From: Polynucleobacter sp. MWH-S4W17
GTDB lineage: Bacteria; Pseudomonadota; Gammaproteobacteria; Burkholderiales; Burkholderiaceae
Direction of reading: 5' to 3'
DNA length: 64,000 nucleotides
Assembly (NCBI RefSeq): GCF_018687535.1
Contig: NZ_CP061295.1
Span: 930,001-994,000 of the forward strand
The translations under genes and the position numbers were made by a program. This document shows, piece by piece, positions 1-64,000 of this stretch. How positions within the stretch are numbered: position 1 is the first letter of the stretch; each line of letters begins with the position of its first letter. Under the pieces are notes generated by a model. It was not told the origin of the DNA. It worked only from the letters and a program-made list of their open reading frames with translations, and made no database searches.

Positions 1-238
1 GAGAGACTGGTCATGGTCTAAGTGTAAGGGAACTTCCGGTTCTATGTCCTTATTGGTAAAGCTCCCTAACACAAAATTTCATAAGAACTAACTTAAATAT
101 TTATAAGTAAACATCCAAAACAGGGAAAGCTATCCTGCACACAAATTAGGCAAGCTAGGTCTGTCTATACAAATCTGTGACTTACGAAAACTTTTGAGGA
201 TTTATCCACATGACCTGTGGATAACTATGAAGAAATTC
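1..238. other. Left-edge non-coding stretch
   Basis: No convincing coding frame is visible. Bases 80-180 are AT-rich. An imperfect hairpin can be drawn between about 27-36 and 59-68 (arms AGGGAACTT and AAGCTCCCT, one mismatch) but it has no T-run. The only strong signal is the inverted pair of DnaA boxes at 202-224, listed separately. The stretch lies just beyond the 3' end of the tRNA-Arg gene, and whatever gene lies to the left is outside the window. Confidence 0.5.
202..224. promoter_or_regulatory. Inverted pair of perfect DnaA boxes
   Basis: TTATCCACA (202-210) and its exact reverse complement TGTGGATAA (216-224) are separated by 5 bp. Each arm matches the high-affinity DnaA-box consensus at all nine positions. 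The pair could bind DnaA for regulation or titration, or belong to a replication control locus. No dnaA, dnaN, parA or rep gene is nearby, so calling it an origin would be unsupported. As a 9-bp hairpin it lacks a T-run on either side, so a terminator is unlikely. Confidence 0.6.
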
Positions 239-313
239 TGGTCCCGCCGACAGGAATCGAACCTGTATCCCACGCTTAGGAGGCATGTGCACTATCCATT
301 GTGCTACGGCGAG
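239..313 (-). tRNA. tRNA-Arg (anticodon CCU)
   Basis: Read on the minus strand, the acceptor 5' strand CTCGCCG (313-307) pairs with CGGCGGG, followed by discriminator A and an encoded CCA (241-239). The anticodon loop CTCCTAA carries CCT, reading the rare AGG arginine codon. The T arm ACAGG-TTCGATT-CCTGT is canonical. tRNA-Arg(CCU) genes are frequent integration sites for genomic islands, but no integrase or direct repeat is visible here. Confidence 0.93.
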
Positions 314-369
314 ATGCTAAAAAATAAAAAAGTGTGCTAGGTCAATTCTAATGAATTACAAACCACGAA

Positions 370-513
370 TTACCAACCACACAGCGCCCATACTTGATTT
401 GTCACTGCCACCATCATATCCGGTGCGAAGTACATCGAGAAAACAAACAACAAAGCGAATAGAGCAAACCCATAAAACATGATTTCCCCAATGCTTGGTT
501 TTCTCTTAAGCAT
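370..513 (-). CDS. Small membrane protein (47 aa) coupled to the MFS gene
   Basis: This frame was found by reading past the transporter stop. Its ATG (513-511) overlaps the transporter's stop within an 8-nt shared segment, ATGCTTAA, an arrangement typical of translational coupling. The 47-residue product starts MLKRKPSIGE and then has one hydrophobic helix (about residues 11-30) and a short tail ending WALCGW. A basic N-terminus before one membrane segment predicts an inner-membrane protein with its N-terminus inside. I do not recognise the family. Position suggests a small partner of the transporter, but that is inference. The Shine-Dalgarno is weak (GAGTGG), consistent with coupling. Confidence 0.6.
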   Translation of the reverse strand: MLKRKPSIGEIMFYGFALFALLFVFSMYFAPDMMVAVTNQVWALCGW

Positions 514-1738
514 TGGCCACTCTGTGAATTGCTCGCTCCTTTACGGGAAGATTAACCAAGAAAGCAAAGACGCCCAATCCAATCGCGATTTCCCAAACAA
601 TTAAATAAGAACCAGTATGGTCAAATAAATAGCCGCCTAGGAAGGCTCCGCAGAAACTGCCCAATTGATGAGAGAAAAAGATGAGGCCAGAAAGCATCGT
701 TAAATACTTCACGCCGAAAATTTGCGCAACGATACCATTGGTCAGTGGAATAGTTGAGAGCCACAAGAAGCCCATGATGGCCGCAAAGATATAAGTGCTC
801 ATCGGTGTTGGTGGCAACAATAAAAACGCTGTAATGGCAATAGAACGCCCGATATAGATTGCAGATAGTAAATAGCGTTTAGGAAAGCGCTGACCTAGGA
901 TGCCGGAGCTATAAGTGCCGAAGATATTAAATAAGCCAATTAATGCTAGGGCGGTCGTGGCAACAACCGGAGCCCCAACAGCTGGATAGGTAGAAGACAG
1001 ATCCTTAAGGTAAGGCGCCAAATGCACCGCAATAAACACTACCTGAAATCCGCAAACAAAATAACCTAGGGTCAGATAACGAAAGCTTGGATTACTCATT
1101 GCTTCCTTTAATGCCTGCTTAATCGTCTGATCACCTGGATTATGGTTGTAAGTGAAATTCTTTTCACGCAACATGAATGCGGTTGGTACCATCAAACTTG
1201 CCATCAACGCCAACATTAGTAGTGCATCTTGGGTGCCAAACATGCTGAGCAAGCCTTGCTCGGCTGGAATCATGAGGAACTGACCAAATGAACCGGCAGC
1301 TGCAGTAATGCCCATTGCCCAAACCCGCTTCTCCGCAGACACATTGCGACCCAGGATTCCATAGACCACGCTGTAGGTCGTGGCAGTTTGTGCCAAGCCG
1401 ATGAGTAAGCCACCAGCCAATGTAAAATTCATGACATCAGTAGAGATAGCCATGCCTGCCAAACCTAGGGCGTACAAAATCCCACCAGCAACCATAATTT
1501 TAAATGCGCCGTAACGATCGGCCAAGGCCCCAGTAACTGGTTGCACAGCCCCCCAAATCAGATTTTGTAAAGCAATAGTCAGAGCAAACGTTTCGCGACC
1601 CCAGCCATTGGCTGAAGTAATGGGTAAATTGAAGAGGCCAAAGCCATGACGAATACCCATCGATAGGGTGACCATGAGTCCACCATAAATGAGGACTTCC
1701 TTCATCGAAAGCCCTGCTTTGGATGTTTGTGTTGTCAT
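506..1738 (-). CDS. MFS transporter (oxalate/formate-antiporter-like)
   Basis: The 410-residue protein has about twelve hydrophobic segments and the MFS loop 2-3 signature G-x-L-A-D-R-Y-G at residues 70-77, so it is an inner-membrane secondary transporter of the major facilitator superfamily. It lies 5 bp downstream of a CaiB/BaiF CoA-transferase on the same strand and overlaps the start of a 47-residue membrane protein, so the three genes look like one operon. The CoA-transferase partner suggests import of a carboxylate later activated as its CoA ester, but the substrate cannot be read from sequence. Start ATG 1738 gives a normal length. Confidence 0.82.
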   Translation of the reverse strand: MTTQTSKAGLSMKEVLIYGGLMVTLSMGIRHGFGLFNLPITSANGWGRETFALTIALQNLIWGAVQPVTGALADRYGAFKIMVAGGILYALGLAGMAISTDVMNFTLAGGLLIGLAQTATTYSVVYGILGRNVSAEKRVWAMGITAAAGSFGQFLMIPAEQGLLSMFGTQDALLMLALMASLMVPTAFMLREKNFTYNHNPGDQTIKQALKEAMSNPSFRYLTLGYFVCGFQVVFIAVHLAPYLKDLSSTYPAVGAPVVATTALALIGLFNIFGTYSSGILGQRFPKRYLLSAIYIGRSIAITAFLLLPPTPMSTYIFAAIMGFLWLSTIPLTNGIVAQIFGVKYLTMLSGLIFFSHQLGSFCGAFLGGYLFDHTGSYLIVWEIAIGLGVFAFLVNLPVKERAIHRVANA

Positions 1739-1743
1739 GGTTC

Positions 1744-2964
1744 CTAGATGATCCCCTTGGTACGTAAAACTTCAATCGCTTGATCATCTAACTTGAGACG
1801 TTCATGCAAGATCTCTTGCGTATGCTGACCCAATGTTGGTGGCGCCATTCGCACTTCAGTGGGTGTTTTAGATAGGCGCATCGGACTAGCAACTAATTTC
1901 ATAGTGCCAACGGTCGGGTGTGGTACATCAATCTGTACTCCACGATGAATTACCTGTTCGTTTTCAAAGACTTCTTTGAAGTTATTGATCGGACCACAAG
2001 GAACATTAACTTTCTCAAGCTGTGCAATCCATTCACCTTTGGTCTTCTTGCGCGTCATTTGTTCTAAAAGCGGAATCAGTTGCTTGCGATGCTCAACACG
2101 CTGCGGGTTGGTTGCAAAGCGCGAGTCATCCGCTAACTGGGGTTCGCCACCTGCAGCTACAAAATGTCGAAATTGACCATCGTTACCAGCCCCCACAATC
2201 ATCCAGCCATCAGAGGTAGGGAAAGTTTGATAGGGAACAATGATCGGAGAAGCATTACCCCAGCGTTTCGGAACTTCTCCTGAGGTGAGGTAGGCACTCG
2301 ATACATTGGCCATCACGGCTACTTGTGTATCTAGTAGTGACATATCAATGTATTGACCTTCACCGGTATGGTCTCGATGCACAATGGCAGCGAGAATGGC
2401 GGTACTGGCATACATGCCAGTAAAGATATCCGCGATCGCAACCCCGGATTTTTGTGGGCTAGCACCCTCGAAGTCATGAGCTTCACCGGTCACGCTCATG
2501 AAGCCGCCCATACCTTGAATAATAAAATCGTAGCCAGGGCGATGGGCGTAAGGCCCAGTTTGACCAAATCCAGTAATTGAGCAATAGACTAAATCGGGTT
2601 TGACCTTCTTCAGGCTTTCGTAGTCGAGTCCATATTTAGCCAAGTCACCCACTTTGTAGTTCTCGATGACAACATCAGAATCAGCCGCAAGTTTGCGAAT
2701 CAGCTCTTGACCCTCGGGCTTGGCAATATCAACCGTAATAGAGCGTTTATTGCGATTGATGCAAATAAAATAGGCAGATTCGTCAGTTTCCTTGCCATTG
2801 GCATCTTTGGCGAATGGAGGGCCCCAATGGCGGGTATCGTCTCCAACCCCAGGTCTTTCGACTTTGATGACATCCGCACCCAAATCGGCAAGATTTTGAG
2901 CGCACCAAGGACCAGCCAAGACACGGCTAAGGTCTAAAACGCGAATATGACTTAAGGCTCCCAT
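1744..2964 (-). CDS. CaiB/BaiF family CoA-transferase
   Basis: The 406-residue protein is a family III CoA-transferase (formyl-CoA:oxalate CoA-transferase, CaiB, BaiF type), cytoplasmic, moving CoA between carboxylic acids. The N-terminal signature L-D-L-S-R-V-L-A-G-P-W at 10-20, followed by ADLGADVIKVE, is diagnostic. Asp179 in G-V-A-I-A-D-I aligns with the catalytic aspartate. Length is normal. It heads the transporter operon and diverges from parE across 79 bp. The substrate is unknown; many members are annotated as Frc without proof. The ATG at 2964 directly abuts a GGGGG run, too close for normal Shine-Dalgarno spacing, yet the N-terminus matches the family. Confidence 0.85.
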   Translation of the reverse strand: MGALSHIRVLDLSRVLAGPWCAQNLADLGADVIKVERPGVGDDTRHWGPPFAKDANGKETDESAYFICINRNKRSITVDIAKPEGQELIRKLAADSDVVIENYKVGDLAKYGLDYESLKKVKPDLVYCSITGFGQTGPYAHRPGYDFIIQGMGGFMSVTGEAHDFEGASPQKSGVAIADIFTGMYASTAILAAIVHRDHTGEGQYIDMSLLDTQVAVMANVSSAYLTSGEVPKRWGNASPIIVPYQTFPTSDGWMIVGAGNDGQFRHFVAAGGEPQLADDSRFATNPQRVEHRKQLIPLLEQMTRKKTKGEWIAQLEKVNVPCGPINNFKEVFENEQVIHRGVQIDVPHPTVGTMKLVASPMRLSKTPTEVRMAPPTLGQHTQEILHERLKLDDQAIEVLRTKGII

Positions 2965-3029
2965 CCCCCGATTTTGGCATGGATGACAGGGGAATTCCCG
3001 AAAAATTCGGTCTGGATCTCAGACATGAC

Positions 3030-3035
3030 TACAAT
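3030..3035 (+). promoter_or_regulatory. Candidate parE -10 element
   Basis: TACAAT ends 8 bp before the parE ATG (3044). No Shine-Dalgarno precedes the ATG, and the -35 region is poor. If used, transcription would start within a base or two of the start codon, giving a leaderless or near-leaderless mRNA. Confidence 0.4.
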
Positions 3036-3043
3036 TTGCGCGC

Positions 3044-5032
3044 ATGGCTACCCGTAAAACTTCCGAATACAGCGAATCGTCGATTCAGGTCCTAAAAGGA
3101 CTAGAACCAGTCCGTCAACGGCCTGGAATGTACACCCGCACCGACAATCCACTCCATATCATTCAGGAGGTGCTGGATAACGCATCCGATGAGGCTTTAG
3201 GAGGTTTTGGCAAGCAAATCATCGTTACGATGCATAGCGATGGCAGCGTGAGCGTGGAAGATGATGGTCGAGGTATTCCAGTGGGAATGCATCCAACTGA
3301 GAAATTGCCGGTTGTTGAGATCGTGTTTACCCAGCTACATGCAGGCGGTAAGTTTGAAAAAGGTACTGGTGGAGCATACGCATTCTCAGGTGGCTTGCAT
3401 GGTGTGGGTGTTTCAGTAACCAATGCTTTATCCAAAAGATTAGAAGTCACCGTTTGGCGTGATGGCCAAATGTCAACATTGACCTTTGCCGATGGCAAGG
3501 TGATTGAAAAGCTCAAAACGATTTCTTCTCCAAAAGAAGATAAGTCACACGGTACGCGCGTTCGTGCATGGCCAGATGGTAAGTATTTTGATAGCTCAGT
3601 GATTCCAATGCCTGAGCTCATTCGCCTACTACGTTCCAAGGCTGTTTTATTGCCAGGTGTGAAGGTAACCCTGATTCAAGAAAAATCAGGCGATACCCAG
3701 ACTTGGCAATATGCGCAAGGCTTGCGCGGTTATTTAAATGAAGCAATTGCGCAAGCTGGCCATGGTGCTGAAGTCATTCCTCCGTTCGAGGGTGAGCAAT
3801 ACGCTACCGGTACTGGAGAGGAAGATTCTTTTGCTGAAGGCGAGGGCGCGGCTTGGGTTGTTTGCTGGACTGAAGATGGTGCGCCAGTGCGCGAGAGTTA
3901 TGTGAACTTGATTCCAACACCTGCAGGCGGTACTCACGAAAGCGGTTTACGTGAGGGCTTATTTAATGCTGTTAAAGGCTTTATTGAGATGCATGCATTG
4001 CAACCGAAAGGTGTGAAACTCATGCCTGAAGACGTTTTTGCTCGCGCATCTTTCATTCTGTCAGCCAAAGTATTGGACCCTCAGTTCCAAGGACAGATTA
4101 AAGAGCGTCTGAATTCTCGTGATGCTGTACGTTTAGTTTCCGGCTATGTGAAGTCTGCCTTAGAGCTTTGGCTCAACCAACACGTTGACTACGGTCGCAA
4201 GTTAGCCGACCTGGTGATCAAGCAGGCGCAAGCGAGAACTCGTGCTGGTCAGAAAGTGGAGAAGAAAAAATCCTCTGGCGTAGCCGTACTCCCGGGCAAG
4301 CTTACAGATTGCGAGAGCGAAGATATCAGCATGAATGAAATCTTCCTTGTGGAGGGTGATTCTGCTGGTGGTTCAGCCAAGATGGGACGTAACAAGGAAT
4401 ATCAAGCCATTCTGCCATTGCGCGGCAAGGTATTAAATACCTGGGAAGCTGAGCGCGACCGCTTGTTTGCCAATAATGAGGTGCATGACATCGCTGTAGC
4501 GATTGGTGTGGATCCGCATGGAGCAAATGACACCCCCGATCTTTCCAATCTACGCTACGGCAAGGTATGTATTCTTTCTGATGCAGACGTCGATGGCGCG
4601 CATATTCAAGTATTGCTCTTAACCTTGTTCTACAAACATTTCCCTAAACTCATTGAGTTAGGGCATATACATATTTCTAGACCGCCACTATTTAGAGTGG
4701 ATGCTCCGGCGCGCGGTAAAAAACCAGCGCAAAAGATTTATGCCTTAGATGCTAATGAGCTTCAGGCTATTGAGGATAAATTACGTAAAGATGGCGTCAA
4801 AGAAACTGCATGGCAGATCTCTCGCTTTAAGGGCTTAGGAGAAATGAGTGCAGAGCAACTCTGGGATACCACTCTGAATCCAGATACACGTCGTTTGCTA
4901 CCGGTTACTTTGGGCACGTGGACTGAAGACGAAACCTTTAAAACAATGGATATGCTGATGGGTAAATCAGAGTCTGGTGCACGCCGTGACTGGCTTGAAG
5001 AGCGCGGCAATGAAGTGGAGGCAGATATCTAA
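3044..5032 (+). CDS. parE: DNA topoisomerase IV subunit B
   Basis: ATPase subunit of topoisomerase IV, which decatenates daughter chromosomes with ParC. The 662-residue protein has the GHKL ATPase fold with E42 and N46 in the E-V-L-D-N-A-S-D-E motif, D-D-G-R-G-I-P at 73-79 and the G-G-L-H-G-V-G lid motif at 116-122. The TOPRIM domain starts with E-G-D-S-A-G-G near 435 and has D-A-D-V-D-G near 512. It ends in the C-terminal block seen in ParE and lacks the insertion typical of many proteobacterial GyrB proteins. Its stop overlaps the parC ATG by one base (TAATG), so the subunits are translationally coupled in a two-gene operon. Confidence 0.96.
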
Positions 5033-7479
5033 TGACAACTAAAAAGACTCCTGGAAAAAATACTCCGGCTGATCAGGCCGACTTGTTCTCTAGCCCGATC
5101 GAAATCGATATTGTTGAAGTAGATGAAGCTCCTGCTGTAGCTGCTACCTCAGGTGGTGGATCAAGCAATCACGACCCCAAAACAATTGATCTCAATGAAG
5201 ATGGAAAAGATAACTTAACTCTGGCGGTGTACGCAGAGCGTGCCTATCTAGATTACGCAATTAGCGTGGTTAAGGGTCGTGCACTACCAGATGTGTCTGA
5301 TGGTCAGAAGCCTGTGCAGCGCCGTATTTTGTTCTCGATGAGCGAAATGGGCTTACGCGCTGATGCAAAACCGGTGAAGAGTGCACGTGTAGTTGGTGAT
5401 GTATTGGGTAAGTTCCATCCGCACGGCGACCAATCTGCATATGATGCTTTAGTTCGTTTGGCACAAAGCTTCTCATTGCGTTACCCATTAATCGATGGTC
5501 AAGGTAACTTCGGTTCGCGCGATGGCGATGGCGCGGCAGCGATGCGTTATACCGAGGCTCGCCTAACCAAGATTGCTGGTTTGCTACTGAGTGAGATTGA
5601 TGAGGGTACTGTAGATTTTGCACCGAACTACGACGGCTCATTCCAGGAGCCTAAATTATTACCAGCGCGCCTACCGTTTGTATTGCTCAATGGCGCATCC
5701 GGTATTGCAGTAGGTATGGCGACCGAGATTCCTTCACATAATTTGCGTGAAGTGGCTACCGCTGCCGTTGCTTTAATGAAGTCTCCGAAGATGAGCACTT
5801 CAGAGTTATTGGAAATCATGCCTGGTCCCGACTATCCAGGTGGCGGTCAAATTATTTCTTCTGCTGCAGAAATTGCGCAGATTTATGAAGCGGGTCGCGG
5901 CAGTATAAAAGTGCGTGCACGTTGGTCTGTCGAAGAGCTCGCTCGAGGTCAATGGCAGATCGTGGTTAACGAATTGCCTCCAGCTACATCTTCACAGCGT
6001 GTTTTGCAAGAGATTGAAGAAATCACCAACCCGAAGGTTAAGGTAGGCAAAAAGACCTTAACACCTGAACAAAATAATCTTAAATCAACCATCTTGAATG
6101 TGCTCGATGGCGTGCGTGATGAATCCAGCAAGGATGCCGCAGTACGTTTGGTATTTGAGCCCAAGAGTAAGAATATTGACGTCAATGAGTTTGTCAATTT
6201 ATTGCTTGCTCACACTTCATTGGAATCCAATGCACCAATGAATTTGGTGATGATTGGTAACGATGGGCGCCCACGGCAAAAAGGCTTAAAAGAAATTCTG
6301 TCTGAGTGGGTTGCATTTAGAGTTGCCACAGTGACGCGCAGAACTCAGCACCGCTTAGGCAAAGTCAAAGACCGTATGCATATTTTGGAGGGGCGCTTAA
6401 CCGTTCTTCTCAATATTGATAAGGTCATAAAGATCATTCGCAATAGCGATGAACCTAAAGCTGATCTTATTAAAGAGTTCAAGCTGAGCGATCGCCAGGC
6501 TGAAGATATTCTAGACATTCGCTTGCGCCAGTTGGCGCGTCTTGAAGGCATCAAGATCGAGCAAGAGCTGAAAGAGCTTAAGGCTGAACGTGATGACCTA
6601 GAGGGTTTATTGCAAAACGATGCCGTATTGCGCAAGCGCATCATTAAAGAAATCGAATCCGATATGAAGGACTTCGGTGATGATCGTCGCACCCTGATTC
6701 AGGAAGATAAGCGTGCTGTTGCTGAGACCAAGGTCGTTGATGAGCCGGTTACAGTGATTGTTTCTCAAAAGGGCTGGGTACGTGTTCGCCAAGGTCATGA
6801 GCACGATGCAACCCAATTTGGCTTCAAAGCGGGCGATGCTTTATATGCTACCTTCGAGGTAAGAACTGTAGATGTAATTCAGGGCTTTGGAAGTGACGGA
6901 CGTGTATATACAGTTCCTGTCAGCGAATTACCAGGGGCTCGTGGTGATGGCTCGCCATTAACTAGTTTCGTCAATTTGGCTGCTGGCTCACAAATGGTTG
7001 CCTATTACGCTGGTCAACCTGATGATTTAGTATTGCTATCCACTAGAGCAGGTTATGGATTCTTGGCCAATGTATCTGATATGACTACTCGTAATAAAGC
7101 GGGTAAATCATTCTTGAGCATGGACGCTAAAGTTCCTGGCGATGCTCCTTTAGGTGCTGCCAAGGTGAAAGCAGGTATGAAGCAAGTTGCCTGCTTATCA
7201 GAAGCTTCTAAGTTATTGGTATTCCCGCTAGATGAACTCAAGCGTCTGCCAACCGGCGGTAAGGGTGTAATTTTGATGGGCTTGGATGAAAAAGAGCACT
7301 TGGCTTCTGCTATCGCAGTTGGGTCGGATGGTGCCACCTATTCAGGCGCTGGACGTGCCGGTAAACCAACTGAACTCGGCCTTGATGCCAAAACATTGAA
7401 GTCTTTTGCAGGTAACCGCGCACGCAAAGGCCACTTTGTTGAGCCGCGGTTGAAAGACGGCAAGTTAACAGCAAACTAA
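5032..7479 (+). CDS. parC: DNA topoisomerase IV subunit A
   Basis: DNA-cleaving subunit of topoisomerase IV. In 815 residues it carries the winged-helix breakage domain with the catalytic tyrosine at about 173 (A-A-A-M-R-Y-T-E), a coiled-coil tower near 440-540, and a degenerate C-terminal beta-propeller. A hydrophilic extension of roughly 50 residues precedes the conserved core, placing the tyrosine later than in E. coli ParC (Tyr120). In the quinolone-determining segment the residue after H-P-H-G-D is Gln134 rather than the serine of E. coli ParC; I recall Gln as common in Burkholderiales. It overlaps parE by 1 nt. Confidence 0.95.
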
Positions 7480-7493
7480 GCTAGTTAAATCAG

Positions 7494-8453
7494 CTAAGTA
7501 TTCTTCGAAATACTCACACCATATTTAACGGCAATCACTTCTGCCAGAATCGATACAGCGATCTCTGGTGGAGTGAGTGCGCCGATATAAAGCCCAACAG
7601 GGCCGTGTAGCTTTTCAACTTGTTCTTGGCTCACGTCGAACTCGAGTAAGCGCTCTTTGCGCTTCTGTGTATTTTTGCGACTACCGAGTGCTCCCACATA
7701 AAAGGCAGGTGACTTTAAGGCCTCCATCAAAGCCATGTCATCTAACTTAGGGTCATGTGTAAGAGCAACGACAGCAGTGTGAGAGTCAACGCCAATTTCC
7801 AGCAAGACATCATCTGGCATGCCCTTTACAAAGGTGATGTCTGAGCGATTTAAACCCTCGGCATATTCTTCACGGGGATCAATCACAACGACTTCAAAGT
7901 CGGAAGCCAGCGCAAAATCCGCGGTGTATAGGGATAGCTGACCAGCGCCAATAATCACCATGCGCCAACGGGGGCCGTAGGTGGTTTGCATTTCTTGTTC
8001 GGTGCAAGCAAATTCATCGCTGCGATCGCCTAAACGGAGGGTGGATTTGCCAGTAGCCAAATTTACGGAGCGGCGCGTAATGTGATGGGATGAAATATTT
8101 GCAAGCAACTTCTCTAAAATTGCCAATTCTGGTTTTGGTTCGACTAGCAGGCGAAGCGTGCCACCACAAGGTAGACCAAAACGGGCAGCATCTTGCTGGG
8201 TTACTCCATAAACCACCATTTCTGGGGTATCGCGAGTGAGGATTTCAGATTGGACTCGACGAATAAGGTCATCTTCAACGCAGCCACCTGAAACAGACCC
8301 AGCAACTTGCCCATCAGCTCGAATAGCCAGCCAGGAGCCGACTGGACGCGGTGCTGAACCCCAAGTCTGGGCAACGGTTGCAATCGCAACAGATTGACCC
8401 GCTTGGAGCCATTCGACGGCAGATTTGAGTACGCTTAAATCGGTGCTGTTCAT
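7494..8453 (-). CDS. XdhC/CoxF family molybdenum hydroxylase maturation protein
   Basis: The 319-residue protein has the XdhC/CoxI N-terminal domain with G-S-A-P-R-P-V-G (32-39) and G-S-V-S-G-G-C-V-E (52-60), and a C-terminal Rossmann domain starting V-I-I-G-A-G-Q near 165 and ending with a G-A-L-G-S-R-K motif. XdhC proteins bind molybdenum cofactor, help to sulfurate it and insert it into xanthine dehydrogenase-type enzymes. It diverges from a MocA-like gene (63 bp apart), and both roles belong to cofactor maturation. No hydroxylase subunit gene is in the window, so the client enzyme is unknown. Confidence 0.85.
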   Translation of the reverse strand: MNSTDLSVLKSAVEWLQAGQSVAIATVAQTWGSAPRPVGSWLAIRADGQVAGSVSGGCVEDDLIRRVQSEILTRDTPEMVVYGVTQQDAARFGLPCGGTLRLLVEPKPELAILEKLLANISSHHITRRSVNLATGKSTLRLGDRSDEFACTEQEMQTTYGPRWRMVIIGAGQLSLYTADFALASDFEVVVIDPREEYAEGLNRSDITFVKGMPDDVLLEIGVDSHTAVVALTHDPKLDDMALMEALKSPAFYVGALGSRKNTQKRKERLLEFDVSQEQVEKLHGPVGLYIGALTPPEIAVSILAEVIAVKYGVSISKNT

Positions 8454-8503
8454 GCGTTTTCTTCTTTTTCGTTCTTTTGTGAAAGCTTTTATTAATAACT
8501 ATT

Positions 8504-8509
8504 TATTAT
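8504..8509 (+). promoter_or_regulatory. Candidate -10 element for the MocA-like gene
   Basis: TATTAT lies 7 bp before the ATG at 8517. The leader would be almost absent, and no Shine-Dalgarno is present. A TTGTGA at 8477-8482 pairs better with an overlapping TATTTA at 8500-8505 (17-bp spacer), so the exact start point is open. Confidence 0.4.
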
Positions 8510-8516
8510 CACTCTA

Positions 8517-9167
8517 ATGACAGTCTCCGGTGAATCCTCCAAAAGCCCCAATTTGCGTCTAGCCATCCTGATATTGGCGGCGGGTGAGGGAAGTCGTTTG
8601 GGTGGATATCCAAAAGCCCTGTTAAAAAAGGACGGGGATAGTTTGTTAAAGTACTTTGTCCAATCAATTCAAACTCTTGAGCCCTTAGAGACTCTGATTG
8701 TTACCGGCTTTTACTCAGATCAAATTGAAGCAGAAATCAAATTAATCAAGCAGTTCGTAGCAAGCCCAATCACTTGGGTAAAAAATCTCCAGCCAGAATT
8801 GGGTCAAGCCTCTTCAGTACGTCTTGGTCTTGAATCTCTAAGGAGTGACTACGATGTGTTGACGATTGCTTTATGCGATCAACCCAGCATAGCGAGTACT
8901 GAGATAGAGGCATTGCTAGGGCAATTTAATCAAATAGCCGCAAACCAGGAAATCATTCTGCCAATGGTGAATGGTCAGCGAGGTAACCCGGTATTGTTTT
9001 CAAGAGGGGTGATCAATCAAATTTTATCTATTCCCGGAATGGTTTGCAGGCCCTATATGAATGAGCATCCAGAGTTGGTCAAATCATTTACAACCGATAA
9101 CAAGGCCTATTTAATGGATGTCGACACGCAATCTGACATCCAGAAACTAGGGCTTGATCCTATTTAA
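8517..9167 (+). CDS. MocA/MobA-like nucleotidyltransferase
   Basis: The 216-residue protein has the nucleotide-binding signature L-A-A-G-E-G-S-R-L-G-G-Y-P-K at 20-33 and the metal-binding A-L-C-D-Q-P motif in mid-protein. This matches molybdopterin cytidylyl- or guanylyltransferases. The wording around D-Q-P and the pairing with xdhC favour the MocA side, which makes the cytosine dinucleotide cofactor for molybdenum hydroxylases. It is cytoplasmic. Length is close to MocA (about 190-200) with a short N-terminal extension. The alternative is a general NTP-transferase of unknown specificity. It converges on the ridA-like gene, with 10 bp between stops. Confidence 0.75.
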   Translation: MTVSGESSKSPNLRLAILILAAGEGSRLGGYPKALLKKDGDSLLKYFVQSIQTLEPLETLIVTGFYSDQIEAEIKLIKQFVASPITWVKNLQPELGQASSVRLGLESLRSDYDVLTIALCDQPSIASTEIEALLGQFNQIAANQEIILPMVNGQRGNPVLFSRGVINQILSIPGMVCRPYMNEHPELVKSFTTDNKAYLMDVDTQSDIQKLGLDPI

Positions 9168-9177
9168 TTAAAACCAA

Positions 9178-9636
9178 TTAAATCTCCGCAATGAGTTCAA
9201 TTTCTACACAAGCACCAAGCGGGATTTGAGCGACACCAAAGGCGCTACGTGCATGTTTGCCAGCGTCGCCAAAAACTTCAAACAATAACTCTGAGCAGCC
9301 ATTCACTACCAAATGTTGTTCTGTGTAGCTGTCAGTGGAGTTCACTAAGCCCATGACTTTAACGATGCGCTTTACTTTATCTAAAGAGCCTAAGTGGTTT
9401 TGTAATGTAGCAATCAAGTCGATCGCAATAGCGCGGGCAGCGGCTTTTCCAGTTTCTGTATCCATATCTTTACCGAGCTTACCGACCCAAGGCTTACCAT
9501 CACGTTTGGCGATATGACCAGAAAGAAATACGGTATTACCAGTGGTGGCAGCCATGACATAGGCAGCAGCAGGAGGTCCTGGTGGCGGTAAATCGATGCC
9601 GAGGGTCTTAAGGCGTTCGTTAATGGTTGTGCTCAT
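9178..9636 (-). CDS. RidA family protein (YjgF/YER057c/UK114)
   Basis: The 152-residue protein is in the RidA superfamily, whose founding member hydrolyses reactive enamine/imine intermediates from PLP enzymes. The C-terminal block has Arg130 in H-A-R-S-A-F-G-V, the substrate-binding arginine, followed by a Q-I-P-L-G-A-C-V-E-I-E strand. At 152 residues with an N-terminal helix (L-K-T-L-G-I) it resembles the longer subgroup rather than the roughly 128-residue canonical RidA, so actual imine deaminase activity is not assured. It is 34 bp from the VWA gene on the same strand and probably co-transcribed with it. Confidence 0.85.
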   Translation of the reverse strand: MSTTINERLKTLGIDLPPPGPPAAAYVMAATTGNTVFLSGHIAKRDGKPWVGKLGKDMDTETGKAAARAIAIDLIATLQNHLGSLDKVKRIVKVMGLVNSTDSYTEQHLVVNGCSELLFEVFGDAGKHARSAFGVAQIPLGACVEIELIAEI

Positions 9637-9670
9637 ATGTGGTTTCTGTAATTAAATTGAAAAAGAAATC

Positions 9671-10846
9671 TTACTTGGAAAGTTGACGCATGGCACTTTC
9701 AAGGCCATTCAGAGTGACTGGGTACATACGATCTTTCATGAGGTTTTGCATGATGTCGATTGATTGACGGTATTGCCAGATGGATTCAGGCTCTGGATTG
9801 AGCCATGCAAAATGGGGGAAGTGATCAATCAGTCTATTAATCCAAACCGCCCCAGCTTCTTTGTTGTTGTACTCGACAGAACCGTTAGGGCTCAATATTT
9901 CATAGGGAGACATCGTCGCATCTCCAACAAAGATGAGCTTGTAGTCGGGCCCATATTTATTAATGATGTCTTGCGTTGCAGTCACTTGATCGCGTCTACG
10001 GCGATTGCTTTGCCATAAATTTTCATAAACGCAGTTATGAAAATAGTAATGCTCTAAGTGCTTAAATTCAGCTTTAGCGGCAGAAAACAACTCAGCAATG
10101 CGTTGAATATGATCATCCATCGAACCGCCGACATCCATCAGTAGCAAAACCTTGACCTGGTTATGTCGCTCGGGTCGCATTTGAATATCAAGCATGCCTG
10201 CATTGGCAGCTGTTGAATGAATGGTTTTATCTAAATCCAACTCTAAAGTAGATCCCTCGCGAGCAAAGCGACGCAAGCGCCGTAAAGCGACTTTTATATT
10301 GCGTGTACCTAATGCTAGATCGCTGTCGTAATCCTTAAATTCTCGAGCTTCCCAGACTTTGATGGCCGTTCTGTTGCCAGCACTCTCGCCACCAATACGG
10401 ATGCCTTCGGGGTGATAGCCGCTGTGACCAAAGGGTGAAGAACCGCCTGCGCCAATCCATTTATTGCCACCGCCATGCCATTCTTTTTGCTCTTTTAAAA
10501 GCTCCTCAAGCCGCTTCTTTAAGGCATCCGGACCACCTAACTTCTGCAGCGCAGCTTTTTCTTCATCCGTTAGTACGTGTTGAAGTTTTTTCTCTAACCA
10601 TTCCAGTGGAATATCTGGTGAGAGCGCAATGATTTGTTCAATCCCGTTGAAGTAGCTGCCAAATACTTGATCAAACCGATCAAAGTGTTGCTCATCCTTA
10701 ACCAAGGTTAAGCGCGAGAACTGGTAAAACTCATCAATCGAGGGGTTAATAACGCCCGATTTCAAACCCTCCAAAAGAGTTAAAAACTCTCGCACTGAAA
10801 CAGGCACCTTGGCCTCTTTCAGATTTAGAAAGAATTGAATCAACAT
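9671..10846 (-). CDS. CoxE-like VWA domain protein
   Basis: The 391-residue protein has a C-terminal von Willebrand A domain with the metal-site motif D-V-G-G-S at 238-242. The N-terminal two thirds resemble CoxE of the carbon monoxide dehydrogenase accessory set. CoxE-type proteins act with a MoxR AAA+ partner as a chaperone pair that remodels or metallates a client enzyme. The MoxR gene is 24 bp upstream on the same strand, exactly this pairing. The client is not identifiable in the window. The segment near 140-160 is glycine-rich and probably a flexible linker. No signal peptide: cytoplasmic. Confidence 0.82.
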   Translation of the reverse strand: MLIQFFLNLKEAKVPVSVREFLTLLEGLKSGVINPSIDEFYQFSRLTLVKDEQHFDRFDQVFGSYFNGIEQIIALSPDIPLEWLEKKLQHVLTDEEKAALQKLGGPDALKKRLEELLKEQKEWHGGGNKWIGAGGSSPFGHSGYHPEGIRIGGESAGNRTAIKVWEAREFKDYDSDLALGTRNIKVALRRLRRFAREGSTLELDLDKTIHSTAANAGMLDIQMRPERHNQVKVLLLMDVGGSMDDHIQRIAELFSAAKAEFKHLEHYYFHNCVYENLWQSNRRRRDQVTATQDIINKYGPDYKLIFVGDATMSPYEILSPNGSVEYNNKEAGAVWINRLIDHFPHFAWLNPEPESIWQYRQSIDIMQNLMKDRMYPVTLNGLESAMRQLSK

Positions 10847-10870
10847 GTCAGAAGTCTTCTGGCTAACAAG

Positions 10871-11740
10871 TTAGCGATGATTGCGATTCATCATGACCAA
10901 GCGCTCAAATAGATGAATATCTTGTTCATTCTTAAGTAGAGCCCCGTGCAAAGGCGGTACGACAATCTTTTCATCGCTGCTGTGCAGCGCTTCAGGCTGA
11001 ATATCTTCCGCCAATAAGAGCTTTAGCCAGTCTATTAACTCGGATGTAGAGGGCTTCTTTTTTAAGCCCGGCAACGAGCGTATCTGGTAGAAGGCCTTGA
11101 GGGCAGCATCCAAAAGATCCTGTTTGATATTGGGGTGGTGCACATCCACGATGCTTTGCATCGTATTGGCATCCGGGAAGGTGATGTAATGAAAGAAGCA
11201 ACGACGTAAGAAGGCGTCGGGTAATTCCTTTTCATTATTTGACGTAATGATGACAAGCGGGCGATGTTTTGCTTTAATCAATTCACGAGTTTCATAGACA
11301 TAAAACTCCATACGATCAATTTCGCGCAATAAGTCATTCGGAAACTCAATATCTGCTTTATCGATTTCATCGATTAGTAATACAGTCGGCTCATCTGCTT
11401 CAAAAGCTTGCCAAAGAACACCTTTAACAATGTAGTTCCGAATATCGTTTACTTTTTCATCGCCTAATTGGGAGTCTCGCAAACGGCTTACGGCATCGTA
11501 CTCATATAGACCCTGCTGAGCCTTTGTGGTTGATTTGATATGCCATTGCAACAGCGGCATATTGAGGGCAGCAGCTACTTCTTCAGCGAGCATGGTTTTG
11601 CCAGTACCGGGCTCACCTTTAATGAGAAGGGGGCGCTGCAGAGCAATGGCCGCATTGACTGCCAATTTCAGATCATCAGTGGCTACATAGCTTTGGCTAC
11701 CAGCAAAGCGATTTGGGGAGTGCGAGGTGGATTTACTCAT
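10871..11740 (-). CDS. MoxR-family AAA+ ATPase (CoxD-like)
   Basis: This AAA+ ATPase has Walker A G-E-P-G-T-G-K-T at residues 42-49, Walker B L-L-I-D-E-I-D near 121-127 and sensor 1 I-T-S-N-N followed by the arginine finger region F-L-R-R-C. It matches MoxR/CoxD proteins, which pair with VWA proteins to activate enzyme complexes. I chose the second ATG (11740): its AGG lies 7 bp upstream, while the first ATG (11746) abuts that AGG with one base between. The product is 289 residues. It is first in a probable moxR-coxE-ridA operon. Confidence 0.85.
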   Translation of the reverse strand: MSKSTSHSPNRFAGSQSYVATDDLKLAVNAAIALQRPLLIKGEPGTGKTMLAEEVAAALNMPLLQWHIKSTTKAQQGLYEYDAVSRLRDSQLGDEKVNDIRNYIVKGVLWQAFEADEPTVLLIDEIDKADIEFPNDLLREIDRMEFYVYETRELIKAKHRPLVIITSNNEKELPDAFLRRCFFHYITFPDANTMQSIVDVHHPNIKQDLLDAALKAFYQIRSLPGLKKKPSTSELIDWLKLLLAEDIQPEALHSSDEKIVVPPLHGALLKNEQDIHLFERLVMMNRNHR

Positions 11741-11830
11741 GGACATACCTAAATAAAGACTGGATCAAGCGTTCAAGTATAGGTAAATAAGGGGAATTTT
11801 TCAGTGTTTCTACTGATTTTGGCCTCTGAA

Positions 11831-11860
11831 ATGACGGGAAAGGCATCTGTCCGCTATACT
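11831..11860 (+). promoter_or_regulatory. Promoter of the cytochrome pair
   Basis: ATGACG (11831-11836) and TATACT (11855-11860) with an 18-bp spacer give a reasonable sigma-70 promoter. Transcription would start near 11867, right at the edge of the FNR box. Confidence 0.5.
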
Positions 11861-11869
11861 CTTCCCAAA

Positions 11870-11883
11870 TTGATCTAAATCAA
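11870..11883. promoter_or_regulatory. Perfect FNR/ANR box
   Basis: TTGATCTAAATCAA matches the FNR consensus TTGAT-N4-ATCAA at every defined position. Its centre is about 10 bp downstream of the predicted transcription start, a position typical of repression. The prediction is that an FNR-family protein lowers expression of the two cytochromes when oxygen is scarce. Confidence 0.6.
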
Positions 11884-11903
11884 ACTCATTAATACTGATT
11901 TCT

Positions 11904-12269
11904 ATGAAAAAACTCTCATTTCTTCCTCATTTGGCCGTTGCTGCAACTTTAGCTTTTGCAGGTTCAGTTGCTCAGGCTGATGAAGTTAAAGGTAATGCCG
12001 CCGCTGGTAATGCTAAGGTTTGGCTTTGCGTTGGTTGTCACTCTATCCCTGATTACCGCGCTGATTACCCATTGGTATACAAAGTGCCTATGTTGGGCGG
12101 TCAAAATGGCGCCTATATTGCTACTGCTTTGTCAGAGTACAAAAAGGGTGAGCGCAAGCATCCAACGATGCGCGCTATCGCTGCCAGTTTGTCTGACCAG
12201 GATATGGCCGATATTGGCGAATACTATGCTGCGCAAACTGCCAGCACACCGAACAACCCATTGAAGTGA
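11904..12269 (+). CDS. Periplasmic class I cytochrome c
   Basis: The 121-residue precursor has a signal peptide (MKK, hydrophobic core, cleavage probably after A-Q-A at 25) and one haem-attachment motif C-V-G-C-H at 42-46. The likely axial methionine is in K-V-P-M-L-G-G or K-H-P-T-M-R. It resembles c4/c553-type electron carriers between quinol-oxidising and terminal oxidase complexes. A second cytochrome of the same type follows after 31 bp, so the two probably form an operon and may derive from a split or duplicated dihaem c4. An FNR box sits at the promoter. Confidence 0.88.
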   Translation: MKKLSFLPHLAVAATLAFAGSVAQADEVKGNAAAGNAKVWLCVGCHSIPDYRADYPLVYKVPMLGGQNGAYIATALSEYKKGERKHPTMRAIAASLSDQDMADIGEYYAAQTASTPNNPLK

Positions 12270-12300
12270 TTCATTGATAAAGATACATAGAGATACTTTT

Positions 12301-12654
12301 ATGAAATTTGCACTAATTACAGCAGTTTTGCTCTCCAGCATTGGTTTGGTAAACGTAGCAAATGCTGCTAACGTAGATAAAGGTCAGGCTTTGGTAGAGA
12401 AGGCTAATTGCGCTTCTTGCCATGGTGCTGGACTCAATGCCCCAATCTTGCCGGTTTATCCAAAGTTAGCTGGCCAGTATTCTGACTATTTGTATTACGC
12501 CTTGAAAGCTTACAAAGTAGGCAACGGCAATCCTCAGTATGGTCGTAATAACGCCATCATGGGCTCACAAGTTCAGGCCTTTAGCGATGCTGATATGCAA
12601 GATATCGCTGCTTATGTTTCCAGTTTGCCAGGAAATTTTGTTATTAAAAAGTAA
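12301..12654 (+). CDS. Periplasmic class I cytochrome c (second of pair)
   Basis: The 117-residue precursor starts M-K-F-A-L-I-T-A, a signal peptide cleaved near A-N-A at 22, and has haem motif C-A-S-C-H at 37-41. The probable distal ligand is the methionine in N-A-I-M-G. A TTG further upstream (12274) would add nine charged residues before the signal peptide and is unlikely. The protein is homologous to the preceding cytochrome, including the central tyrosine-rich A-L-K-A-Y-K segment. The pair probably accepts electrons in sequence or docks with one oxidase. A strong terminator follows. Confidence 0.88.
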   Translation: MKFALITAVLLSSIGLVNVANAANVDKGQALVEKANCASCHGAGLNAPILPVYPKLAGQYSDYLYYALKAYKVGNGNPQYGRNNAIMGSQVQAFSDADMQDIAAYVSSLPGNFVIKK

Positions 12655-12680
12655 ACCTTGCTAGCTCAGGCTACTTAGAT

Positions 12681-12717
12681 TAAAGGCTTAGAATATCTTT
12701 CTAAGCCTTTATTTTTT
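12681..12717. terminator. Rho-independent terminator, probably bidirectional
   Basis: A perfect 13-bp stem (12681-12693 with 12699-12711), 5-nt loop, then TTTTTT. It ends the cytochrome operon, and its partly A-rich other side may also stop the convergent GntR transcript whose stop codon is 8 bp further on. Confidence 0.85.
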
Positions 12718-12724
12718 ATAGGTT

Positions 12725-13363
12725 TTATCTTAACGCTTCCAGCCCTTGGGCAAGGTGTTTGCGCATCACCGCTTCAGCAGCATGCTCATCTCGCTTGAGA
12801 AGTGCTCGAAGGATTTCTCGGTGTTCAACTAAAGAGTTTTGTAGTCTACCGGTGCTAGTTAATGAGTCCCTACGATGTAATTTAAGTACTTTACGTAGAT
12901 CAGCAATGACACCATTCATCCATTTATTGCCTGCAATTTCTTGTATTAGCTCATGAAACTTGCCATTTATCTCAAAAAACTGCTCAATATCACGGTCAGC
13001 AGCTGCTTTCTCTAGGCGGTGATGCAGGTGGTCCAGCATATTTAGCTCTGCTTCAGTCGCTTTAATCGCTGTCTCCTTAGCTGCTTGACCCTCTAAAAGG
13101 GAGAGAATCGTGAAGATTTGTTCTAGATCTTTTCTGGCTACCTCAGTCACATAGGCGCCACGACGCATCTTGATGGTAACCAGACCTTCAGAGGCTAAAA
13201 CCTTGATTGCTTCGCGCATTGGGGTGCGACTAATCCCAAACTGATCTGCGAGAGATTGCTCATCAAGCCAGCTTCCAGGGGCCAATTGTTTGCTAAATAT
13301 TTGCTCCCGCAGGCGGTCAGCAACATCCTCATATAAGGGCCTATTATTCAGTTTTGTATTCAT
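12725..13363 (-). CDS. GntR family (FadR/FCD subfamily) transcriptional regulator
   Basis: The 212-residue repressor-type protein has an N-terminal winged helix-turn-helix (about 8-75, with the typical S-R-T-P-M-R-E-A block at 45-52) and an alpha-helical FCD ligand-binding domain with the spaced Asp/His residues that bind metal or an acid. I start at ATG 13363 because the conserved R-P-L-Y-E-D-V follows it; the longer frame to 13432 adds 23 residues unlike the family. It is divergent from the methylmalonyl-CoA operon, so it probably controls that operon in response to an acyl-CoA or organic acid. A 22-bp palindrome covers its own start codon. Confidence 0.85.
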   Translation of the reverse strand: MNTKLNNRPLYEDVADRLREQIFSKQLAPGSWLDEQSLADQFGISRTPMREAIKVLASEGLVTIKMRRGAYVTEVARKDLEQIFTILSLLEGQAAKETAIKATEAELNMLDHLHHRLEKAAADRDIEQFFEINGKFHELIQEIAGNKWMNGVIADLRKVLKLHRRDSLTSTGRLQNSLVEHREILRALLKRDEHAAEAVMRKHLAQGLEALR

Positions 13364-13376
13364 AATTATGAATACA
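13355..13376. promoter_or_regulatory. 22-bp perfect palindrome, probable GntR operator
   Basis: Two 11-bp arms, TGTATTCATAA and its reverse complement, meet without a spacer. The gntR start codon (13363-13361) lies inside. GntR/FCD regulators bind short palindromes next to their own gene, so this is probably an autoregulatory operator also covering the divergent promoter of the mutase operon, 84 bp before the mutase start. Confidence 0.65.
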
Positions 13377-13459
13377 TGATAGCTAGACAAATGACAAATA
13401 GTCAAGCAGAATGTAAGGATATTTCGATGCAATGCAGCAAAAATTAACCGGGAGTTTTT

Positions 13460-15634
<2,175 letters not shown>

Positions 15635-15648
15635 TACGGGCCATAGGC

Positions 15649-16674
15649 ATGCTCGAAGCCGCTGATCAAGCCCTGGTGAATGATCTCACTGGTGCGCCAT
15701 CGCTAAAACAGCGACGCGCATTAGCGAAGATCATTACGCTGCTTGAGTCAACACGACTGGATCATCGTCATCGCGCTGATGAGGTGTTGAATTCTTTGTT
15801 GCCAAAAACAGGTAATTCATTTCGTCTGGGAATTTCAGGTGTTCCAGGAGTTGGTAAGTCGACCTTGATTGAGACTTTAGGCCTTTACCTCATTGATAAA
15901 GGTCATCGAGTCGCTGTATTGGCGATCGATCCTTCATCTAGCATCTCTGGTGGTTCTATTTTGGGTGATAAGACCCGTATGGAGCGTCTATCCGTTCTGG
16001 AGCACGCCTTTATCCGTCCAAGTCCATCGTCTTGTACGCTGGGTGGTGTTGCAGAGAAGACGCGTGAAGCTATGTTGGTTGCTGAAGCGGCAGGTTTTGA
16101 TGTGATTATCGTTGAAACAGTCGGCGTAGGTCAGAGTGAGATTGCCGTTGCGGGTATGACAGACATGTTCTTATTAATGCAACTCCCCAATGCTGGCGAT
16201 GATCTGCAGGCAATTAAAAAAGGCGTAATGGAAATTGCCGATCTGATCGTCATCAATAAAGTAGACATCGATCCTGATGCCGCAATGCGTGCTCAATTAT
16301 TTATCACCAGTTCGTTACGACTACTGGGTTTCCAAGGAAATCCAGATCATGTATCCCATAACAAAGAGTTTTGGCACCCACAAGTCATGACCTTAAGTGC
16401 TTTAGAAGGTAACGGCGTTCCGGAGTTATGGGAAAAAGTTTCTCATTTTGAATTCCTGCAAAAGGCCAATGGGAAATTTGACTCCCGGCGCAAAGAACAA
16501 TCAGGCGCATGGATGTGGGATCGCATCGATGCAGGATTAAAAAACGCATTTCGTAGTAATGAAGCCGTTCAAGCGCTTCTACCAAGCTTGGCAGCACAGG
16601 TAAACCAAGGAACTATGGCAGCTTCAGTGGCGGCAAGACGGCTACTGGAAGCCATGGGGCATGAATTTTTCTAA
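15649..16674 (+). CDS. meaB: Methylmalonyl-CoA mutase-associated GTPase MeaB
   Basis: G3E-family P-loop GTPase that guards loading of adenosylcobalamin into the mutase and ejects damaged cofactor. The 341-residue protein has G-V-P-G-V-G-K-S at 64-71, the E-T-V-G-V-G-Q-S switch segment and N-K-V-D for guanine specificity. It lies 14 bp after the mutase, the classical pairing. The C-terminal helical dimerisation arm is present. It overlaps the Shine-Dalgarno of the next gene. Also named ArgK/YgfD in older annotation. Confidence 0.94.
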
Positions 16675-16678
16675 GGAG
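16673..16678 (+). promoter_or_regulatory. Shine-Dalgarno that fixes the pccB start
   Basis: AAGGAG overlaps the meaB stop codon and stands 6 bp before the ATG at 16685. An in-frame ATG at 16661 lies upstream of it and is therefore unlikely to be the real start. Confidence 0.75.
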
Positions 16679-16684
16679 CAAGAA

Positions 16685-18217
16685 ATGAAGGAAATCATTC
16701 AACAACTCGAAGCTAAGCGTGAGCTTGCTCGATTGGGTGGCGGGCAAAAGCGCATCCAGGCTCAACATGCGAAGGGCAAATTAACCGCTCGTGAGCGCAT
16801 TGAGCTTTTGCTTGATGCAGGCACATTCGAAGAGTGGGATATGTTTGTTGAACACCGTTGTCATGATTTTGGCATGGCTGATCAAACCGTTCCTGGTGAT
16901 GGGGTCGTAACTGGTTACGGAATGATTAATGGTCGCCTCGTATTTGTGTTCTCACAGGACTTCACCGTTTTAGGTGGTTCCTTATCTGAAGCTCATGCGG
17001 AAAAGATTTGTAAAATCATGGATCAAGCGCTCAAGGTGGGCGCTCCTGTAATCGGTCTGAATGACTCTGGCGGTGCGCGTATTCAAGAGGGTGTTGCATC
17101 TCTTGGTGGTTATGCAGAGATTTTCCAACGTAATGTGACCGCATCTGGCGTGATCCCCCAAATTTCCTTGATCATGGGGCCTTCAGCTGGTGGCGCTGTG
17201 TACTCTCCAGCCTTGACCGACTTTATCTTCATGGTCAAAGACAGCTCTTACATGTTTGTAACGGGCCCTGAAGTAGTGAAGACCGTTACTCATGAAGATG
17301 TTACTGCCGAAGAATTAGGTGGTGCAGTGACTCACTCAACAGTATCTGGTGTTTGCGATTTGGCTTTCGATAACGATGTTGACGCGATCATGATGCTGCG
17401 TCGTTTCTTTAATTACCTGCCCTTATCCAATCGTGAGAAACCACCTTTGATCAAAGGTGCGAACCGTACAGAAGAGCCTGATTTTTCACTAGATACCTTA
17501 GTGCCATCCAATCCAAATCAACCTTACGATATGAAAGAGTTGATTGAAAAGATCGTTGATGATGGCGAGTTTTTTGAATTGCAACCTGATTACGCAAAAA
17601 ACATCGTGATTGGCTTTGCTCGTATCGAAGGCCGTTCGATTGGTATTGTTGCCAATCAACCACTGATTCTGGCTGGTTGTTTGGATATTAAGGCATCCAT
17701 CAAGGCTGCACGTTTCGTACGCTTCTGTGATGCATTCAATATTCCTGTAGTGACCTTAGTCGACGTTCCTGGATTTATGCCTGGCACTGCACAAGAATAC
17801 GGCGGCATTATTAAGCATGGTGCGAAATTGCTCTATGCCTACGCAGATTGCACCGTACCTAAGGTGACTTTAATTACTCGTAAAGCTTATGGTGGCGCCT
17901 ATGACGTGATGGCTTCTAAGCATTTACGTGGTGACGTCAACTTTGCCTGGCCTTCAGCAGAAATTGCCGTGATGGGCCCTAAGGGCGCTGTTGAGATTAT
18001 TTTCCGTGAAGAGAAATCAGATCCAGAAAAAATCACTGCACGTGAGGCTGAGTACAAGTCGAAGTTTGCCAACCCTTTTGTGGCAGGTCGTCGCGGCTAC
18101 ATCGATGATGTCATTCTCCCGCATGAGACCCGTAAACGGATTGCTCGTTCACTAGCGATGCTCAAAGATAAAGACTTGAAGAATCCTGCGCGTAAACACG
18201 GCAATATTCCTCTGTAA
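16685..18217 (+). CDS. pccB: Propionyl-CoA carboxylase beta subunit (carboxyltransferase)
   Basis: Carboxyltransferase subunit that moves CO2 from biotin to propionyl-CoA, giving methylmalonyl-CoA. The 510-residue protein has the two crotonase-like halves: the oxyanion-hole glycines in [11 protein letters not shown] and G-P-S-A-G-G-A-V-Y in the first, and D-V-P-G-F-M-P-G and the A-Y-G-G-A-Y-D block in the second. The length and K-L-T-A-R-E-R N-terminus are typical for PccB. The operon with mutase and MeaB supports propionyl- over acetyl- or methylcrotonyl-CoA as substrate. Confidence 0.93.
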
Positions 18218-18232
18218 AGGCGCTGATAAATT

Positions 18233-20269
18233 ATGACTACGAAAATGTTTAAGAAAATACTGATTGCTAACCGCGGCGAGATTGCTTGCCGTGTGATGAT
18301 GACCGCTAAAAAAATGGGCATCAAGACTGTTGCTGTTTATTCTGAGGCAGATAAAGAGGCGCGTCACGTACAACTGGCAGATGAGGCTGTTTGCATTGGA
18401 CCGGCACCTTCGCGTGAATCTTACTTAGTAATGGACCGCATTATCCAAGCCTGCAAAGATACCGGCGCTGAAGCGGTGCATCCTGGCTACGGCTTCTTAT
18501 CTGAGAACGAGCAGTTTGCTAAGCGTTGCGAGGAAGAGGGCATTGTCTTTATTGGCCCTAAGCATCAATCCATCGCTGCTATGGGTGACAAGATCGCATC
18601 TAAGAAGCTTGCTTTAGAAGCCAAGGTAAATACTATTCCTGGTTATAACGAGGCGATTGACACCACTGAAGAAGCGGTCAAAATTGCTCAAGGTATTGGC
18701 TATCCCGTCATGATTAAAGCTTCGGCAGGCGGTGGTGGTAAGGGTTTGCGAGTTGCATTTAATGACAAAGAAGCTGCTGAGGGTTTTGCAGCCTGCAAAA
18801 CAGAAGCGATGAACAGCTTCGGTGACGATCGTATTTTTATCGAGAAGTTTGTAGAGGGTCCGCGTCATATTGAGATTCAGGTTTTAGGTGACTCCTTTGG
18901 CAATGTGGTTTATCTCAATGAGCGCGATTGCTCTATTCAGCGCCGTCATCAAAAGGTGATTGAAGAGGCGCCTTCACCCTTTATTGATCCAGTGACTCGT
19001 AAAGCTATGGGCGAACAAGCGGTTGCATTAGCTAAGGCCGTGAACTACCAGTCCGCCGGTACCGTTGAGTTCGTTGTAGGAAAAGATAAGTCTTTCTACT
19101 TCCTGGAAATGAATACCCGTTTGCAGGTTGAGCATCCAGTGACCGAAAGTATTACCGGCCTTGACTTGGTCGAGCAGATGATTCGTGTTGCTGCAGGCGA
19201 GAAGTTGGAATTCAAGCAAGAAGATGTGAAGTTAGATGGATGGTCGATGGAGTGTCGAATTAATGCTGATGATCCATTCCGCAATTTCCTTCCGTCAACT
19301 GGCCGCTTAGTGAAGTATCGTCCACCAGAATCTGTTAATGGAGTGCGTGTAGATACCGGTGTGTATGAGGGCGGTGAAATCCCAATGTATTACGATTCAA
19401 TGATTGCTAAATTGATTGTTCACGGCAAGGATCGTACAGAAGCAATTGAAAAGATGCGCGCAGCATTAAATGATTTCGTGATTCGCGGCATTCATTCCAA
19501 TATTCCATTTCAGGCGGCCTTATTGCAACACCCTCGCTTTGTAAATGGCGACTTTACAACTGGCTTTATCGCTGAAGAATATCCAGAGGGCTTTAAAAAG
19601 GATTCTGTACAGCCCGCTGATCCTAAGCGTTTGGCAGCATTAGCTGCGTTTATGCGCTATCGCTATCTTGAGCATATTAAGATGATTGATGGGCAATTAG
19701 CTGGCCATGAAATGATCATTGCAAAGAAATTCGTAGTGGTTACTGGTAAAAAAACCGGCTCCATGAATGATCCGTATGAAGTGCCTATTCGCGTTGAATT
19801 GAAAGACGGCATCTATTCTGTATACATCGATGATGCTGATGGTGTGAGCCGTTATGACATTGTGAGTGACTGGCGTCCTGGGCAGATTTGTCTGCACGCA
19901 ACCATTAACGGTACACATAAGATTACTGCACAAGTAGAGCGTCGTGGCGTTAAGTATCTGTTAATTCTGGATGGCGCCCATTTCGAATGTATGGTTCTGA
20001 GCCCTTTGGGCGCAGAGTTACAACGTCGCATGCCTGTCAAGTTACCGCCAGATACTTCTAAATTAGTAATGTCTCCAATGCCAGGCCTATTAACGAAAAT
20101 TGCTGTCAAGGCAGGTGAAGCGGTTACCGCAGGTCAGAAACTAGCCTCAATTGAAGCGATGAAGATGGAAAATACGCTATCCGCTATGCAAGATGGTGTG
20201 GTTGCTGAAATCTGCGCTAAAGAGGGTGATAGCTTGGCGGTGGATCAATTAATTATTCGCTTTGAGTAA
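18233..20269 (+). CDS. pccA: Propionyl-CoA carboxylase alpha subunit (biotin carboxylase + BCCP)
   Basis: The 678-residue protein has a biotin carboxylase ATP-grasp domain (residues 5-450, beginning [11 protein letters not shown], with the glycine-rich lid [10 protein letters not shown] near 162), a BT linker domain, and a C-terminal biotinyl domain with Lys644 in E-A-M-K-M-E. It carboxylates biotin with ATP and bicarbonate for PccB. The ATG at 18233 has a distant AAGG; the next ATG at 18245 is also possible because the conserved region begins just after it. Confidence 0.94.
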
Positions 20270-20277
20270 CCAGGTTA

Positions 20278-20751
20278 ATGACTATGAGCACTAAGCCATT
20301 TAAGATTTTAGGTATTCAGCAAATCGCAATAGGCGGCGAAAATAAAGATCGACTCAAGAAGTTGTGGGTTGATATGCTCGGATTTGAATACAAAAGTACT
20401 TTTGTCTCTGAGCGTGAAAACGTAGATGAAGATATTTGTGCGATTGGATCAGGTGCCTATGAGATAGAGGTTGATCTGATGCAGCCATTTGACATCGAAA
20501 AGAAACCAGCTGTACATCAGACACCCCTGAACCATATTGGTTTGTGGGTGGATGACCTCCCTAAAGCGGTTGAGTGGCTCTCAGCCAATGGCCTGCGCTT
20601 TGCTCCAGGGGGCATCCGCAAGGGTGCTGCAGGCTATGACATTACTTTTGTGCACCCCAAGGGGAATGACGAGTTCCCGATTAGCGGTGAAGGGGTGCTC
20701 ATTGAGCTGGTTCAAGCGCCTCCTGAGGTGATTGCAGGATTAAGTTCATAA
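20278..20751 (+). CDS. VOC-fold protein, methylmalonyl-CoA epimerase-like
   Basis: The 157-residue protein has two glyoxalase/VOC beta-alpha-beta-beta-beta repeats. It is last in the methylmalonyl-CoA operon, where an epimerase would be needed because carboxylase makes the (S) and mutase uses the (R) isomer. The second repeat keeps N-H-I-G-L-W-V and the final E-L metal ligand. In the first, where epimerases have D-H-I-G-I-A-V, this protein reads Q-Q-I-A-I, so the first metal-binding His appears to be Gln15. It may be an epimerase with an altered metal site or a different lyase. I therefore give no symbol. Confidence 0.7.
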
Positions 20752-20783
20752 TTTGGTTTTGTAATTAGCAAACAGGATTCAAA

Positions 20784-21488
20784 TTGGCAAATATATTGGC
20801 CATCGACACCTCTTCAGCGTGGTGTTCGGTGGCTTTATCTTTAGGTGATAAAGCACCAGAGTTCAGGCATGAAGCTGTTTCAGCTGGTGCCAGCCAACTT
20901 CTATTGCCCTGGGTTGAGTCGCTGCTAGCTAATGCAAAACTGTCTTTAAAAGATCTTGATGCTATTGCTGTTGGTATTGGTCCCGGCGCATTCACGGGGG
21001 TTAGATTGGGTGTGGCTGCAGTTCAAGGCCTGGCAATTTCAAATAATCTTCCGGTCATATCCGTATGTAGCTTAGATGCAATAGCCGCGCAAATTACCAG
21101 CGCCGAGATTTATAAAAAGACCAAGCCTCAACGCTTCATGATAGCCATTGATGCACGCATGGAAGAAATTTATTGGGCGAACTATGAGTCTCAAGCTACT
21201 CAATTACCAAAACGCGTGAGTGATATTCACCTCACAAAGCCTGAAGTGCTTAACTTTGATGGCTTGCAACTCATAGCTGGTAGCGCTTTAAATGCCTACA
21301 GCAATCGTATGCCCCTATTTGATGGTCCAAAGGATGTCGAGATCTCAATCTCTGCATTGGGTGTCTTAGAGTGCGCCAAACAATCGTTTAAAGAAGGGCT
21401 GCAGGAAGATGTTCGACTGCTTGAGCCAATGTATGTGCGAAATAAAGTGGCATTTACCACTGCAGAGCGTGAAGGGGGGATGAAATAA
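20784..21488 (+). CDS. tsaB: tRNA threonylcarbamoyladenosine biosynthesis protein TsaB
   Basis: Member of the TsaBDE complex that makes t6A37 on tRNAs reading ANN codons. The 234-residue protein has the ASKHA N-terminus I-L-A-I-D-T-S-S and the G-P-G-A-F-T-G-V-R-L-G motif near 69-79. The start is TTG at 20784 after an AGGA six bases upstream. Its stop overlaps the rimI ATG by one base, an arrangement common in proteobacteria. TsaB is an inactive paralogue of TsaD and acts as its scaffold. Confidence 0.92.
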   Translation: MANILAIDTSSAWCSVALSLGDKAPEFRHEAVSAGASQLLLPWVESLLANAKLSLKDLDAIAVGIGPGAFTGVRLGVAAVQGLAISNNLPVISVCSLDAIAAQITSAEIYKKTKPQRFMIAIDARMEEIYWANYESQATQLPKRVSDIHLTKPEVLNFDGLQLIAGSALNAYSNRMPLFDGPKDVEISISALGVLECAKQSFKEGLQEDVRLLEPMYVRNKVAFTTAEREGGMK

Positions 21489-22018
21489 TGTCTGATATTT
21501 CCCCGGCAGGAGGTATTGCAGAGCTCTCGTTCATGCCAATGCAAGTTGTAGACTTAGATGAAGTTCTCAAGATAGAGTCCGTCTCGCACATTCACCCTTG
21601 GACAAAAGGTAATTTTTCCGATTCTTTGGCTGCTGGACATTGGGCTTATTGCATTCGTCCGCAAGTAGACCAAATGGTGAAGGGTAGTTATTTGGATCCA
21701 GCAGTGCTTTGGGCTTACTGCATCCTTTTTCCCGCGGTAGATGAATTGCACCTTCTCAATATTACGGTCTCGCCTCATTTGCGCAAGCTTGGGCTAGGCC
21801 AAAGAATGATGGCTGCGATTGAGGGTGTAGCAGCCCAACAAAAAATGCCCCGAATTATCTTAGAGGTAAGGCCAAGCAATACCGCTGCAATAACGCTCTA
21901 TCAAAAATTGGGTTACGAGCAAATTGGTGTGCGTAAGAATTACTATCCAGCCAACCTGGAGACTGGATCTCGAGAAGATGCGCTCGTTATGGCCAAATCG
22001 ATTAAGCTAGAGCCATGA
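21488..22018 (+). CDS. rimI: Ribosomal protein S18-alanine N-acetyltransferase
   Basis: GNAT-family acetyltransferase, 176 residues, acetylating the N-terminal alanine of ribosomal protein S18. The acetyl-CoA loop reads L-R-K-L-G-L-G-Q-R-M (the R/Q-x-x-G-x-G/A consensus), and the C-terminal Y-Q-K-L-G-Y-E-Q-I-G-V-R-K-N-Y-Y motif is typical of RimI. About 15 extra N-terminal residues and a short insertion near 55-70 make it longer than E. coli RimI (148). It overlaps tsaB by 1 nt and the next gene by 4 nt, so all three are coupled. Confidence 0.9.
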   Translation: MSDISPAGGIAELSFMPMQVVDLDEVLKIESVSHIHPWTKGNFSDSLAAGHWAYCIRPQVDQMVKGSYLDPAVLWAYCILFPAVDELHLLNITVSPHLRKLGLGQRMMAAIEGVAAQQKMPRIILEVRPSNTAAITLYQKLGYEQIGVRKNYYPANLETGSREDALVMAKSIKLEP

Positions 22019-22539
22019 CCAATACTCATTCAGCCTTCTTAAAAGAGATGGGCATCACCGAATGGACTTCTCGGGATGTCATACAGGAGACAGCCTCAGT
22101 AACCGAGCAGACTAACGCTCAAGCCTCTCCTGAGCTTGCACAGTCAACTCCAAGAGTTTGCTATGGAATGTGGTGGTTTTTTGGTAGTGAACCACAGGGG
22201 GATGCTCAAATCTTATTTCAAAATATGATTCGTGTTTTGGGACTGGCTAAAAATGAGTGGGCTTGGAAAAATCCAGGGCATAGTCTGAGTCAGTTGAGTG
22301 CCCCTGAGATGCCTGTTATAGCAATTGCCTTCGGTGGGCCTACTGCCCAAAAAATCACTGGTGAAAGAGATCCATTGCCGCAGTTGCGTGAAACAGTTTT
22401 AGCTTTAAATACTGGCAATGAAGAAGAGATTCCAGTAATTGCTTCATTTGAACTAAATCAAGTACTTGCAAAACCAAATGATAAGGCATTGCTCTGGCAG
22501 GATATGTTGTTAGCGAGATCTGTGCTGCAAAACAGTTGA
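22015..22539 (+). CDS. UDG-fold protein without catalytic motifs; probable DNA polymerase III psi subunit
   Basis: The 174-residue protein occupies the slot after rimI where many betaproteobacteria have a family-4 uracil-DNA glycosylase. It aligns by eye with that family: W-F-F-G-S-E-P-Q against W-x-F-V-G-E-G-P-G, A-F-G-G-P-T-A-Q-K near 108 against A-L-G-K-T-A-A-Q, and P-N-D-K-A-L-L-W-Q-D-M near the end. The catalytic segments and Fe-S cysteines are missing (only one Cys), so it cannot be an active enzyme. The N-terminus L-K-E-M-G-I-T-E-W resembles HolD (Q-L-G-I-T-Q-W), which has a glycosylase-like fold and sits next to rimI in E. coli. HolD (psi) of the clamp loader is thus my best guess. 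Confidence 0.55.
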   Translation: MTNTHSAFLKEMGITEWTSRDVIQETASVTEQTNAQASPELAQSTPRVCYGMWWFFGSEPQGDAQILFQNMIRVLGLAKNEWAWKNPGHSLSQLSAPEMPVIAIAFGGPTAQKITGERDPLPQLRETVLALNTGNEEEIPVIASFELNQVLAKPNDKALLWQDMLLARSVLQNS

Positions 22540-22556
22540 TCTAATCGTATGCAAGT

Positions 22557-23876
22557 CTATTGCTTGTGTTCGCCGATCAGATGCATGGAGTCATACTCCG
22601 CTTGATTTCTGGCGTGGCGTTTAATCACTAGCCACATTATTAGGCTAACAATCAAACCAAATCCGATAATCACAAATTGAACTGGTATATCCAGCCAGAT
22701 CAGCAGAGAATAAATTAACAACATCACCAAAACAGAGATGTTCTCGTTAAAGTTCTGTACTGCAATGGAGTGGCCTGCAGACATCAGGACGTGACCACGA
22801 TGCTGCAACAAGGCGTTCATTGGCACTACAAAGTAGCCCGCCAACCAACCTACTAGTATTAATAAAAAATAAGCAGGCAATAAGTTCAGAGATATCTGCA
22901 ACTTGCCCATTGTAAGGATGCTTATATTGGGAAGCATATCTGAGTTATAGACTGCCATGACGCAGACCACTAGGCCCATAGCAATGCCATAGGGCAGTAC
23001 CTTTAGGGATTTACGAAGTGGAATACGCCAAGCTGCATATACAGCACCACCGGCAACGCCTACAGCGGAAATGGCTTGCAAAATAGCCCCCTGGGATAGG
23101 TTCATATGCAAAGCCACCTGCGCCCACTTAATGACAATAAATTGCAGAGTTGCACCAGCACCCCAAAACAAGGTTGTTACTGCTAGGGAGATTTGACCTA
23201 AGCGATCATTCCAGAGTGTCTTAAAGCAAATGGCAAAGTCTTTGACCAATTCAATGGGATTGGTTTTCTGAGAAACATAACGTGCGCCAGTATCGGGAAT
23301 CTTTAGGTTAATGAGTGCGGCAACGACATAAATCATCATGATGATCAGAATTGCGGACTCAGCCGGCGTATCAATGCCAGTATCAAATGTAGGCATGTCA
23401 AGGGCTAAAAGACTTTGAGATACGGTGCTACTAATGAGAACGCCACCTAAAACGGTGCCTAAAATGATTGAGCTTACCGTTAATCCCTCGATCCAACCAT
23501 TAGCAGCAACTAATTTTTCAGGTGGCAGAAGTTCGGTCAGAATCCCATATTTAGCTGGTGAGTAAGCGGCGGCACCTAGGCCAACGATGGCGTAGGCCAT
23601 TAAAGGATGGCTACCGAACAACATGGTCACGCAGCCAACAAACTTAATAGTATTGGTGATGAACATGACATTGCCCTTGGGGCGGGAGTCTGCAAAGGCA
23701 CCTACAAAGGCTGCCAGAAGAACGTAGGACAATACAAAGAACAATTTGAGCAGCGGCGTCATCCAGGCCGGAGCTTGAAGCTGGGCCAAGAGCGCAATAG
23801 CGGCAATTAGGAGAGCATTATCGGCAAGCGACGAAAAAAATTGCGCCGCCATAATGATGTAAAAGCTACGGTTCAT
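22557..23876 (-). CDS. lplT: Lysophospholipid transporter LplT
   Basis: MFS-fold inner-membrane flippase that returns lysophospholipids, such as 2-acyl-glycerophosphoethanolamine, to the inner leaflet for reacylation. The 439-residue protein has twelve predicted membrane segments. The opening F-Y-I-I-M-A-A-Q-F-F-S-S-L-A-D-N-A and the F-V-G-A-F-A-D-S loop are typical of LplT. In E. coli lplT is followed by the acyltransferase gene aas; here no aas is adjacent, so reacylation must be encoded elsewhere. It converges on the psi-like gene. A TAGATT 6 bp before the ATG with no Shine-Dalgarno hints at a leaderless start. Confidence 0.88.
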   Translation of the reverse strand: MNRSFYIIMAAQFFSSLADNALLIAAIALLAQLQAPAWMTPLLKLFFVLSYVLLAAFVGAFADSRPKGNVMFITNTIKFVGCVTMLFGSHPLMAYAIVGLGAAAYSPAKYGILTELLPPEKLVAANGWIEGLTVSSIILGTVLGGVLISSTVSQSLLALDMPTFDTGIDTPAESAILIIMMIYVVAALINLKIPDTGARYVSQKTNPIELVKDFAICFKTLWNDRLGQISLAVTTLFWGAGATLQFIVIKWAQVALHMNLSQGAILQAISAVGVAGGAVYAAWRIPLRKSLKVLPYGIAMGLVVCVMAVYNSDMLPNISILTMGKLQISLNLLPAYFLLILVGWLAGYFVVPMNALLQHRGHVLMSAGHSIAVQNFNENISVLVMLLIYSLLIWLDIPVQFVIIGFGLIVSLIMWLVIKRHARNQAEYDSMHLIGEHKQ

Positions 23877-23913
23877 TCGTACAATCTAGTCATTACTGCA
23901 ATTAAAGCATGAA

Positions 23914-23919
23914 AGGAGG
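23914..23919 (+). promoter_or_regulatory. Shine-Dalgarno that fixes the alr start
   Basis: A full AGGAGG, 7 bp before ATG 23927. The upstream in-frame ATG at 23909 lies before this site and would leave it unused. Confidence 0.8.
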
Positions 23920-23926
23920 GGTGAAA

Positions 23927-25042
23927 ATGGGTGATTCAGCTAACGGCCTGATTAATAGACCAATTTTGGCATCTATTGATATTGCCGCCTTTCAGCATAA
24001 TTTAAACCGAGTTCGGGAATTGGCGCCAGAATCCAAAATTTGGTCTGTTATTAAAGCCCGAGCCTATGGCCATTGTTTTGAAGCTGCGCTAAAGGGTCTG
24101 TCCTCTACCGATGGCTTTGCCTTGTTAGACATACAGGACGCCGCCTGGCTAAGGGAGCATGGCTGGCAGGGGCGCATCCTCCTTTTAGAAGGTTTATTTC
24201 ATGAAAATGAGCTAAGCCGAGCGGAAGATTTAGCGTGTGACCTTGTGGTCCACTGTGATGCTCAAGTAGATTGGCTGGAGCGATTTAAAGGTAAAAACCA
24301 TAAGCCTTTAAGTGTTTTTCTAAAGATGAATACCGGCATGAATCGCTTAGGATTTAAGCCCGAGGTTTATCGAACTGTTTTCCATCGCTTGCATGCTACT
24401 GGTTATCACATGCATCACATGACCCATTTTGCCAATGCGGATCAAGTGGATCAGTTACCTTCAGTTGGCGGTCAACAAGAGTTATTTAATGAAACGATTG
24501 CTGGTTTAGAAGGTGCAACATCGCTAGCAAACTCTGCAGCTATTTTGTGGCATCGCAACGCCTTAGGCGATTGGGTACGCCCAGGCATCATGCTCTACGG
24601 CGCATCACCAACAGGACTGCATGCTGATATTGAGCATGCCAACCTCAGGGCGGTCATGCAACTTCATAGTGAAATTATCGATATTCAAGATCTTCAAAAA
24701 GGTGATCGCATTGGTTATGGTGGTCGTTATGAAGCCCCTCATGCAATGCGTGTTGGCATTGTGGCTTGCGGCTATGCCGATGGTTATCCACGGCACGCAA
24801 AAGATGGCACTCCGGTTTGGGTTAGCAGCGGTGATCATGGCGTGACTTGCCCACTTGCTGGAAGAGTCTCTATGGATATGCTGGCGATTGATTTAAGCAA
24901 TGCGCCAAATGCGGGCATCGGTAGCGTTGTTCAACTCTGGGGTGACAAAGTTCCAGTAGATGATGTGGCGCAAATGAGTGGAACCATTGGTTATGAGTTG
25001 CTTTGTGCCGTGGCGCCTAGGGTTCCTGTTGAGATCCAGTAG
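23927..25042 (+). CDS. alr: Alanine racemase
   Basis: PLP enzyme interconverting L- and D-alanine for peptidoglycan. The 371-residue protein has a TIM barrel with PLP-lysine K43 and a C-terminal beta domain with the opposing tyrosine in R-I-G-Y-G-G-R-Y near 264. The usual K-A-N-A-Y-G-H-G around the lysine reads K-A-R-A-Y-G-H-C here, an Asn to Arg and Gly to Cys change next to the cofactor. The start follows the strong AGGAGG. The gene ends at a bidirectional terminator shared with bamD. The remaining motifs (V-R-P-G-I-M-L-Y-G, V-S-M-D-M) are normal. Confidence 0.93.
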   Translation: MGDSANGLINRPILASIDIAAFQHNLNRVRELAPESKIWSVIKARAYGHCFEAALKGLSSTDGFALLDIQDAAWLREHGWQGRILLLEGLFHENELSRAEDLACDLVVHCDAQVDWLERFKGKNHKPLSVFLKMNTGMNRLGFKPEVYRTVFHRLHATGYHMHHMTHFANADQVDQLPSVGGQQELFNETIAGLEGATSLANSAAILWHRNALGDWVRPGIMLYGASPTGLHADIEHANLRAVMQLHSEIIDIQDLQKGDRIGYGGRYEAPHAMRVGIVACGYADGYPRHAKDGTPVWVSSGDHGVTCPLAGRVSMDMLAIDLSNAPNAGIGSVVQLWGDKVPVDDVAQMSGTIGYELLCAVAPRVPVEIQ

Positions 25043-25067
25043 ATAAAGAAAATGCCAAGCCGGTAAA

Positions 25068-25098
25068 TAAAAAACCCTCCACAGCGGAGGATTTTTTT
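25068..25098. terminator. Bidirectional rho-independent terminator
   Basis: A CCTCC/GGAGG stem with ACAGC loop is flanked by an A-rich tract on the left and T7 on the right, so it can stop alr transcripts on the plus strand and bamD transcripts on the minus strand. Confidence 0.75.
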
Positions 25099-25113
25099 GA
25101 GAATAAAACAAGC

Positions 25114-26028
25114 TTACTTATTCCAGAACTGCCACCATCTGCGTTCTTTTTGAACGCGTTGACCAGTGATCATCATTTGACTGTCAGGGAAGTTTAATTT
25201 GAAGACGCGGGCTGAATCATTGCTGAGATCAACCATACCAAGCTTCTCATAAGACTTAGTGAGTATGTAGAGCGCTTCTTCAACGGCAGGTGCGCGATCA
25301 TAATCACGAATAACTAGTTGGGCACGATTGGCTGCGGCCAAATAGGCGCCACGCTGATAGTAAAAGCGGGCAACGATAACATCTGCCTCGGCAAGAGAGT
25401 TCACGATATAGCGCATGCGATCTAATGCATCTGGAGCGTACTTACTGTCTGGGAAGCGTTCCACTACTACCTTGAATGACTCAAAGGCCTCTTTTGCGGC
25501 TTTAGGATCGCGCTCACTGAGATCCTGGCCAGTGAACTTACCAAGCCATCCCAAGTCATCATTAAAAGTAATGAGACCTTTCAAGTAATAGGCGTAATCA
25601 AGACTCGGACTGCCTTGATGTAATTTAATAAAGCGATCAATCGCAACCAGTGCTTGAGTTTGCTCTTGCGCTTTCCAGTAGCAATAAGCAGAGTTAATTT
25701 GTGCTTGTTGTGAATAGGGCCCGAAAGGAAAGCGTGCCTCTAATTTTTCAAAGTACTTGCCGCACTTAGCAAAGTCAGCATCATTGAGCTTGTCAGTGGC
25801 TTCAGAGTAGAGTTTTGCCTCCGACCAAATATCGGTGTCATCTTTGCTGCCATCGCTACCTGCGCATCCACCCAAAAGCATTAATGTAAACATGAAGGCT
25901 AAAAGTAGGGCAAATGGAGTGCCACTTACATGAAAGCTCTTTTTTTGCGAGGAATAATTCCCAGCAAGCCTTAAACTGGCGTCTGATATTACGTCGGACA
26001 TAACTGAAAGGCTCTCTAAGCGTGGCAT
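25114..26028 (-). CDS. bamD: Outer membrane protein assembly factor BamD
   Basis: Essential lipoprotein of the BAM complex that inserts beta-barrel proteins in the outer membrane. The lipobox L-L-G-G-C puts the acylated cysteine at residue 55 (counting from ATG 26028), followed by five TPR-like repeats, with A-R-F-P-F-G-P-Y-S and R-F-P-D-S-K-Y as typical signatures. The n-region is unusually long. A second ATG at 26001 shortens it by nine residues, but the first has a GGAG nine bases upstream. With ATG 26028 the gene overlaps the divergent rluD start by 7 bp. Confidence 0.9.
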   Translation of the reverse strand: MPRLESLSVMSDVISDASLRLAGNYSSQKKSFHVSGTPFALLLAFMFTLMLLGGCAGSDGSKDDTDIWSEAKLYSEATDKLNDADFAKCGKYFEKLEARFPFGPYSQQAQINSAYCYWKAQEQTQALVAIDRFIKLHQGSPSLDYAYYLKGLITFNDDLGWLGKFTGQDLSERDPKAAKEAFESFKVVVERFPDSKYAPDALDRMRYIVNSLAEADVIVARFYYQRGAYLAAANRAQLVIRDYDRAPAVEEALYILTKSYEKLGMVDLSNDSARVFKLNFPDSQMMITGQRVQKERRWWQFWNK

Positions 26029-27059
26029 TGCCGCAAACTCCTGATTCGAATCCCATTGATTATATCGATGATGAGGATTTTATCTCCCTAGATATCCCTT
26101 TGGAGATGGCTGGCGAGCGCTTGGACAAGGTGCTAGCAGGGTCTTTGCCTGATTATTCACGTAATCGCCTTAAAGCCTGGGTTGAGGCTGGGGCCGTTAT
26201 GGTCGATGGAAGGGTTACTAGAGCCCGCTATTTGCTCCATGGCGGCGAGAGCGTTAAGGTCTTTCCTCAGGAAATGCCGGAGCAATTTGCCTTCAGCCCT
26301 GAAAATATCCCCTTGGATGTGGTTTACGAGGATGAGGCCATTATTGTGGTCAATAAGCCACCAGGCCTAGTGGTTCACCCAGCAGCTGGAAATTGGTCTG
26401 GAACCCTGTTAAATGGTCTCTTACATCGCTATCCAGAGCTCAAGTCACTCCCAAGGGCGGGAATTGTTCATCGCCTGGATAAGGACACCTCAGGTCTGAT
26501 GGTCGTGGCGAGAACATCGCATGCCCAAACCTCCCTGGTACGTCAACTTCAAGAAAGAACGGTGGGACGTCGCTATTTGGCTTGGGTGTGGGGTGATGCC
26601 CCTAGTCAAGGCAAAGTCCTAGCTTCGGTAGGGCGCGATCAGCGAGATCGCCTCAAGATGGCCGCAGGCAGTCCACAAGGAAAACCGGCGGCTACTTTAT
26701 TTCGACGCTTGGCCAAAGGTTTGGTCGGAGAGGCTCCTGTTGCCTTGTTAGAGTGTCGCCTGGAAACGGGGCGTACGCATCAAATTCGCGTCCATCTAGA
26801 ATCACTCGGCTTTCCGTTGGTAGGGGACCCGGTCTACCGCAAAAAAGCTCCGGGCGTGGCTAAAAATCTTTCATTTAATCGCCAGGCTTTACATGCCTTT
26901 GCTTTAAGTCTTCAACATCCAGTGAAGCATGAATTAATGACTTGGTTCCGCTTGCCACCACAGGATTTATTGGACTTATTACCGCAAGTTGGAATGAGTG
27001 ACGAAGTTCTGCCGAAAGAATCTGTCGTGTTGGCCTCTATTGAAAATGAGTCACGCTGA
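26022..27059 (+). CDS. rluD: 23S rRNA pseudouridine(1911/1915/1917) synthase RluD
   Basis: Pseudouridylates helix 69 of 23S rRNA. The 345-residue protein has an S4-like N-terminal domain (about 25-85: G-E-R-L-D-K-V-L-A) and the RluA-family catalytic domain with H-R-L-D-K-D-T-S-G, catalytic Asp153. The GTG start at 26022 has AAAGG about ten bases upstream. It is divergent from bamD, a pairing conserved in proteobacteria, and is followed by pgeF with a 1-nt overlap (TGATG), also conserved. Confidence 0.93.
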   Translation: MALPQTPDSNPIDYIDDEDFISLDIPLEMAGERLDKVLAGSLPDYSRNRLKAWVEAGAVMVDGRVTRARYLLHGGESVKVFPQEMPEQFAFSPENIPLDVVYEDEAIIVVNKPPGLVVHPAAGNWSGTLLNGLLHRYPELKSLPRAGIVHRLDKDTSGLMVVARTSHAQTSLVRQLQERTVGRRYLAWVWGDAPSQGKVLASVGRDQRDRLKMAAGSPQGKPAATLFRRLAKGLVGEAPVALLECRLETGRTHQIRVHLESLGFPLVGDPVYRKKAPGVAKNLSFNRQALHAFALSLQHPVKHELMTWFRLPPQDLLDLLPQVGMSDEVLPKESVVLASIENESR

Positions 27060-27820
27060 TGAGTTTGGTTGAGCCTCAATGGCCCGCCCCAAAGTCGGTG
27101 CACACACGAGTAAGCACAAGGTTGGGCGGGGTAAGTCAAGCCCCATATGATTCTCTAAATCTGGGGAATCATGTAGGTGACCGGACTGAGGCTGTTTTGC
27201 TTAATAGAACAATTTTTACTAAAGGGATGCCAGGCGAACCTATCTGGTTAAAGCAGACTCACCGAACAACAGTAAGCACTCCGAATAGTCGAGACTTAAA
27301 CCGAGGGATGTCAATTGAGGCAGATGCCTCGGTCACTAACGTTCCTGAAGAGGTTTTGGTCATCATGACGGCAGATTGCTTGCCAATGTTATTTACTAAC
27401 TCCAAAGGTACTACAGTGGGTGCCGCGCATGCTGGCTGGAGGGGTCTTTGTACTGGAATTCTGGAAAACACCATTACTGAGCTGCTCAAAATTTCTGACG
27501 GATCCACTGCTGCAGACTTCATGGCTTGGTTAGGACCAGCAATTGGACCCGAATCATTTGAAGTTGGGGAGGATGTTGTGAAGTCGTTTCAAGACTCCGG
27601 CCCTCCTGTTCCAAAGAATGCATTCACTGAAATATCCCATAAACCTGGAAAGTTTCTGGCGGATATCTACATGCTGGCTCGAGCGCGTTTAGAGGCTTGC
27701 GGCATAAAAATGATTTTTGGCGGTGAATATTGCACCGTTCGAGATCAGCAGCAGTTTTTCTCTTATCGTCGTGATGGTGAGACTGGAAGATTTGCCTCAG
27801 CTATCTGGATTGAAAAATAG
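27059..27820 (+). CDS. pgeF: Peptidoglycan editing factor PgeF (YfiH/laccase-domain family)
   Basis: The 253-residue protein belongs to the YfiH/LACC1 family, with the metal-binding set H-R-T near 68, the D-C-L-P segment near 103 and A-H-A-G-W-R-G near 122-128. In E. coli YfiH (PgeF) keeps mis-incorporated serine out of the peptidoglycan stem peptide; other members act as purine nucleoside phosphorylases. Coupling to rluD by TGATG is typical. The older name polyphenol oxidase is probably wrong. Length is normal. Confidence 0.88.
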   Translation: MSLVEPQWPAPKSVHTRVSTRLGGVSQAPYDSLNLGNHVGDRTEAVLLNRTIFTKGMPGEPIWLKQTHRTTVSTPNSRDLNRGMSIEADASVTNVPEEVLVIMTADCLPMLFTNSKGTTVGAAHAGWRGLCTGILENTITELLKISDGSTAADFMAWLGPAIGPESFEVGEDVVKSFQDSGPPVPKNAFTEISHKPGKFLADIYMLARARLEACGIKMIFGGEYCTVRDQQQFFSYRRDGETGRFASAIWIEK

Positions 27821-27838
27821 CTTGTACACAAAAGCATG

Positions 27839-27856
27839 CGGGTTAGTACTAGCCCG
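27839..27856. terminator. Hairpin between pgeF and phaC
   Basis: A 7-bp stem (CGGGTTA with TAGCCCG, one G-U pair) and GTAC loop. It has no T-run, so termination is doubtful; it may instead be an operator or mRNA structure upstream of phaC. Confidence 0.3.
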
Positions 27857-27936
27857 TGCACCAAGCTAGGGTTATTGCGTATAACTCTATAGTGCTTAAG
27901 GGCGGAGAATGTCTTTAATTAATTGAAGAGACTACT

Positions 27937-29571
27937 ATGTTTGCAGGCATGAATACCGGTGCAACACCATCTTTGGCACCGCATCATATGGCGCTCATTC
28001 CGCCAGAGCGTTTATCTGAAATCCAAAAAGAATATTTCACTGAATTAGCGCACATTGCAACCAATCCTGAAGCGATTGAGGTTAAAGATCGTCGTTTTGC
28101 AGGTAAGGCCTGGCACTCATCCTGGAGCAAAGTCATTGCTGCTACTTATTTACTTAATTCCAAGCATCTCATGGAGTTAGCAAAAGCAGTTGAGACGGAC
28201 GAAAAGTCAAAGCAGAAAATATTATTTACTACTGAGCAAATGATTGATGCTTTGTCACCATCTAACTTTATTGCCACCAATCCAGAGGTATTAGAAAGCA
28301 TTATTAGCTCCCAAGGACAATCAATTCAAAAAGGGATTGTAAATTTATTGGGGGATATGAAAAAAGGTAAGGTCTCTCAAACAGATGAATCTGCTTTTGA
28401 AGTGGGAAAAAATATTGCCACTACAGAGGGTCATGTGGTGTTTCGTAATGAGTTATTCGAGTTAATTCAATACACGCCATTAACAGAACAAGTATTTGAA
28501 CGCCCTTATTTAATGGTGCCACCGTGCATCAATAAGTATTACATTCTCGATTTACAGCCTGATAACTCTGTAGTGCGTCACATGGTTAGCCAAGGGCATA
28601 CCGTGTTTTTGGTTTCTTGGAAGAACCCAGATGCTTCCATGGCAGAAGTAAGTTGGGATGATTACGTAGGCAAGGGTGTTATCAAGGCAATTGAAGTCGT
28701 AAAAGAAATCGGCGATATCAAGCAAATTAATATTTTAGGATTTTGTGTTGGCGGGACCTTAACCAGCTCTGCGTTGGCTGTCCTGGCAGCCCGAGACGAG
28801 CACCCAGCAGCAAGCTTGACGCTCCTAACCACCTTATTGGATTTCACTGATACCGGAATTCTGGATGTCTTTATCGATGAAGGCATGGTGGAGATGCGCG
28901 AGAACTCTATTGGCGGTAAGGGCGGTAAGTACGGCATGATGTCAGGCCTCGATTTAGGCAATACCTTTTCATTCTTGCGTCCGAATGATTTGGTATGGAA
29001 CTACGTAGTGGAGAACTACCTCAAAGGTAATTCACCCCCACCATTTGATTTGTTGTATTGGAATGGCGACTCCACTAATCTTCCTGGCGCAATGTACTGC
29101 TGGTACCTTCGACATACCTACTTGCAGAATGATTTAGTGAAGCCCGGCAAAGTAAAAATTTGCGGTGAAAAAGTGGATCTCGGAAAAATCAATTGCCCCG
29201 CATATTTATATGCATCCCAAGAAGATCACATTGTTCCTTGGAGGTCTGCTTACGAATCGACTCATCTTCTGAAAGGTAAAAATCGTTTCGTATTAGGCGC
29301 TTCTGGACATATTGCGGGTGTGATCAATCCTCCGGCTAAAAATAAGCGTTATTACTTTGAAAATAACAAGATTGCTCCAACAGCCCAGGAGTGGCTAGAG
29401 GGGGCAAAACAAATTCCAGGAAGTTGGTGGCCTGATTACACCAAATGGCTTGCGCAATTTGGCGGTGAAATGAAACCAGCAGGTACTACTTTTGGAAATG
29501 CTAAGTACAAAAAAATGGAAGCGGCACCTGGCGTGTATGTAAAAGAAAAAGCAACGCCAGAACTCAATTAA
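27937..29571 (+). CDS. phaC: Class I poly(3-hydroxyalkanoate) synthase
   Basis: Polymerises (R)-3-hydroxyacyl-CoA to storage polyester on granule surfaces. The 544-residue protein has an N-terminal granule/dimer domain and an alpha/beta-hydrolase domain with the lipase-like box G-F-C-V-G-G, nucleophile Cys270, Asp in E-D-H-I-V-P-W near 433 and His in A-S-G-H-I-A-G near 461. It is somewhat shorter than Cupriavidus PhaC (589), mainly at the N-terminus. Start ATG 27937 follows AAGAG. phaB comes 32 bp later and phaR next, so this is a storage operon; no phaA lies between them. Confidence 0.95.
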   Translation: MFAGMNTGATPSLAPHHMALIPPERLSEIQKEYFTELAHIATNPEAIEVKDRRFAGKAWHSSWSKVIAATYLLNSKHLMELAKAVETDEKSKQKILFTTEQMIDALSPSNFIATNPEVLESIISSQGQSIQKGIVNLLGDMKKGKVSQTDESAFEVGKNIATTEGHVVFRNELFELIQYTPLTEQVFERPYLMVPPCINKYYILDLQPDNSVVRHMVSQGHTVFLVSWKNPDASMAEVSWDDYVGKGVIKAIEVVKEIGDIKQINILGFCVGGTLTSSALAVLAARDEHPAASLTLLTTLLDFTDTGILDVFIDEGMVEMRENSIGGKGGKYGMMSGLDLGNTFSFLRPNDLVWNYVVENYLKGNSPPPFDLLYWNGDSTNLPGAMYCWYLRHTYLQNDLVKPGKVKICGEKVDLGKINCPAYLYASQEDHIVPWRSAYESTHLLKGKNRFVLGASGHIAGVINPPAKNKRYYFENNKIAPTAQEWLEGAKQIPGSWWPDYTKWLAQFGGEMKPAGTTFGNAKYKKMEAAPGVYVKEKATPELN

Positions 29572-29603
29572 TAATTAACGAAGGTTTTAAAAAGGGGAAA
29601 GTA

Positions 29604-30344
29604 ATGTCTCAAAAAGTCGCATATGTAACTGGTGGTATGGGTGGTATTGGTACCGCTATCTGCCAACGTTTAGCTAAAGATGGCTTTAAAGTGATCGCAG
29701 GCTGTGGTCCAAATTCTCCGCGTAAAGATCGCTGGATTGGTGAGCAAAAAGCCTTGGGCTATGATTTTATTGCTTCCGAAGGTAATGTTTCCGATTGGGA
29801 TAGTACGGTCGCTGCCTTTGAGAAGGTTAAGGCTGAAGTAGGTCGTGTAGACGTATTGGTAAATAATGCCGGCATTACCCGTGACAGCGTTTTCCGCAAA
29901 ATGACCCCAGACGCATGGAAAGCTGTGATTGATACCAACCTGAATTCCTTGTTTAACGTTACCAAACAAGTGATTGATGGCATGGTTGAAAATAACTGGG
30001 GCCGGATTATTAATATTTCCTCTGTCAATGGTCAAAAGGGCCAGTTTGGTCAGGCGAACTATTCCACTGCAAAGGCAGGCCTACACGGCTTTACTATGGC
30101 CCTAGCTCAAGAAGTTGCCACTAAGGGCGTTACTGTAAATACGGTGTCCCCTGGTTATATCGGCACTGATATGGTTAAAGCTATCCGCGAAGATGTCCTT
30201 GAGAAGATTGTTTCTGGCATTCCAGTCAAGCGTTTGGGCACTCCTGAAGAGATTGCCTCTATCTGCTGCTGGATAGCTTCTGAAGATGGTGGCTATGCTA
30301 CTGGTGCAGACTTCTCCTTAAACGGCGGTATCCACACTGGTTAA
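29604..30344 (+). CDS. phaB: Acetoacetyl-CoA reductase
   Basis: NADPH-dependent short-chain dehydrogenase making (R)-3-hydroxybutyryl-CoA for PhaC. The 246-residue protein has the cofactor motif T-G-G-M-G-G-I-G at 9-16, N-N-A-G at 87-90, and the catalytic Ser140, Tyr153, Lys157. The match to PhaB, including the G-Q-F-G-Q-A-N-Y-S-T-A-K block, is close to full length. It is preceded by AAAGGGGAAAG and lies in the same unit as phaC. A palindrome thought to bind PhaR begins 3 bp after its stop. Confidence 0.95.
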   Translation: MSQKVAYVTGGMGGIGTAICQRLAKDGFKVIAGCGPNSPRKDRWIGEQKALGYDFIASEGNVSDWDSTVAAFEKVKAEVGRVDVLVNNAGITRDSVFRKMTPDAWKAVIDTNLNSLFNVTKQVIDGMVENNWGRIINISSVNGQKGQFGQANYSTAKAGLHGFTMALAQEVATKGVTVNTVSPGYIGTDMVKAIREDVLEKIVSGIPVKRLGTPEEIASICCWIASEDGGYATGADFSLNGGIHTG

Positions 30345-30346
30345 TA

Positions 30347-30357
30347 TTGCACTGCAA
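30347..30357. promoter_or_regulatory. Candidate PhaR operator 1
   Basis: TTGCACTGCAA, an 11-bp palindrome around a central C, just after phaB and upstream of phaR. TGC/GCA-rich palindromes are known targets of PhaR-type repressors. Confidence 0.45.
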
Positions 30358-30442
30358 CAATTAATTCAGTATTTGTAGTACGTGCAGTACGCAACACAGC
30401 ATATTTACCTTTTGGACAACTTAAGGCTAAACTACGCTGATG

Positions 30443-30453
30443 TTGCGATGCAG
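30443..30453. promoter_or_regulatory. Candidate PhaR operator 2
   Basis: TTGCGATGCAG, a near copy of the first palindrome, lies about 20 bp before the phaR start, where binding could block expression of the repressor gene. Confidence 0.35.
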
Positions 30454-30472
30454 TAAATAGTAAGGAAAATAC

Positions 30473-31033
30473 ATGGTTACCCGCGCTAAACGAGCTGGCG
30501 AAGATCGGCTCATTAAGAAGTATCCGAATCGTCGTCTCTACGACACCCAGACAAGTACATACGTCACGCTATCTGACATCAAAAACTTGGTTATGGCTAA
30601 TGAAGTATTTAAAGTAGTTGATGCCAAAACTGAAGAAGATTTAACGCGCAATATATTGCTGCAAATTATTCTTGAGGAAGAGGCTGGTGGCGCACCAGTA
30701 TTTTCATCACAAATGCTTTCGCAAATCATTCGCTTTTATGGAAACTCCATGCAGGGTTTGATGGGTAACTATCTTGAGAAGACCATGCAATCATTTGTGG
30801 ACATTCACAATAAGCTTGGCGATCAAACGAAGGGTCTCGGTGCTGGCAGTACACCAGAGGCATGGTCACAAATGATGAATCTCCAAAACCCGCTGATGCA
30901 AGGCTTGATGGGTAACTACATGGAGCAAAGTAAAGATCTCTTTATCAAAATGCAAGAACAGGTGCAGGGTTCTCAAAATATTTTTGGAAACTTTCCATTT
31001 ACCCCTCAGCCCAATAAAACTGAAAAAGAATAG
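30473..31033 (+). CDS. phaR: Polyhydroxyalkanoate synthesis repressor PhaR
   Basis: The 186-residue protein has the conserved PHB/PHA accumulation regulator DNA-binding domain at about 14-75 ([13 protein letters not shown] at 14-26), then a granule-associated region with repeated Q-G-L-M-G-N-Y segments. PhaR represses phasin and its own gene and leaves DNA when it binds nascent PHA granules. AAGGA lies 7 bp before the ATG. Two candidate operators lie in the 128-bp gap before it. No phasin gene is seen in the window. Confidence 0.92.
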
Positions 31034-31035
31034 TT

Positions 31036-32394
31036 GTGGCTGGGAAAATTGGATTTGTATCCTTAGGATGCCCTAAGGCACTTGTAGACTCTGAGCTTAT
31101 CCTGACGCAATTGAGTGCTGAGGGATATGAGACTGCCAAGGATTATTCTGGCGCTGATCTTGTAGTTGTGAACACCTGTGGCTTTATCGACTCCGCCGTG
31201 GAAGAAAGTCTTTCTGCTATTGGCGAGGCGCTTGCTGAAAATGGCAAAGTCATTGTGACTGGTTGTCTGGGTGCGAGAAAAAATGCTGACGGTAGCGACC
31301 TCATTTCAAGCATTCACCCCAAAGTCCTCGCCGTTACAGGCCCTCATGCTACCGACGAGGTAATGCAAGCCATTCATTTGCATCTGCCTAAGCCGCATGA
31401 TCCCTTCACGGATTTAGTTCCCCCGGCTGGTGTCAAGCTCACCCCTAAGCATTACGCCTATCTCAAAATTAGTGAAGGCTGTAACCATCGCTGCACTTTC
31501 TGCATCATTCCCAATATGCGTGGTGATTTGGTTTCACGGCCGATTGGTGAGGTGTTGCTTGAAGCAAAAAGATTATTTGAGTCTGGCGTAAAAGAGTTGC
31601 TAGTTGTTTCTCAGGATACAAGTGCCTATGGTGTTGATATTCAATATCGCACTGGCTTTTGGGATGGCAAACCAGTCAAAACCAAAATGTTTGATTTGGT
31701 CAATTCGTTAAATCAAATTGCGCGTGAACATCAGGCCTGGGTCAGATTGCATTACGTTTATCCATATCCACATGTGGATGATGTTTTGCCTTTGATGGCG
31801 GAGTTCTCAGAGCATGGTTATGGTGTTCTTCCGTATTTAGATATTCCACTGCAGCATTCGCACCCTGACGTTCTTAAGCGTATGAAGCGTCCAGCGAGTG
31901 GCGAGAAGAATTTGGAACGCATCTTAGCGTGGCGTGAGGCCTGTCCCGATTTGGTTGTTCGAAGCACCTTCATTGCAGGCTTTCCCGGGGAAACTGAGGA
32001 GGAGTTTGAGCATCTCCTCAATTTCTTGGAAGAGGCTCAAATTGATCGGGCCGGTTGTTTTGCCTACTCTCCTGTTGATGGCGCTACTGCAAACCAATTA
32101 GATAATCCAGTTCCTGCTGAATTACGAGAAGAGCGGCGCGCTAGGTTTATGGCTAAAGCCGAAGATATTTCCATCAAACGGCTTGCTAAAAAAATAGGCA
32201 AACGCATTCAGGTCATCATTGATCGGGTAGATGAATCTGGCGGAATTGGCAGAACCATTGGCGATGCCCCAGAAATTGATGGTCTAGTGAGGGTTTTGCC
32301 CCCTAGCAAGCCTTCTAAGCGCTATCGTGCCGGTGAAATCATCAAGGCTACTGTGATTAGCTCCCAAGGGCATGACCTAATAGCCGAAACTTGA
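31036..32394 (+). CDS. rimO: Ribosomal protein S12 methylthiotransferase RimO
   Basis: Radical-SAM enzyme that methylthiolates Asp89 of ribosomal protein S12. The 452-residue protein has the N-terminal UPF0004 domain with three cluster cysteines (S-L-G-C-P-K, N-T-C-G-F, T-G-C-L-G), the radical-SAM C149-x3-C153-x2-C156 motif and a C-terminal TRAM domain. Start is GTG at 31036, 2 bp after the phaR stop, so it is transcribed with the PHA regulator despite an unrelated job. The D-S-A-V-E-E-S segment after the second cysteine separates RimO from MiaB. Confidence 0.94.
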
Positions 32395-32463
32395 CGAATG
32401 CAATAAAACTGATAGTAGGATTACTTATTTAGTACAAAGTCAGCCCAACAATTGGGCTTAGCA

Positions 32464-32470
32464 AAGGGGA
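32464..32470 (+). promoter_or_regulatory. Shine-Dalgarno that fixes the thiolase start
   Basis: AAGGGGA lies 5 bp before ATG 32476, which begins the conserved M-S-R-D-V-V-V. A TTG frame start at 32452 is upstream of this site and overlaps a small hairpin (32442-32458), so it is unlikely. Confidence 0.7.
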
Positions 32471-32475
32471 TTGAT

Positions 32476-33660
32476 ATGAGTCGTGATGTCGTTGTCTTAA
32501 GTGCAGTTCGCTCCGCAATTGGTACATTTAACGGTGCTCTGAGTAGTTTTGAGCCTTCCGAGCTCGGCGGTATCGTGATGAAAGAGGCGGTAGCACGTTC
32601 AGGTGTAGATCCGGCGCTGATTAATTACATCACCGTAGGCAATACTATCCCTACAGATAGCCGCTATGGGTATGTCGCCCGTGTTGCATCGATCCAAGCT
32701 GGCTTGCCAATGGAATCAGTAGCAATGGCATTAAATCGTTTGTGTAGCTCTGGCTTGCAAGCAATCGTTACAACCGCACAGCAAATTATGTTGGGTGATT
32801 GTGATTACGGTGTTGGTGGTGGCGTTGAAGTAATGTCCCGCGGCATGTATGGCTCCCCAGCGATGCGCAGCGGCGCACGCATGGGCGATACCAAAATGAT
32901 CGACTTGATGGTTGGTATTTTGACTGACCCATTTGGTGTTGGTCATATGGGCGTTACAGCGGAAAATCTCGTTGAAAAATGGAAGTTAACACGTGATGAG
33001 CAAGATGCTCTGGCTATGGAATCCCATCGTCGTGCAGCCAATGCAATTAAAGAAGGTCGCTTTAAATCTCAGATCGTGCCAATCACTATTAAAACTCGTA
33101 AGGGTGATGTAGTGTTTGATACCGATGAGCATGTGAAGCCTGAAACTACGATGGAAACACTTGCCAAGATGAAGGCAGTGTTCAAAAAAGAGGGTGGTTC
33201 CGTAACGGCTGGTAATGCATCGGGTATTAATGATGGTGCCGCATTCTTTGTATTGGCTGATGCTGAAACAGCAAAGAAAGCTGGTCATAAGCCTATCGCT
33301 CGTTTGGTGTCTTATGCAGTAGCTGGAGTTCCAAACCACATCATGGGTGAAGGCCCAATTCCCGCAACCAAATTAGCTCTTGAGCGCGCCGGTCTGAAAT
33401 TAGATCAAATGGACGTCATTGAGTCTAACGAGGCTTTTGCTGCTCAAGCGTTGGCGGTTACTAAAGGTTTGGGCTTAGATCCGGCCAAGACTAACGTCAA
33501 CGGTGGTGCAATCGCTTTGGGCCACCCAATTGGCTGTTCTGGCGCAGCGATTGCTACTAAGGCAATCCATGAGTTACACCGCGTTCAAGGTAAATATGCT
33601 TTGGTAACAATGTGTATTGGTGGTGGTCAAGGTATCGCTACTATTTTTGAGCGTTTATAA
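32476..33660 (+). CDS. bktB: Acetyl-CoA C-acyltransferase (beta-ketothiolase, BktB-type)
   Basis: Thiolase of 394 residues with the acyl-accepting Cys90 in N-R-L-C-S-S-G, the G-H-P-I-G-C-S-G block and the C-terminal C-I-G-G-G-Q-G active site. It condenses acetyl-CoA with acetyl- or propionyl-CoA to give the ketoacyl-CoA that PhaB reduces, so it is probably the missing first step of the PHA pathway, set apart from phaCB by phaR and rimO. The N-terminus and the N-R-L-C-S-S-G context favour BktB over PhaA, but specificity cannot be proved by eye. Confidence 0.85.
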
Positions 33661-33684
33661 ACATAGAAACATAACTATTACCCC

Positions 33685-33712
33685 GATCTCTTGGGTACAA
33701 GCCTAAGAGATC
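33685..33712. terminator. Hairpin between convergent bktB and serB
   Basis: An 11-bp stem with one G-U pair and loop TACAAG, overlapping the serB stop codon (33705-33703). No T-run follows in either direction, so it may work only as a weak or factor-assisted terminator. Confidence 0.35.
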
Positions 33713-34593
33713 AGTAGTAAAGCAGCATCTAAGCCGACGCGGTCAAAAGCCGCATCGGCTTTTTCTTTGACGACCGGCTTTGCTTGGTATGCAACACTGA
33801 TGCCAGAGCCATTCATCATCATCAGATCGTTGGCACCATCACCCATGGTGATGGCATTCGCTTTGGTGCAGCCAAGGCGGATACAGGCTTCGTCCAGATG
33901 AGCAGCCTTAGCTACCCCATCAACAATGTCGCCAAGGACTCGACCTGTCAATTTGTTATCCACGATTTCGAGTGTATTAGCCTGCGTTTGTTTAAAGCCA
34001 AGTTCTTGACGTAATTTTTCAGTAAAGAAAGTAAACCCCCCTGAAACAAGCAGCGTGTACAAACCGCGCTGATGAGCGCCAGCTAAAAGCTCTGCTGCTC
34101 CAGGATTAGGTCGTAAGCGTTCTCGGTAAACAGATTCGAGTGCATCAGCATGTACACCTTCCAAAAGTGCAACGCGCCTAATTAGACTTTCTTTAAAGTC
34201 TTTGATTTCACCGCGCATAGTAGCTTCAGTAATTTCAGCTACTGCGGACTTCTTGCCTGTAAAGTCAGCAATCTCATCAATGCATTCAATATTAATCAAC
34301 GTTGAATCCATATCCATTGCTAGTACGCAGATGTCTTGTGGCGTCAGATCTGGCTTTAGAAAGCACAGGTCGGCATTAAAGCTTGCTGCAATAGTTCGCA
34401 GATGCTCACGTTGAGTTGTATCTAGTTGGGCTCCAGATTCAAAACGCTCAGAGTAGTAGCTTCCATTACTGATTTGACCGCCATTAGAGTGCAGCGAAAT
34501 GCCAAACTTTAAGGCCTGATCTTTTAATGAAAATACGAGCTTATCGGCAATCGGTTCTCTAGATAACGTCACAAGGACTTGGTGTTTAGGCAT
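33703..34593 (-). CDS. serB: Phosphoserine phosphatase
   Basis: Last step of serine biosynthesis. The 296-residue HAD phosphatase has the nucleophile motif D93-M-D95-S-T, the S-G-G-F-T-F-F motif II and G-D-G-A-N-D motif III. About 85 residues precede the catalytic domain; these are ACT-like in SerB of this type and may sense serine. The gene converges on bktB and lies 20 bp after mfd on the same strand, so the two may be co-transcribed. Confidence 0.93.
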   Translation of the reverse strand: MPKHQVLVTLSREPIADKLVFSLKDQALKFGISLHSNGGQISNGSYYSERFESGAQLDTTQREHLRTIAASFNADLCFLKPDLTPQDICVLAMDMDSTLINIECIDEIADFTGKKSAVAEITEATMRGEIKDFKESLIRRVALLEGVHADALESVYRERLRPNPGAAELLAGAHQRGLYTLLVSGGFTFFTEKLRQELGFKQTQANTLEIVDNKLTGRVLGDIVDGVAKAAHLDEACIRLGCTKANAITMGDGANDLMMMNGSGISVAYQAKPVVKEKADAAFDRVGLDAALLLIS

Positions 34594-34613
34594 AGCTGAA
34601 TAATATCGGATAG

Positions 34614-37600
34614 TTAGCTTACTTTTGCAGTGCTCAACACTGCGGAATCGTTGAGGCGTCGCAAGATGTTGCGTATAGCGTCAAGGCGTTGTTCTAACTT
34701 CTCGAACTCACGGTCTTTCTGAGGAAGTACTTTTAACTTATCCTGACCATTTAGCTGAATGTGCTTAGAAGATTGGATGAGTTGAATGATCTTCATTGGA
34801 TCAATGGGCGGATTTGGGATGAATTGAATCTGTATAGATGCAGGCGTAGCATCAATCTTTTTAATTCCAAAACCGGTCATCTCTAAACGTAGACGGTGAG
34901 TCTCATAAAACGATTTAGCTTGATCAGGAAGGTCGCCGAAACGATCAACCAATTCTTCGCGCAATCCCATTAGCTCTGTGAAATCATTTGTACCTGCAAA
35001 ACGCTTATATAAGGATAGACGCTCGTGAACGTCAGGGCAGTAGTCCTCTGGAAATAGAGCGGGAACGCCAAGATTTACATCGGTGGTTGCTTGCAATGGC
35101 GAGAGTAAATCAGGCTCCTTTCCACTGCGCAGGGACTTAACAGCACGATTGAGCATCTCGGTATACAGCTGGAAGCCAATCTCATGAATTTCACCGGATT
35201 GTTTATCACCTAGGACCTCACCAGCCCCTCGAATTTCTAGATCATGCATAGCTAAGTAGAAGCCAGAGCCAAGCTCTTCCATGGCTTGAATGGCATTAAG
35301 ACGCAACTGCGCTTGCTTACTGAGTGCCTCAGGATCTGGCACTAGTAAATAAGCATAAGCCTGGTGATGTGAGCGGCCTACACGGCCACGCAGTTGATGT
35401 AATTGAGCTAAACCAAACTTGTCGGCGCGGTGCATGATGATGGTATTGGCTGTGGGTACGTCAATACCGGTCTCAATAATCGTGGTGCACAGCAAAATAT
35501 TGGTACGCTGGGTAACAAATTCACGCATGACCGATTCCAGCTCCCGTTCATGCATCTGTCCGTGTGCAACACTAATGCGCGCCTCTGGAATGAGTTCTTG
35601 TAAAAAGTGTTTGCGATTCTGTATCGTTTCAACTTCGTTATGCAGGAAGTAAACCTGGCCGCCACGTTTTATTTCACGAAGCACGGCCTCACGAATAACG
35701 CCATCTCCTTCGCGACGAACGAAGGTCTTAATCGCCAGACGTTTCTGTGGGGCAGTGGCAATAATAGAAAACTCACGTAAACCTTCCATAGCCATGCCCA
35801 AGGTTCTTGGGATGGGTGTAGCGGTTAGCGTCAGAATATCGACTTCGGCGCGCAATGCCTTGAGAGCATCCTTTTGGCGTACTCCAAAGCGATGTTCCTC
35901 ATCCACAATCACTAGGCCAAGATTGGCAAATTGCGTCTCCTTGGAAAGTAACTTATGTGTACCAATAATGATGTCCGCATCACCTTTGGCAATGGCCTCT
36001 AGGGCTGCATTAATTTCCTTGGTTGTTTTAAAGCGTGACAATTCCACAATGCGTACCGGCCAATCGGCAAAGCGATCTTTCCAGGTGGCCACATGTTGTT
36101 CGGCTAGTAGGGTGGTTGGCGCCAAAATGGCAACTTGTTTTCCGCCCATGACTGCAACAAAGCTTGCTCGGAGCGCTACTTCGGTTTTCCCAAAACCAAC
36201 ATCTCCACAGACCAAGCGATCCATTGGCGTACCGCTCGTCATATCGCCAATAACGGCTGCAATAGCATTGGCTTGGTCAGGAGTTTCCTCAAAGCCAAAG
36301 CTTTCTGCAAAAGCAGCATAGTCATGAGCTGAGAATTCAAAAGCATGACCCTTGCGTATTGCTCTGGCTGCATACAGACCCAATAGCTCGGCTGCGGTAT
36401 CTCTAATTTGTTGGGCAGCCTTGCGTTTGGCCTTATCCCATTGGCCCGAGCCTAATTGATGCAGTGGTGCTGAATCAGGGTCAGATCCCGCATAACGCGT
36501 AACCATTTGCAGCTGCTGAACAGGAACATACAGTGTAGCTTCACCTGAGTATTGCAAATGCAAAAACTCTTCAAAAATTGGCGCCTCTTTAGGCGGAGCT
36601 AAATTCAGAAGTACTAATCCCTGGTAGCGACCAATGCCATGTTCAGCATGAACTACGGGATCGCCAATCTTTAGCTCAGACAGATCCTTAAAGAGCATGT
36701 CAGGATCAGCATTCTCATTACTTTTACCTTTACGCCTCTGTCGTGCTGTTGTGGTGAATAACTCTGCCTCGGTAATGACCAGGAGATTTTCGGCTGGCCA
36801 TGAAAACCCATTAAAGAGTGGTGCAGTTACCAGCCCAAATAATGAATCGCTCCTAATAAACTCGGCAATACTTTCGAAGCTCTCTGGCTTTAGTGGGTAG
36901 AGCACGTTGCCGTCCAGTCCGGCAACCAAATTACTTTCATCAAAGAGTTGTCGAATTGATTCTTTACGACCCGCACTATCGCTACAAACAAGTACGCGAA
37001 CCGTTTCAGATGACACTACTTTGCGCAATAGGTTGATCGGATCTGTATCGCGGCGATGCACGGCAATATCCGGTACCGCTAGGAATTGACTTTTCTCGGC
37101 ACCGTCCTTTTCAAGCGTTAATCGTGCGTACGATTTAGAGGTGCTGAAAAATTCATCGACATCAAGAAATAATTCTTTTGGAGGAAGGATGGGGCGATCA
37201 AGATCGTGTTTGAGGAACTCATAACGAGAAAGTGTGTCCTTCCAAAACCCCTTGATAGTTTCTTCAACATCACCAATGCTGACAAGCCATACGGGATCGC
37301 CTGAGCGAGGGAAGTAATCAAAAAGATTGGATTTCTCTTCAAAGAAGAGAGGTAGGTAGGATTCAATGCCTGCGCTAGGTATGCCTTGGTTGGCATCTTT
37401 GTAAATGGAGCAGCGACTTGGATCACCCTCAAATACTTCTCTCCAGCGACCTCTAAAAGCGGTTCGTGAAGCATCATCAAATGGAAATTCATGGCCAGGA
37501 AGAAGGCGGACTTCCTTGACGGGGTAAAGGCTTCGTTGCGTATCCGGATCAAACGCCCGAATCTGTTCAATTTCATCACCAAAGAGATCTAATCTGTATG

Positions 37601-38156
37601 GCAGATTCGATCCCATTGGAAATAAATCAAACAAACCACCCCGAATACTATATTCACCTGGACGCATTACGGCGCTCACAGGATCATAGCCAGCTTGTTG
37701 CAGTTGCAGCTTTAGTGCAGCTTCATTGAGTTTGTCACCTTGCCGAAAGAAAAAAGTATGGCCAGATAAAAAGTTCGGCGGCCCCAATCTTTGCAAAGCA
37801 GTTGTCACTGGAACCAAAACAATGTCGCAACTACCATTCAGCAATTCATACAGAGTGGCGAGTCGTTCTGAAACCAAATCTTGATGCGGTGAAAAATGGT
37901 CATAGGGAAGAATTTCCCAATCAGGCAAAAGCCTGGTTATTAGCTGCGGAGCAAAAGCGGGAATTTCTTCTAGAAGCCTCTGGGCTTCCTGGGCTTGAGC
38001 GCAAAAAATGACCATCACTGAAAACTGATCGCGGTAGCGCAGGGCGGTTTGAGCGATTAAGGCAGCATCTGCCGAGCCTACCAGGCCCGAAAAGGTAAAG
38101 CGCTGCCCAGCCCGTGGAGCGGGTATGGGGGGTGCTGGATTTAATGCATCAGACAT
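34614..38156 (-). CDS. mfd: Transcription-repair coupling factor
   Basis: The 1180-residue ATP-dependent translocase removes stalled RNA polymerase and recruits UvrAB. Order of domains: UvrB-like N-terminal module (1-350), RNA polymerase-interaction domain near 500-560, RecG-like helicase with Walker A G-D-V-G-F-G-K-T near 652 and V-D-E-E-H-R-F-G, then the C-terminal regulatory TRCF domain. It is slightly longer than E. coli Mfd (1148). TATAAT lies 8 bp before the ATG on its strand and GGAG abuts the ATG, so the transcript may be nearly leaderless. It is divergent from ispD. Confidence 0.96.
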   Translation of the reverse strand: MSDALNPAPPIPAPRAGQRFTFSGLVGSADAALIAQTALRYRDQFSVMVIFCAQAQEAQRLLEEIPAFAPQLITRLLPDWEILPYDHFSPHQDLVSERLATLYELLNGSCDIVLVPVTTALQRLGPPNFLSGHTFFFRQGDKLNEAALKLQLQQAGYDPVSAVMRPGEYSIRGGLFDLFPMGSNLPYRLDLFGDEIEQIRAFDPDTQRSLYPVKEVRLLPGHEFPFDDASRTAFRGRWREVFEGDPSRCSIYKDANQGIPSAGIESYLPLFFEEKSNLFDYFPRSGDPVWLVSIGDVEETIKGFWKDTLSRYEFLKHDLDRPILPPKELFLDVDEFFSTSKSYARLTLEKDGAEKSQFLAVPDIAVHRRDTDPINLLRKVVSSETVRVLVCSDSAGRKESIRQLFDESNLVAGLDGNVLYPLKPESFESIAEFIRSDSLFGLVTAPLFNGFSWPAENLLVITEAELFTTTARQRRKGKSNENADPDMLFKDLSELKIGDPVVHAEHGIGRYQGLVLLNLAPPKEAPIFEEFLHLQYSGEATLYVPVQQLQMVTRYAGSDPDSAPLHQLGSGQWDKAKRKAAQQIRDTAAELLGLYAARAIRKGHAFEFSAHDYAAFAESFGFEETPDQANAIAAVIGDMTSGTPMDRLVCGDVGFGKTEVALRASFVAVMGGKQVAILAPTTLLAEQHVATWKDRFADWPVRIVELSRFKTTKEINAALEAIAKGDADIIIGTHKLLSKETQFANLGLVIVDEEHRFGVRQKDALKALRAEVDILTLTATPIPRTLGMAMEGLREFSIIATAPQKRLAIKTFVRREGDGVIREAVLREIKRGGQVYFLHNEVETIQNRKHFLQELIPEARISVAHGQMHERELESVMREFVTQRTNILLCTTIIETGIDVPTANTIIMHRADKFGLAQLHQLRGRVGRSHHQAYAYLLVPDPEALSKQAQLRLNAIQAMEELGSGFYLAMHDLEIRGAGEVLGDKQSGEIHEIGFQLYTEMLNRAVKSLRSGKEPDLLSPLQATTDVNLGVPALFPEDYCPDVHERLSLYKRFAGTNDFTELMGLREELVDRFGDLPDQAKSFYETHRLRLEMTGFGIKKIDATPASIQIQFIPNPPIDPMKIIQLIQSSKHIQLNGQDKLKVLPQKDREFEKLEQRLDAIRNILRRLNDSAVLSTAKVS

Positions 38157-38164
38157 CTCCGCTC

Positions 38165-38174
38165 ATTATAGAAT
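38165..38174. promoter_or_regulatory. Overlapping divergent -10 elements (mfd / ispD)
   Basis: On the minus strand TATAAT occupies 38170-38165; on the plus strand TAGAAT occupies 38169-38174. The two hexamers overlap, and each lies 5-8 bp before a start codon, so one symmetric AT-rich core may start transcription both ways. Confidence 0.45.
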
Positions 38175-38179
38175 CAGGT

Positions 38180-38932
38180 ATGCACTCCGGAAATCATTCC
38201 ATTAAGAAATGCCATGCCCTTTTACCAACAGCAGGGACTGGCTCGCGCCTAGGTGGTGAGTTGCCTAAGCAGTTTCAGCAACTAGCCGGCAAACCCATGG
38301 TCTCTTATGCGCTAGAAGCCTTTAAGGGATCTCCGCTGATCCAGTCTATTTGGATTGGTGTCAGCCCTGGCTTTATCGAGAACCCCATCTTAGGAACTAT
38401 CGCCAACACTGGGGCTGATATACATGTTGTAGCAACTGGTGGACCAACTCGACAAGAAACGGTCCGAAATACTCTAGCTGCAATGCTAAAGGCTGGAATT
38501 CCTGAGGATGACTGGATACTGGTTCATGATGCAGCTAGACCAGGTATCACCCCGGCATTAATTGAGAAACTCATTCACTCAGTACAGGCATCTAATAGTG
38601 GTGGCATCCTAGCTGTTCCCTTGGCTGATACCTTAAAGCAGGCTGATCTAGATTCAGTGATTGCTGGAAACATCCCACACTCAGAGAGAACTATTCCACG
38701 CGAGCATCTCTGGCAAGCGCAAACGCCACAGATGTTTGGATTAAAACAATTGCATGATGCCCTTCAGGATGCTATCCGCCTTGAAGCTGACGTTACTGAT
38801 GAGGCTAGCGCAATCGAGTTAACTGGAGCTAAACCTTTATTGATTGAAGGTGCCGCTCGTAACTTTAAGGTTACCCATCCAGCCGATTGGGAGTTAATGC
38901 AATTGCTGTTAAGTTCCCGCGCCAAACAATGA
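38180..38932 (+). CDS. ispD: 2-C-methyl-D-erythritol 4-phosphate cytidylyltransferase
   Basis: Third step of the MEP isoprenoid pathway. The 250-residue protein has the cytidylyltransferase signature [17 protein letters not shown] near 12-28 and the V-H-D-A-A-R-P motif near 120. I place the start at ATG 38180 because upstream ATGs (38114, 38144) lie inside the divergent mfd gene and add unconserved residues; a -10-like TAGAAT ends 5 bp before it. ispF follows after 10 bp, the usual ispDF operon. Confidence 0.92.
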
Positions 38933-38942
38933 GAAATCCAAT

Positions 38943-39446
38943 ATGACTCAAAGCAATCCCCATATTCCGCAATTTCGCATTGGTCAGGGTTACGATGTGC
39001 ATGCATTAGTAGCAGACCGAAAGTTGATTCTGGGTGGAGTCCACGTGCCTTATGAAAAGGGTTTATTGGGCCACTCCGATGCTGATGCCTTACTGCATGC
39101 ATTAACTGACGCTTTATTGGGGGCTGCGGGCTTAAATGATATTGGGCAGTTATTTCCGGATACTGATCCTCAATTTAAGGATATGGATAGTCGAATCTTG
39201 CTCAGAGCGGCCTTGCAAAAGATCCAGGCAGCGGCATTTCAGATTGGCAACGTAGATGCCACGATTATTTGCCAAAAGCCGAAATTGGCGGATTTTTTGC
39301 CAGAAATGGTCCGCAATATTGCTGCAGATTTGGCTGTGACCCCCAGTCACGTCAATCTTAAGGCTAAGACAAATGAATCCCTGGGCCATTTAGGTAGAGG
39401 CGAGGGCATTGCCGTCCACGCCGTTGCTTTGCTCTACAAGGCCTAA
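38943..39446 (+). CDS. ispF: 2-C-methyl-D-erythritol 2,4-cyclodiphosphate synthase
   Basis: Fifth step of the MEP pathway. The 167-residue protein has the zinc ligands Asp18 and His20 in G-Q-G-Y-D-V-H and the [18 protein letters not shown] family signature. Length is normal for the trimeric enzyme, with seven or eight extra residues at the N-terminus. It is co-transcribed with ispD. Confidence 0.95.
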
Positions 39447-39523
39447 AAGATTCTCTAAAACCCTAGGCATTGTAGAATTACGGTCTTTAGAGTGAAGTCT
39501 AGGCTTGGCAGTTTGCGGATATC

Positions 39524-39610
39524 GCGAGGATGGCGAAATTGGTAGACGCACCAGGTTTAGGTCCTGACGCCAGAAATGGTGTGGGGGTTCGAGTCCCCCT
39601 CCTCGCACCA
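39524..39610 (+). tRNA. tRNA-Leu (anticodon UAG)
   Basis: Class II tRNA of 87 nt including an encoded CCA. Acceptor GCGAGGA pairs with TCCTCGC; the anticodon loop TTTAGGT carries TAG, reading CUA/CUN leucine codons. A variable arm (GCCAGAAATGGTG) and canonical T arm follow. The outermost anticodon-stem position is a C-A mismatch, a small departure from E. coli tRNA-Leu. Confidence 0.93.
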
Positions 39611-39666
39611 CAAGATTGCTACTTGGCTTGGACTTCACATTTCCAGATTTCAATTAAGAGACGAGA

Positions 39667-41004
39667 ATGGCTGTGCAGATAGAAAATTTAGGTTCACTAG
39701 ACCGCAAAATGACTTTGGAATTCGCTCGTGCCGATTTGGCAAAAGCGCGGGAAGCCCGTTTAGCTAAAGTTGGTAAGACCATGAAAATGGCCGGCTTCCG
39801 CCCAGGCAAGGTACCAAAGAATCTCGTTGAAAAACAACATGGCATGCAAGTGGACTTCGAGCTCCAGTTTGATAAAGCTGCTGAACTCTTTTATGACCAA
39901 GCCCAAAAAGAAGGTGTTGCTTTAGCTGGTCAACCACGTCTTGAGCCAAAGAGTGAAATCGATGCCGACAAGATTGTTTTTGATGCCTTCTTTGAAGTGT
40001 TGCCAGAAGTAAAAATTGGTGACTTTAGTAAGGCGGAAGTTACCAAACACACAACCGATATTGGCGAAGCAGAAATTGACCGCGCCTTAGATGTGCTGCG
40101 TAAACAACAGGTTCATTACCACCCACGCGGTGAGGCTGGTGCTCATGGCGATGGCGGCTCTAATCTTGCAGCTCAAAATGGTGACCAAGTGGTGATTGAT
40201 TTTGTTGGCAAGATTGATGGTGTTGAGTTTGCCGGTGGTAAAGCAGAAAACTTTGAATACGTTCTGGGTGAAGGGCGCATGCTGCCTGAGTTTGAAGCTG
40301 CAACATTGGGACTTAAAGTAGGTGAGAGCAAATCTTTCCCATTAAGTTTCCCTGCTGATTATCACGGTAAAGACGTTGCAGGCAAAACTGCTGAGTTCAC
40401 TATTACTGTGAAATCAGTAAATTGGCCGCATCTACCCGCCGTTGATGATACATTTGCATTGTCTTTAGGTGTTACTGAAGGCGGCGTTGCGAAAATGCGT
40501 GCTGAAGTAAAAGAGAATTTAGATCGCGAAGTAAAACGTCGTATTACTTCTTTGCTCAAGAATGAAGTGATGGACAAGCTCAATAGCTTGTGCGAACTTG
40601 ATGTTCCCAAGTCTTTAGTCGCCTCCGAGCAAGAGCGCTTAGTTGAAGGCGCCCGTCAAGACTTAATGCAACGCGGCGTTCCGAATGCTAAAGATGCTCC
40701 AATCCCTGCTGAGATTTTTGCGGAGCAAGCTACCAAGCGTGTTCGTCTTGGTTTGATTTTGAGTGAGCTAGTTAAGAAGCAAAATCTGGCCGCTACTGCG
40801 GATCAAATTAAAGCCGAAATTGACGAGCAAGCTGCTACATACGAAGATCCAAAAGAAGTGGTGCGTTGGTTCTACAGCAATCCAAGTCGCTTGAAGGATA
40901 TCGAAAACCTCGTGCTTGAAGATAATGTGATTAAGTATTTCACATCCCAAGCCAAGGTAATTGATAAAGCGGTTACCTTCGAAGAACTCAGCAAGCTAAA
41001 CTAA
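39667..41004 (+). CDS. tig: Trigger factor
   Basis: Ribosome-bound chaperone with peptidyl-prolyl isomerase activity. The 445-residue protein has the ribosome-docking G-F-R-P-G-K-V-P motif near 44-51, an FKBP-type domain near 165-250 (G-D-Q-V-V-I-D-F-V-G) and the helical C-terminal arms. A 13-residue glycine/histidine-rich insertion just before the FKBP domain is unusual. It opens the conserved tig-clpP-clpX-lon block, 56 bp after tRNA-Leu. Confidence 0.95.
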   Translation: MAVQIENLGSLDRKMTLEFARADLAKAREARLAKVGKTMKMAGFRPGKVPKNLVEKQHGMQVDFELQFDKAAELFYDQAQKEGVALAGQPRLEPKSEIDADKIVFDAFFEVLPEVKIGDFSKAEVTKHTTDIGEAEIDRALDVLRKQQVHYHPRGEAGAHGDGGSNLAAQNGDQVVIDFVGKIDGVEFAGGKAENFEYVLGEGRMLPEFEAATLGLKVGESKSFPLSFPADYHGKDVAGKTAEFTITVKSVNWPHLPAVDDTFALSLGVTEGGVAKMRAEVKENLDREVKRRITSLLKNEVMDKLNSLCELDVPKSLVASEQERLVEGARQDLMQRGVPNAKDAPIPAEIFAEQATKRVRLGLILSELVKKQNLAATADQIKAEIDEQAATYEDPKEVVRWFYSNPSRLKDIENLVLEDNVIKYFTSQAKVIDKAVTFEELSKLN

Positions 41005-41046
41005 GTCAACTACTAAGTCATCCATTTACCCACAAGAGGTTTCGTT

Positions 41047-41676
41047 ATGATCTACAACCATTCTCAGTCTGAAAATCTAGAACCAAAAGGCTTGGGCTTG
41101 GTTCCAATGGTGATTGAAACCTCTGGTAGAGGCGAGCGTGCTTACGATATTTACTCTAGATTATTGCGTGAACGAGTAGTTTTTTTGGTTGGGGAGGTCA
41201 ACGACCAAACTGCTAATTTGGTAATCGCGCAATTGCTGTTCCTTGAGAGTGAAAATCCAGATAAAGAAATTTCTCTGTATATCAACTCTCCAGGCGGCTC
41301 AGTTTCTGCGGGATTGGCTATCTACGACACAATGCAATTCATAAAGCCTCATGTCAGCACATTGTGCATGGGAATGGCTGCAAGTATGGGCGCATTTTTA
41401 TTGTGTGCCGGTGAAAAAGGTAAGCGTTATGCTTTGCCAAACTCACGTGTCATGATTCACCAGCCATTAGGTGGTGCACGTGGTCAAGCATCTGACATTG
41501 AGATTCAAGCTCGTGAGATTTTGTATTTGCGTGAGCGCTTGAACAAAATTTTGGCTGACCGCACCGGTCAATCAATCGAAACGATTGCCAAGGATACTGA
41601 TCGCGACAACTTTATGTCTGCAGAGCAAGCTCGTGACTATGGCTTGATCGACAAGGTTATCGAGAAACGTCCTTAA
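41047..41676 (+). CDS. clpP: ATP-dependent Clp protease proteolytic subunit
   Basis: Serine protease of 209 residues forming the 14-mer barrel that degrades substrates unfolded by ClpX or ClpA. Catalytic Ser113 is in G-M-A-A-S-M-G-A and His138 in M-I-H-Q-P-L-G-G; the aspartate lies in K-D-T-D-R-D-N near 182-187. A short propeptide is expected before the L-V-P-M-V-I-E-T-S segment. AAGAGG lies upstream of the ATG. It is followed by clpX after 28 bp. Confidence 0.96.
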
Positions 41677-41704
41677 ACCTTCATAAATATATACAGAGCC
41701 CATT

Positions 41705-43066
41705 TTGAGCGATACCAACACTACGAATTCAGCAGACAAAGTTCTGTATTGCTCTTTTTGCGGCAAGAGTCAGCATGAAGTAAAAAAACTGATTGCTGGT
41801 CCATCTGTTTTTATTTGCGATGAGTGCATTGATCTTTGCACAGATATCATTCAAGAAGAAATTGCCAAGCTTCCTAAGGAAGAGGGCGATGATTCTTTAC
41901 CAACGCCACATCAAATTCGTGAAAACTTGGACCAATACGTTATTGGTCAAGATCATGCCAAAAAAACATTAGCAGTTGCCGTATACAACCACTACAAGCG
42001 CCTACAGTATTTACCTAAGCCTAAAAAAGAGAAACTGGATAAGGACTGCAAGCCAGTAGAGGGCACAGAAAAGAAAGAATCTAAGCTCCCCGCTAAAGCA
42101 ATGGTTGATGGTGTAGAGCTTGCAAAGAGCAATATCTTGTTGATTGGTCCTACTGGCTCAGGTAAAACATTATTGGCCCAGACATTGGCTCGTATGTTGG
42201 ATGTCCCATTTGTGATGGCTGATGCAACTACCTTAACTGAAGCAGGTTATGTCGGTGAAGACGTTGAAAACATCATCCAAAAATTATTGCAAGCTTGCGA
42301 CTACAACGTAGAAAAAGCACAGCGCGGAATTGTCTATATTGATGAGATTGATAAGATTTCACGCAAGTCAGATAACCCGTCTATTACCCGTGATGTATCT
42401 GGTGAGGGTGTGCAGCAAGCGCTGTTAAAGCTGGTTGAAGGCACGATGGCTTCTGTGCCACCTCAAGGTGGACGCAAGCATCCTAATCAAGATTTCTTGC
42501 AAGTAGATACAACGAATATTTTGTTTATTTGTGGTGGTGCATTTGATGGACTTGAAAAAGTCATTCAGCAGCGTACTGCTAAAACAGGTATTGGATTCAA
42601 TGCAACTGTTCCTGGTAAAGATGACCGCGGTGTAAGTGATCTCTTGATTGAAGTTGAGCCAGAAGATCTTATTAAGTTTGGCTTGATTCCAGAGTTGATT
42701 GGACGCTTGCCCGTTGTTGCGACTTTGGCTCAATTGGATGAAGAGGCTTTAATTCAGATTCTGACTGAACCTAAAAATGCCTTAGTTAAGCAATATCAGG
42801 CGCTTTTAACTATGGAGGGCTCTGACCTCGAAGTACGTCGCGAGGCATTATCTGCCATTGCCAAGAAGGCAATCGCCCGCAAAACTGGTGCTCGTGGCCT
42901 GAGATCCATCCTTGAAGGTTCTTTGATGGATGTCATGTATGACCTGCCATCCCTGAAGAATGTCCAAAAAGTTGTTATAGACGAAAGTAGCATTGCTGAT
43001 GGCGGAAAACCACTTTTAGTCTACAAACATGATGCTGATCAGGCGGATTTAAGCAAAAAAGCATAA
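41705..43066 (+). CDS. clpX: ATP-dependent Clp protease ATPase subunit ClpX
   Basis: AAA+ unfoldase for ClpP. The 453-residue protein has a zinc-binding domain (C16, C19, C38, C41), Walker A G-P-T-G-S-G-K-T near 148-155, Walker B Y-I-D-E-I-D-K-I, the IGF-type loop (T-G-I-G-F) that docks on ClpP, and sensor 2 G-A-R-G-L-R. The insert rich in lysine near 108-130 is longer than in E. coli ClpX (424). The start codon is TTG at 41705. A terminator follows, separating it from lon. Confidence 0.95.
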
Positions 43067-43090
43067 ATTCTTAGGGTTTTTGCTATTTTT

Positions 43091-43120
43091 GGGGCATTTT
43101 TGCCCCGTTTTTGTCTTTTT
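43091..43120 (+). terminator. clpX terminator
   Basis: GGGGCA-TTTT-TGCCCC hairpin followed by GTTTTTGTCTTTTT, between clpX and the lon promoter. Confidence 0.8.
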
Positions 43121-43124
43121 ACCC

Positions 43125-43152
43125 CTTGTTTTTCTCTAAAGCCCACCCATAT
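43125..43152 (+). promoter_or_regulatory. Sigma-32-type heat-shock promoter of lon
   Basis: CTTGTTT (43125-43131), 13-bp spacer, then ACCCATAT (43145-43152). The second element matches CCCCATNT at all but the first base and the first keeps the CTTG core of CTTGAAA. Transcription from about 43159 would give a leader of roughly 97 nt. lon is a heat-shock gene in proteobacteria. Confidence 0.55.
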
Positions 43153-43255
43153 AGGTAGTATGCTACTTATGAATAATGTCTGTATTTAGTGGTTGTTAAT
43201 TCAATTGCTACTAATGAAGACTTTTGAGGTTTGATTACTTTGGAGGATTTGCCCC

Positions 43256-45688
43256 ATGCCTGGCCACTTATTACTACCCTCTGAACCGATTCAACTACCT
43301 TTACTCCCTTTAAGGGACGTAGTTGTATTTCCTCATATGGTGATTCCACTCTTTGTGGGTCGCCCTAAATCGATTAAAGCGCTCGAAGCGGCTATGGAAA
43401 CGGGCAAAAACGTTCTTTTGGTGGCTCAAAAAACGGCTGCTAAAGATGAGCCCGTCATTGAGGATCTCTATGAGGTGGGCTGTATCGCCAATATTTTGCA
43501 GATGCTCAAGTTGCCTGATGGCACTGTAAAAGTGCTTGTTGAAGGTGTTCAGCGCGCTGAAGTTAGTCAAATTGAAGATAGTCTTGGTTACTTCAATTGC
43601 GAAGCTACACCAACTGCCATCAATGCAATTGACGCGCATGAAACAGAGGCTTTGCGTCGCGCAATCATGGCGCAGTTTGATCAATACGTAAAACTCAATA
43701 AAAAAGTTCCTCAAGAGATACTCTCTTCTCTGGGCGGAATAGATGATCCAAGTCGTTTGGCTGACACCATCTGCGCTCATCTACCTGTGAAGCTAGAGCA
43801 AAAACAACGCTTACTTGAAATGATGGATGTTGTACAACGCTTGGAAAGTTTGTTGGCTGATCTGGAAAGTGAGATTGATATTCTTCAGGTTGAGAAGCGT
43901 ATTCGTGGACGTGTAAAGCGTCAGATGGAAAAGAGTCAGCGCGAGTACTATCTCAATGAACAGGTAAAAGCGATTCAGAAAGAGTTAGGTGAAGGCGAAG
44001 AGGGCGCTGATCTCGAAGAGCTCGAGAAGCGTATCAAGGCTGCGCGCATGCCTAAGGAAGCATTGAAAAAGGCAGAATCAGAACTTAAGAAGCTTAAGTT
44101 GATGTCGCCCATGTCTGCAGAGGCAACAGTCATCCGTAACTTTATTGATACGCTGGTGAATCTACCCTGGAAGAAAAAAACCAAGATTAACAACGACCTT
44201 ACTAATGCTGAGAAAGTATTGGATGAGGATCACTATGGCTTGGATAAGGTCAAGGAACGCATTTTGGAGTACCTAGCAGTTCAACAACGTGTTGATCGTG
44301 TCAAGGCCCCAATTCTTTGTTTAGTCGGCCCTCCTGGTGTTGGTAAAACTTCTTTAGGTCAATCTATTGCGCGTGCGACCAATCGAAAATTTGTCCGCAT
44401 GGCCTTAGGCGGTGTGCGTGATGAATCTGAGATTCGTGGTCACCGTCGTACCTATATTGGTTCGATGCCTGGTAAGATTTTGAGTAGCCTTACCAAGGTG
44501 GGCGTTCGCAATCCTTTATTCCTTCTGGATGAAGTAGACAAGATGGGTATGGATTTCCGCGGTGATCCAGCTAGTGCCTTGTTGGAGGTTTTAGATCCAG
44601 AACAAAATCACACCTTCCAAGATCACTATGTAGAGGTTGACTTTGATCTCTCAGATGTGATGTTTGTCGCTACCTCGAACTCCTTGAATATTCCTGGCCC
44701 ATTGTTAGATCGTCTTGAGATTATTCGCCTGGCTGGCTATACCGAGGATGAAAAGACCAGTATTGCTGTGAATTATTTGATTCCTAAACAAATCAAAAAT
44801 AATGGCTTAAAGAAGGACGAGCTCAAGATTGAAGATAGCGCAGTTCGTAATATGATTCGTTACTATACGCGTGAGGCTGGCGTGCGTTCTTTAGAACGTG
44901 AAATCAGCAAGATTTGCCGCAAAGTAGTAAAGCTATTGCTCTTAAAAAAAGAAGCTGCCCCGATTGTTGTGAATGCGGATAATTTAGAGAAATTCTTATC
45001 GGTACGCATGTATGACTTTGGTTTGGCCGGAAAAGAAAATCAAGTTGGTCAGGTTACCGGTTTGGCTTGGACTGAAGTGGGTGGTGATTTGCTCACCATC
45101 GAAGCTGCTGTGATGCCAGGTAAGGGTGTTATTACCCGCACCGGTTCTATTGGCGATGTGATGAAAGAATCCGTTGAGGCTGCTAGAACAGTAGTTCGCT
45201 CTAGATCTAAACGACTTGGCATTACGGATGAGGCTTTTGAGAAGAAGGATATTCATATTCACTTCCCAGATGGCGCAACACCAAAGGATGGCCCATCTGC
45301 TGGTATTGCGATTACGACAGCCTTGGTATCCGTCTTTACTGGGATTCCGATTCGTTCAGATGTCGCCATGACAGGTGAAATTACGTTACGTGGTGAAGTG
45401 CTACCTATTGGCGGATTAAAAGAGAAGCTTTTGGCTGCTCATCGTGGTGGTATTAAGCTTGCCTTAATTCCTGAAGAGAACGTCAAAGACCTGATTGATA
45501 TTCCAGACAATGTTAAGAATGCAATTGAGATTATTCCAGTTCGTTGGATCGATAAAGTATTGGAATTGGCTTTAGAACGTATGCCCGAAGCCTTGCCAGA
45601 TCCTTCGCCTGAAGAGTTGGCTAAAAAGGCCGCTGAAGCCAGTAAGGCAAATGAAAAGGGTGCTGCTTCAGACGTTCTTAAGCACTGA
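43256..45688 (+). CDS. lon: ATP-dependent protease Lon
   Basis: The 810-residue protease has the N-terminal LAN domain (about 10-205), AAA+ module with Walker A G-P-P-G-V-G-K-T near 359-366, and the P domain with catalytic Ser681 in D-G-P-S-A-G and the lysine about 43 residues later. It degrades misfolded and regulatory proteins in the cytoplasm. GGAGG lies 9 bp before the ATG. A sigma-32-type promoter and a separate upstream terminator indicate independent, heat-inducible expression. The C-terminus is alanine/lysine-rich, as in other Burkholderiales. Confidence 0.96.
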   Translation: MPGHLLLPSEPIQLPLLPLRDVVVFPHMVIPLFVGRPKSIKALEAAMETGKNVLLVAQKTAAKDEPVIEDLYEVGCIANILQMLKLPDGTVKVLVEGVQRAEVSQIEDSLGYFNCEATPTAINAIDAHETEALRRAIMAQFDQYVKLNKKVPQEILSSLGGIDDPSRLADTICAHLPVKLEQKQRLLEMMDVVQRLESLLADLESEIDILQVEKRIRGRVKRQMEKSQREYYLNEQVKAIQKELGEGEEGADLEELEKRIKAARMPKEALKKAESELKKLKLMSPMSAEATVIRNFIDTLVNLPWKKKTKINNDLTNAEKVLDEDHYGLDKVKERILEYLAVQQRVDRVKAPILCLVGPPGVGKTSLGQSIARATNRKFVRMALGGVRDESEIRGHRRTYIGSMPGKILSSLTKVGVRNPLFLLDEVDKMGMDFRGDPASALLEVLDPEQNHTFQDHYVEVDFDLSDVMFVATSNSLNIPGPLLDRLEIIRLAGYTEDEKTSIAVNYLIPKQIKNNGLKKDELKIEDSAVRNMIRYYTREAGVRSLEREISKICRKVVKLLLLKKEAAPIVVNADNLEKFLSVRMYDFGLAGKENQVGQVTGLAWTEVGGDLLTIEAAVMPGKGVITRTGSIGDVMKESVEAARTVVRSRSKRLGITDEAFEKKDIHIHFPDGATPKDGPSAGIAITTALVSVFTGIPIRSDVAMTGEITLRGEVLPIGGLKEKLLAAHRGGIKLALIPEENVKDLIDIPDNVKNAIEIIPVRWIDKVLELALERMPEALPDPSPEELAKKAAEASKANEKGAASDVLKH

Positions 45689-45692
45689 AAAT

Positions 45693-45769
45693 AGGGTGAT
45701 TTTTCGTTAAATCCTACTCATCTAATGAGGCAGGTTTAGCCGAAAATCCACCCTAAGCTCACGCTTAGG
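45693..45769 (+). other. Overlapping hairpins between lon and tRNA-Val
   Basis: Hairpin A pairs 45693-45706 with 45741-45754 (12 of 14 positions) and encloses a CTCAT-CTA-ATGAG stem-loop. Hairpin B is a perfect 7-bp stem, CCTAAGC-TCAC-GCTTAGG (45752-45769). The two share bases 45752-45754 and cannot both form fully. No T-run follows A. It may be the lon 3' end or a processing site. Confidence 0.4.
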
Positions 45770-45794
45770 TTACAATCTTAGCTGTAATATTTTG

Positions 45795-45870
45795 GGGCGC
45801 TTAGCTCAGTTGGTAGAGCGTCTGCCTTACACGCAGAATGTCGGGAGTTCGAGCCTCTCAGCGCCCACCA
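45795..45870 (+). tRNA. tRNA-Val (anticodon UAC)
   Basis: 76 nt with encoded CCA. Acceptor GGGCGCT pairs with AGCGCCC, the D arm is canonical, and the anticodon loop CTTACAC carries TAC, reading GUA/GUN valine codons. A TAATAT at 45785-45790 lies 4 bp before the tRNA and may be the end of its promoter. Confidence 0.94.
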
Positions 45871-45979
45871 AACTATTACCTTCTTTTGCATTTCTTGGCC
45901 TACTCAGGCATTTCAATACCCATCAGCCCAGCGCCTTGTACACTCGTGGTATTCATCTTTTTTACTAGCGAACTTTTAC

Positions 45980-47443
45980 ATGTTTGATACCGTCCGTAAG
46001 CACCAGCGAATTCTGCAGTTTGTATTAATGCTTTTGATCGTCCCATCTTTTGCCTTCTTTGGAATCTCTAGCTATTCCAGCTTCATGGACAAAGAGACTG
46101 ACATTGTCAAAGTTAACGGCAAACCCATTACTGCTCAGGAAGTAGATTCAGCTGCGAAACGTCAAGCTGAGCGCGTTGGTGGAAACGCTCAGATTGCTCA
46201 AAGCCTCCAATTTAGACAGGCAATTTTGAATGAGCTATTGCAACAACGCATCCTTGGATTTGCAGTCAGCAATTTACGTTTACAAGTTGGCAAGGAGGCT
46301 CTCGTTAAGAGTTTGCAAAATATTCCGCAGATTCGCGCCCTATATAAGCAAGATGGAAGTTTTGATGATGCGCGCTTCAAGCAGCTCTTGGCTAGTAATG
46401 GTTTAAACGAAGAGCAGTTTTATGCCAGCCAGGCTTTTGATTTAAAAATTAGCCAATTGGTGAATTCTGTAGCTCGGACAGAAATCGGCAGTCCAAAATT
46501 ATCTGAAATCGTTTCAACCCTTTATGAGGCTGAGCGTCAAGTTCAGTCCCTATCATTTGATGCCAAAGATTACCTAAGCAAGGTAAATCCATCCCAAGAA
46601 GACCTGCAGGCTTTCTATAACGCCAACACAAAGCTATTTGAGAGTCCAGAGTATGTGGATGTCGAGTACATCGTTCTCAAAGCTGATCCAAAAGAAGATG
46701 CCAAAGTATTTAGCGATAAAGCAGATCAATTTGCCAATATCACTTATGACCAGTCAGACAGTCTTAAGCCAGCAGCAGATAAATTAAAGCTCAATGTCCA
46801 AACCCAAAAGGGTGTCACTCGCTCTGGAGCAATGGGTGTTGCTAAAGATCACCCATTGGCCAATCCTAAGGTAGTCCAATCTTTATTTGGCGATGAAGCT
46901 GTTAAGAACAAACGTAATATTGAAGCAGTGCAAACATCCCCTGGTGTTTTTGTTTCAGCACGTGTTATCACCTTCCACCCAGCACAAACTTTGCCATTTA
47001 AAGATGTGGCGGCAGAAGTGAAACGTCAAGTTAGCCAGCGCATGGCTGAAAAGCTTGCCATCAGCGCAGCAGCTGAGCGCTTAGCTTCGCTAGAAAAAGA
47101 TCCTAAAAGTGCAGCCGGTTTTGCAAGCCCAATTTGGGTTTCTCGCAATAAGCCTGCAAACTTAATTGGCGGAGCGCTTGATGAGGTAATGTCCACTAAC
47201 CCTGATAAATTTCCTGCGCTGGTTTCTGTTCAGAATCCTGGGGTCGGCACTATTCTGTATCGTGTTGATCAGCTAAGGCAGCCCACAGGTGCAGATGCCA
47301 AGGTCCACAAGGCACAAGCGCAACAAATCCAAGCATTGGCAGCTCAGTCTGAATTTGCTGGGTTTATGGCTTATTGGCGCGATGTTGCTGGGGTTAAGCT
47401 AATTAATCCCCTTAAGCCGCCATCATCTGGTGCGGGCAGTTAA
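45980..47443 (+). CDS. PpiD-like periplasmic chaperone lacking the parvulin domain
   Basis: The 487-residue protein begins like PpiD: short cytoplasmic N-terminus (M-F-D-T-V-R-K-H-Q-R), one membrane anchor (about 12-32), then a SurA/PpiD-type chaperone domain (V-N-G-K-P-I-T-A-Q-E-V). PpiD is normally about 620-640 residues and has a central parvulin domain. Here the segment from E-Y-I-V-L-K-A-D-P-K-E-D-A runs directly into the C-terminal chaperone region (K-V-F-S-D-K-A), with no parvulin signatures. It is probably a non-isomerase PpiD acting at the Sec exit site. It follows tRNA-Val, consistent with the lon-ppiD neighbourhood of E. coli. Confidence 0.8.
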   Translation: MFDTVRKHQRILQFVLMLLIVPSFAFFGISSYSSFMDKETDIVKVNGKPITAQEVDSAAKRQAERVGGNAQIAQSLQFRQAILNELLQQRILGFAVSNLRLQVGKEALVKSLQNIPQIRALYKQDGSFDDARFKQLLASNGLNEEQFYASQAFDLKISQLVNSVARTEIGSPKLSEIVSTLYEAERQVQSLSFDAKDYLSKVNPSQEDLQAFYNANTKLFESPEYVDVEYIVLKADPKEDAKVFSDKADQFANITYDQSDSLKPAADKLKLNVQTQKGVTRSGAMGVAKDHPLANPKVVQSLFGDEAVKNKRNIEAVQTSPGVFVSARVITFHPAQTLPFKDVAAEVKRQVSQRMAEKLAISAAAERLASLEKDPKSAAGFASPIWVSRNKPANLIGGALDEVMSTNPDKFPALVSVQNPGVGTILYRVDQLRQPTGADAKVHKAQAQQIQALAAQSEFAGFMAYWRDVAGVKLINPLKPPSSGAGS

Positions 47444-47461
47444 GCTGTATCGCTAAATTAC

Positions 47462-48133
47462 TTATTGACTCTTCAGCAGTGTTTGATATGGGGCCATAGC
47501 GCCCCATACATTTTTAAAGAGAATGACTTGCGCCTTTTCGTTAGGATGCATGCGATCTGCTTGAAATAAATTGATGTCAGAGGCAACATTCTTAAGAAAA
47601 AACGGTACAAGCTCAACCTGTTCCTGACGAGCAAGCTTGGGATATAAATCATGAAACTCCTTCGTGTACTCCTGGCCATAATTTGGTGGAATTTGTATGC
47701 CAAACAAAAGGACTTTGGCCCCAGAGGCCTTGCTTAACTGAATCATCTTGCGTAAATTCTTTTCTGACTCCTGGATAGATAGACCGCGCAATGCATCATT
47801 TGCTCCGAGTTCCAATAGAACGATGCCCGGCTTTTTTTGCTCTAGTTGTTTTGATAATCTGGATAAACCACCAGCGCTAGTTTCGCCACTAATGCTGGCG
47901 TTAAATACGCCCCAGGAGCTTCTCTGTCTTTGGAGTTGATCCTCTAGCAGCCTTACCCAGCCGGTACCTCGAGCCAATCCATACTCAGCTGAAAGGCTAT
48001 CGCCCATAACTAGTATTGTTGGATTTGTTTGAGCTTTTGTGCCAAAAGGAATAAACAGGCAAAATAGGGCAGTTGCCATTAATGCGGCTTGCAATTTTTT
48101 ACTCAAGAAGTTCAACCAAATATATTGATTCAT
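47462..48133 (-). CDS. tesA: Arylesterase / lysophospholipase-thioesterase TesA-like (SGNH hydrolase)
   Basis: The 223-residue precursor has a signal peptide (about 1-35, ending T-K-A-Q) and SGNH blocks: G-D-S-L-S (nucleophile Ser), the glycine in S-G-E-T-S, G-A-N-D, and D-R-M-H-P near the C-terminus. E. coli TesA is a periplasmic thioesterase, protease I and lysophospholipase L1. The divergent ybbA partner is the same as in E. coli, which supports the assignment. The ATG (48133) is only 2 bp from the divergent ybbA ATG. Confidence 0.88.
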   Translation of the reverse strand: MNQYIWLNFLSKKLQAALMATALFCLFIPFGTKAQTNPTILVMGDSLSAEYGLARGTGWVRLLEDQLQRQRSSWGVFNASISGETSAGGLSRLSKQLEQKKPGIVLLELGANDALRGLSIQESEKNLRKMIQLSKASGAKVLLFGIQIPPNYGQEYTKEFHDLYPKLARQEQVELVPFFLKNVASDINLFQADRMHPNEKAQVILFKNVWGAMAPYQTLLKSQ

Positions 48134-48135
48134 TT

Positions 48136-48810
48136 ATGAGTATTCCAGTGAAGGTCCTTAGCGCAATACATCTAGGTAAAGAAGTTTTATCTAGTAATGG
48201 ATCATTAACTATTTTGCACGACATTAGCTTTGACGTCTTTGAGGGTGAAAGCATCGCCATCACCGGAGCTTCGGGTTCTGGAAAAAGTACTTTACTTGGA
48301 CTTCTGGCTGGATTAGATGCGCCCTCTAGTGGGCATGTTGAGTTGGTCTCTCAAAATCTGAATCACCTGGATGAAGATGGGCGGGCAAAATTAAGGGGGC
48401 AAAAGGTTGGCTTTGTATTCCAATCCTTTCAATTGCTGCCTCATTTGACAGCCCTTGAAAACGTCATGCTGCCAGCTGAGCTGAACAGCATGGCAAAGTC
48501 CAAAGAAAATGCTCTGGTCTGCCTGGACCAGGTGGGTTTAAGTGAGCGAGCCAACCATTTCCCCAAAACTTTATCAGGCGGAGAGCAGCAACGGGTTGCT
48601 CTGGCAAGGGCTTTCATCATGAAGCCGGCGATTTTGTTTGCCGATGAGCCTACGGGCAGCCTTGATGAGGGTAGCGGGAATCGGGTTATTGAGCTGCTTT
48701 TTGACCTAAATCGAGCCAATCATTCCACCCTTATTTTGGTCACCCATGACAAGGCCCTGGCTAATCGGTGCCAGCGGCAGTTACACCTTCAAGGTGGGCG
48801 ATTGTTGTAG
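48136..48810 (+). CDS. ybbA: ABC transporter ATP-binding protein YbbA-like
   Basis: The 224-residue ATPase has Walker A G-A-S-G-S-G-K-S-T, signature L-S-G-G-E-Q-Q-R and Walker B I-L-F-A-D-E-P-T-G, close to the MacB/LolD family. Divergence from tesA matches E. coli ybbA, where the permease gene ybbP follows. Here the next gene is purL, so no permease is adjacent. I choose ATG 48136 rather than the frame start at 48073, which runs inside tesA. TATATT lies 9 bp before the ATG and no Shine-Dalgarno is seen. Confidence 0.82.
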   Translation: MSIPVKVLSAIHLGKEVLSSNGSLTILHDISFDVFEGESIAITGASGSGKSTLLGLLAGLDAPSSGHVELVSQNLNHLDEDGRAKLRGQKVGFVFQSFQLLPHLTALENVMLPAELNSMAKSKENALVCLDQVGLSERANHFPKTLSGGEQQRVALARAFIMKPAILFADEPTGSLDEGSGNRVIELLFDLNRANHSTLILVTHDKALANRCQRQLHLQGGRLL

Positions 48811-48819
48811 GCAAAACCT

Positions 48820-48825
48820 TATAAT
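48820..48825 (+). promoter_or_regulatory. purL -10 element
   Basis: A perfect TATAAT with exactly 6 bp before the purL ATG. This places the transcription start at the A of the start codon. The -35 region is weak, and AGGG abuts the ATG, too close to act as a Shine-Dalgarno. Confidence 0.45.
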
Positions 48826-48831
48826 CTAGGG

Positions 48832-51800
48832 ATGTCTTTTTTCCACTTTTTGTCTGGCGCTGATGCGCTTTCCCCCTTTCGCCAACAGCGACTTTTAGCC
48901 ACTTTGGCTGCCCAAGGGGTTGATCTTGAGTCTATTGAAGCTCAATACCTTCATTTCATATGGTCAGAGGCTGAGCTAAAAGCCAAAGACCAAGAAGTCA
49001 TGGCTAGTTTATTGACCTATGGCCAGCCGTTTCATTCCAAAATACATCCAGGAAAGCCTTGGTTCGGAACTGGTAAGGGTGAGAATCAAGGCGCCATCGT
49101 TATCCCAAGATTTGGGACCTTATCTCCTTGGGCTAGTAAGGCTACTGATATAGCTCGTCAATGTGGATTAGATGTGTTGCGGATTGAGCGTGGCGTACAG
49201 TTTTCATGGAAAAGTAAAAAGGCGTTAACTCCAGAGCAAAAAAAATTAGTGCTAGCTGCGATACACGACAGAATGACCGAAACGGTGATTGATTCTACGG
49301 ATGCAGCCAATGCTTTATACCAATCTCTCGAAGACAAGCCTCTAACTCGCATACCAGTGATGACTGAAGGCAGAGTTGCCCTTGATAAAGCTAATCAGGA
49401 ATTAGGCCTTGCCTTATCTGATGATGAGGTAGCGTACATTGTCGAAAACTTTATCCGCCTGCAACGCAACCCATCAGATGTTGAGTTAATTATGTTTGCG
49501 CAAGCAAATAGCGAACACTGTCGCCATAAGATATTTAATTCCAGCTGGACAATTGATGGGGATGATCAAGAACGCTCTTTATTTGCCATGATCCGCAATA
49601 CACACCAATTGCATCCAGAGGGAACGATCATTGCGTATTCTGATAACTCCGCAGTCATGGTTGGCTGTGAAGCGGAAACCTGGGTTCCTCAAGGCAAAGA
49701 TCAGCTCTACGAAAAAGATACTCGCCTAGTCCATACCCTCATGAAGGTGGAGACACATAATCACCCGACTGCAATTGCTCCTTTTCCTGGGGCATCTACA
49801 GGTGCGGGCGGTGAAATTCGTGATGAGGGAGCAACTGGCATTGGTGGCCGACCTAAAGCTGGTCTGACCGGTTTCTCAGTTTCCAATTTGAATATTCCAG
49901 GCACAGACCTTCCTTGGGAGAATCTGAAATACGGTAAGCCTGAGCGCATTGCTACACCTTTACAAATCATGATTGAGGGTCCACTAGGCGGCGCTGCATT
50001 TAATAATGAGTTTGGCCGACCAATCTTGGGTGGTTACTTCAGAGTCTTTGAGCAAACATTAGATGGCATACGCCGCGGCTATCACAAGCCCATCATGATT
50101 GCTGGTGGCATTGGAAGTATTGATTCTATTCATACTGAAAAAAAAGCAATTAAAGCAGGGCACCTATTCATTCAATTGGGCGGTCCAGGTATGCGAATCG
50201 GCATGGGCGGTGCTACGGGTAGCTCTGTTGCAACTGGGACTAATACTGCCGATCTTGATTTTGATTCTGTACAGCGAGGCAACCCAGAAATGGAGCGTCG
50301 CGCGCAAGAAGTGATTAATGCATGCCGCGCTCTGGGTGACCGCAATCCAATTGTTTCTATTCATGATGTAGGCGCGGGTGGCATATCAAATGCATTCCCG
50401 GAGCTTGCAGATGGAGCTGGATTGGGGGCTTCATTTAAACTTCGGAGCGTTCCACTCGAAGAAAGTGGCATGAGTCCTGCAGAGATTTGGTGCAATGAAT
50501 CTCAGGAACGTTATGTTTTGGCAATTGATGCCAAGGACTTAGATTTATTTAAATCATTTTGCGAACGTGAACGCTGCCCCTTTGCGGTAGTTGGAGAAGC
50601 GACTACTGAACGTCAACTGGAATTAAGTGACTCAAAGCAGCCGTTATCTGATGATGCAGCGCTGCCAATTGATATGCCGATGGAAGTTTTGCTTGGTAAG
50701 CCTCCAAAGATGCATCGCAACGTTACAAGAGTTGACCAGGAGTTCAAAGAATTAGATGTAACTGATGCCGATCTTGCCCAATCAATAGCCTGGGTCTTGC
50801 AACAACCTACCGTAGCTAGCAAATCTTTCTTAATTACGATTGGTGACAGAACTGTTGGCGGTCTAAATGCCAGGGATCAGTTTGTTGGTCCATGGCAAGT
50901 ACCAGTAGCTGATTGCGCCGTAACCCTGATGGATTACAAGGGGTATCGCGGCGAAGCTATGTCCATGGGTGAAAGAACTCCATTAGCGGTTATAGACGCA
51001 CCAGCAGCTGCACGCATGGCAGTGGGTGAGGCGATTACCAATCTCTTGGCTGCAGATATTGCCAGCCTCGAAAGCGTAAAACTTTCTGCAAACTGGATGG
51101 CAGCATGCGGATCTCCTGGCGAGGATGCTAAGCTTTATGACTCCGTTAAAGCAATCGGTATGGAGCTGTGTCCCGCGCTTGGAATATCGATCCCAGTGGG
51201 TAAAGACTCTCTATCTATGTCTACCGCATGGCAAGATGGTGATGAGGCCAAGAAAGTAGTCGCACCCGTATCTTTAATTATTTCTGCTTTTGCATCTGTG
51301 CTTGATGCCCGTAAAACATTGACACCTCTGCTTCAATTAAAGGGCAAAGACGGATCTCCACAAGAGACTGAGCTGATCTTGATTGATTTAGGGCGTGGCA
51401 AGAATCGTATGGCGGGAAGTATTTTGGCTCAAGTACTTGATCAGTCCGGAAAGTCAGTGCCTGATATTGATCATCCAGAAGATCTCAAGGCTTTGGCCGC
51501 CGCCATAATTGAACTGCGGAAAGCGAATAAGCTTTTGGCCTATCACGACCGTTCTGATGGCGGGTTATTTGCCGCCGTCGCTGAAATGGCTTTTGCCTCT
51601 CATTGCGGAATTTCGCTCAACGTCGATATGATCGCTATGGACGCTGGACAGGAGCCTGATTATGGTGATGCCAAGAATTGGGCGCAGCAGGTTTCTGGTC
51701 GCCGCCATGAGCAAACGATGCGCGCATTATTTAATGAAGAGTTAGGCGCAGTAATTCAAGTTCGCAAAGAAGATCGTGATGCGGTGTTTGCCGTATTGAG

Positions 51801-52869
51801 AAATTTGGGCTTAAGTGCTCATAGCCATGTGATCGGCAAACCCAATACCAACGGTCGTATTGAAATTTGGCGTGATGCTAAAAATATTTTTGCTGAGCCG
51901 CGTGAGATGCTGCAAAAGATCTGGACCAATACTAGCTATCAAATAGCCCGTTTACGTGACAATCCTGCCTGTGCTGATAGTGAATTCTCGCTCTTGGACA
52001 ATGTTGCCGATACAGGGATGAATCCTAAACTCACATTCAATCCTTCTGAAGATATTGCAGCGCCGTTTATCACTAAGAATGTACGCCCTAAAGTAGCCAT
52101 ATTGCGAGAGCAGGGCGTGAACTCCCATGTTGAAATGGCATATACAGTAAATTGGGCTGGATTTGATAGCTATGATGTCCACATGTCTGATTTACTCAGT
52201 GGCAAGGCTAAATTAGAAGACTTTAGAGGGCTTATTGCTTGTGGTGGCTTTAGTTACGGAGATGTATTGGGGGCTGGAGAAGGCTGGGCAAAAACAATTC
52301 TGTTCAACCAACAGCTTCGTGATCAGTTTTCTAAGTTCTTTGAGCGTCAAGACAGCTTTGCGTTAGGTGTTTGTAACGGCTGCCAAATGATGAGCAATCT
52401 CTCGGGAATTATTCCGGGTGCAGAAGCATGGCCTAAATTTACGCGTAATCAATCGGAGCAATATGAAGCGCGCTTAGTGATGGCTGAAGTAATGGCTTCG
52501 CCTTCCATATTCACCCAAGGCATGGAAGGCAGTCAGATACCTATTGCCATCGCTCACGGTGAGGGATTCGCCAACTTCAGCCAACAAGGCAGCTTAGAGC
52601 AAATTCAAAAGCAGGGCTTAGCTTCACTCCGCTTTGTGGATCATCAAGGCAACCCAACAGAAATTTATCCAATGAATCCAAACGGGTCTCCCAATGGTTT
52701 AAGTGGGGTCACGACACCTGATGGTCGTTTTATGGTCATGATGCCTCATCCCGAGCGTGTATTTAGAGCTGTGCAGATGAGCTGGTGTCCGCCTGAATGG
52801 TTGGATACCCCTGATGGTGCTAGCCCTTGGCTACGCCTATTCCGCAATGCCCGTCGTTGGGCGAATTAA
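48832..52869 (+). CDS. purL: Phosphoribosylformylglycinamidine synthase (large single-chain type)
   Basis: Fourth step of purine synthesis, converting FGAR to FGAM with ATP and glutamine. The 1345-residue protein is the fused PurL/PurQ type of beta- and gammaproteobacteria: N-terminal PurS-like region, two FGAM synthetase halves (H-N-H-P-T, F-P-G-A-S-T-G-A-G-G near 315-330), and a C-terminal glutamine amidotransferase with Cys in G-V-C-N-G-C-Q near 1180 and P-H-P-E-R near the end. The C-terminus overlaps the next gene if that gene starts at its first ATG. Confidence 0.96.
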   Translation: MSFFHFLSGADALSPFRQQRLLATLAAQGVDLESIEAQYLHFIWSEAELKAKDQEVMASLLTYGQPFHSKIHPGKPWFGTGKGENQGAIVIPRFGTLSPWASKATDIARQCGLDVLRIERGVQFSWKSKKALTPEQKKLVLAAIHDRMTETVIDSTDAANALYQSLEDKPLTRIPVMTEGRVALDKANQELGLALSDDEVAYIVENFIRLQRNPSDVELIMFAQANSEHCRHKIFNSSWTIDGDDQERSLFAMIRNTHQLHPEGTIIAYSDNSAVMVGCEAETWVPQGKDQLYEKDTRLVHTLMKVETHNHPTAIAPFPGASTGAGGEIRDEGATGIGGRPKAGLTGFSVSNLNIPGTDLPWENLKYGKPERIATPLQIMIEGPLGGAAFNNEFGRPILGGYFRVFEQTLDGIRRGYHKPIMIAGGIGSIDSIHTEKKAIKAGHLFIQLGGPGMRIGMGGATGSSVATGTNTADLDFDSVQRGNPEMERRAQEVINACRALGDRNPIVSIHDVGAGGISNAFPELADGAGLGASFKLRSVPLEESGMSPAEIWCNESQERYVLAIDAKDLDLFKSFCERERCPFAVVGEATTERQLELSDSKQPLSDDAALPIDMPMEVLLGKPPKMHRNVTRVDQEFKELDVTDADLAQSIAWVLQQPTVASKSFLITIGDRTVGGLNARDQFVGPWQVPVADCAVTLMDYKGYRGEAMSMGERTPLAVIDAPAAARMAVGEAITNLLAADIASLESVKLSANWMAACGSPGEDAKLYDSVKAIGMELCPALGISIPVGKDSLSMSTAWQDGDEAKKVVAPVSLIISAFASVLDARKTLTPLLQLKGKDGSPQETELILIDLGRGKNRMAGSILAQVLDQSGKSVPDIDHPEDLKALAAAIIELRKANKLLAYHDRSDGGLFAAVAEMAFASHCGISLNVDMIAMDAGQEPDYGDAKNWAQQVSGRRHEQTMRALFNEELGAVIQVRKEDRDAVFAVLRNLGLSAHSHVIGKPNTNGRIEIWRDAKNIFAEPREMLQKIWTNTSYQIARLRDNPACADSEFSLLDNVADTGMNPKLTFNPSEDIAAPFITKNVRPKVAILREQGVNSHVEMAYTVNWAGFDSYDVHMSDLLSGKAKLEDFRGLIACGGFSYGDVLGAGEGWAKTILFNQQLRDQFSKFFERQDSFALGVCNGCQMMSNLSGIIPGAEAWPKFTRNQSEQYEARLVMAEVMASPSIFTQGMEGSQIPIAIAHGEGFANFSQQGSLEQIQKQGLASLRFVDHQGNPTEIYPMNPNGSPNGLSGVTTPDGRFMVMMPHPERVFRAVQMSWCPPEWLDTPDGASPWLRLFRNARRWAN

Positions 52870-53644
52870 GTTGTCTGCTGATGGATTAATGGAGCCGGTC
52901 ACTTTTTCTGAAAGTGGCGGCGTTCGTTATCTTCACTTTGGTACGGACTCCATTCAGGGAGCGATGCGTATTCGTGATCCTGATGAGATTTATTTAGAGT
53001 ACAACCAGCAGATGATGGCCTGGCTATTATTTTTGGAAACTAAGCCCGGCATGCGGATAGCCCAGCTAGGTTTAGGTACCGGCGCATTAACAAAATTTCA
53101 ACATCGATATTGCCCAGCTGTGAAAACTACCGTAGTAGAGTTCAATCCCGCTGTAATCGTTTCTGCAAGATCTATGTTTTTTACACCTGACGATGATCGC
53201 CGCTTAGAAACTCTACAAGCTGATGCAAAACTATTCGTCAAGAATAAAAAGTATCAAGACTGCTTTGATGCTGTTCAGGTTGATTTGTATGATGCCATTT
53301 GCGATGGTCCTGCGGCAAGCTCTTTGGATTTTTATAAAGGTTGCTACGATATTCTCAAAGGGCCCGGTGTGATGACGGTGAATTTATTCTCGCGACACAA
53401 AAGCTTTGATATAAACCTTAAGAATATCTGCGAAGCTTTTGATAACAGGGTGCTCTTATTTCCTGAGTCCCATGATTGCAATGTCGTCGCAATCGCATTT
53501 AAGGGCCCTAAGCTCGAGGCGGAATGGAAGGGTGTCTCAAAACGGGCAAAACTGATCCTTGAAAAAACTGGGCTCCCTACTAATAAATGGGTTTCAGGCA
53601 TTAGTCGGGAGAATGCCCGACAAGAAGATAAGCTTTCGATCTAA
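52847..53644 (+). CDS. Spermidine synthase-like Rossmann methyltransferase-fold protein
   Basis: Conserved sequence starts at P-V-T-F-S-E-S-G-G-V-R-Y-L-H-F. The protein has a SAM-type Rossmann core (Q-L-G-L-G-T-G-A-L-T, V-V-E-F-N-P-A-V, then A-D-A-K) like PolyA-family spermidine synthases. Where true aminopropyltransferases have a D-S/T-D-P motif, this reads V-D-L-Y-D-A, so polyamine synthesis is doubtful. No speD is nearby. The start is uncertain: ATG 52847 overlaps purL by 23 nt; TTG 52871 or ATG 52889 avoid the overlap. A terminator follows. Confidence 0.75.
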   Translation: MPVVGRIKLSADGLMEPVTFSESGGVRYLHFGTDSIQGAMRIRDPDEIYLEYNQQMMAWLLFLETKPGMRIAQLGLGTGALTKFQHRYCPAVKTTVVEFNPAVIVSARSMFFTPDDDRRLETLQADAKLFVKNKKYQDCFDAVQVDLYDAICDGPAASSLDFYKGCYDILKGPGVMTVNLFSRHKSFDINLKNICEAFDNRVLLFPESHDCNVVAIAFKGPKLEAEWKGVSKRAKLILEKTGLPTNKWVSGISRENARQEDKLSI

Positions 53645-53660
53645 TACTTCGAAGCAAAAG

Positions 53661-53690
53661 AAAAAGGCGATCGTTTGATCGCCTTTTTTT
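53661..53690. terminator. Strong rho-independent terminator
   Basis: A perfect 12-bp stem (53661-53672 with 53677-53688), GTTT loop, with A5 on one side and a T7 run on the other. It probably ends both the methyltransferase-like gene and the convergent acnB. Confidence 0.88.
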
Positions 53691-53727
53691 GCCGTTCAAC
53701 CTATTGCTAGGTTGAGGGTATTGCGTA

Positions 53728-56313
53728 TTACACGGTCACAGTATCTGCAACATCGCTAAATGACTTGAGCTTGTCAAAACTCATGTATTTATAAACATCG
53801 CCAGCTTTAGCATCAAGAGCCTTCACTTGCTCCAAATACTCTGCAGGAGTAGGTAGGCGACCCAAGAGTGCGGCAACAGACGCCAATTCAGCAGAAGCCA
53901 AATACACGCGAGTATCGATACCCAAGCGGTTAGGGAAGTTACGAGTAGAGGTTGATACAGCTGTGGAGCCCTTGCGGATCTGCGCTTGGTTACCCATACA
54001 AAGTGAGCAGCCTGGGCTTTCCATGCGGGCACCAGCTGCGCCTAACATGCCGTAGTAGCCTTCTTCCATCAAGACCATAGCATCCATCTTAGTTGGAGGC
54101 GCTACCCATAAACGGGTTGGCATATCTTTCTTACCTTGTAGCACCTGACCAGCTGCGCGGAAGTGGCCAATATTGGTCATGCATGAACCAATAAATACTT
54201 CATCAATCTTGTCACCCGCAACTTCAGACAACACTTTCACATCATCCGGATCGTTAGGGCATGCAAGGATAGGCTCTTTGATTTCATCGATATTGATTTC
54301 GATAATCTCTGCATAGTCAGCATCTGCATCAGCTTTAAGAAGCTGAGGATTAGCAATCCAAGCTTCCATGGCTTTGATACGGCGACCAAGAGTACGCTTA
54401 TCTTCATAACCATTAGCAATCATCCACTTCATCAAGGTGATATTTGATGTCATATATTCAATAATTGGCTCTTTGTTCAAGTGAACAGTACAGCCGCCAG
54501 CAGAGCGCTCAGCAGAAGCATCAGACAATTCAAACGCTTGCTCAACTTTTAGGTCAGGTAGACCTTCAATTTCAAGAATACGACCCGAGAAAATGTTCTT
54601 CTTGCCTTGTTTCTCAACGGTCAACAAACCTTTTTTGATTGCATATAAAGGGATGGCATTTACTAGATCACGTAAGGTGATGCCAGGCTGCATCTTGCCT
54701 TTAAAGCGCACCAATACAGACTCAGGCATATCTAATGGCATCACACCTGTAGCAGCTGCGAAAGCAACTAGTCCTGAACCAGCAGGGAAAGAAATGCCAA
54801 TTGGGAAGCGAGTATGGCTATCGCCACCAGTTCCACAGGTATCTGGGAGGAGTAAGCGGTTCAACCAGCTATGGATCACGCCATCACCTGGTCGCAAGGC
54901 AACGCCACCACGATTCGTCATGAATGGCGGCAACTCATGTTGAGTGCGAATATCTACAGGTTTTGGATAAGCTGAGGTATGACAGAACGACTGCATTACG
55001 AGATCGGAAGAGAAGCCAAGGCAAGCCAAGTCCTTCAATTCATCGCGCGTCATTGGGCCTGTTGTGTCTTGTGAGCCAACAGTAGTCATATGCGGCTCGC
55101 AGTACGTACCGGGCCGAACACCTTGGCCCTCTGGTAAGCCACATGCTCTACCAACCATCTTTTGAGCCAAGCTGAAGCCCTTCTTGTTATCAACAGGATT
55201 AACTGGAAGGCGGAATTCAGTAGAAGCAGGCAAGCCCAGGGCAGCCCGTGCTTTAGCAGTTAAGCCACGGCCAACGATTAAAGGAATGCGTCCGCCAGCG
55301 CGTACCTCATCCAGAATGACAGGCGACTTCAATGTAAAGCTGGTAATTTCCTTACCGTTTTTGAATACCTTTCCTTCGTATGGGCGAAGTTCTATTTCAT
55401 CACCCATATTCATTTGAGAAACATCTAATTCAATTGGCAATGCTCCGGAATCTTCCATTGTGTTGAAGAAGATCGGGGCGATATTGGTGCCTAAGCACAC
55501 ACCACCAAAACGCTTGTTTGGTACGAATGGAATATCTTGACCTGTCCACCATAGAACAGAGTTTGTTGCAGATTTACGTGATGAGCCTGTACCAACAACG
55601 TCCCCAACGTAGGCAATTTGATTGCCTTTTTTCTGGAGAGCAGCAATTTGCTTCATAGGACCACGAACACCAACCTCATCTGGCTCAATGCCAGGACGAG
55701 GGTTTTTGAGCATGATGGTTGCATGTAGCGGAATATCAGGGCGGCTCCATGCGTCTGGCGCAGGAGAAAGGTCGTCGGTATTGGTTTCACCGGTTACCTT
55801 GAAAACAGTTAACTTCATGCTTTCTGGAACTGCAGGGCGGCTAGTAAACCAGTCCGCATTGGCCCAACTTTGCATTACCGCTTTAGCATTTGCATTGCCT
55901 TTTTCAGCAAGCTCTTGAACGTCGTTGAAATAATCAAACATCAAAAGTGTTTTCTTGAGCGCTTCTGCAGCAGCAACTCCGCACTCAGAGTCAGATAAAA
56001 GCTCTACTAACGGTTTGATGTTGTAACCACCTAGCATCGTGCCCAAAAGTTCGGTAGCACGAACGCGGGAAATCAATGGAGATTTTTCTGTACCTTTGGC
56101 AACAGCGTCTAAGAACTCAGCCTTTACTTTGGCTGCATCGTCTACACCAGCAGGAACACGGTTAGTGATTAATTCAACTAGCTCAGCTTCTTTCCCGGCA
56201 GGTGGGTTTTTTAGCAATTTAACCAGTTCAGAGGTTTGATCCTTGGTTAAGGGCAGGGCTGGAATACCGAGAGCTGCGCGTTCAGCGACGAGGGCGTTAT
56301 AGGCTTCTAACAT
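53728..56313 (-). CDS. acnB: Aconitate hydratase B
   Basis: TCA-cycle enzyme isomerising citrate to isocitrate. The 861-residue protein has the AcnB order: N-terminal HEAT-like domain (1-160), swivel domain (about 170-370), then the catalytic core with Fe-S cysteines in G-S-C-M-T-N-I-G and G-C-S-L-C-M-G-N-Q. Length matches E. coli AcnB (865). AGGA lies 6 bp before the ATG. A TATAAT on its strand lies about 70 bp upstream, and a GGGA/TCCC hairpin lies in the predicted leader. AcnB can also bind mRNA when its cluster is lost. Confidence 0.96.
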
Positions 56314-56380
56314 TATGTTTCCTATGAGGTAAAGGTGATCAATAGAAAGGCCAAAAGGGAATTTTCTCCCGTTTTGCCAA

Positions 56381-56386
56381 ATTATA
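56381..56386 (-). promoter_or_regulatory. acnB -10 element
   Basis: TATAAT on the minus strand gives a predicted leader of about 60 nt before the acnB ATG at 56313. The -35 region is not convincing. Confidence 0.4.
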
Positions 56387-56489
56387 GTTGCTAAATCAAG
56401 TCTTATATAAGAGTTTAAACCCTAAAAAAGGAGCAAATTTTTCAAAATAAAGGTTTTATTTGGACCTATGGCTTAAAAATATGGGTCAA

Positions 56490-56678
56490 TTACACAACTT
56501 GCTCTTCTTTGAGGGCCCAAACCAGTGCAACTACCCAGCCAATCAGGGACCACCCTAAAAACAGGTTTAAGGCAAAAATAGCTCCTGTATTTGCCCTTTT
56601 TTTGTGAAATGCAATAGCAAAAGGGAGGAAATAAAAGAGGGAGAGAATACTGATTAATATCGCAAATAAAAGGCGCAT
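56490..56678 (-). CDS. Small two-helix membrane protein (superinfection immunity protein family)
   Basis: 62 residues with two hydrophobic segments (about 2-23 and 33-56) joined by K-K-R-A-N. The pattern P-F-A-I-A-F-H-K-K-R-x-N-x-x-A-I-F-x-L-N-x-F-L-G-W and I-G-W-V-V-A-L-V-W-A fits the family named for phage T4 Imm, which blocks DNA entry of superinfecting phage. Chromosomal members are widespread and of unknown function. It lies alone, 176 bp upstream of acnB on the same strand. No phage genes are near, so immunity is only a name-based guess. Confidence 0.75.
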   Translation of the reverse strand: MRLLFAILISILSLFYFLPFAIAFHKKRANTGAIFALNLFLGWSLIGWVVALVWALKEEQVV

Positions 56679-56758
56679 AGGTATTAAATCATTAGATTTG
56701 GGTAGACGAGATCCTATATTAACGATTTTGAAATTTCCCCACCCCTGATGGCTATCGT

Positions 56759-56764
56759 TATAAT
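56759..56764 (+). promoter_or_regulatory. pyrG -10 element
   Basis: TATAAT with a predicted start near 56771, giving a leader of about 19 nt before the pyrG ATG. No good -35 at 17 bp is seen. Confidence 0.4.
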
Positions 56765-56786
56765 TACTTTTTCCAACAGAGCTTAA

Positions 56787-58451
<1,665 letters not shown>

Positions 58452-58460
58452 AGGAAGAAT

Positions 58461-59324
58461 ATGAGAGCATTTAAGCTATGTGGCTTTGACGTCGGTCTAA
58501 ATCAACGTTTCTTTTTAATTGCTGGCCCATGTGTCATTGAGTCAGAGCAATCAGCTATTGATATTGCGGGTCAATTGAAAGAAATTACTTCTGCTCTAAA
58601 TATCCCGTTTATCTACAAGTCATCGTTTGATAAAGCCAATCGTTCATCAGGAACGTCTTTTCGAGGTTTAGGCATGGAAAAGGGCTTAGAGATTTTGGCT
58701 AAGGTTAAAAAACAAGTTGATGTTTCTGTACTTACAGATGTTCATGACATCAGTGAAATTGCTGCCGTAGCTAGCGTTGTAGATGTATTGCAGACTCCTG
58801 CATTTTTATGCAGACAAACTGACTTCATTCGTGCCTGTGCTCAAAGTGGCAAGCCCGTGAATTTTAAAAAGGGTCAGTTTCTTTCGCCGCACGAGATGCT
58901 GAATGTTATTGAGAAGGCTCGAGTAGCTGCCGCTGAAAAAAATCTTCCAGATCAATTTATGGTTTGCGAACGTGGCGCCTCCTTTGGCTACAACAACCTG
59001 GTTTCAGATATGCGTAGCTTGGCAATTCTGCGGGAATCTAACGCGCCAGTAGTATTTGATGCTACTCATTCAGTTCAATTGCCTGGAGGTCAAGGCAACT
59101 CTAGCGGCGGTCAACGTGAATTCGTACCCGTTTTGGCGCGTGCTGCTGTAGCAGTCGGCATTAGCGGCCTATTTATGGAAACCCATCCTGATCCAGCAAA
59201 AGCGCTATCCGATGGACCGAATGCTGTTCCATTAGATCGCATGAAAGAGTTGCTTGAGTCTTTGGTGGCTATCGACAGCGCTGTTAAATCATCGGGAAGT
59301 TTTTTAGAAGACAGCTTTAAATAA
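58461..59324 (+). CDS. kdsA: 3-deoxy-8-phosphooctulonate synthase
   Basis: Condenses phosphoenolpyruvate with arabinose 5-phosphate to KDO 8-phosphate for lipopolysaccharide. The 287-residue TIM barrel has I-A-G-P-C-V-I-E-S near 21-29, [12 protein letters not shown] near 53-64 and D-A-T-H-S-V-Q. AAGGAAG lies before the ATG. Position between pyrG and eno is typical of beta- and gammaproteobacteria. Confidence 0.96.
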
Positions 59325-59332
59325 GTTATTAA

Positions 59333-60652
<1,320 letters not shown>

Positions 60653-60672
60653 TTCAGAGTACTTAATAGCTT

Positions 60673-60978
60673 ATGCGGATCGTCATCTACTCTATGCTGG
60701 TATTGCTGATAGCAATCCAGTACCCACTTTGGCTGGGTAAGGGTGGATGGCTAAAGGTTTACGAGATGGAGCGACAGGTAGAGCTTCAAGACGCTAAAAA
60801 TAGTCTCTTGGCTCTTCGTAATACAAAGCTATCCGGCGATGTTAAAGATTTAAAAGATGGTACTCGAGCAATTGAAGAGCGTGCCCGCGTTGAGCATGGC
60901 TTAATTAAAGAGGGTGAGTTTTTTGTGCAAATCTTGCCGGCGGATAAGACATCAACTTCCCAAGCCACAAAACAGTAA
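60673..60978 (+). CDS. ftsB: Cell division protein FtsB
   Basis: The 101-residue bitopic protein of the divisome FtsQLB complex. A hydrophobic segment (about 1-20: I-V-I-Y-S-M-L-V-L-L-I-A-I-Q-Y-P-L-W) leads to G-K-G-G-W and a periplasmic coiled coil with a leucine heptad (about 30-70), ending in the conserved E-E-R-A-R-V-E-H-G-L-I-K-E-G-E. Location directly after eno is the standard ftsB position. No clear Shine-Dalgarno is seen. Confidence 0.92.
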   Translation: MRIVIYSMLVLLIAIQYPLWLGKGGWLKVYEMERQVELQDAKNSLLALRNTKLSGDVKDLKDGTRAIEERARVEHGLIKEGEFFVQILPADKTSTSQATKQ

Positions 60979-60982
60979 CTTT

Positions 60983-61948
60983 TTAATGACCGCTGGATGG
61001 GGGTCTTGTGGCATCACTCAATAAATCTGTTTTAAATACCTGCAGGCAATCAACCGCATCAAAGCGGTATGGTTTTGCACAGAAATCACAGATGGTCTCC
61101 ACGGCTCCCTGCTCCGCAAGAATGCTTTGAACCTCTTCTTCACCAAGCATTCTCAAAATATCCGCAACCTTAGCGCGAGAGCATCTACAGGCAAAACGAA
61201 TGGGGCGAGCAGGGAAGCTGCGAACTCCATTCTCGGCGGACTCTTCCAAAAATAAACGCCTCAAAATAGTCTCTGGTGGAAGTGTTAATAATTCTTCATT
61301 AGTGATTGTTTCCCCAAGCGTTTGAATGCGTGACCAGCCTTCAGCAGCAACCTGTGGATCCAAATGGGCATGACCTCCTGAATTTGGTAGGCGCTGTAGC
61401 AATAAACCGCCGACATGGGTATCGCTGGAAGCAAGCCAAATGCGCGTGTCCAATTGTTCGGAGTTTTGCATATACAGGGCTATAGCCTCTGCAGCGCTGG
61501 TGACCGGCTTAATGACTACGCCTTGATGATCTTGAAGCGCTACGATGCCTTGATAGGGCGCCTGTCCTGGTTCGCGGTCTGCTGGATCCAGGGTGATTAC
61601 TAGTCTTCCGCTCCCACTCACATCCAGTAGATCGGCTAATGTTGCGTCGGGCATTATTTCAGAGGGGTCAACTGAGAGCTTTACTGTAGCCCTCATGGAT
61701 AAATCAGACTTACATTCCACAACCAGAAGCTGAATAGGGCCATTGCTTTGCGCTTGAATTATGAGGGTCCCATCAAATTTAAGGCTAGCACTTAGAAGGG
61801 TGGCTGCACCAACAAAGTCACCCAGAATCCGACGGACGGCAGGGGGGTCATTACGACGCTCTAGCACGGCCTGCCAGGCGCTTCCAATCGAGACTATTTC
61901 CCCGCGAACTGGGGCGCCATCACACATAAAGACTAGTAATTCATTCAT
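60983..61948 (-). CDS. hslO: Redox-regulated chaperone Hsp33
   Basis: The 321-residue chaperone is activated by oxidative unfolding. The C-terminal zinc switch has C-R-C-S near 253-256 and C-D-F-C near 287-290, the C-x-C plus C-x-x-C arrangement of Hsp33. The opening D-E/N-L-L-V-F and the G-D-F-V-G-A-A-T-L-L-S-A helix fit the N-terminal domain. It converges on ftsB with 4 bp between stops and diverges from gltX. On its strand GATACT lies 7 bp before the ATG and no Shine-Dalgarno is visible. Confidence 0.94.
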   Translation of the reverse strand: MNELLVFMCDGAPVRGEIVSIGSAWQAVLERRNDPPAVRRILGDFVGAATLLSASLKFDGTLIIQAQSNGPIQLLVVECKSDLSMRATVKLSVDPSEIMPDATLADLLDVSGSGRLVITLDPADREPGQAPYQGIVALQDHQGVVIKPVTSAAEAIALYMQNSEQLDTRIWLASSDTHVGGLLLQRLPNSGGHAHLDPQVAAEGWSRIQTLGETITNEELLTLPPETILRRLFLEESAENGVRSFPARPIRFACRCSRAKVADILRMLGEEEVQSILAEQGAVETICDFCAKPYRFDAVDCLQVFKTDLLSDATRPPSSGH

Positions 61949-61955
61949 AGAGCAA

Positions 61956-61961
61956 AGTATC
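61956..61961 (-). promoter_or_regulatory. hslO -10 element
   Basis: GATACT on the minus strand, 7 bp before the hslO ATG, implying a start of transcription at or beside the A of the ATG. Confidence 0.4.
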
Positions 61962-62000
61962 CACTTTTTTTCGGTTTTAGTCTCAGTAAGCGCGACCTGA

Positions 62001-62006
62001 GATAAT
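62001..62006 (+). promoter_or_regulatory. gltX extended -10 element
   Basis: TGAGATAAT is a TGn-extended -10. It lies 7 bp before ATG 62014 and overlaps the earlier in-frame ATG at 62005, which therefore cannot be inside the transcript. This argues for a leaderless gltX beginning at 62014. Confidence 0.5.
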
Positions 62007-62013
62007 GCGGTTT

Positions 62014-63411
62014 ATGCATATCCGTACACGTTTCGCCCCAAGTCCCACGGGCTTTATTCATCTGGGAAATCTTCGCAGCGCTCTTTATCCGTGGGCTTTT
62101 GCGCGCCACAATAAGGGTGACTTCATTCTTCGTATTGAAGATACTGACCTTGAGCGCTCATCACAGGAAGCAGTTGACGTCATTATCGAAGGAATGGCGT
62201 GGCTTGGCCTCGATTTGGATGAAGGTCCAATCTATCAGATGCAGCGTATTGATCGATACCGTGAAGTAGTAAAACAAATGTTGGATTCTGGATTGGCCTA
62301 TCCCTGCTACATGAGCGAAGAAGAGCTCAATAAACTCCGTGATCAGCAAATGGCAAGTAAAGAAAAGCCTCGCTATAACGGACTTTGGAGACCTGAGCCT
62401 GGCAAAACATTGCCGCCCGTTCCCGAAGGTGTAAGCCCAGTAATCCGCTTTAAGAATCCAATTGGCGGGTCAGTCATTTGGAATGACGCTGTCAAAGGTC
62501 AAATAGAAATTAGCAATGATGAGTTGGATGATTTGGTTATTGCTAGGCCAGACGGAACACCTACCTACAACTTTTGCGTGGTGATTGATGACATGGATAT
62601 GAACATCACCCACGTCATTAGAGGTGATGACCACGTCAATAACACCCCAAGACAAATTAACATCATGAAGGCCCTTGGCGGATCCCCGCCTGTTTATGCC
62701 CATCTGCCAACCGTGCTTAATGACGCCGGTGAAAAAATGAGTAAGCGTAATGGCGCAATGAGTGTGAGAGATTATCAAAGAGCAGGTTACCTTCCTGATG
62801 CAATCCTGAATTACCTTGCAAGACTTGGCTGGTCTCATGGGGATGCCGAGGTATTTACAAAGGAACAGTTTGTAAATTGGTTTGATTTAGAAAGTTTAGG
62901 GCGCTCACCAGCGCAACATAATCCAGAAAAATTACTTTGGCTAAATCATCAATATATTCAGAATTCCGATCCAGTAAAACTAGCAGCTGCTACTAAGCCA
63001 TTTGCACATGAGATGGGTATGGATACCGAAGCTGGCCCAGACTTTGTTCAGGTGGTTAGCCTATTAAAAGATCGAGCCAATACCCTGATTGAGATTGCCG
63101 AGGGTGCAAAGCTTTTTTATTTGCCGGCACCCAATTTAACTGCTGATCAAATTAAGGAAAATATTGCTGAAGCCGTTATGCCTGCCTTAAAGGATTTGGT
63201 TGAAGCTATTTCAACCGCTGAACCGACTAAAGAAGCTTATGCAGCTGTTTTTAAGCAAATATTGGCAAAGTACCAAATCAAAATGCCGGCACTAGCAATG
63301 CCCGTTAGATACGCATTATTTGCCACCACACAGACCCCAGCGATTGATTCTGTACTGGTTGTGTTGGGCAAGGAGGAGGCTGTCAAAAGGCTTTCTAAGG
63401 TAGTCCAATAG
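62014..63411 (+). CDS. gltX: Glutamyl-tRNA synthetase
   Basis: Class I aminoacyl-tRNA synthetase charging tRNA-Glu. The 465-residue protein begins [13 protein letters not shown] with the HIGH-type motif F-I-H-L-G-N and has K-M-S-K-R-N-G near 244. The helical anticodon-binding domain fills the C-terminal third. I prefer ATG 62014 to 62005 because of the promoter and because family members start just before the R-T-R-F-A-P block. A tRNA-Glu gene lies 190 bp downstream. Confidence 0.95.
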
Positions 63412-63416
63412 AGAAT

Positions 63417-63446
63417 TTGCGCACCTGCACAAAAATAGGATAAAAT
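63417..63446 (+). promoter_or_regulatory. Promoter of the tRNA-Ala-Glu-Asp cluster
   Basis: TTGCGC (63417-63422), 18-bp spacer and TAAAAT (63441-63446), about 45 bp before tRNA-Ala. The three tRNAs and the terminator at 63812 look like one transcription unit. Confidence 0.55.
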
Positions 63447-63489
63447 CTTGGATTGTTTTGAGTGTCTTGTAGTTTTATCGCGGGATTTC

Positions 63490-63565
<76 letters not shown>

Positions 63566-63597
63566 AGCATTTAAAATAGTTTTATGTAGTAGTCCAG

Positions 63598-63673
63598 GTC
63601 CCCATCGTCTAGAGGCCTAGGACATCACCCTTTCACGGTGAGTACGGGGGTTCGAATCCCCCTGGGGACGCCA
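63598..63673 (+). tRNA. tRNA-Glu (anticodon UUC)
   Basis: 76 nt with encoded CCA. Acceptor GTCCCCA pairs with TGGGGAC, discriminator G. The anticodon loop CTTTCAC carries TTC, reading GAA/GAG. Adjacent to gltX, whose product charges it. Confidence 0.96.
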
Positions 63674-63725
63674 GATTCTTCTGGTAGAAGTAAAGTTGTA
63701 TGATGTTGTGTTACGCGATGTATTT

Positions 63726-63802
63726 GGAGCGGTAGTTCAGTTGGTTAGAATATCGGCCTGTCACGCCGAGGGTCGCGGGTTCGAGTCCCGTCCGTTCCGC
63801 CA
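63726..63802 (+). tRNA. tRNA-Asp (anticodon GUC)
   Basis: 77 nt with encoded CCA. Acceptor GGAGCGG pairs with CCGTTCC, discriminator G as required for aspartate. The anticodon loop CTGTCAC carries GTC. Last of the cluster. Confidence 0.96.
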
Positions 63803-63811
63803 AGACAAATT

Positions 63812-63838
63812 AAAAGCCCCCTTAATCGGGGGCTTTTT
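63812..63838. terminator. Terminator of the tRNA cluster, shared with the right-edge gene
   Basis: A perfect 10-bp stem AAAAGCCCCC / GGGGGCTTTT with a 6-nt loop and flanking A and T runs. It lies between the tRNA cluster and the stop codon of the convergent hydrolase gene. Confidence 0.88.
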
Positions 63839-64000
63839 CTATTCGTAGCCAGCTCTTAATTTAAGAACTTTGCGATTTTCACTGGTTGCTGGATCGAAGT
63901 GATGTCGCTCGACGGCGCTAGTCTGGGCTACAAAGTTCAACACTTCGTTCAGAACAATTTCGCGCTCATTATCGATTGTGACAATATGGTAACTATTTCC
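63839..64000 (-). CDS. C-terminal end of an alpha/beta hydrolase (partial)
   Basis: Only the last 53 codons lie in the window; the stop is TAG at 63841-63839. The visible sequence contains N-S-Y-H-I-V-T-I-D-N-E-R-E near its left end, the segment that carries the catalytic histidine in carboxylesterase and monoglyceride-lipase-like hydrolases (S-Y-H-V-I-T-L-D-x-D-R-E). The C-terminal tail (H-H-F-D-P-A-T-S-E-N-R) is hydrophilic. Exact substrate and length cannot be judged from this fragment. Confidence 0.65.
   Translation of the reverse strand, partial: GNSYHIVTIDNEREIVLNEVLNFVAQTSAVERHHFDPATSENRKVLKLRAGYE

Follow-up and report, generated by a model that had tools for sequence, protein, structure and literature searches.

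A small gene beside rimI in Polynucleobacter sp. MWH-S4W17 very probably codes for psi, a subunit of the clamp loader of DNA polymerase III, and would have arisen from a peptide-bearing family-4 uracil-DNA glycosylase (UDG4) that lost its catalytic parts and kept its tether. Directly established for this gene are its sequence and position, the lost catalytic motifs, the predicted fold, the presence of holC in the genome and a graded set of relatives; we infer that its product binds DnaX and chi and acts at the replication fork.

The gene occupies positions 22015..22539 (+) of the window, the 64,000-nucleotide stretch of DNA analyzed here, which comes from a 2.05 Mb genome in one contig. As the initial annotation had it, this is an open reading frame following rimI: it starts with ATG, spans 174 codons (174 aa) and shares its first 4 bases with the end of rimI (21488..22018, +; above the NCBIfam TIGR01575 cut-off), which is itself preceded in the same direction by tsaB (20784..21488, +; above the TIGR03725 cut-off). 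Profile comparison, fold models and alignment columns mark it as a psi-type gene, a candidate holD descended from UDG4 and devoid of the catalytic motifs. Pfam returned a single match for the protein, DNA_III_psi (PF03603) at residues 4-95 (E = 7.6e-4), which at 20.2 bits missed the gathering score of 22.2; orthologs at 69-81% identity have PF03603 assigned in the database. The NCBIfam model UDG_fam4 (TIGR00758) matched residues 100-167 (E = 0.003, 17.3 bits against a cut-off of 125.3) and the NCBIfam psi model residues 1-99 (E = 0.056, 13.6 against 189), so the halves of the protein point to both families. The nearest named proteins are from Polynucleobacter, and close orthologs already carry the name psi at NCBI, so that naming the gene psi is not new. 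Solved-structure sequences searched with the protein gave one chance match (E = 1.5), and PADLOC returned nothing.

The N-terminus of the protein, FLKEMGITEW, matches the DnaX-binding peptide of HolD/psi, a likeness first claimed for the initial 20 residues and borne out by the Pfam match from residue 4; residues 9-17 (LKEMGITEW) fit the pattern L..[LM]GI..W. We delimit a psi-like, candidate DnaX-binding peptide at residues 6-20 (22030..22074, +), with a helix predicted at residues 3-12. It is followed by a linker at residues 22-48 (22078..22158, +), which is variable and gapped in alignments and has pLDDT below 50 at residues 23-44, and by a core of UDG4/psi fold at residues 49-174 (22159..22536, +). 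Structure models of the protein match solved psi and family-4 UDG structures over the same model region, and the core is thus predicted to have both the psi and the UDG fold. The model built from the protein's own relatives is nearest to psi; a second, whose input alignment was mostly UDG4, ranked UDG above psi. A glycosylase-like fold of psi, which the initial annotation treated as a known fact, is absent from the literature passages cited here but is backed by these fold searches. The gene for chi, holC, whose absence had been named in advance as counting against a psi, is present in the genome (PF04364, E = 2.4e-28, above cut-off). A search of the whole genome with PF03603 at E up to 0.001 found no match, missing the window gene as well, and is therefore a weak test for another psi. 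Among the matches listed there is no UDG4 elsewhere in the genome, and PF03167 has one match, a family-1 Ung. Peptide, predicted fold, holC and rimI adjacency together support the candidate psi identity.

The core is homologous to UDG4. A profile of 24 Polynucleobacter-type proteins aligned with one of 42 gammaproteobacterial UDG4s over 120 columns (hhalign, E = 5.5e-17, probability 98.8%), which upholds the proposed UDG4 resemblance over the core only; the same profile against 10 second-copy UDGs gave E = 0.014. With family-4 enzymes (TIGR00758, PF03167; Thermus and Sulfolobus UDGa) the protein shares core fold, order of elements and, with aligned intact relatives, 22-30% identity, but it lacks the Fe-S cysteines, motif 3, the motif-1 Glu and the motif-2 His. 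In an alignment of 61 rows, the four Fe-S columns (130, 133, 212 and 228), occupied by Cys in 42, 42, 37 and 42 of 42 UDG4 rows, are gaps in all 19 Polynucleobacter rows, as are the motif-3 Asn and the KxRPP segment; the window protein has one Cys in total. Motif 1, GEAPG, has become G(S/N)EPQ followed by a gap, with Ser or Asn for the Glu in 19/19 rows (in the window protein GSEPQ and an 11-column gap; 22183..22197, +), and the motif-2 His is Glu or Asp, again in 19/19 (FELNQ replacing YHPAY; 22447..22461, +), both remnants being placed by profile comparison and alignment. The loss of active-site segments and Fe-S cysteines read from the single sequence is thus common to these rows. Published passages on Thermus UDGa propose the motif-2 His and motif-3 Asn as catalytic, the His above all (PMC5387724). 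Catalytic activity has probably been lost in the window protein. Its C-terminal helix (22474..22533, +; from alignments and the predicted model) retains K...W.D (KALLWQDM) and aligns to both UDG4 and HolD (ARAALWQQI).

A gene without active-site and Fe-S positions, in a genome that keeps a family-1 Ung for uracil removal, might be what is left of a decaying UDG4, without a function today. Yet the reading frame is open, nearly all of the best 120 of 771 relatives are similar in length, many columns are invariant among 24 aligned relatives, and the peptide Leu, Gly and Trp are kept in 19/19 Polynucleobacter rows; peptide-bearing genes without motif 1 also recur in other lineages. We give a relic the least credence of the alternatives, very little indeed. 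The UDG4 rows of the 61-row alignment were picked for having the peptide motif, so its invariance among them is uninformative about UDG4. The UDG-like core, and the lack of a chi match in some genomes with UDG4, would also suit an inactive protein that binds uracil-DNA or regulates repair, its peptide contacting a partner other than the clamp loader. Such a protein is unlikely, given that deletions have removed the motif-3 segment together with most of the motif-1 loop, that the model from the protein's own relatives is nearest to psi, and that the matching HolD N-terminus is reported in the review passages cited to bind tau (PMC3290774). We retain the psi assignment, against which stand the scores below the Pfam and NCBIfam psi cut-offs, the indirect tie of the HolD core to UDG4 and the slot genes of some chi-less genomes (both described below), and the second model's preference for UDG.

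That psi derives from a UDG, as the initial annotation suggested, receives strong support from graded proteins in one genomic slot, that beside rimI. A UDG4 profile matched 22 of 26 slot proteins at E up to 10, with values of 6e-39 for L269, 1e-10 for L185, 5e-9 for the window protein, 1e-5 for L184 and above 1 for L063 and L078. In Pfam, L269 has a strong UDG match together with a psi match at its N-terminus, L184 passes the psi cut-off and also matches UDG, L079 (from a Burkholderiales slot) matches psi over residues 2-128, and L063 and L263 match neither psi nor UDG. A profile of the 26 slot proteins, built without enteric HolD, recovered E. coli HolD (residues 2-130, E = 5e-8) as well as 109/109 HolD rows; none of the reversed decoys was hit at E values up to 10. 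After the peptide had been cut from both sides, 108/109 HolD cores were still found (E. coli at 3.6e-5), with reversed decoys appearing from 1.5. Since it includes proteins already matching PF03603, this profile tests whether the series hangs together and is no comparison of HolD with UDG4 by itself. Direct comparison of enteric HolD and UDG4 profiles aligned only the 20-residue peptide (E = 0.0014), and a UDG4 profile search for HolD found none, which leaves intermediates as the sole link between the HolD core and UDG4. We rejected the direct profile match as proof of kinship, as the peptide alone aligned, and used the bridging proteins instead.

The non-significant direct core comparison, and the order of E. 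coli holD (before rimI) against that of the Burkholderiales gene (after it), would be expected if HolD and the UDG4-like genes were unrelated and had arrived at the same place, each with a psi-like peptide. Such convergence is very unlikely: the slot-protein profile detects HolD by its core alone, single proteins match both families, one and the same region of the model is matched by solved structures of psi and of family-4 UDG, and outside Burkholderiales UDG4 precedes rimI, as holD does, in 67/90 genomes. Psi most likely descends from UDG4. The window gene, put forward as a surviving intermediate, is indeed UDG-derived but represents a separate, parallel loss inside Burkholderiales and is not ancestor-like on the road to E. 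coli HolD; L269, L089 and L184 are better intermediates. It resembles HolD/psi (PF03603; E. coli b4372) in N-terminal peptide, linker, core fold, C-terminal K/R...LWQ helix, small size, rimI neighbor and a holC in the genome. It differs in keeping clear UDG4 sequence homology, which enteric HolD does not show directly, in falling under the Pfam gathering score and in following rimI where HolD precedes it; the holD-like adjacency to rimI that had been pointed out is therefore real but reversed in order.

We surveyed this slot in 150 Burkholderiales genomes, 146 of which had a usable rimI row; the 70 planned regions were taken less G142, G145, G147 and G148. In 123/146, a UDG4 match is listed no more than 1.8 kb downstream of rimI and on its strand, the place held by the window gene, and UDG4 with motif 1 is the common state of the slot. 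The UDG4 listing ends at about 72 bits, and slots with weaker matches were read directly. In the 23 genomes with no listed UDG4 after rimI, we found 20 motif-1-less genes, the window gene included (116 to 330 aa where sized; strict peptide in 16, near form in G043, G087, G124 and G138), and three cases of relocated UDG4 (G039, G083 and G121). Six of the 123 matches had weak scores: G017, G041, G053, G055 and G085 were read and all lack motif 1, the peptide being weakened in G041 and G085, and G106 was grouped with its congener G017 on score alone. Motif-1-less slot genes, a term that describes sequence only, thus number 26, with the strict peptide in 19 of the 25 read. Those of G017, G053 and G055 retain the motif-2 His, along with some cysteines, and so may be only part-way; that they have lost activity is a guess.

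Intact and motif-1-less states coexist within single families (f1, f4, f5, f7, f18, f25, f41 and f48). A RimI tree of 117 rows (26 motif-1-less, 91 others), which is based on a single gene for a short protein and gives no more than rough guidance, requires the state to change at least 11 times, or 9 times with G017, G053, G055 and G106 scored as intact or omitted. An Fe-S enzyme is unlikely to recover an active site once it is gone, so these changes are best read as separate losses, by which the motif would have disappeared repeatedly from the Burkholderiales slot. We considered and rejected Ung as a substitute that permitted loss of UDG4 catalysis: Ung above the cut-off occurs in 10/26 motif-1-less genomes versus 32/124 others (Fisher p = 0.23). 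The Burkholderiales genomes G016, G063, G105 and G138 (f17) have a slot gene lacking motif 1 and give no match to family-1 Ung; for three of them, another UDG-like match, at about 71-72 bits, is listed away from the slot.

For the rest of Gammaproteobacteria we drew on a class sample of 114 genomes, using the 90 with a rimI row and leaving out the window genome. UDG4 lies directly before rimI in 67/90, counted by profile match without individual reading and including a few partial matches, and after rimI in one, a Burkholderiales genome. One of the 67, G216 (L269), has lost motif 1. The other 22 have a psi-like gene before rimI (11, judged by eye, with the Trp replaced or absent in some), UDG4 elsewhere (9) or neither (2), and in E. 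coli the gene ahead of rimI, and overlapping it, is holD. UDG4 and psi thus appear as alternatives in one place, and UDG4 is the commonest slot state in both samples. The Pseudomonas psi gene (PA4679) presumably adjoins rimI too; no Pseudomonas sequence was knowingly taken into our comparisons.

Across the 114 class genomes, a UDG4 or psi-like gene occurs with chi in 94, without chi in 9, chi occurs alone in 2 and neither in 9 (p = 3.5e-7), an association that is confounded by reduced or incomplete genomes, also counts UDG4s without the peptide and uses a psi-like list made partly by eye. It is suggestive of chi as a strict partner of the slot gene but, for these reasons, is given no weight here. 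Nine of the 18 chi-less genomes still have a UDG4 or psi-like gene (G154, G160, G164, G183, G184, G212, G217, G233 and G236), which would be either a bridge minus its usual partner or the companion of a diverged chi. The peptide Trp is Tyr in G212 (L238).

Intact UDG4s linked to rimI share locus, psi-like peptide and core with the window gene but keep the catalytic motifs and cysteines. A regular expression for the peptide, set by eye after some sequences had been viewed, was positive in 39/42 gammaproteobacterial and 87/115 Burkholderiales UDG4 ORFs (the 115 include the spurious frame L148 and four UDG4s, L091-L094, each from a genome without a usable rimI row), in 0/10 second-copy UDGs from the same genomes and in 0/29 UDG4s from other classes of the phylum. 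Several negatives contain a near form of the peptide (ELNLYPLW, ALGIGPRW) or come from ORFs that did not extend to the N-terminus. ORFs without motif 1 were dropped from this count, 10 of 19 second copies passing the filter; a looser look at the 19 yielded ten ORFs, none with the peptide. With E values up to 1 allowed, the Pfam psi model matched 16/42 gammaproteobacterial UDG4s (lowest E 0.0015) versus 0/10 second copies. Among 80 separate loci, rimI is beside UDG4 in 74, with the peptide in 62 of the 74, and three planctomycete loci have neither rimI neighbor nor peptide. The peptide is present in two of the three relocated sole UDG4 copies; where UDG4 lies away from a listed rimI, or none is listed in the genome, 10 of 14 readable genes (16 regions) carry it, so that it goes with the gene, not the place. 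The fair peptide counts are those from the regular expression on UDG4 sets, the Pfam psi model, the 80 loci and the away-from-rimI set, not those from the 61-row alignment. In the closest case, L231, an enzyme with GEAPGADED bears YLRAMGITQWERR, compared with LQQLGITQWSLRR in HolD.

In the published passages cited, the E. coli psi N-terminus binds tau domain III and chi binds the SSB C-terminus (PMC3290774), and a chi-psi interface is present in a solved complex (PMC3197488). We propose that the N-terminal peptide of the window protein would bind the DnaX collar, with the flexible linker joining it to a glycosylase-fold core that would hold chi (HolC), chi in turn holding SSB. Historically, a UDG4 would have gained, or already had, the peptide and become a bridge to chi; as a bridge it could dispense with catalysis, which would have been lost repeatedly, leaving psi. 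UDG4s with intact motifs would use the same tether with an active enzyme, bringing uracil removal to the fork. On balance, and with clear reserve, we favor a wider reading in which the missing psi of most Betaproteobacteria and many Gammaproteobacteria is a putatively active UDG4, peptide-tethered to the clamp loader, that equips the replicase with an enzyme for uracil removal; E. coli HolD and, independently, the window gene would be descendants keeping only the chi/SSB bridge, and the peptide may be older, in Trp-less form, in other classes. A catalytic psi may serve in many of the bacteria that are regarded as having none.

The cited passages of a 2012 review place chi in alpha-, beta- and gammaproteobacteria and psi only in gammaproteobacteria, and ask whether divergence has put psi out of reach of detection or whether chi can function in its absence (PMC3290774). 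A possible answer is that psi sits in the rimI slot, annotated as a uracil-DNA glycosylase; we saw the rimI-linked peptide-bearing UDG4s only under UDG names or models. If true, psi gains an origin in a repair enzyme, the conversion of an enzyme into a structural component of the replisome has happened several times, and uracil excision would be physically tied to the clamp loader. A literature search covering few subscription papers found no paper joining psi with uracil-DNA glycosylase, and the UDG4 origin of psi and the catalytic psi-UDG seem new.

None of the UDG4s from outside the class (L270-L298) has the Trp motif; many of those in family f173 have YLREIGVxTP, and several others have FYxxxGVDxxxxEEP-like stretches near the N-terminus. 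These Trp-less stretches are possibly an older form of the psi peptide. One rimI-linked Burkholderiales UDG4, L085 (G126:C40, about 100591-102135), is interrupted in frame, at the conserved KC/RPP site, by a 353-aa insert resembling an intein that contains a homing endonuclease.
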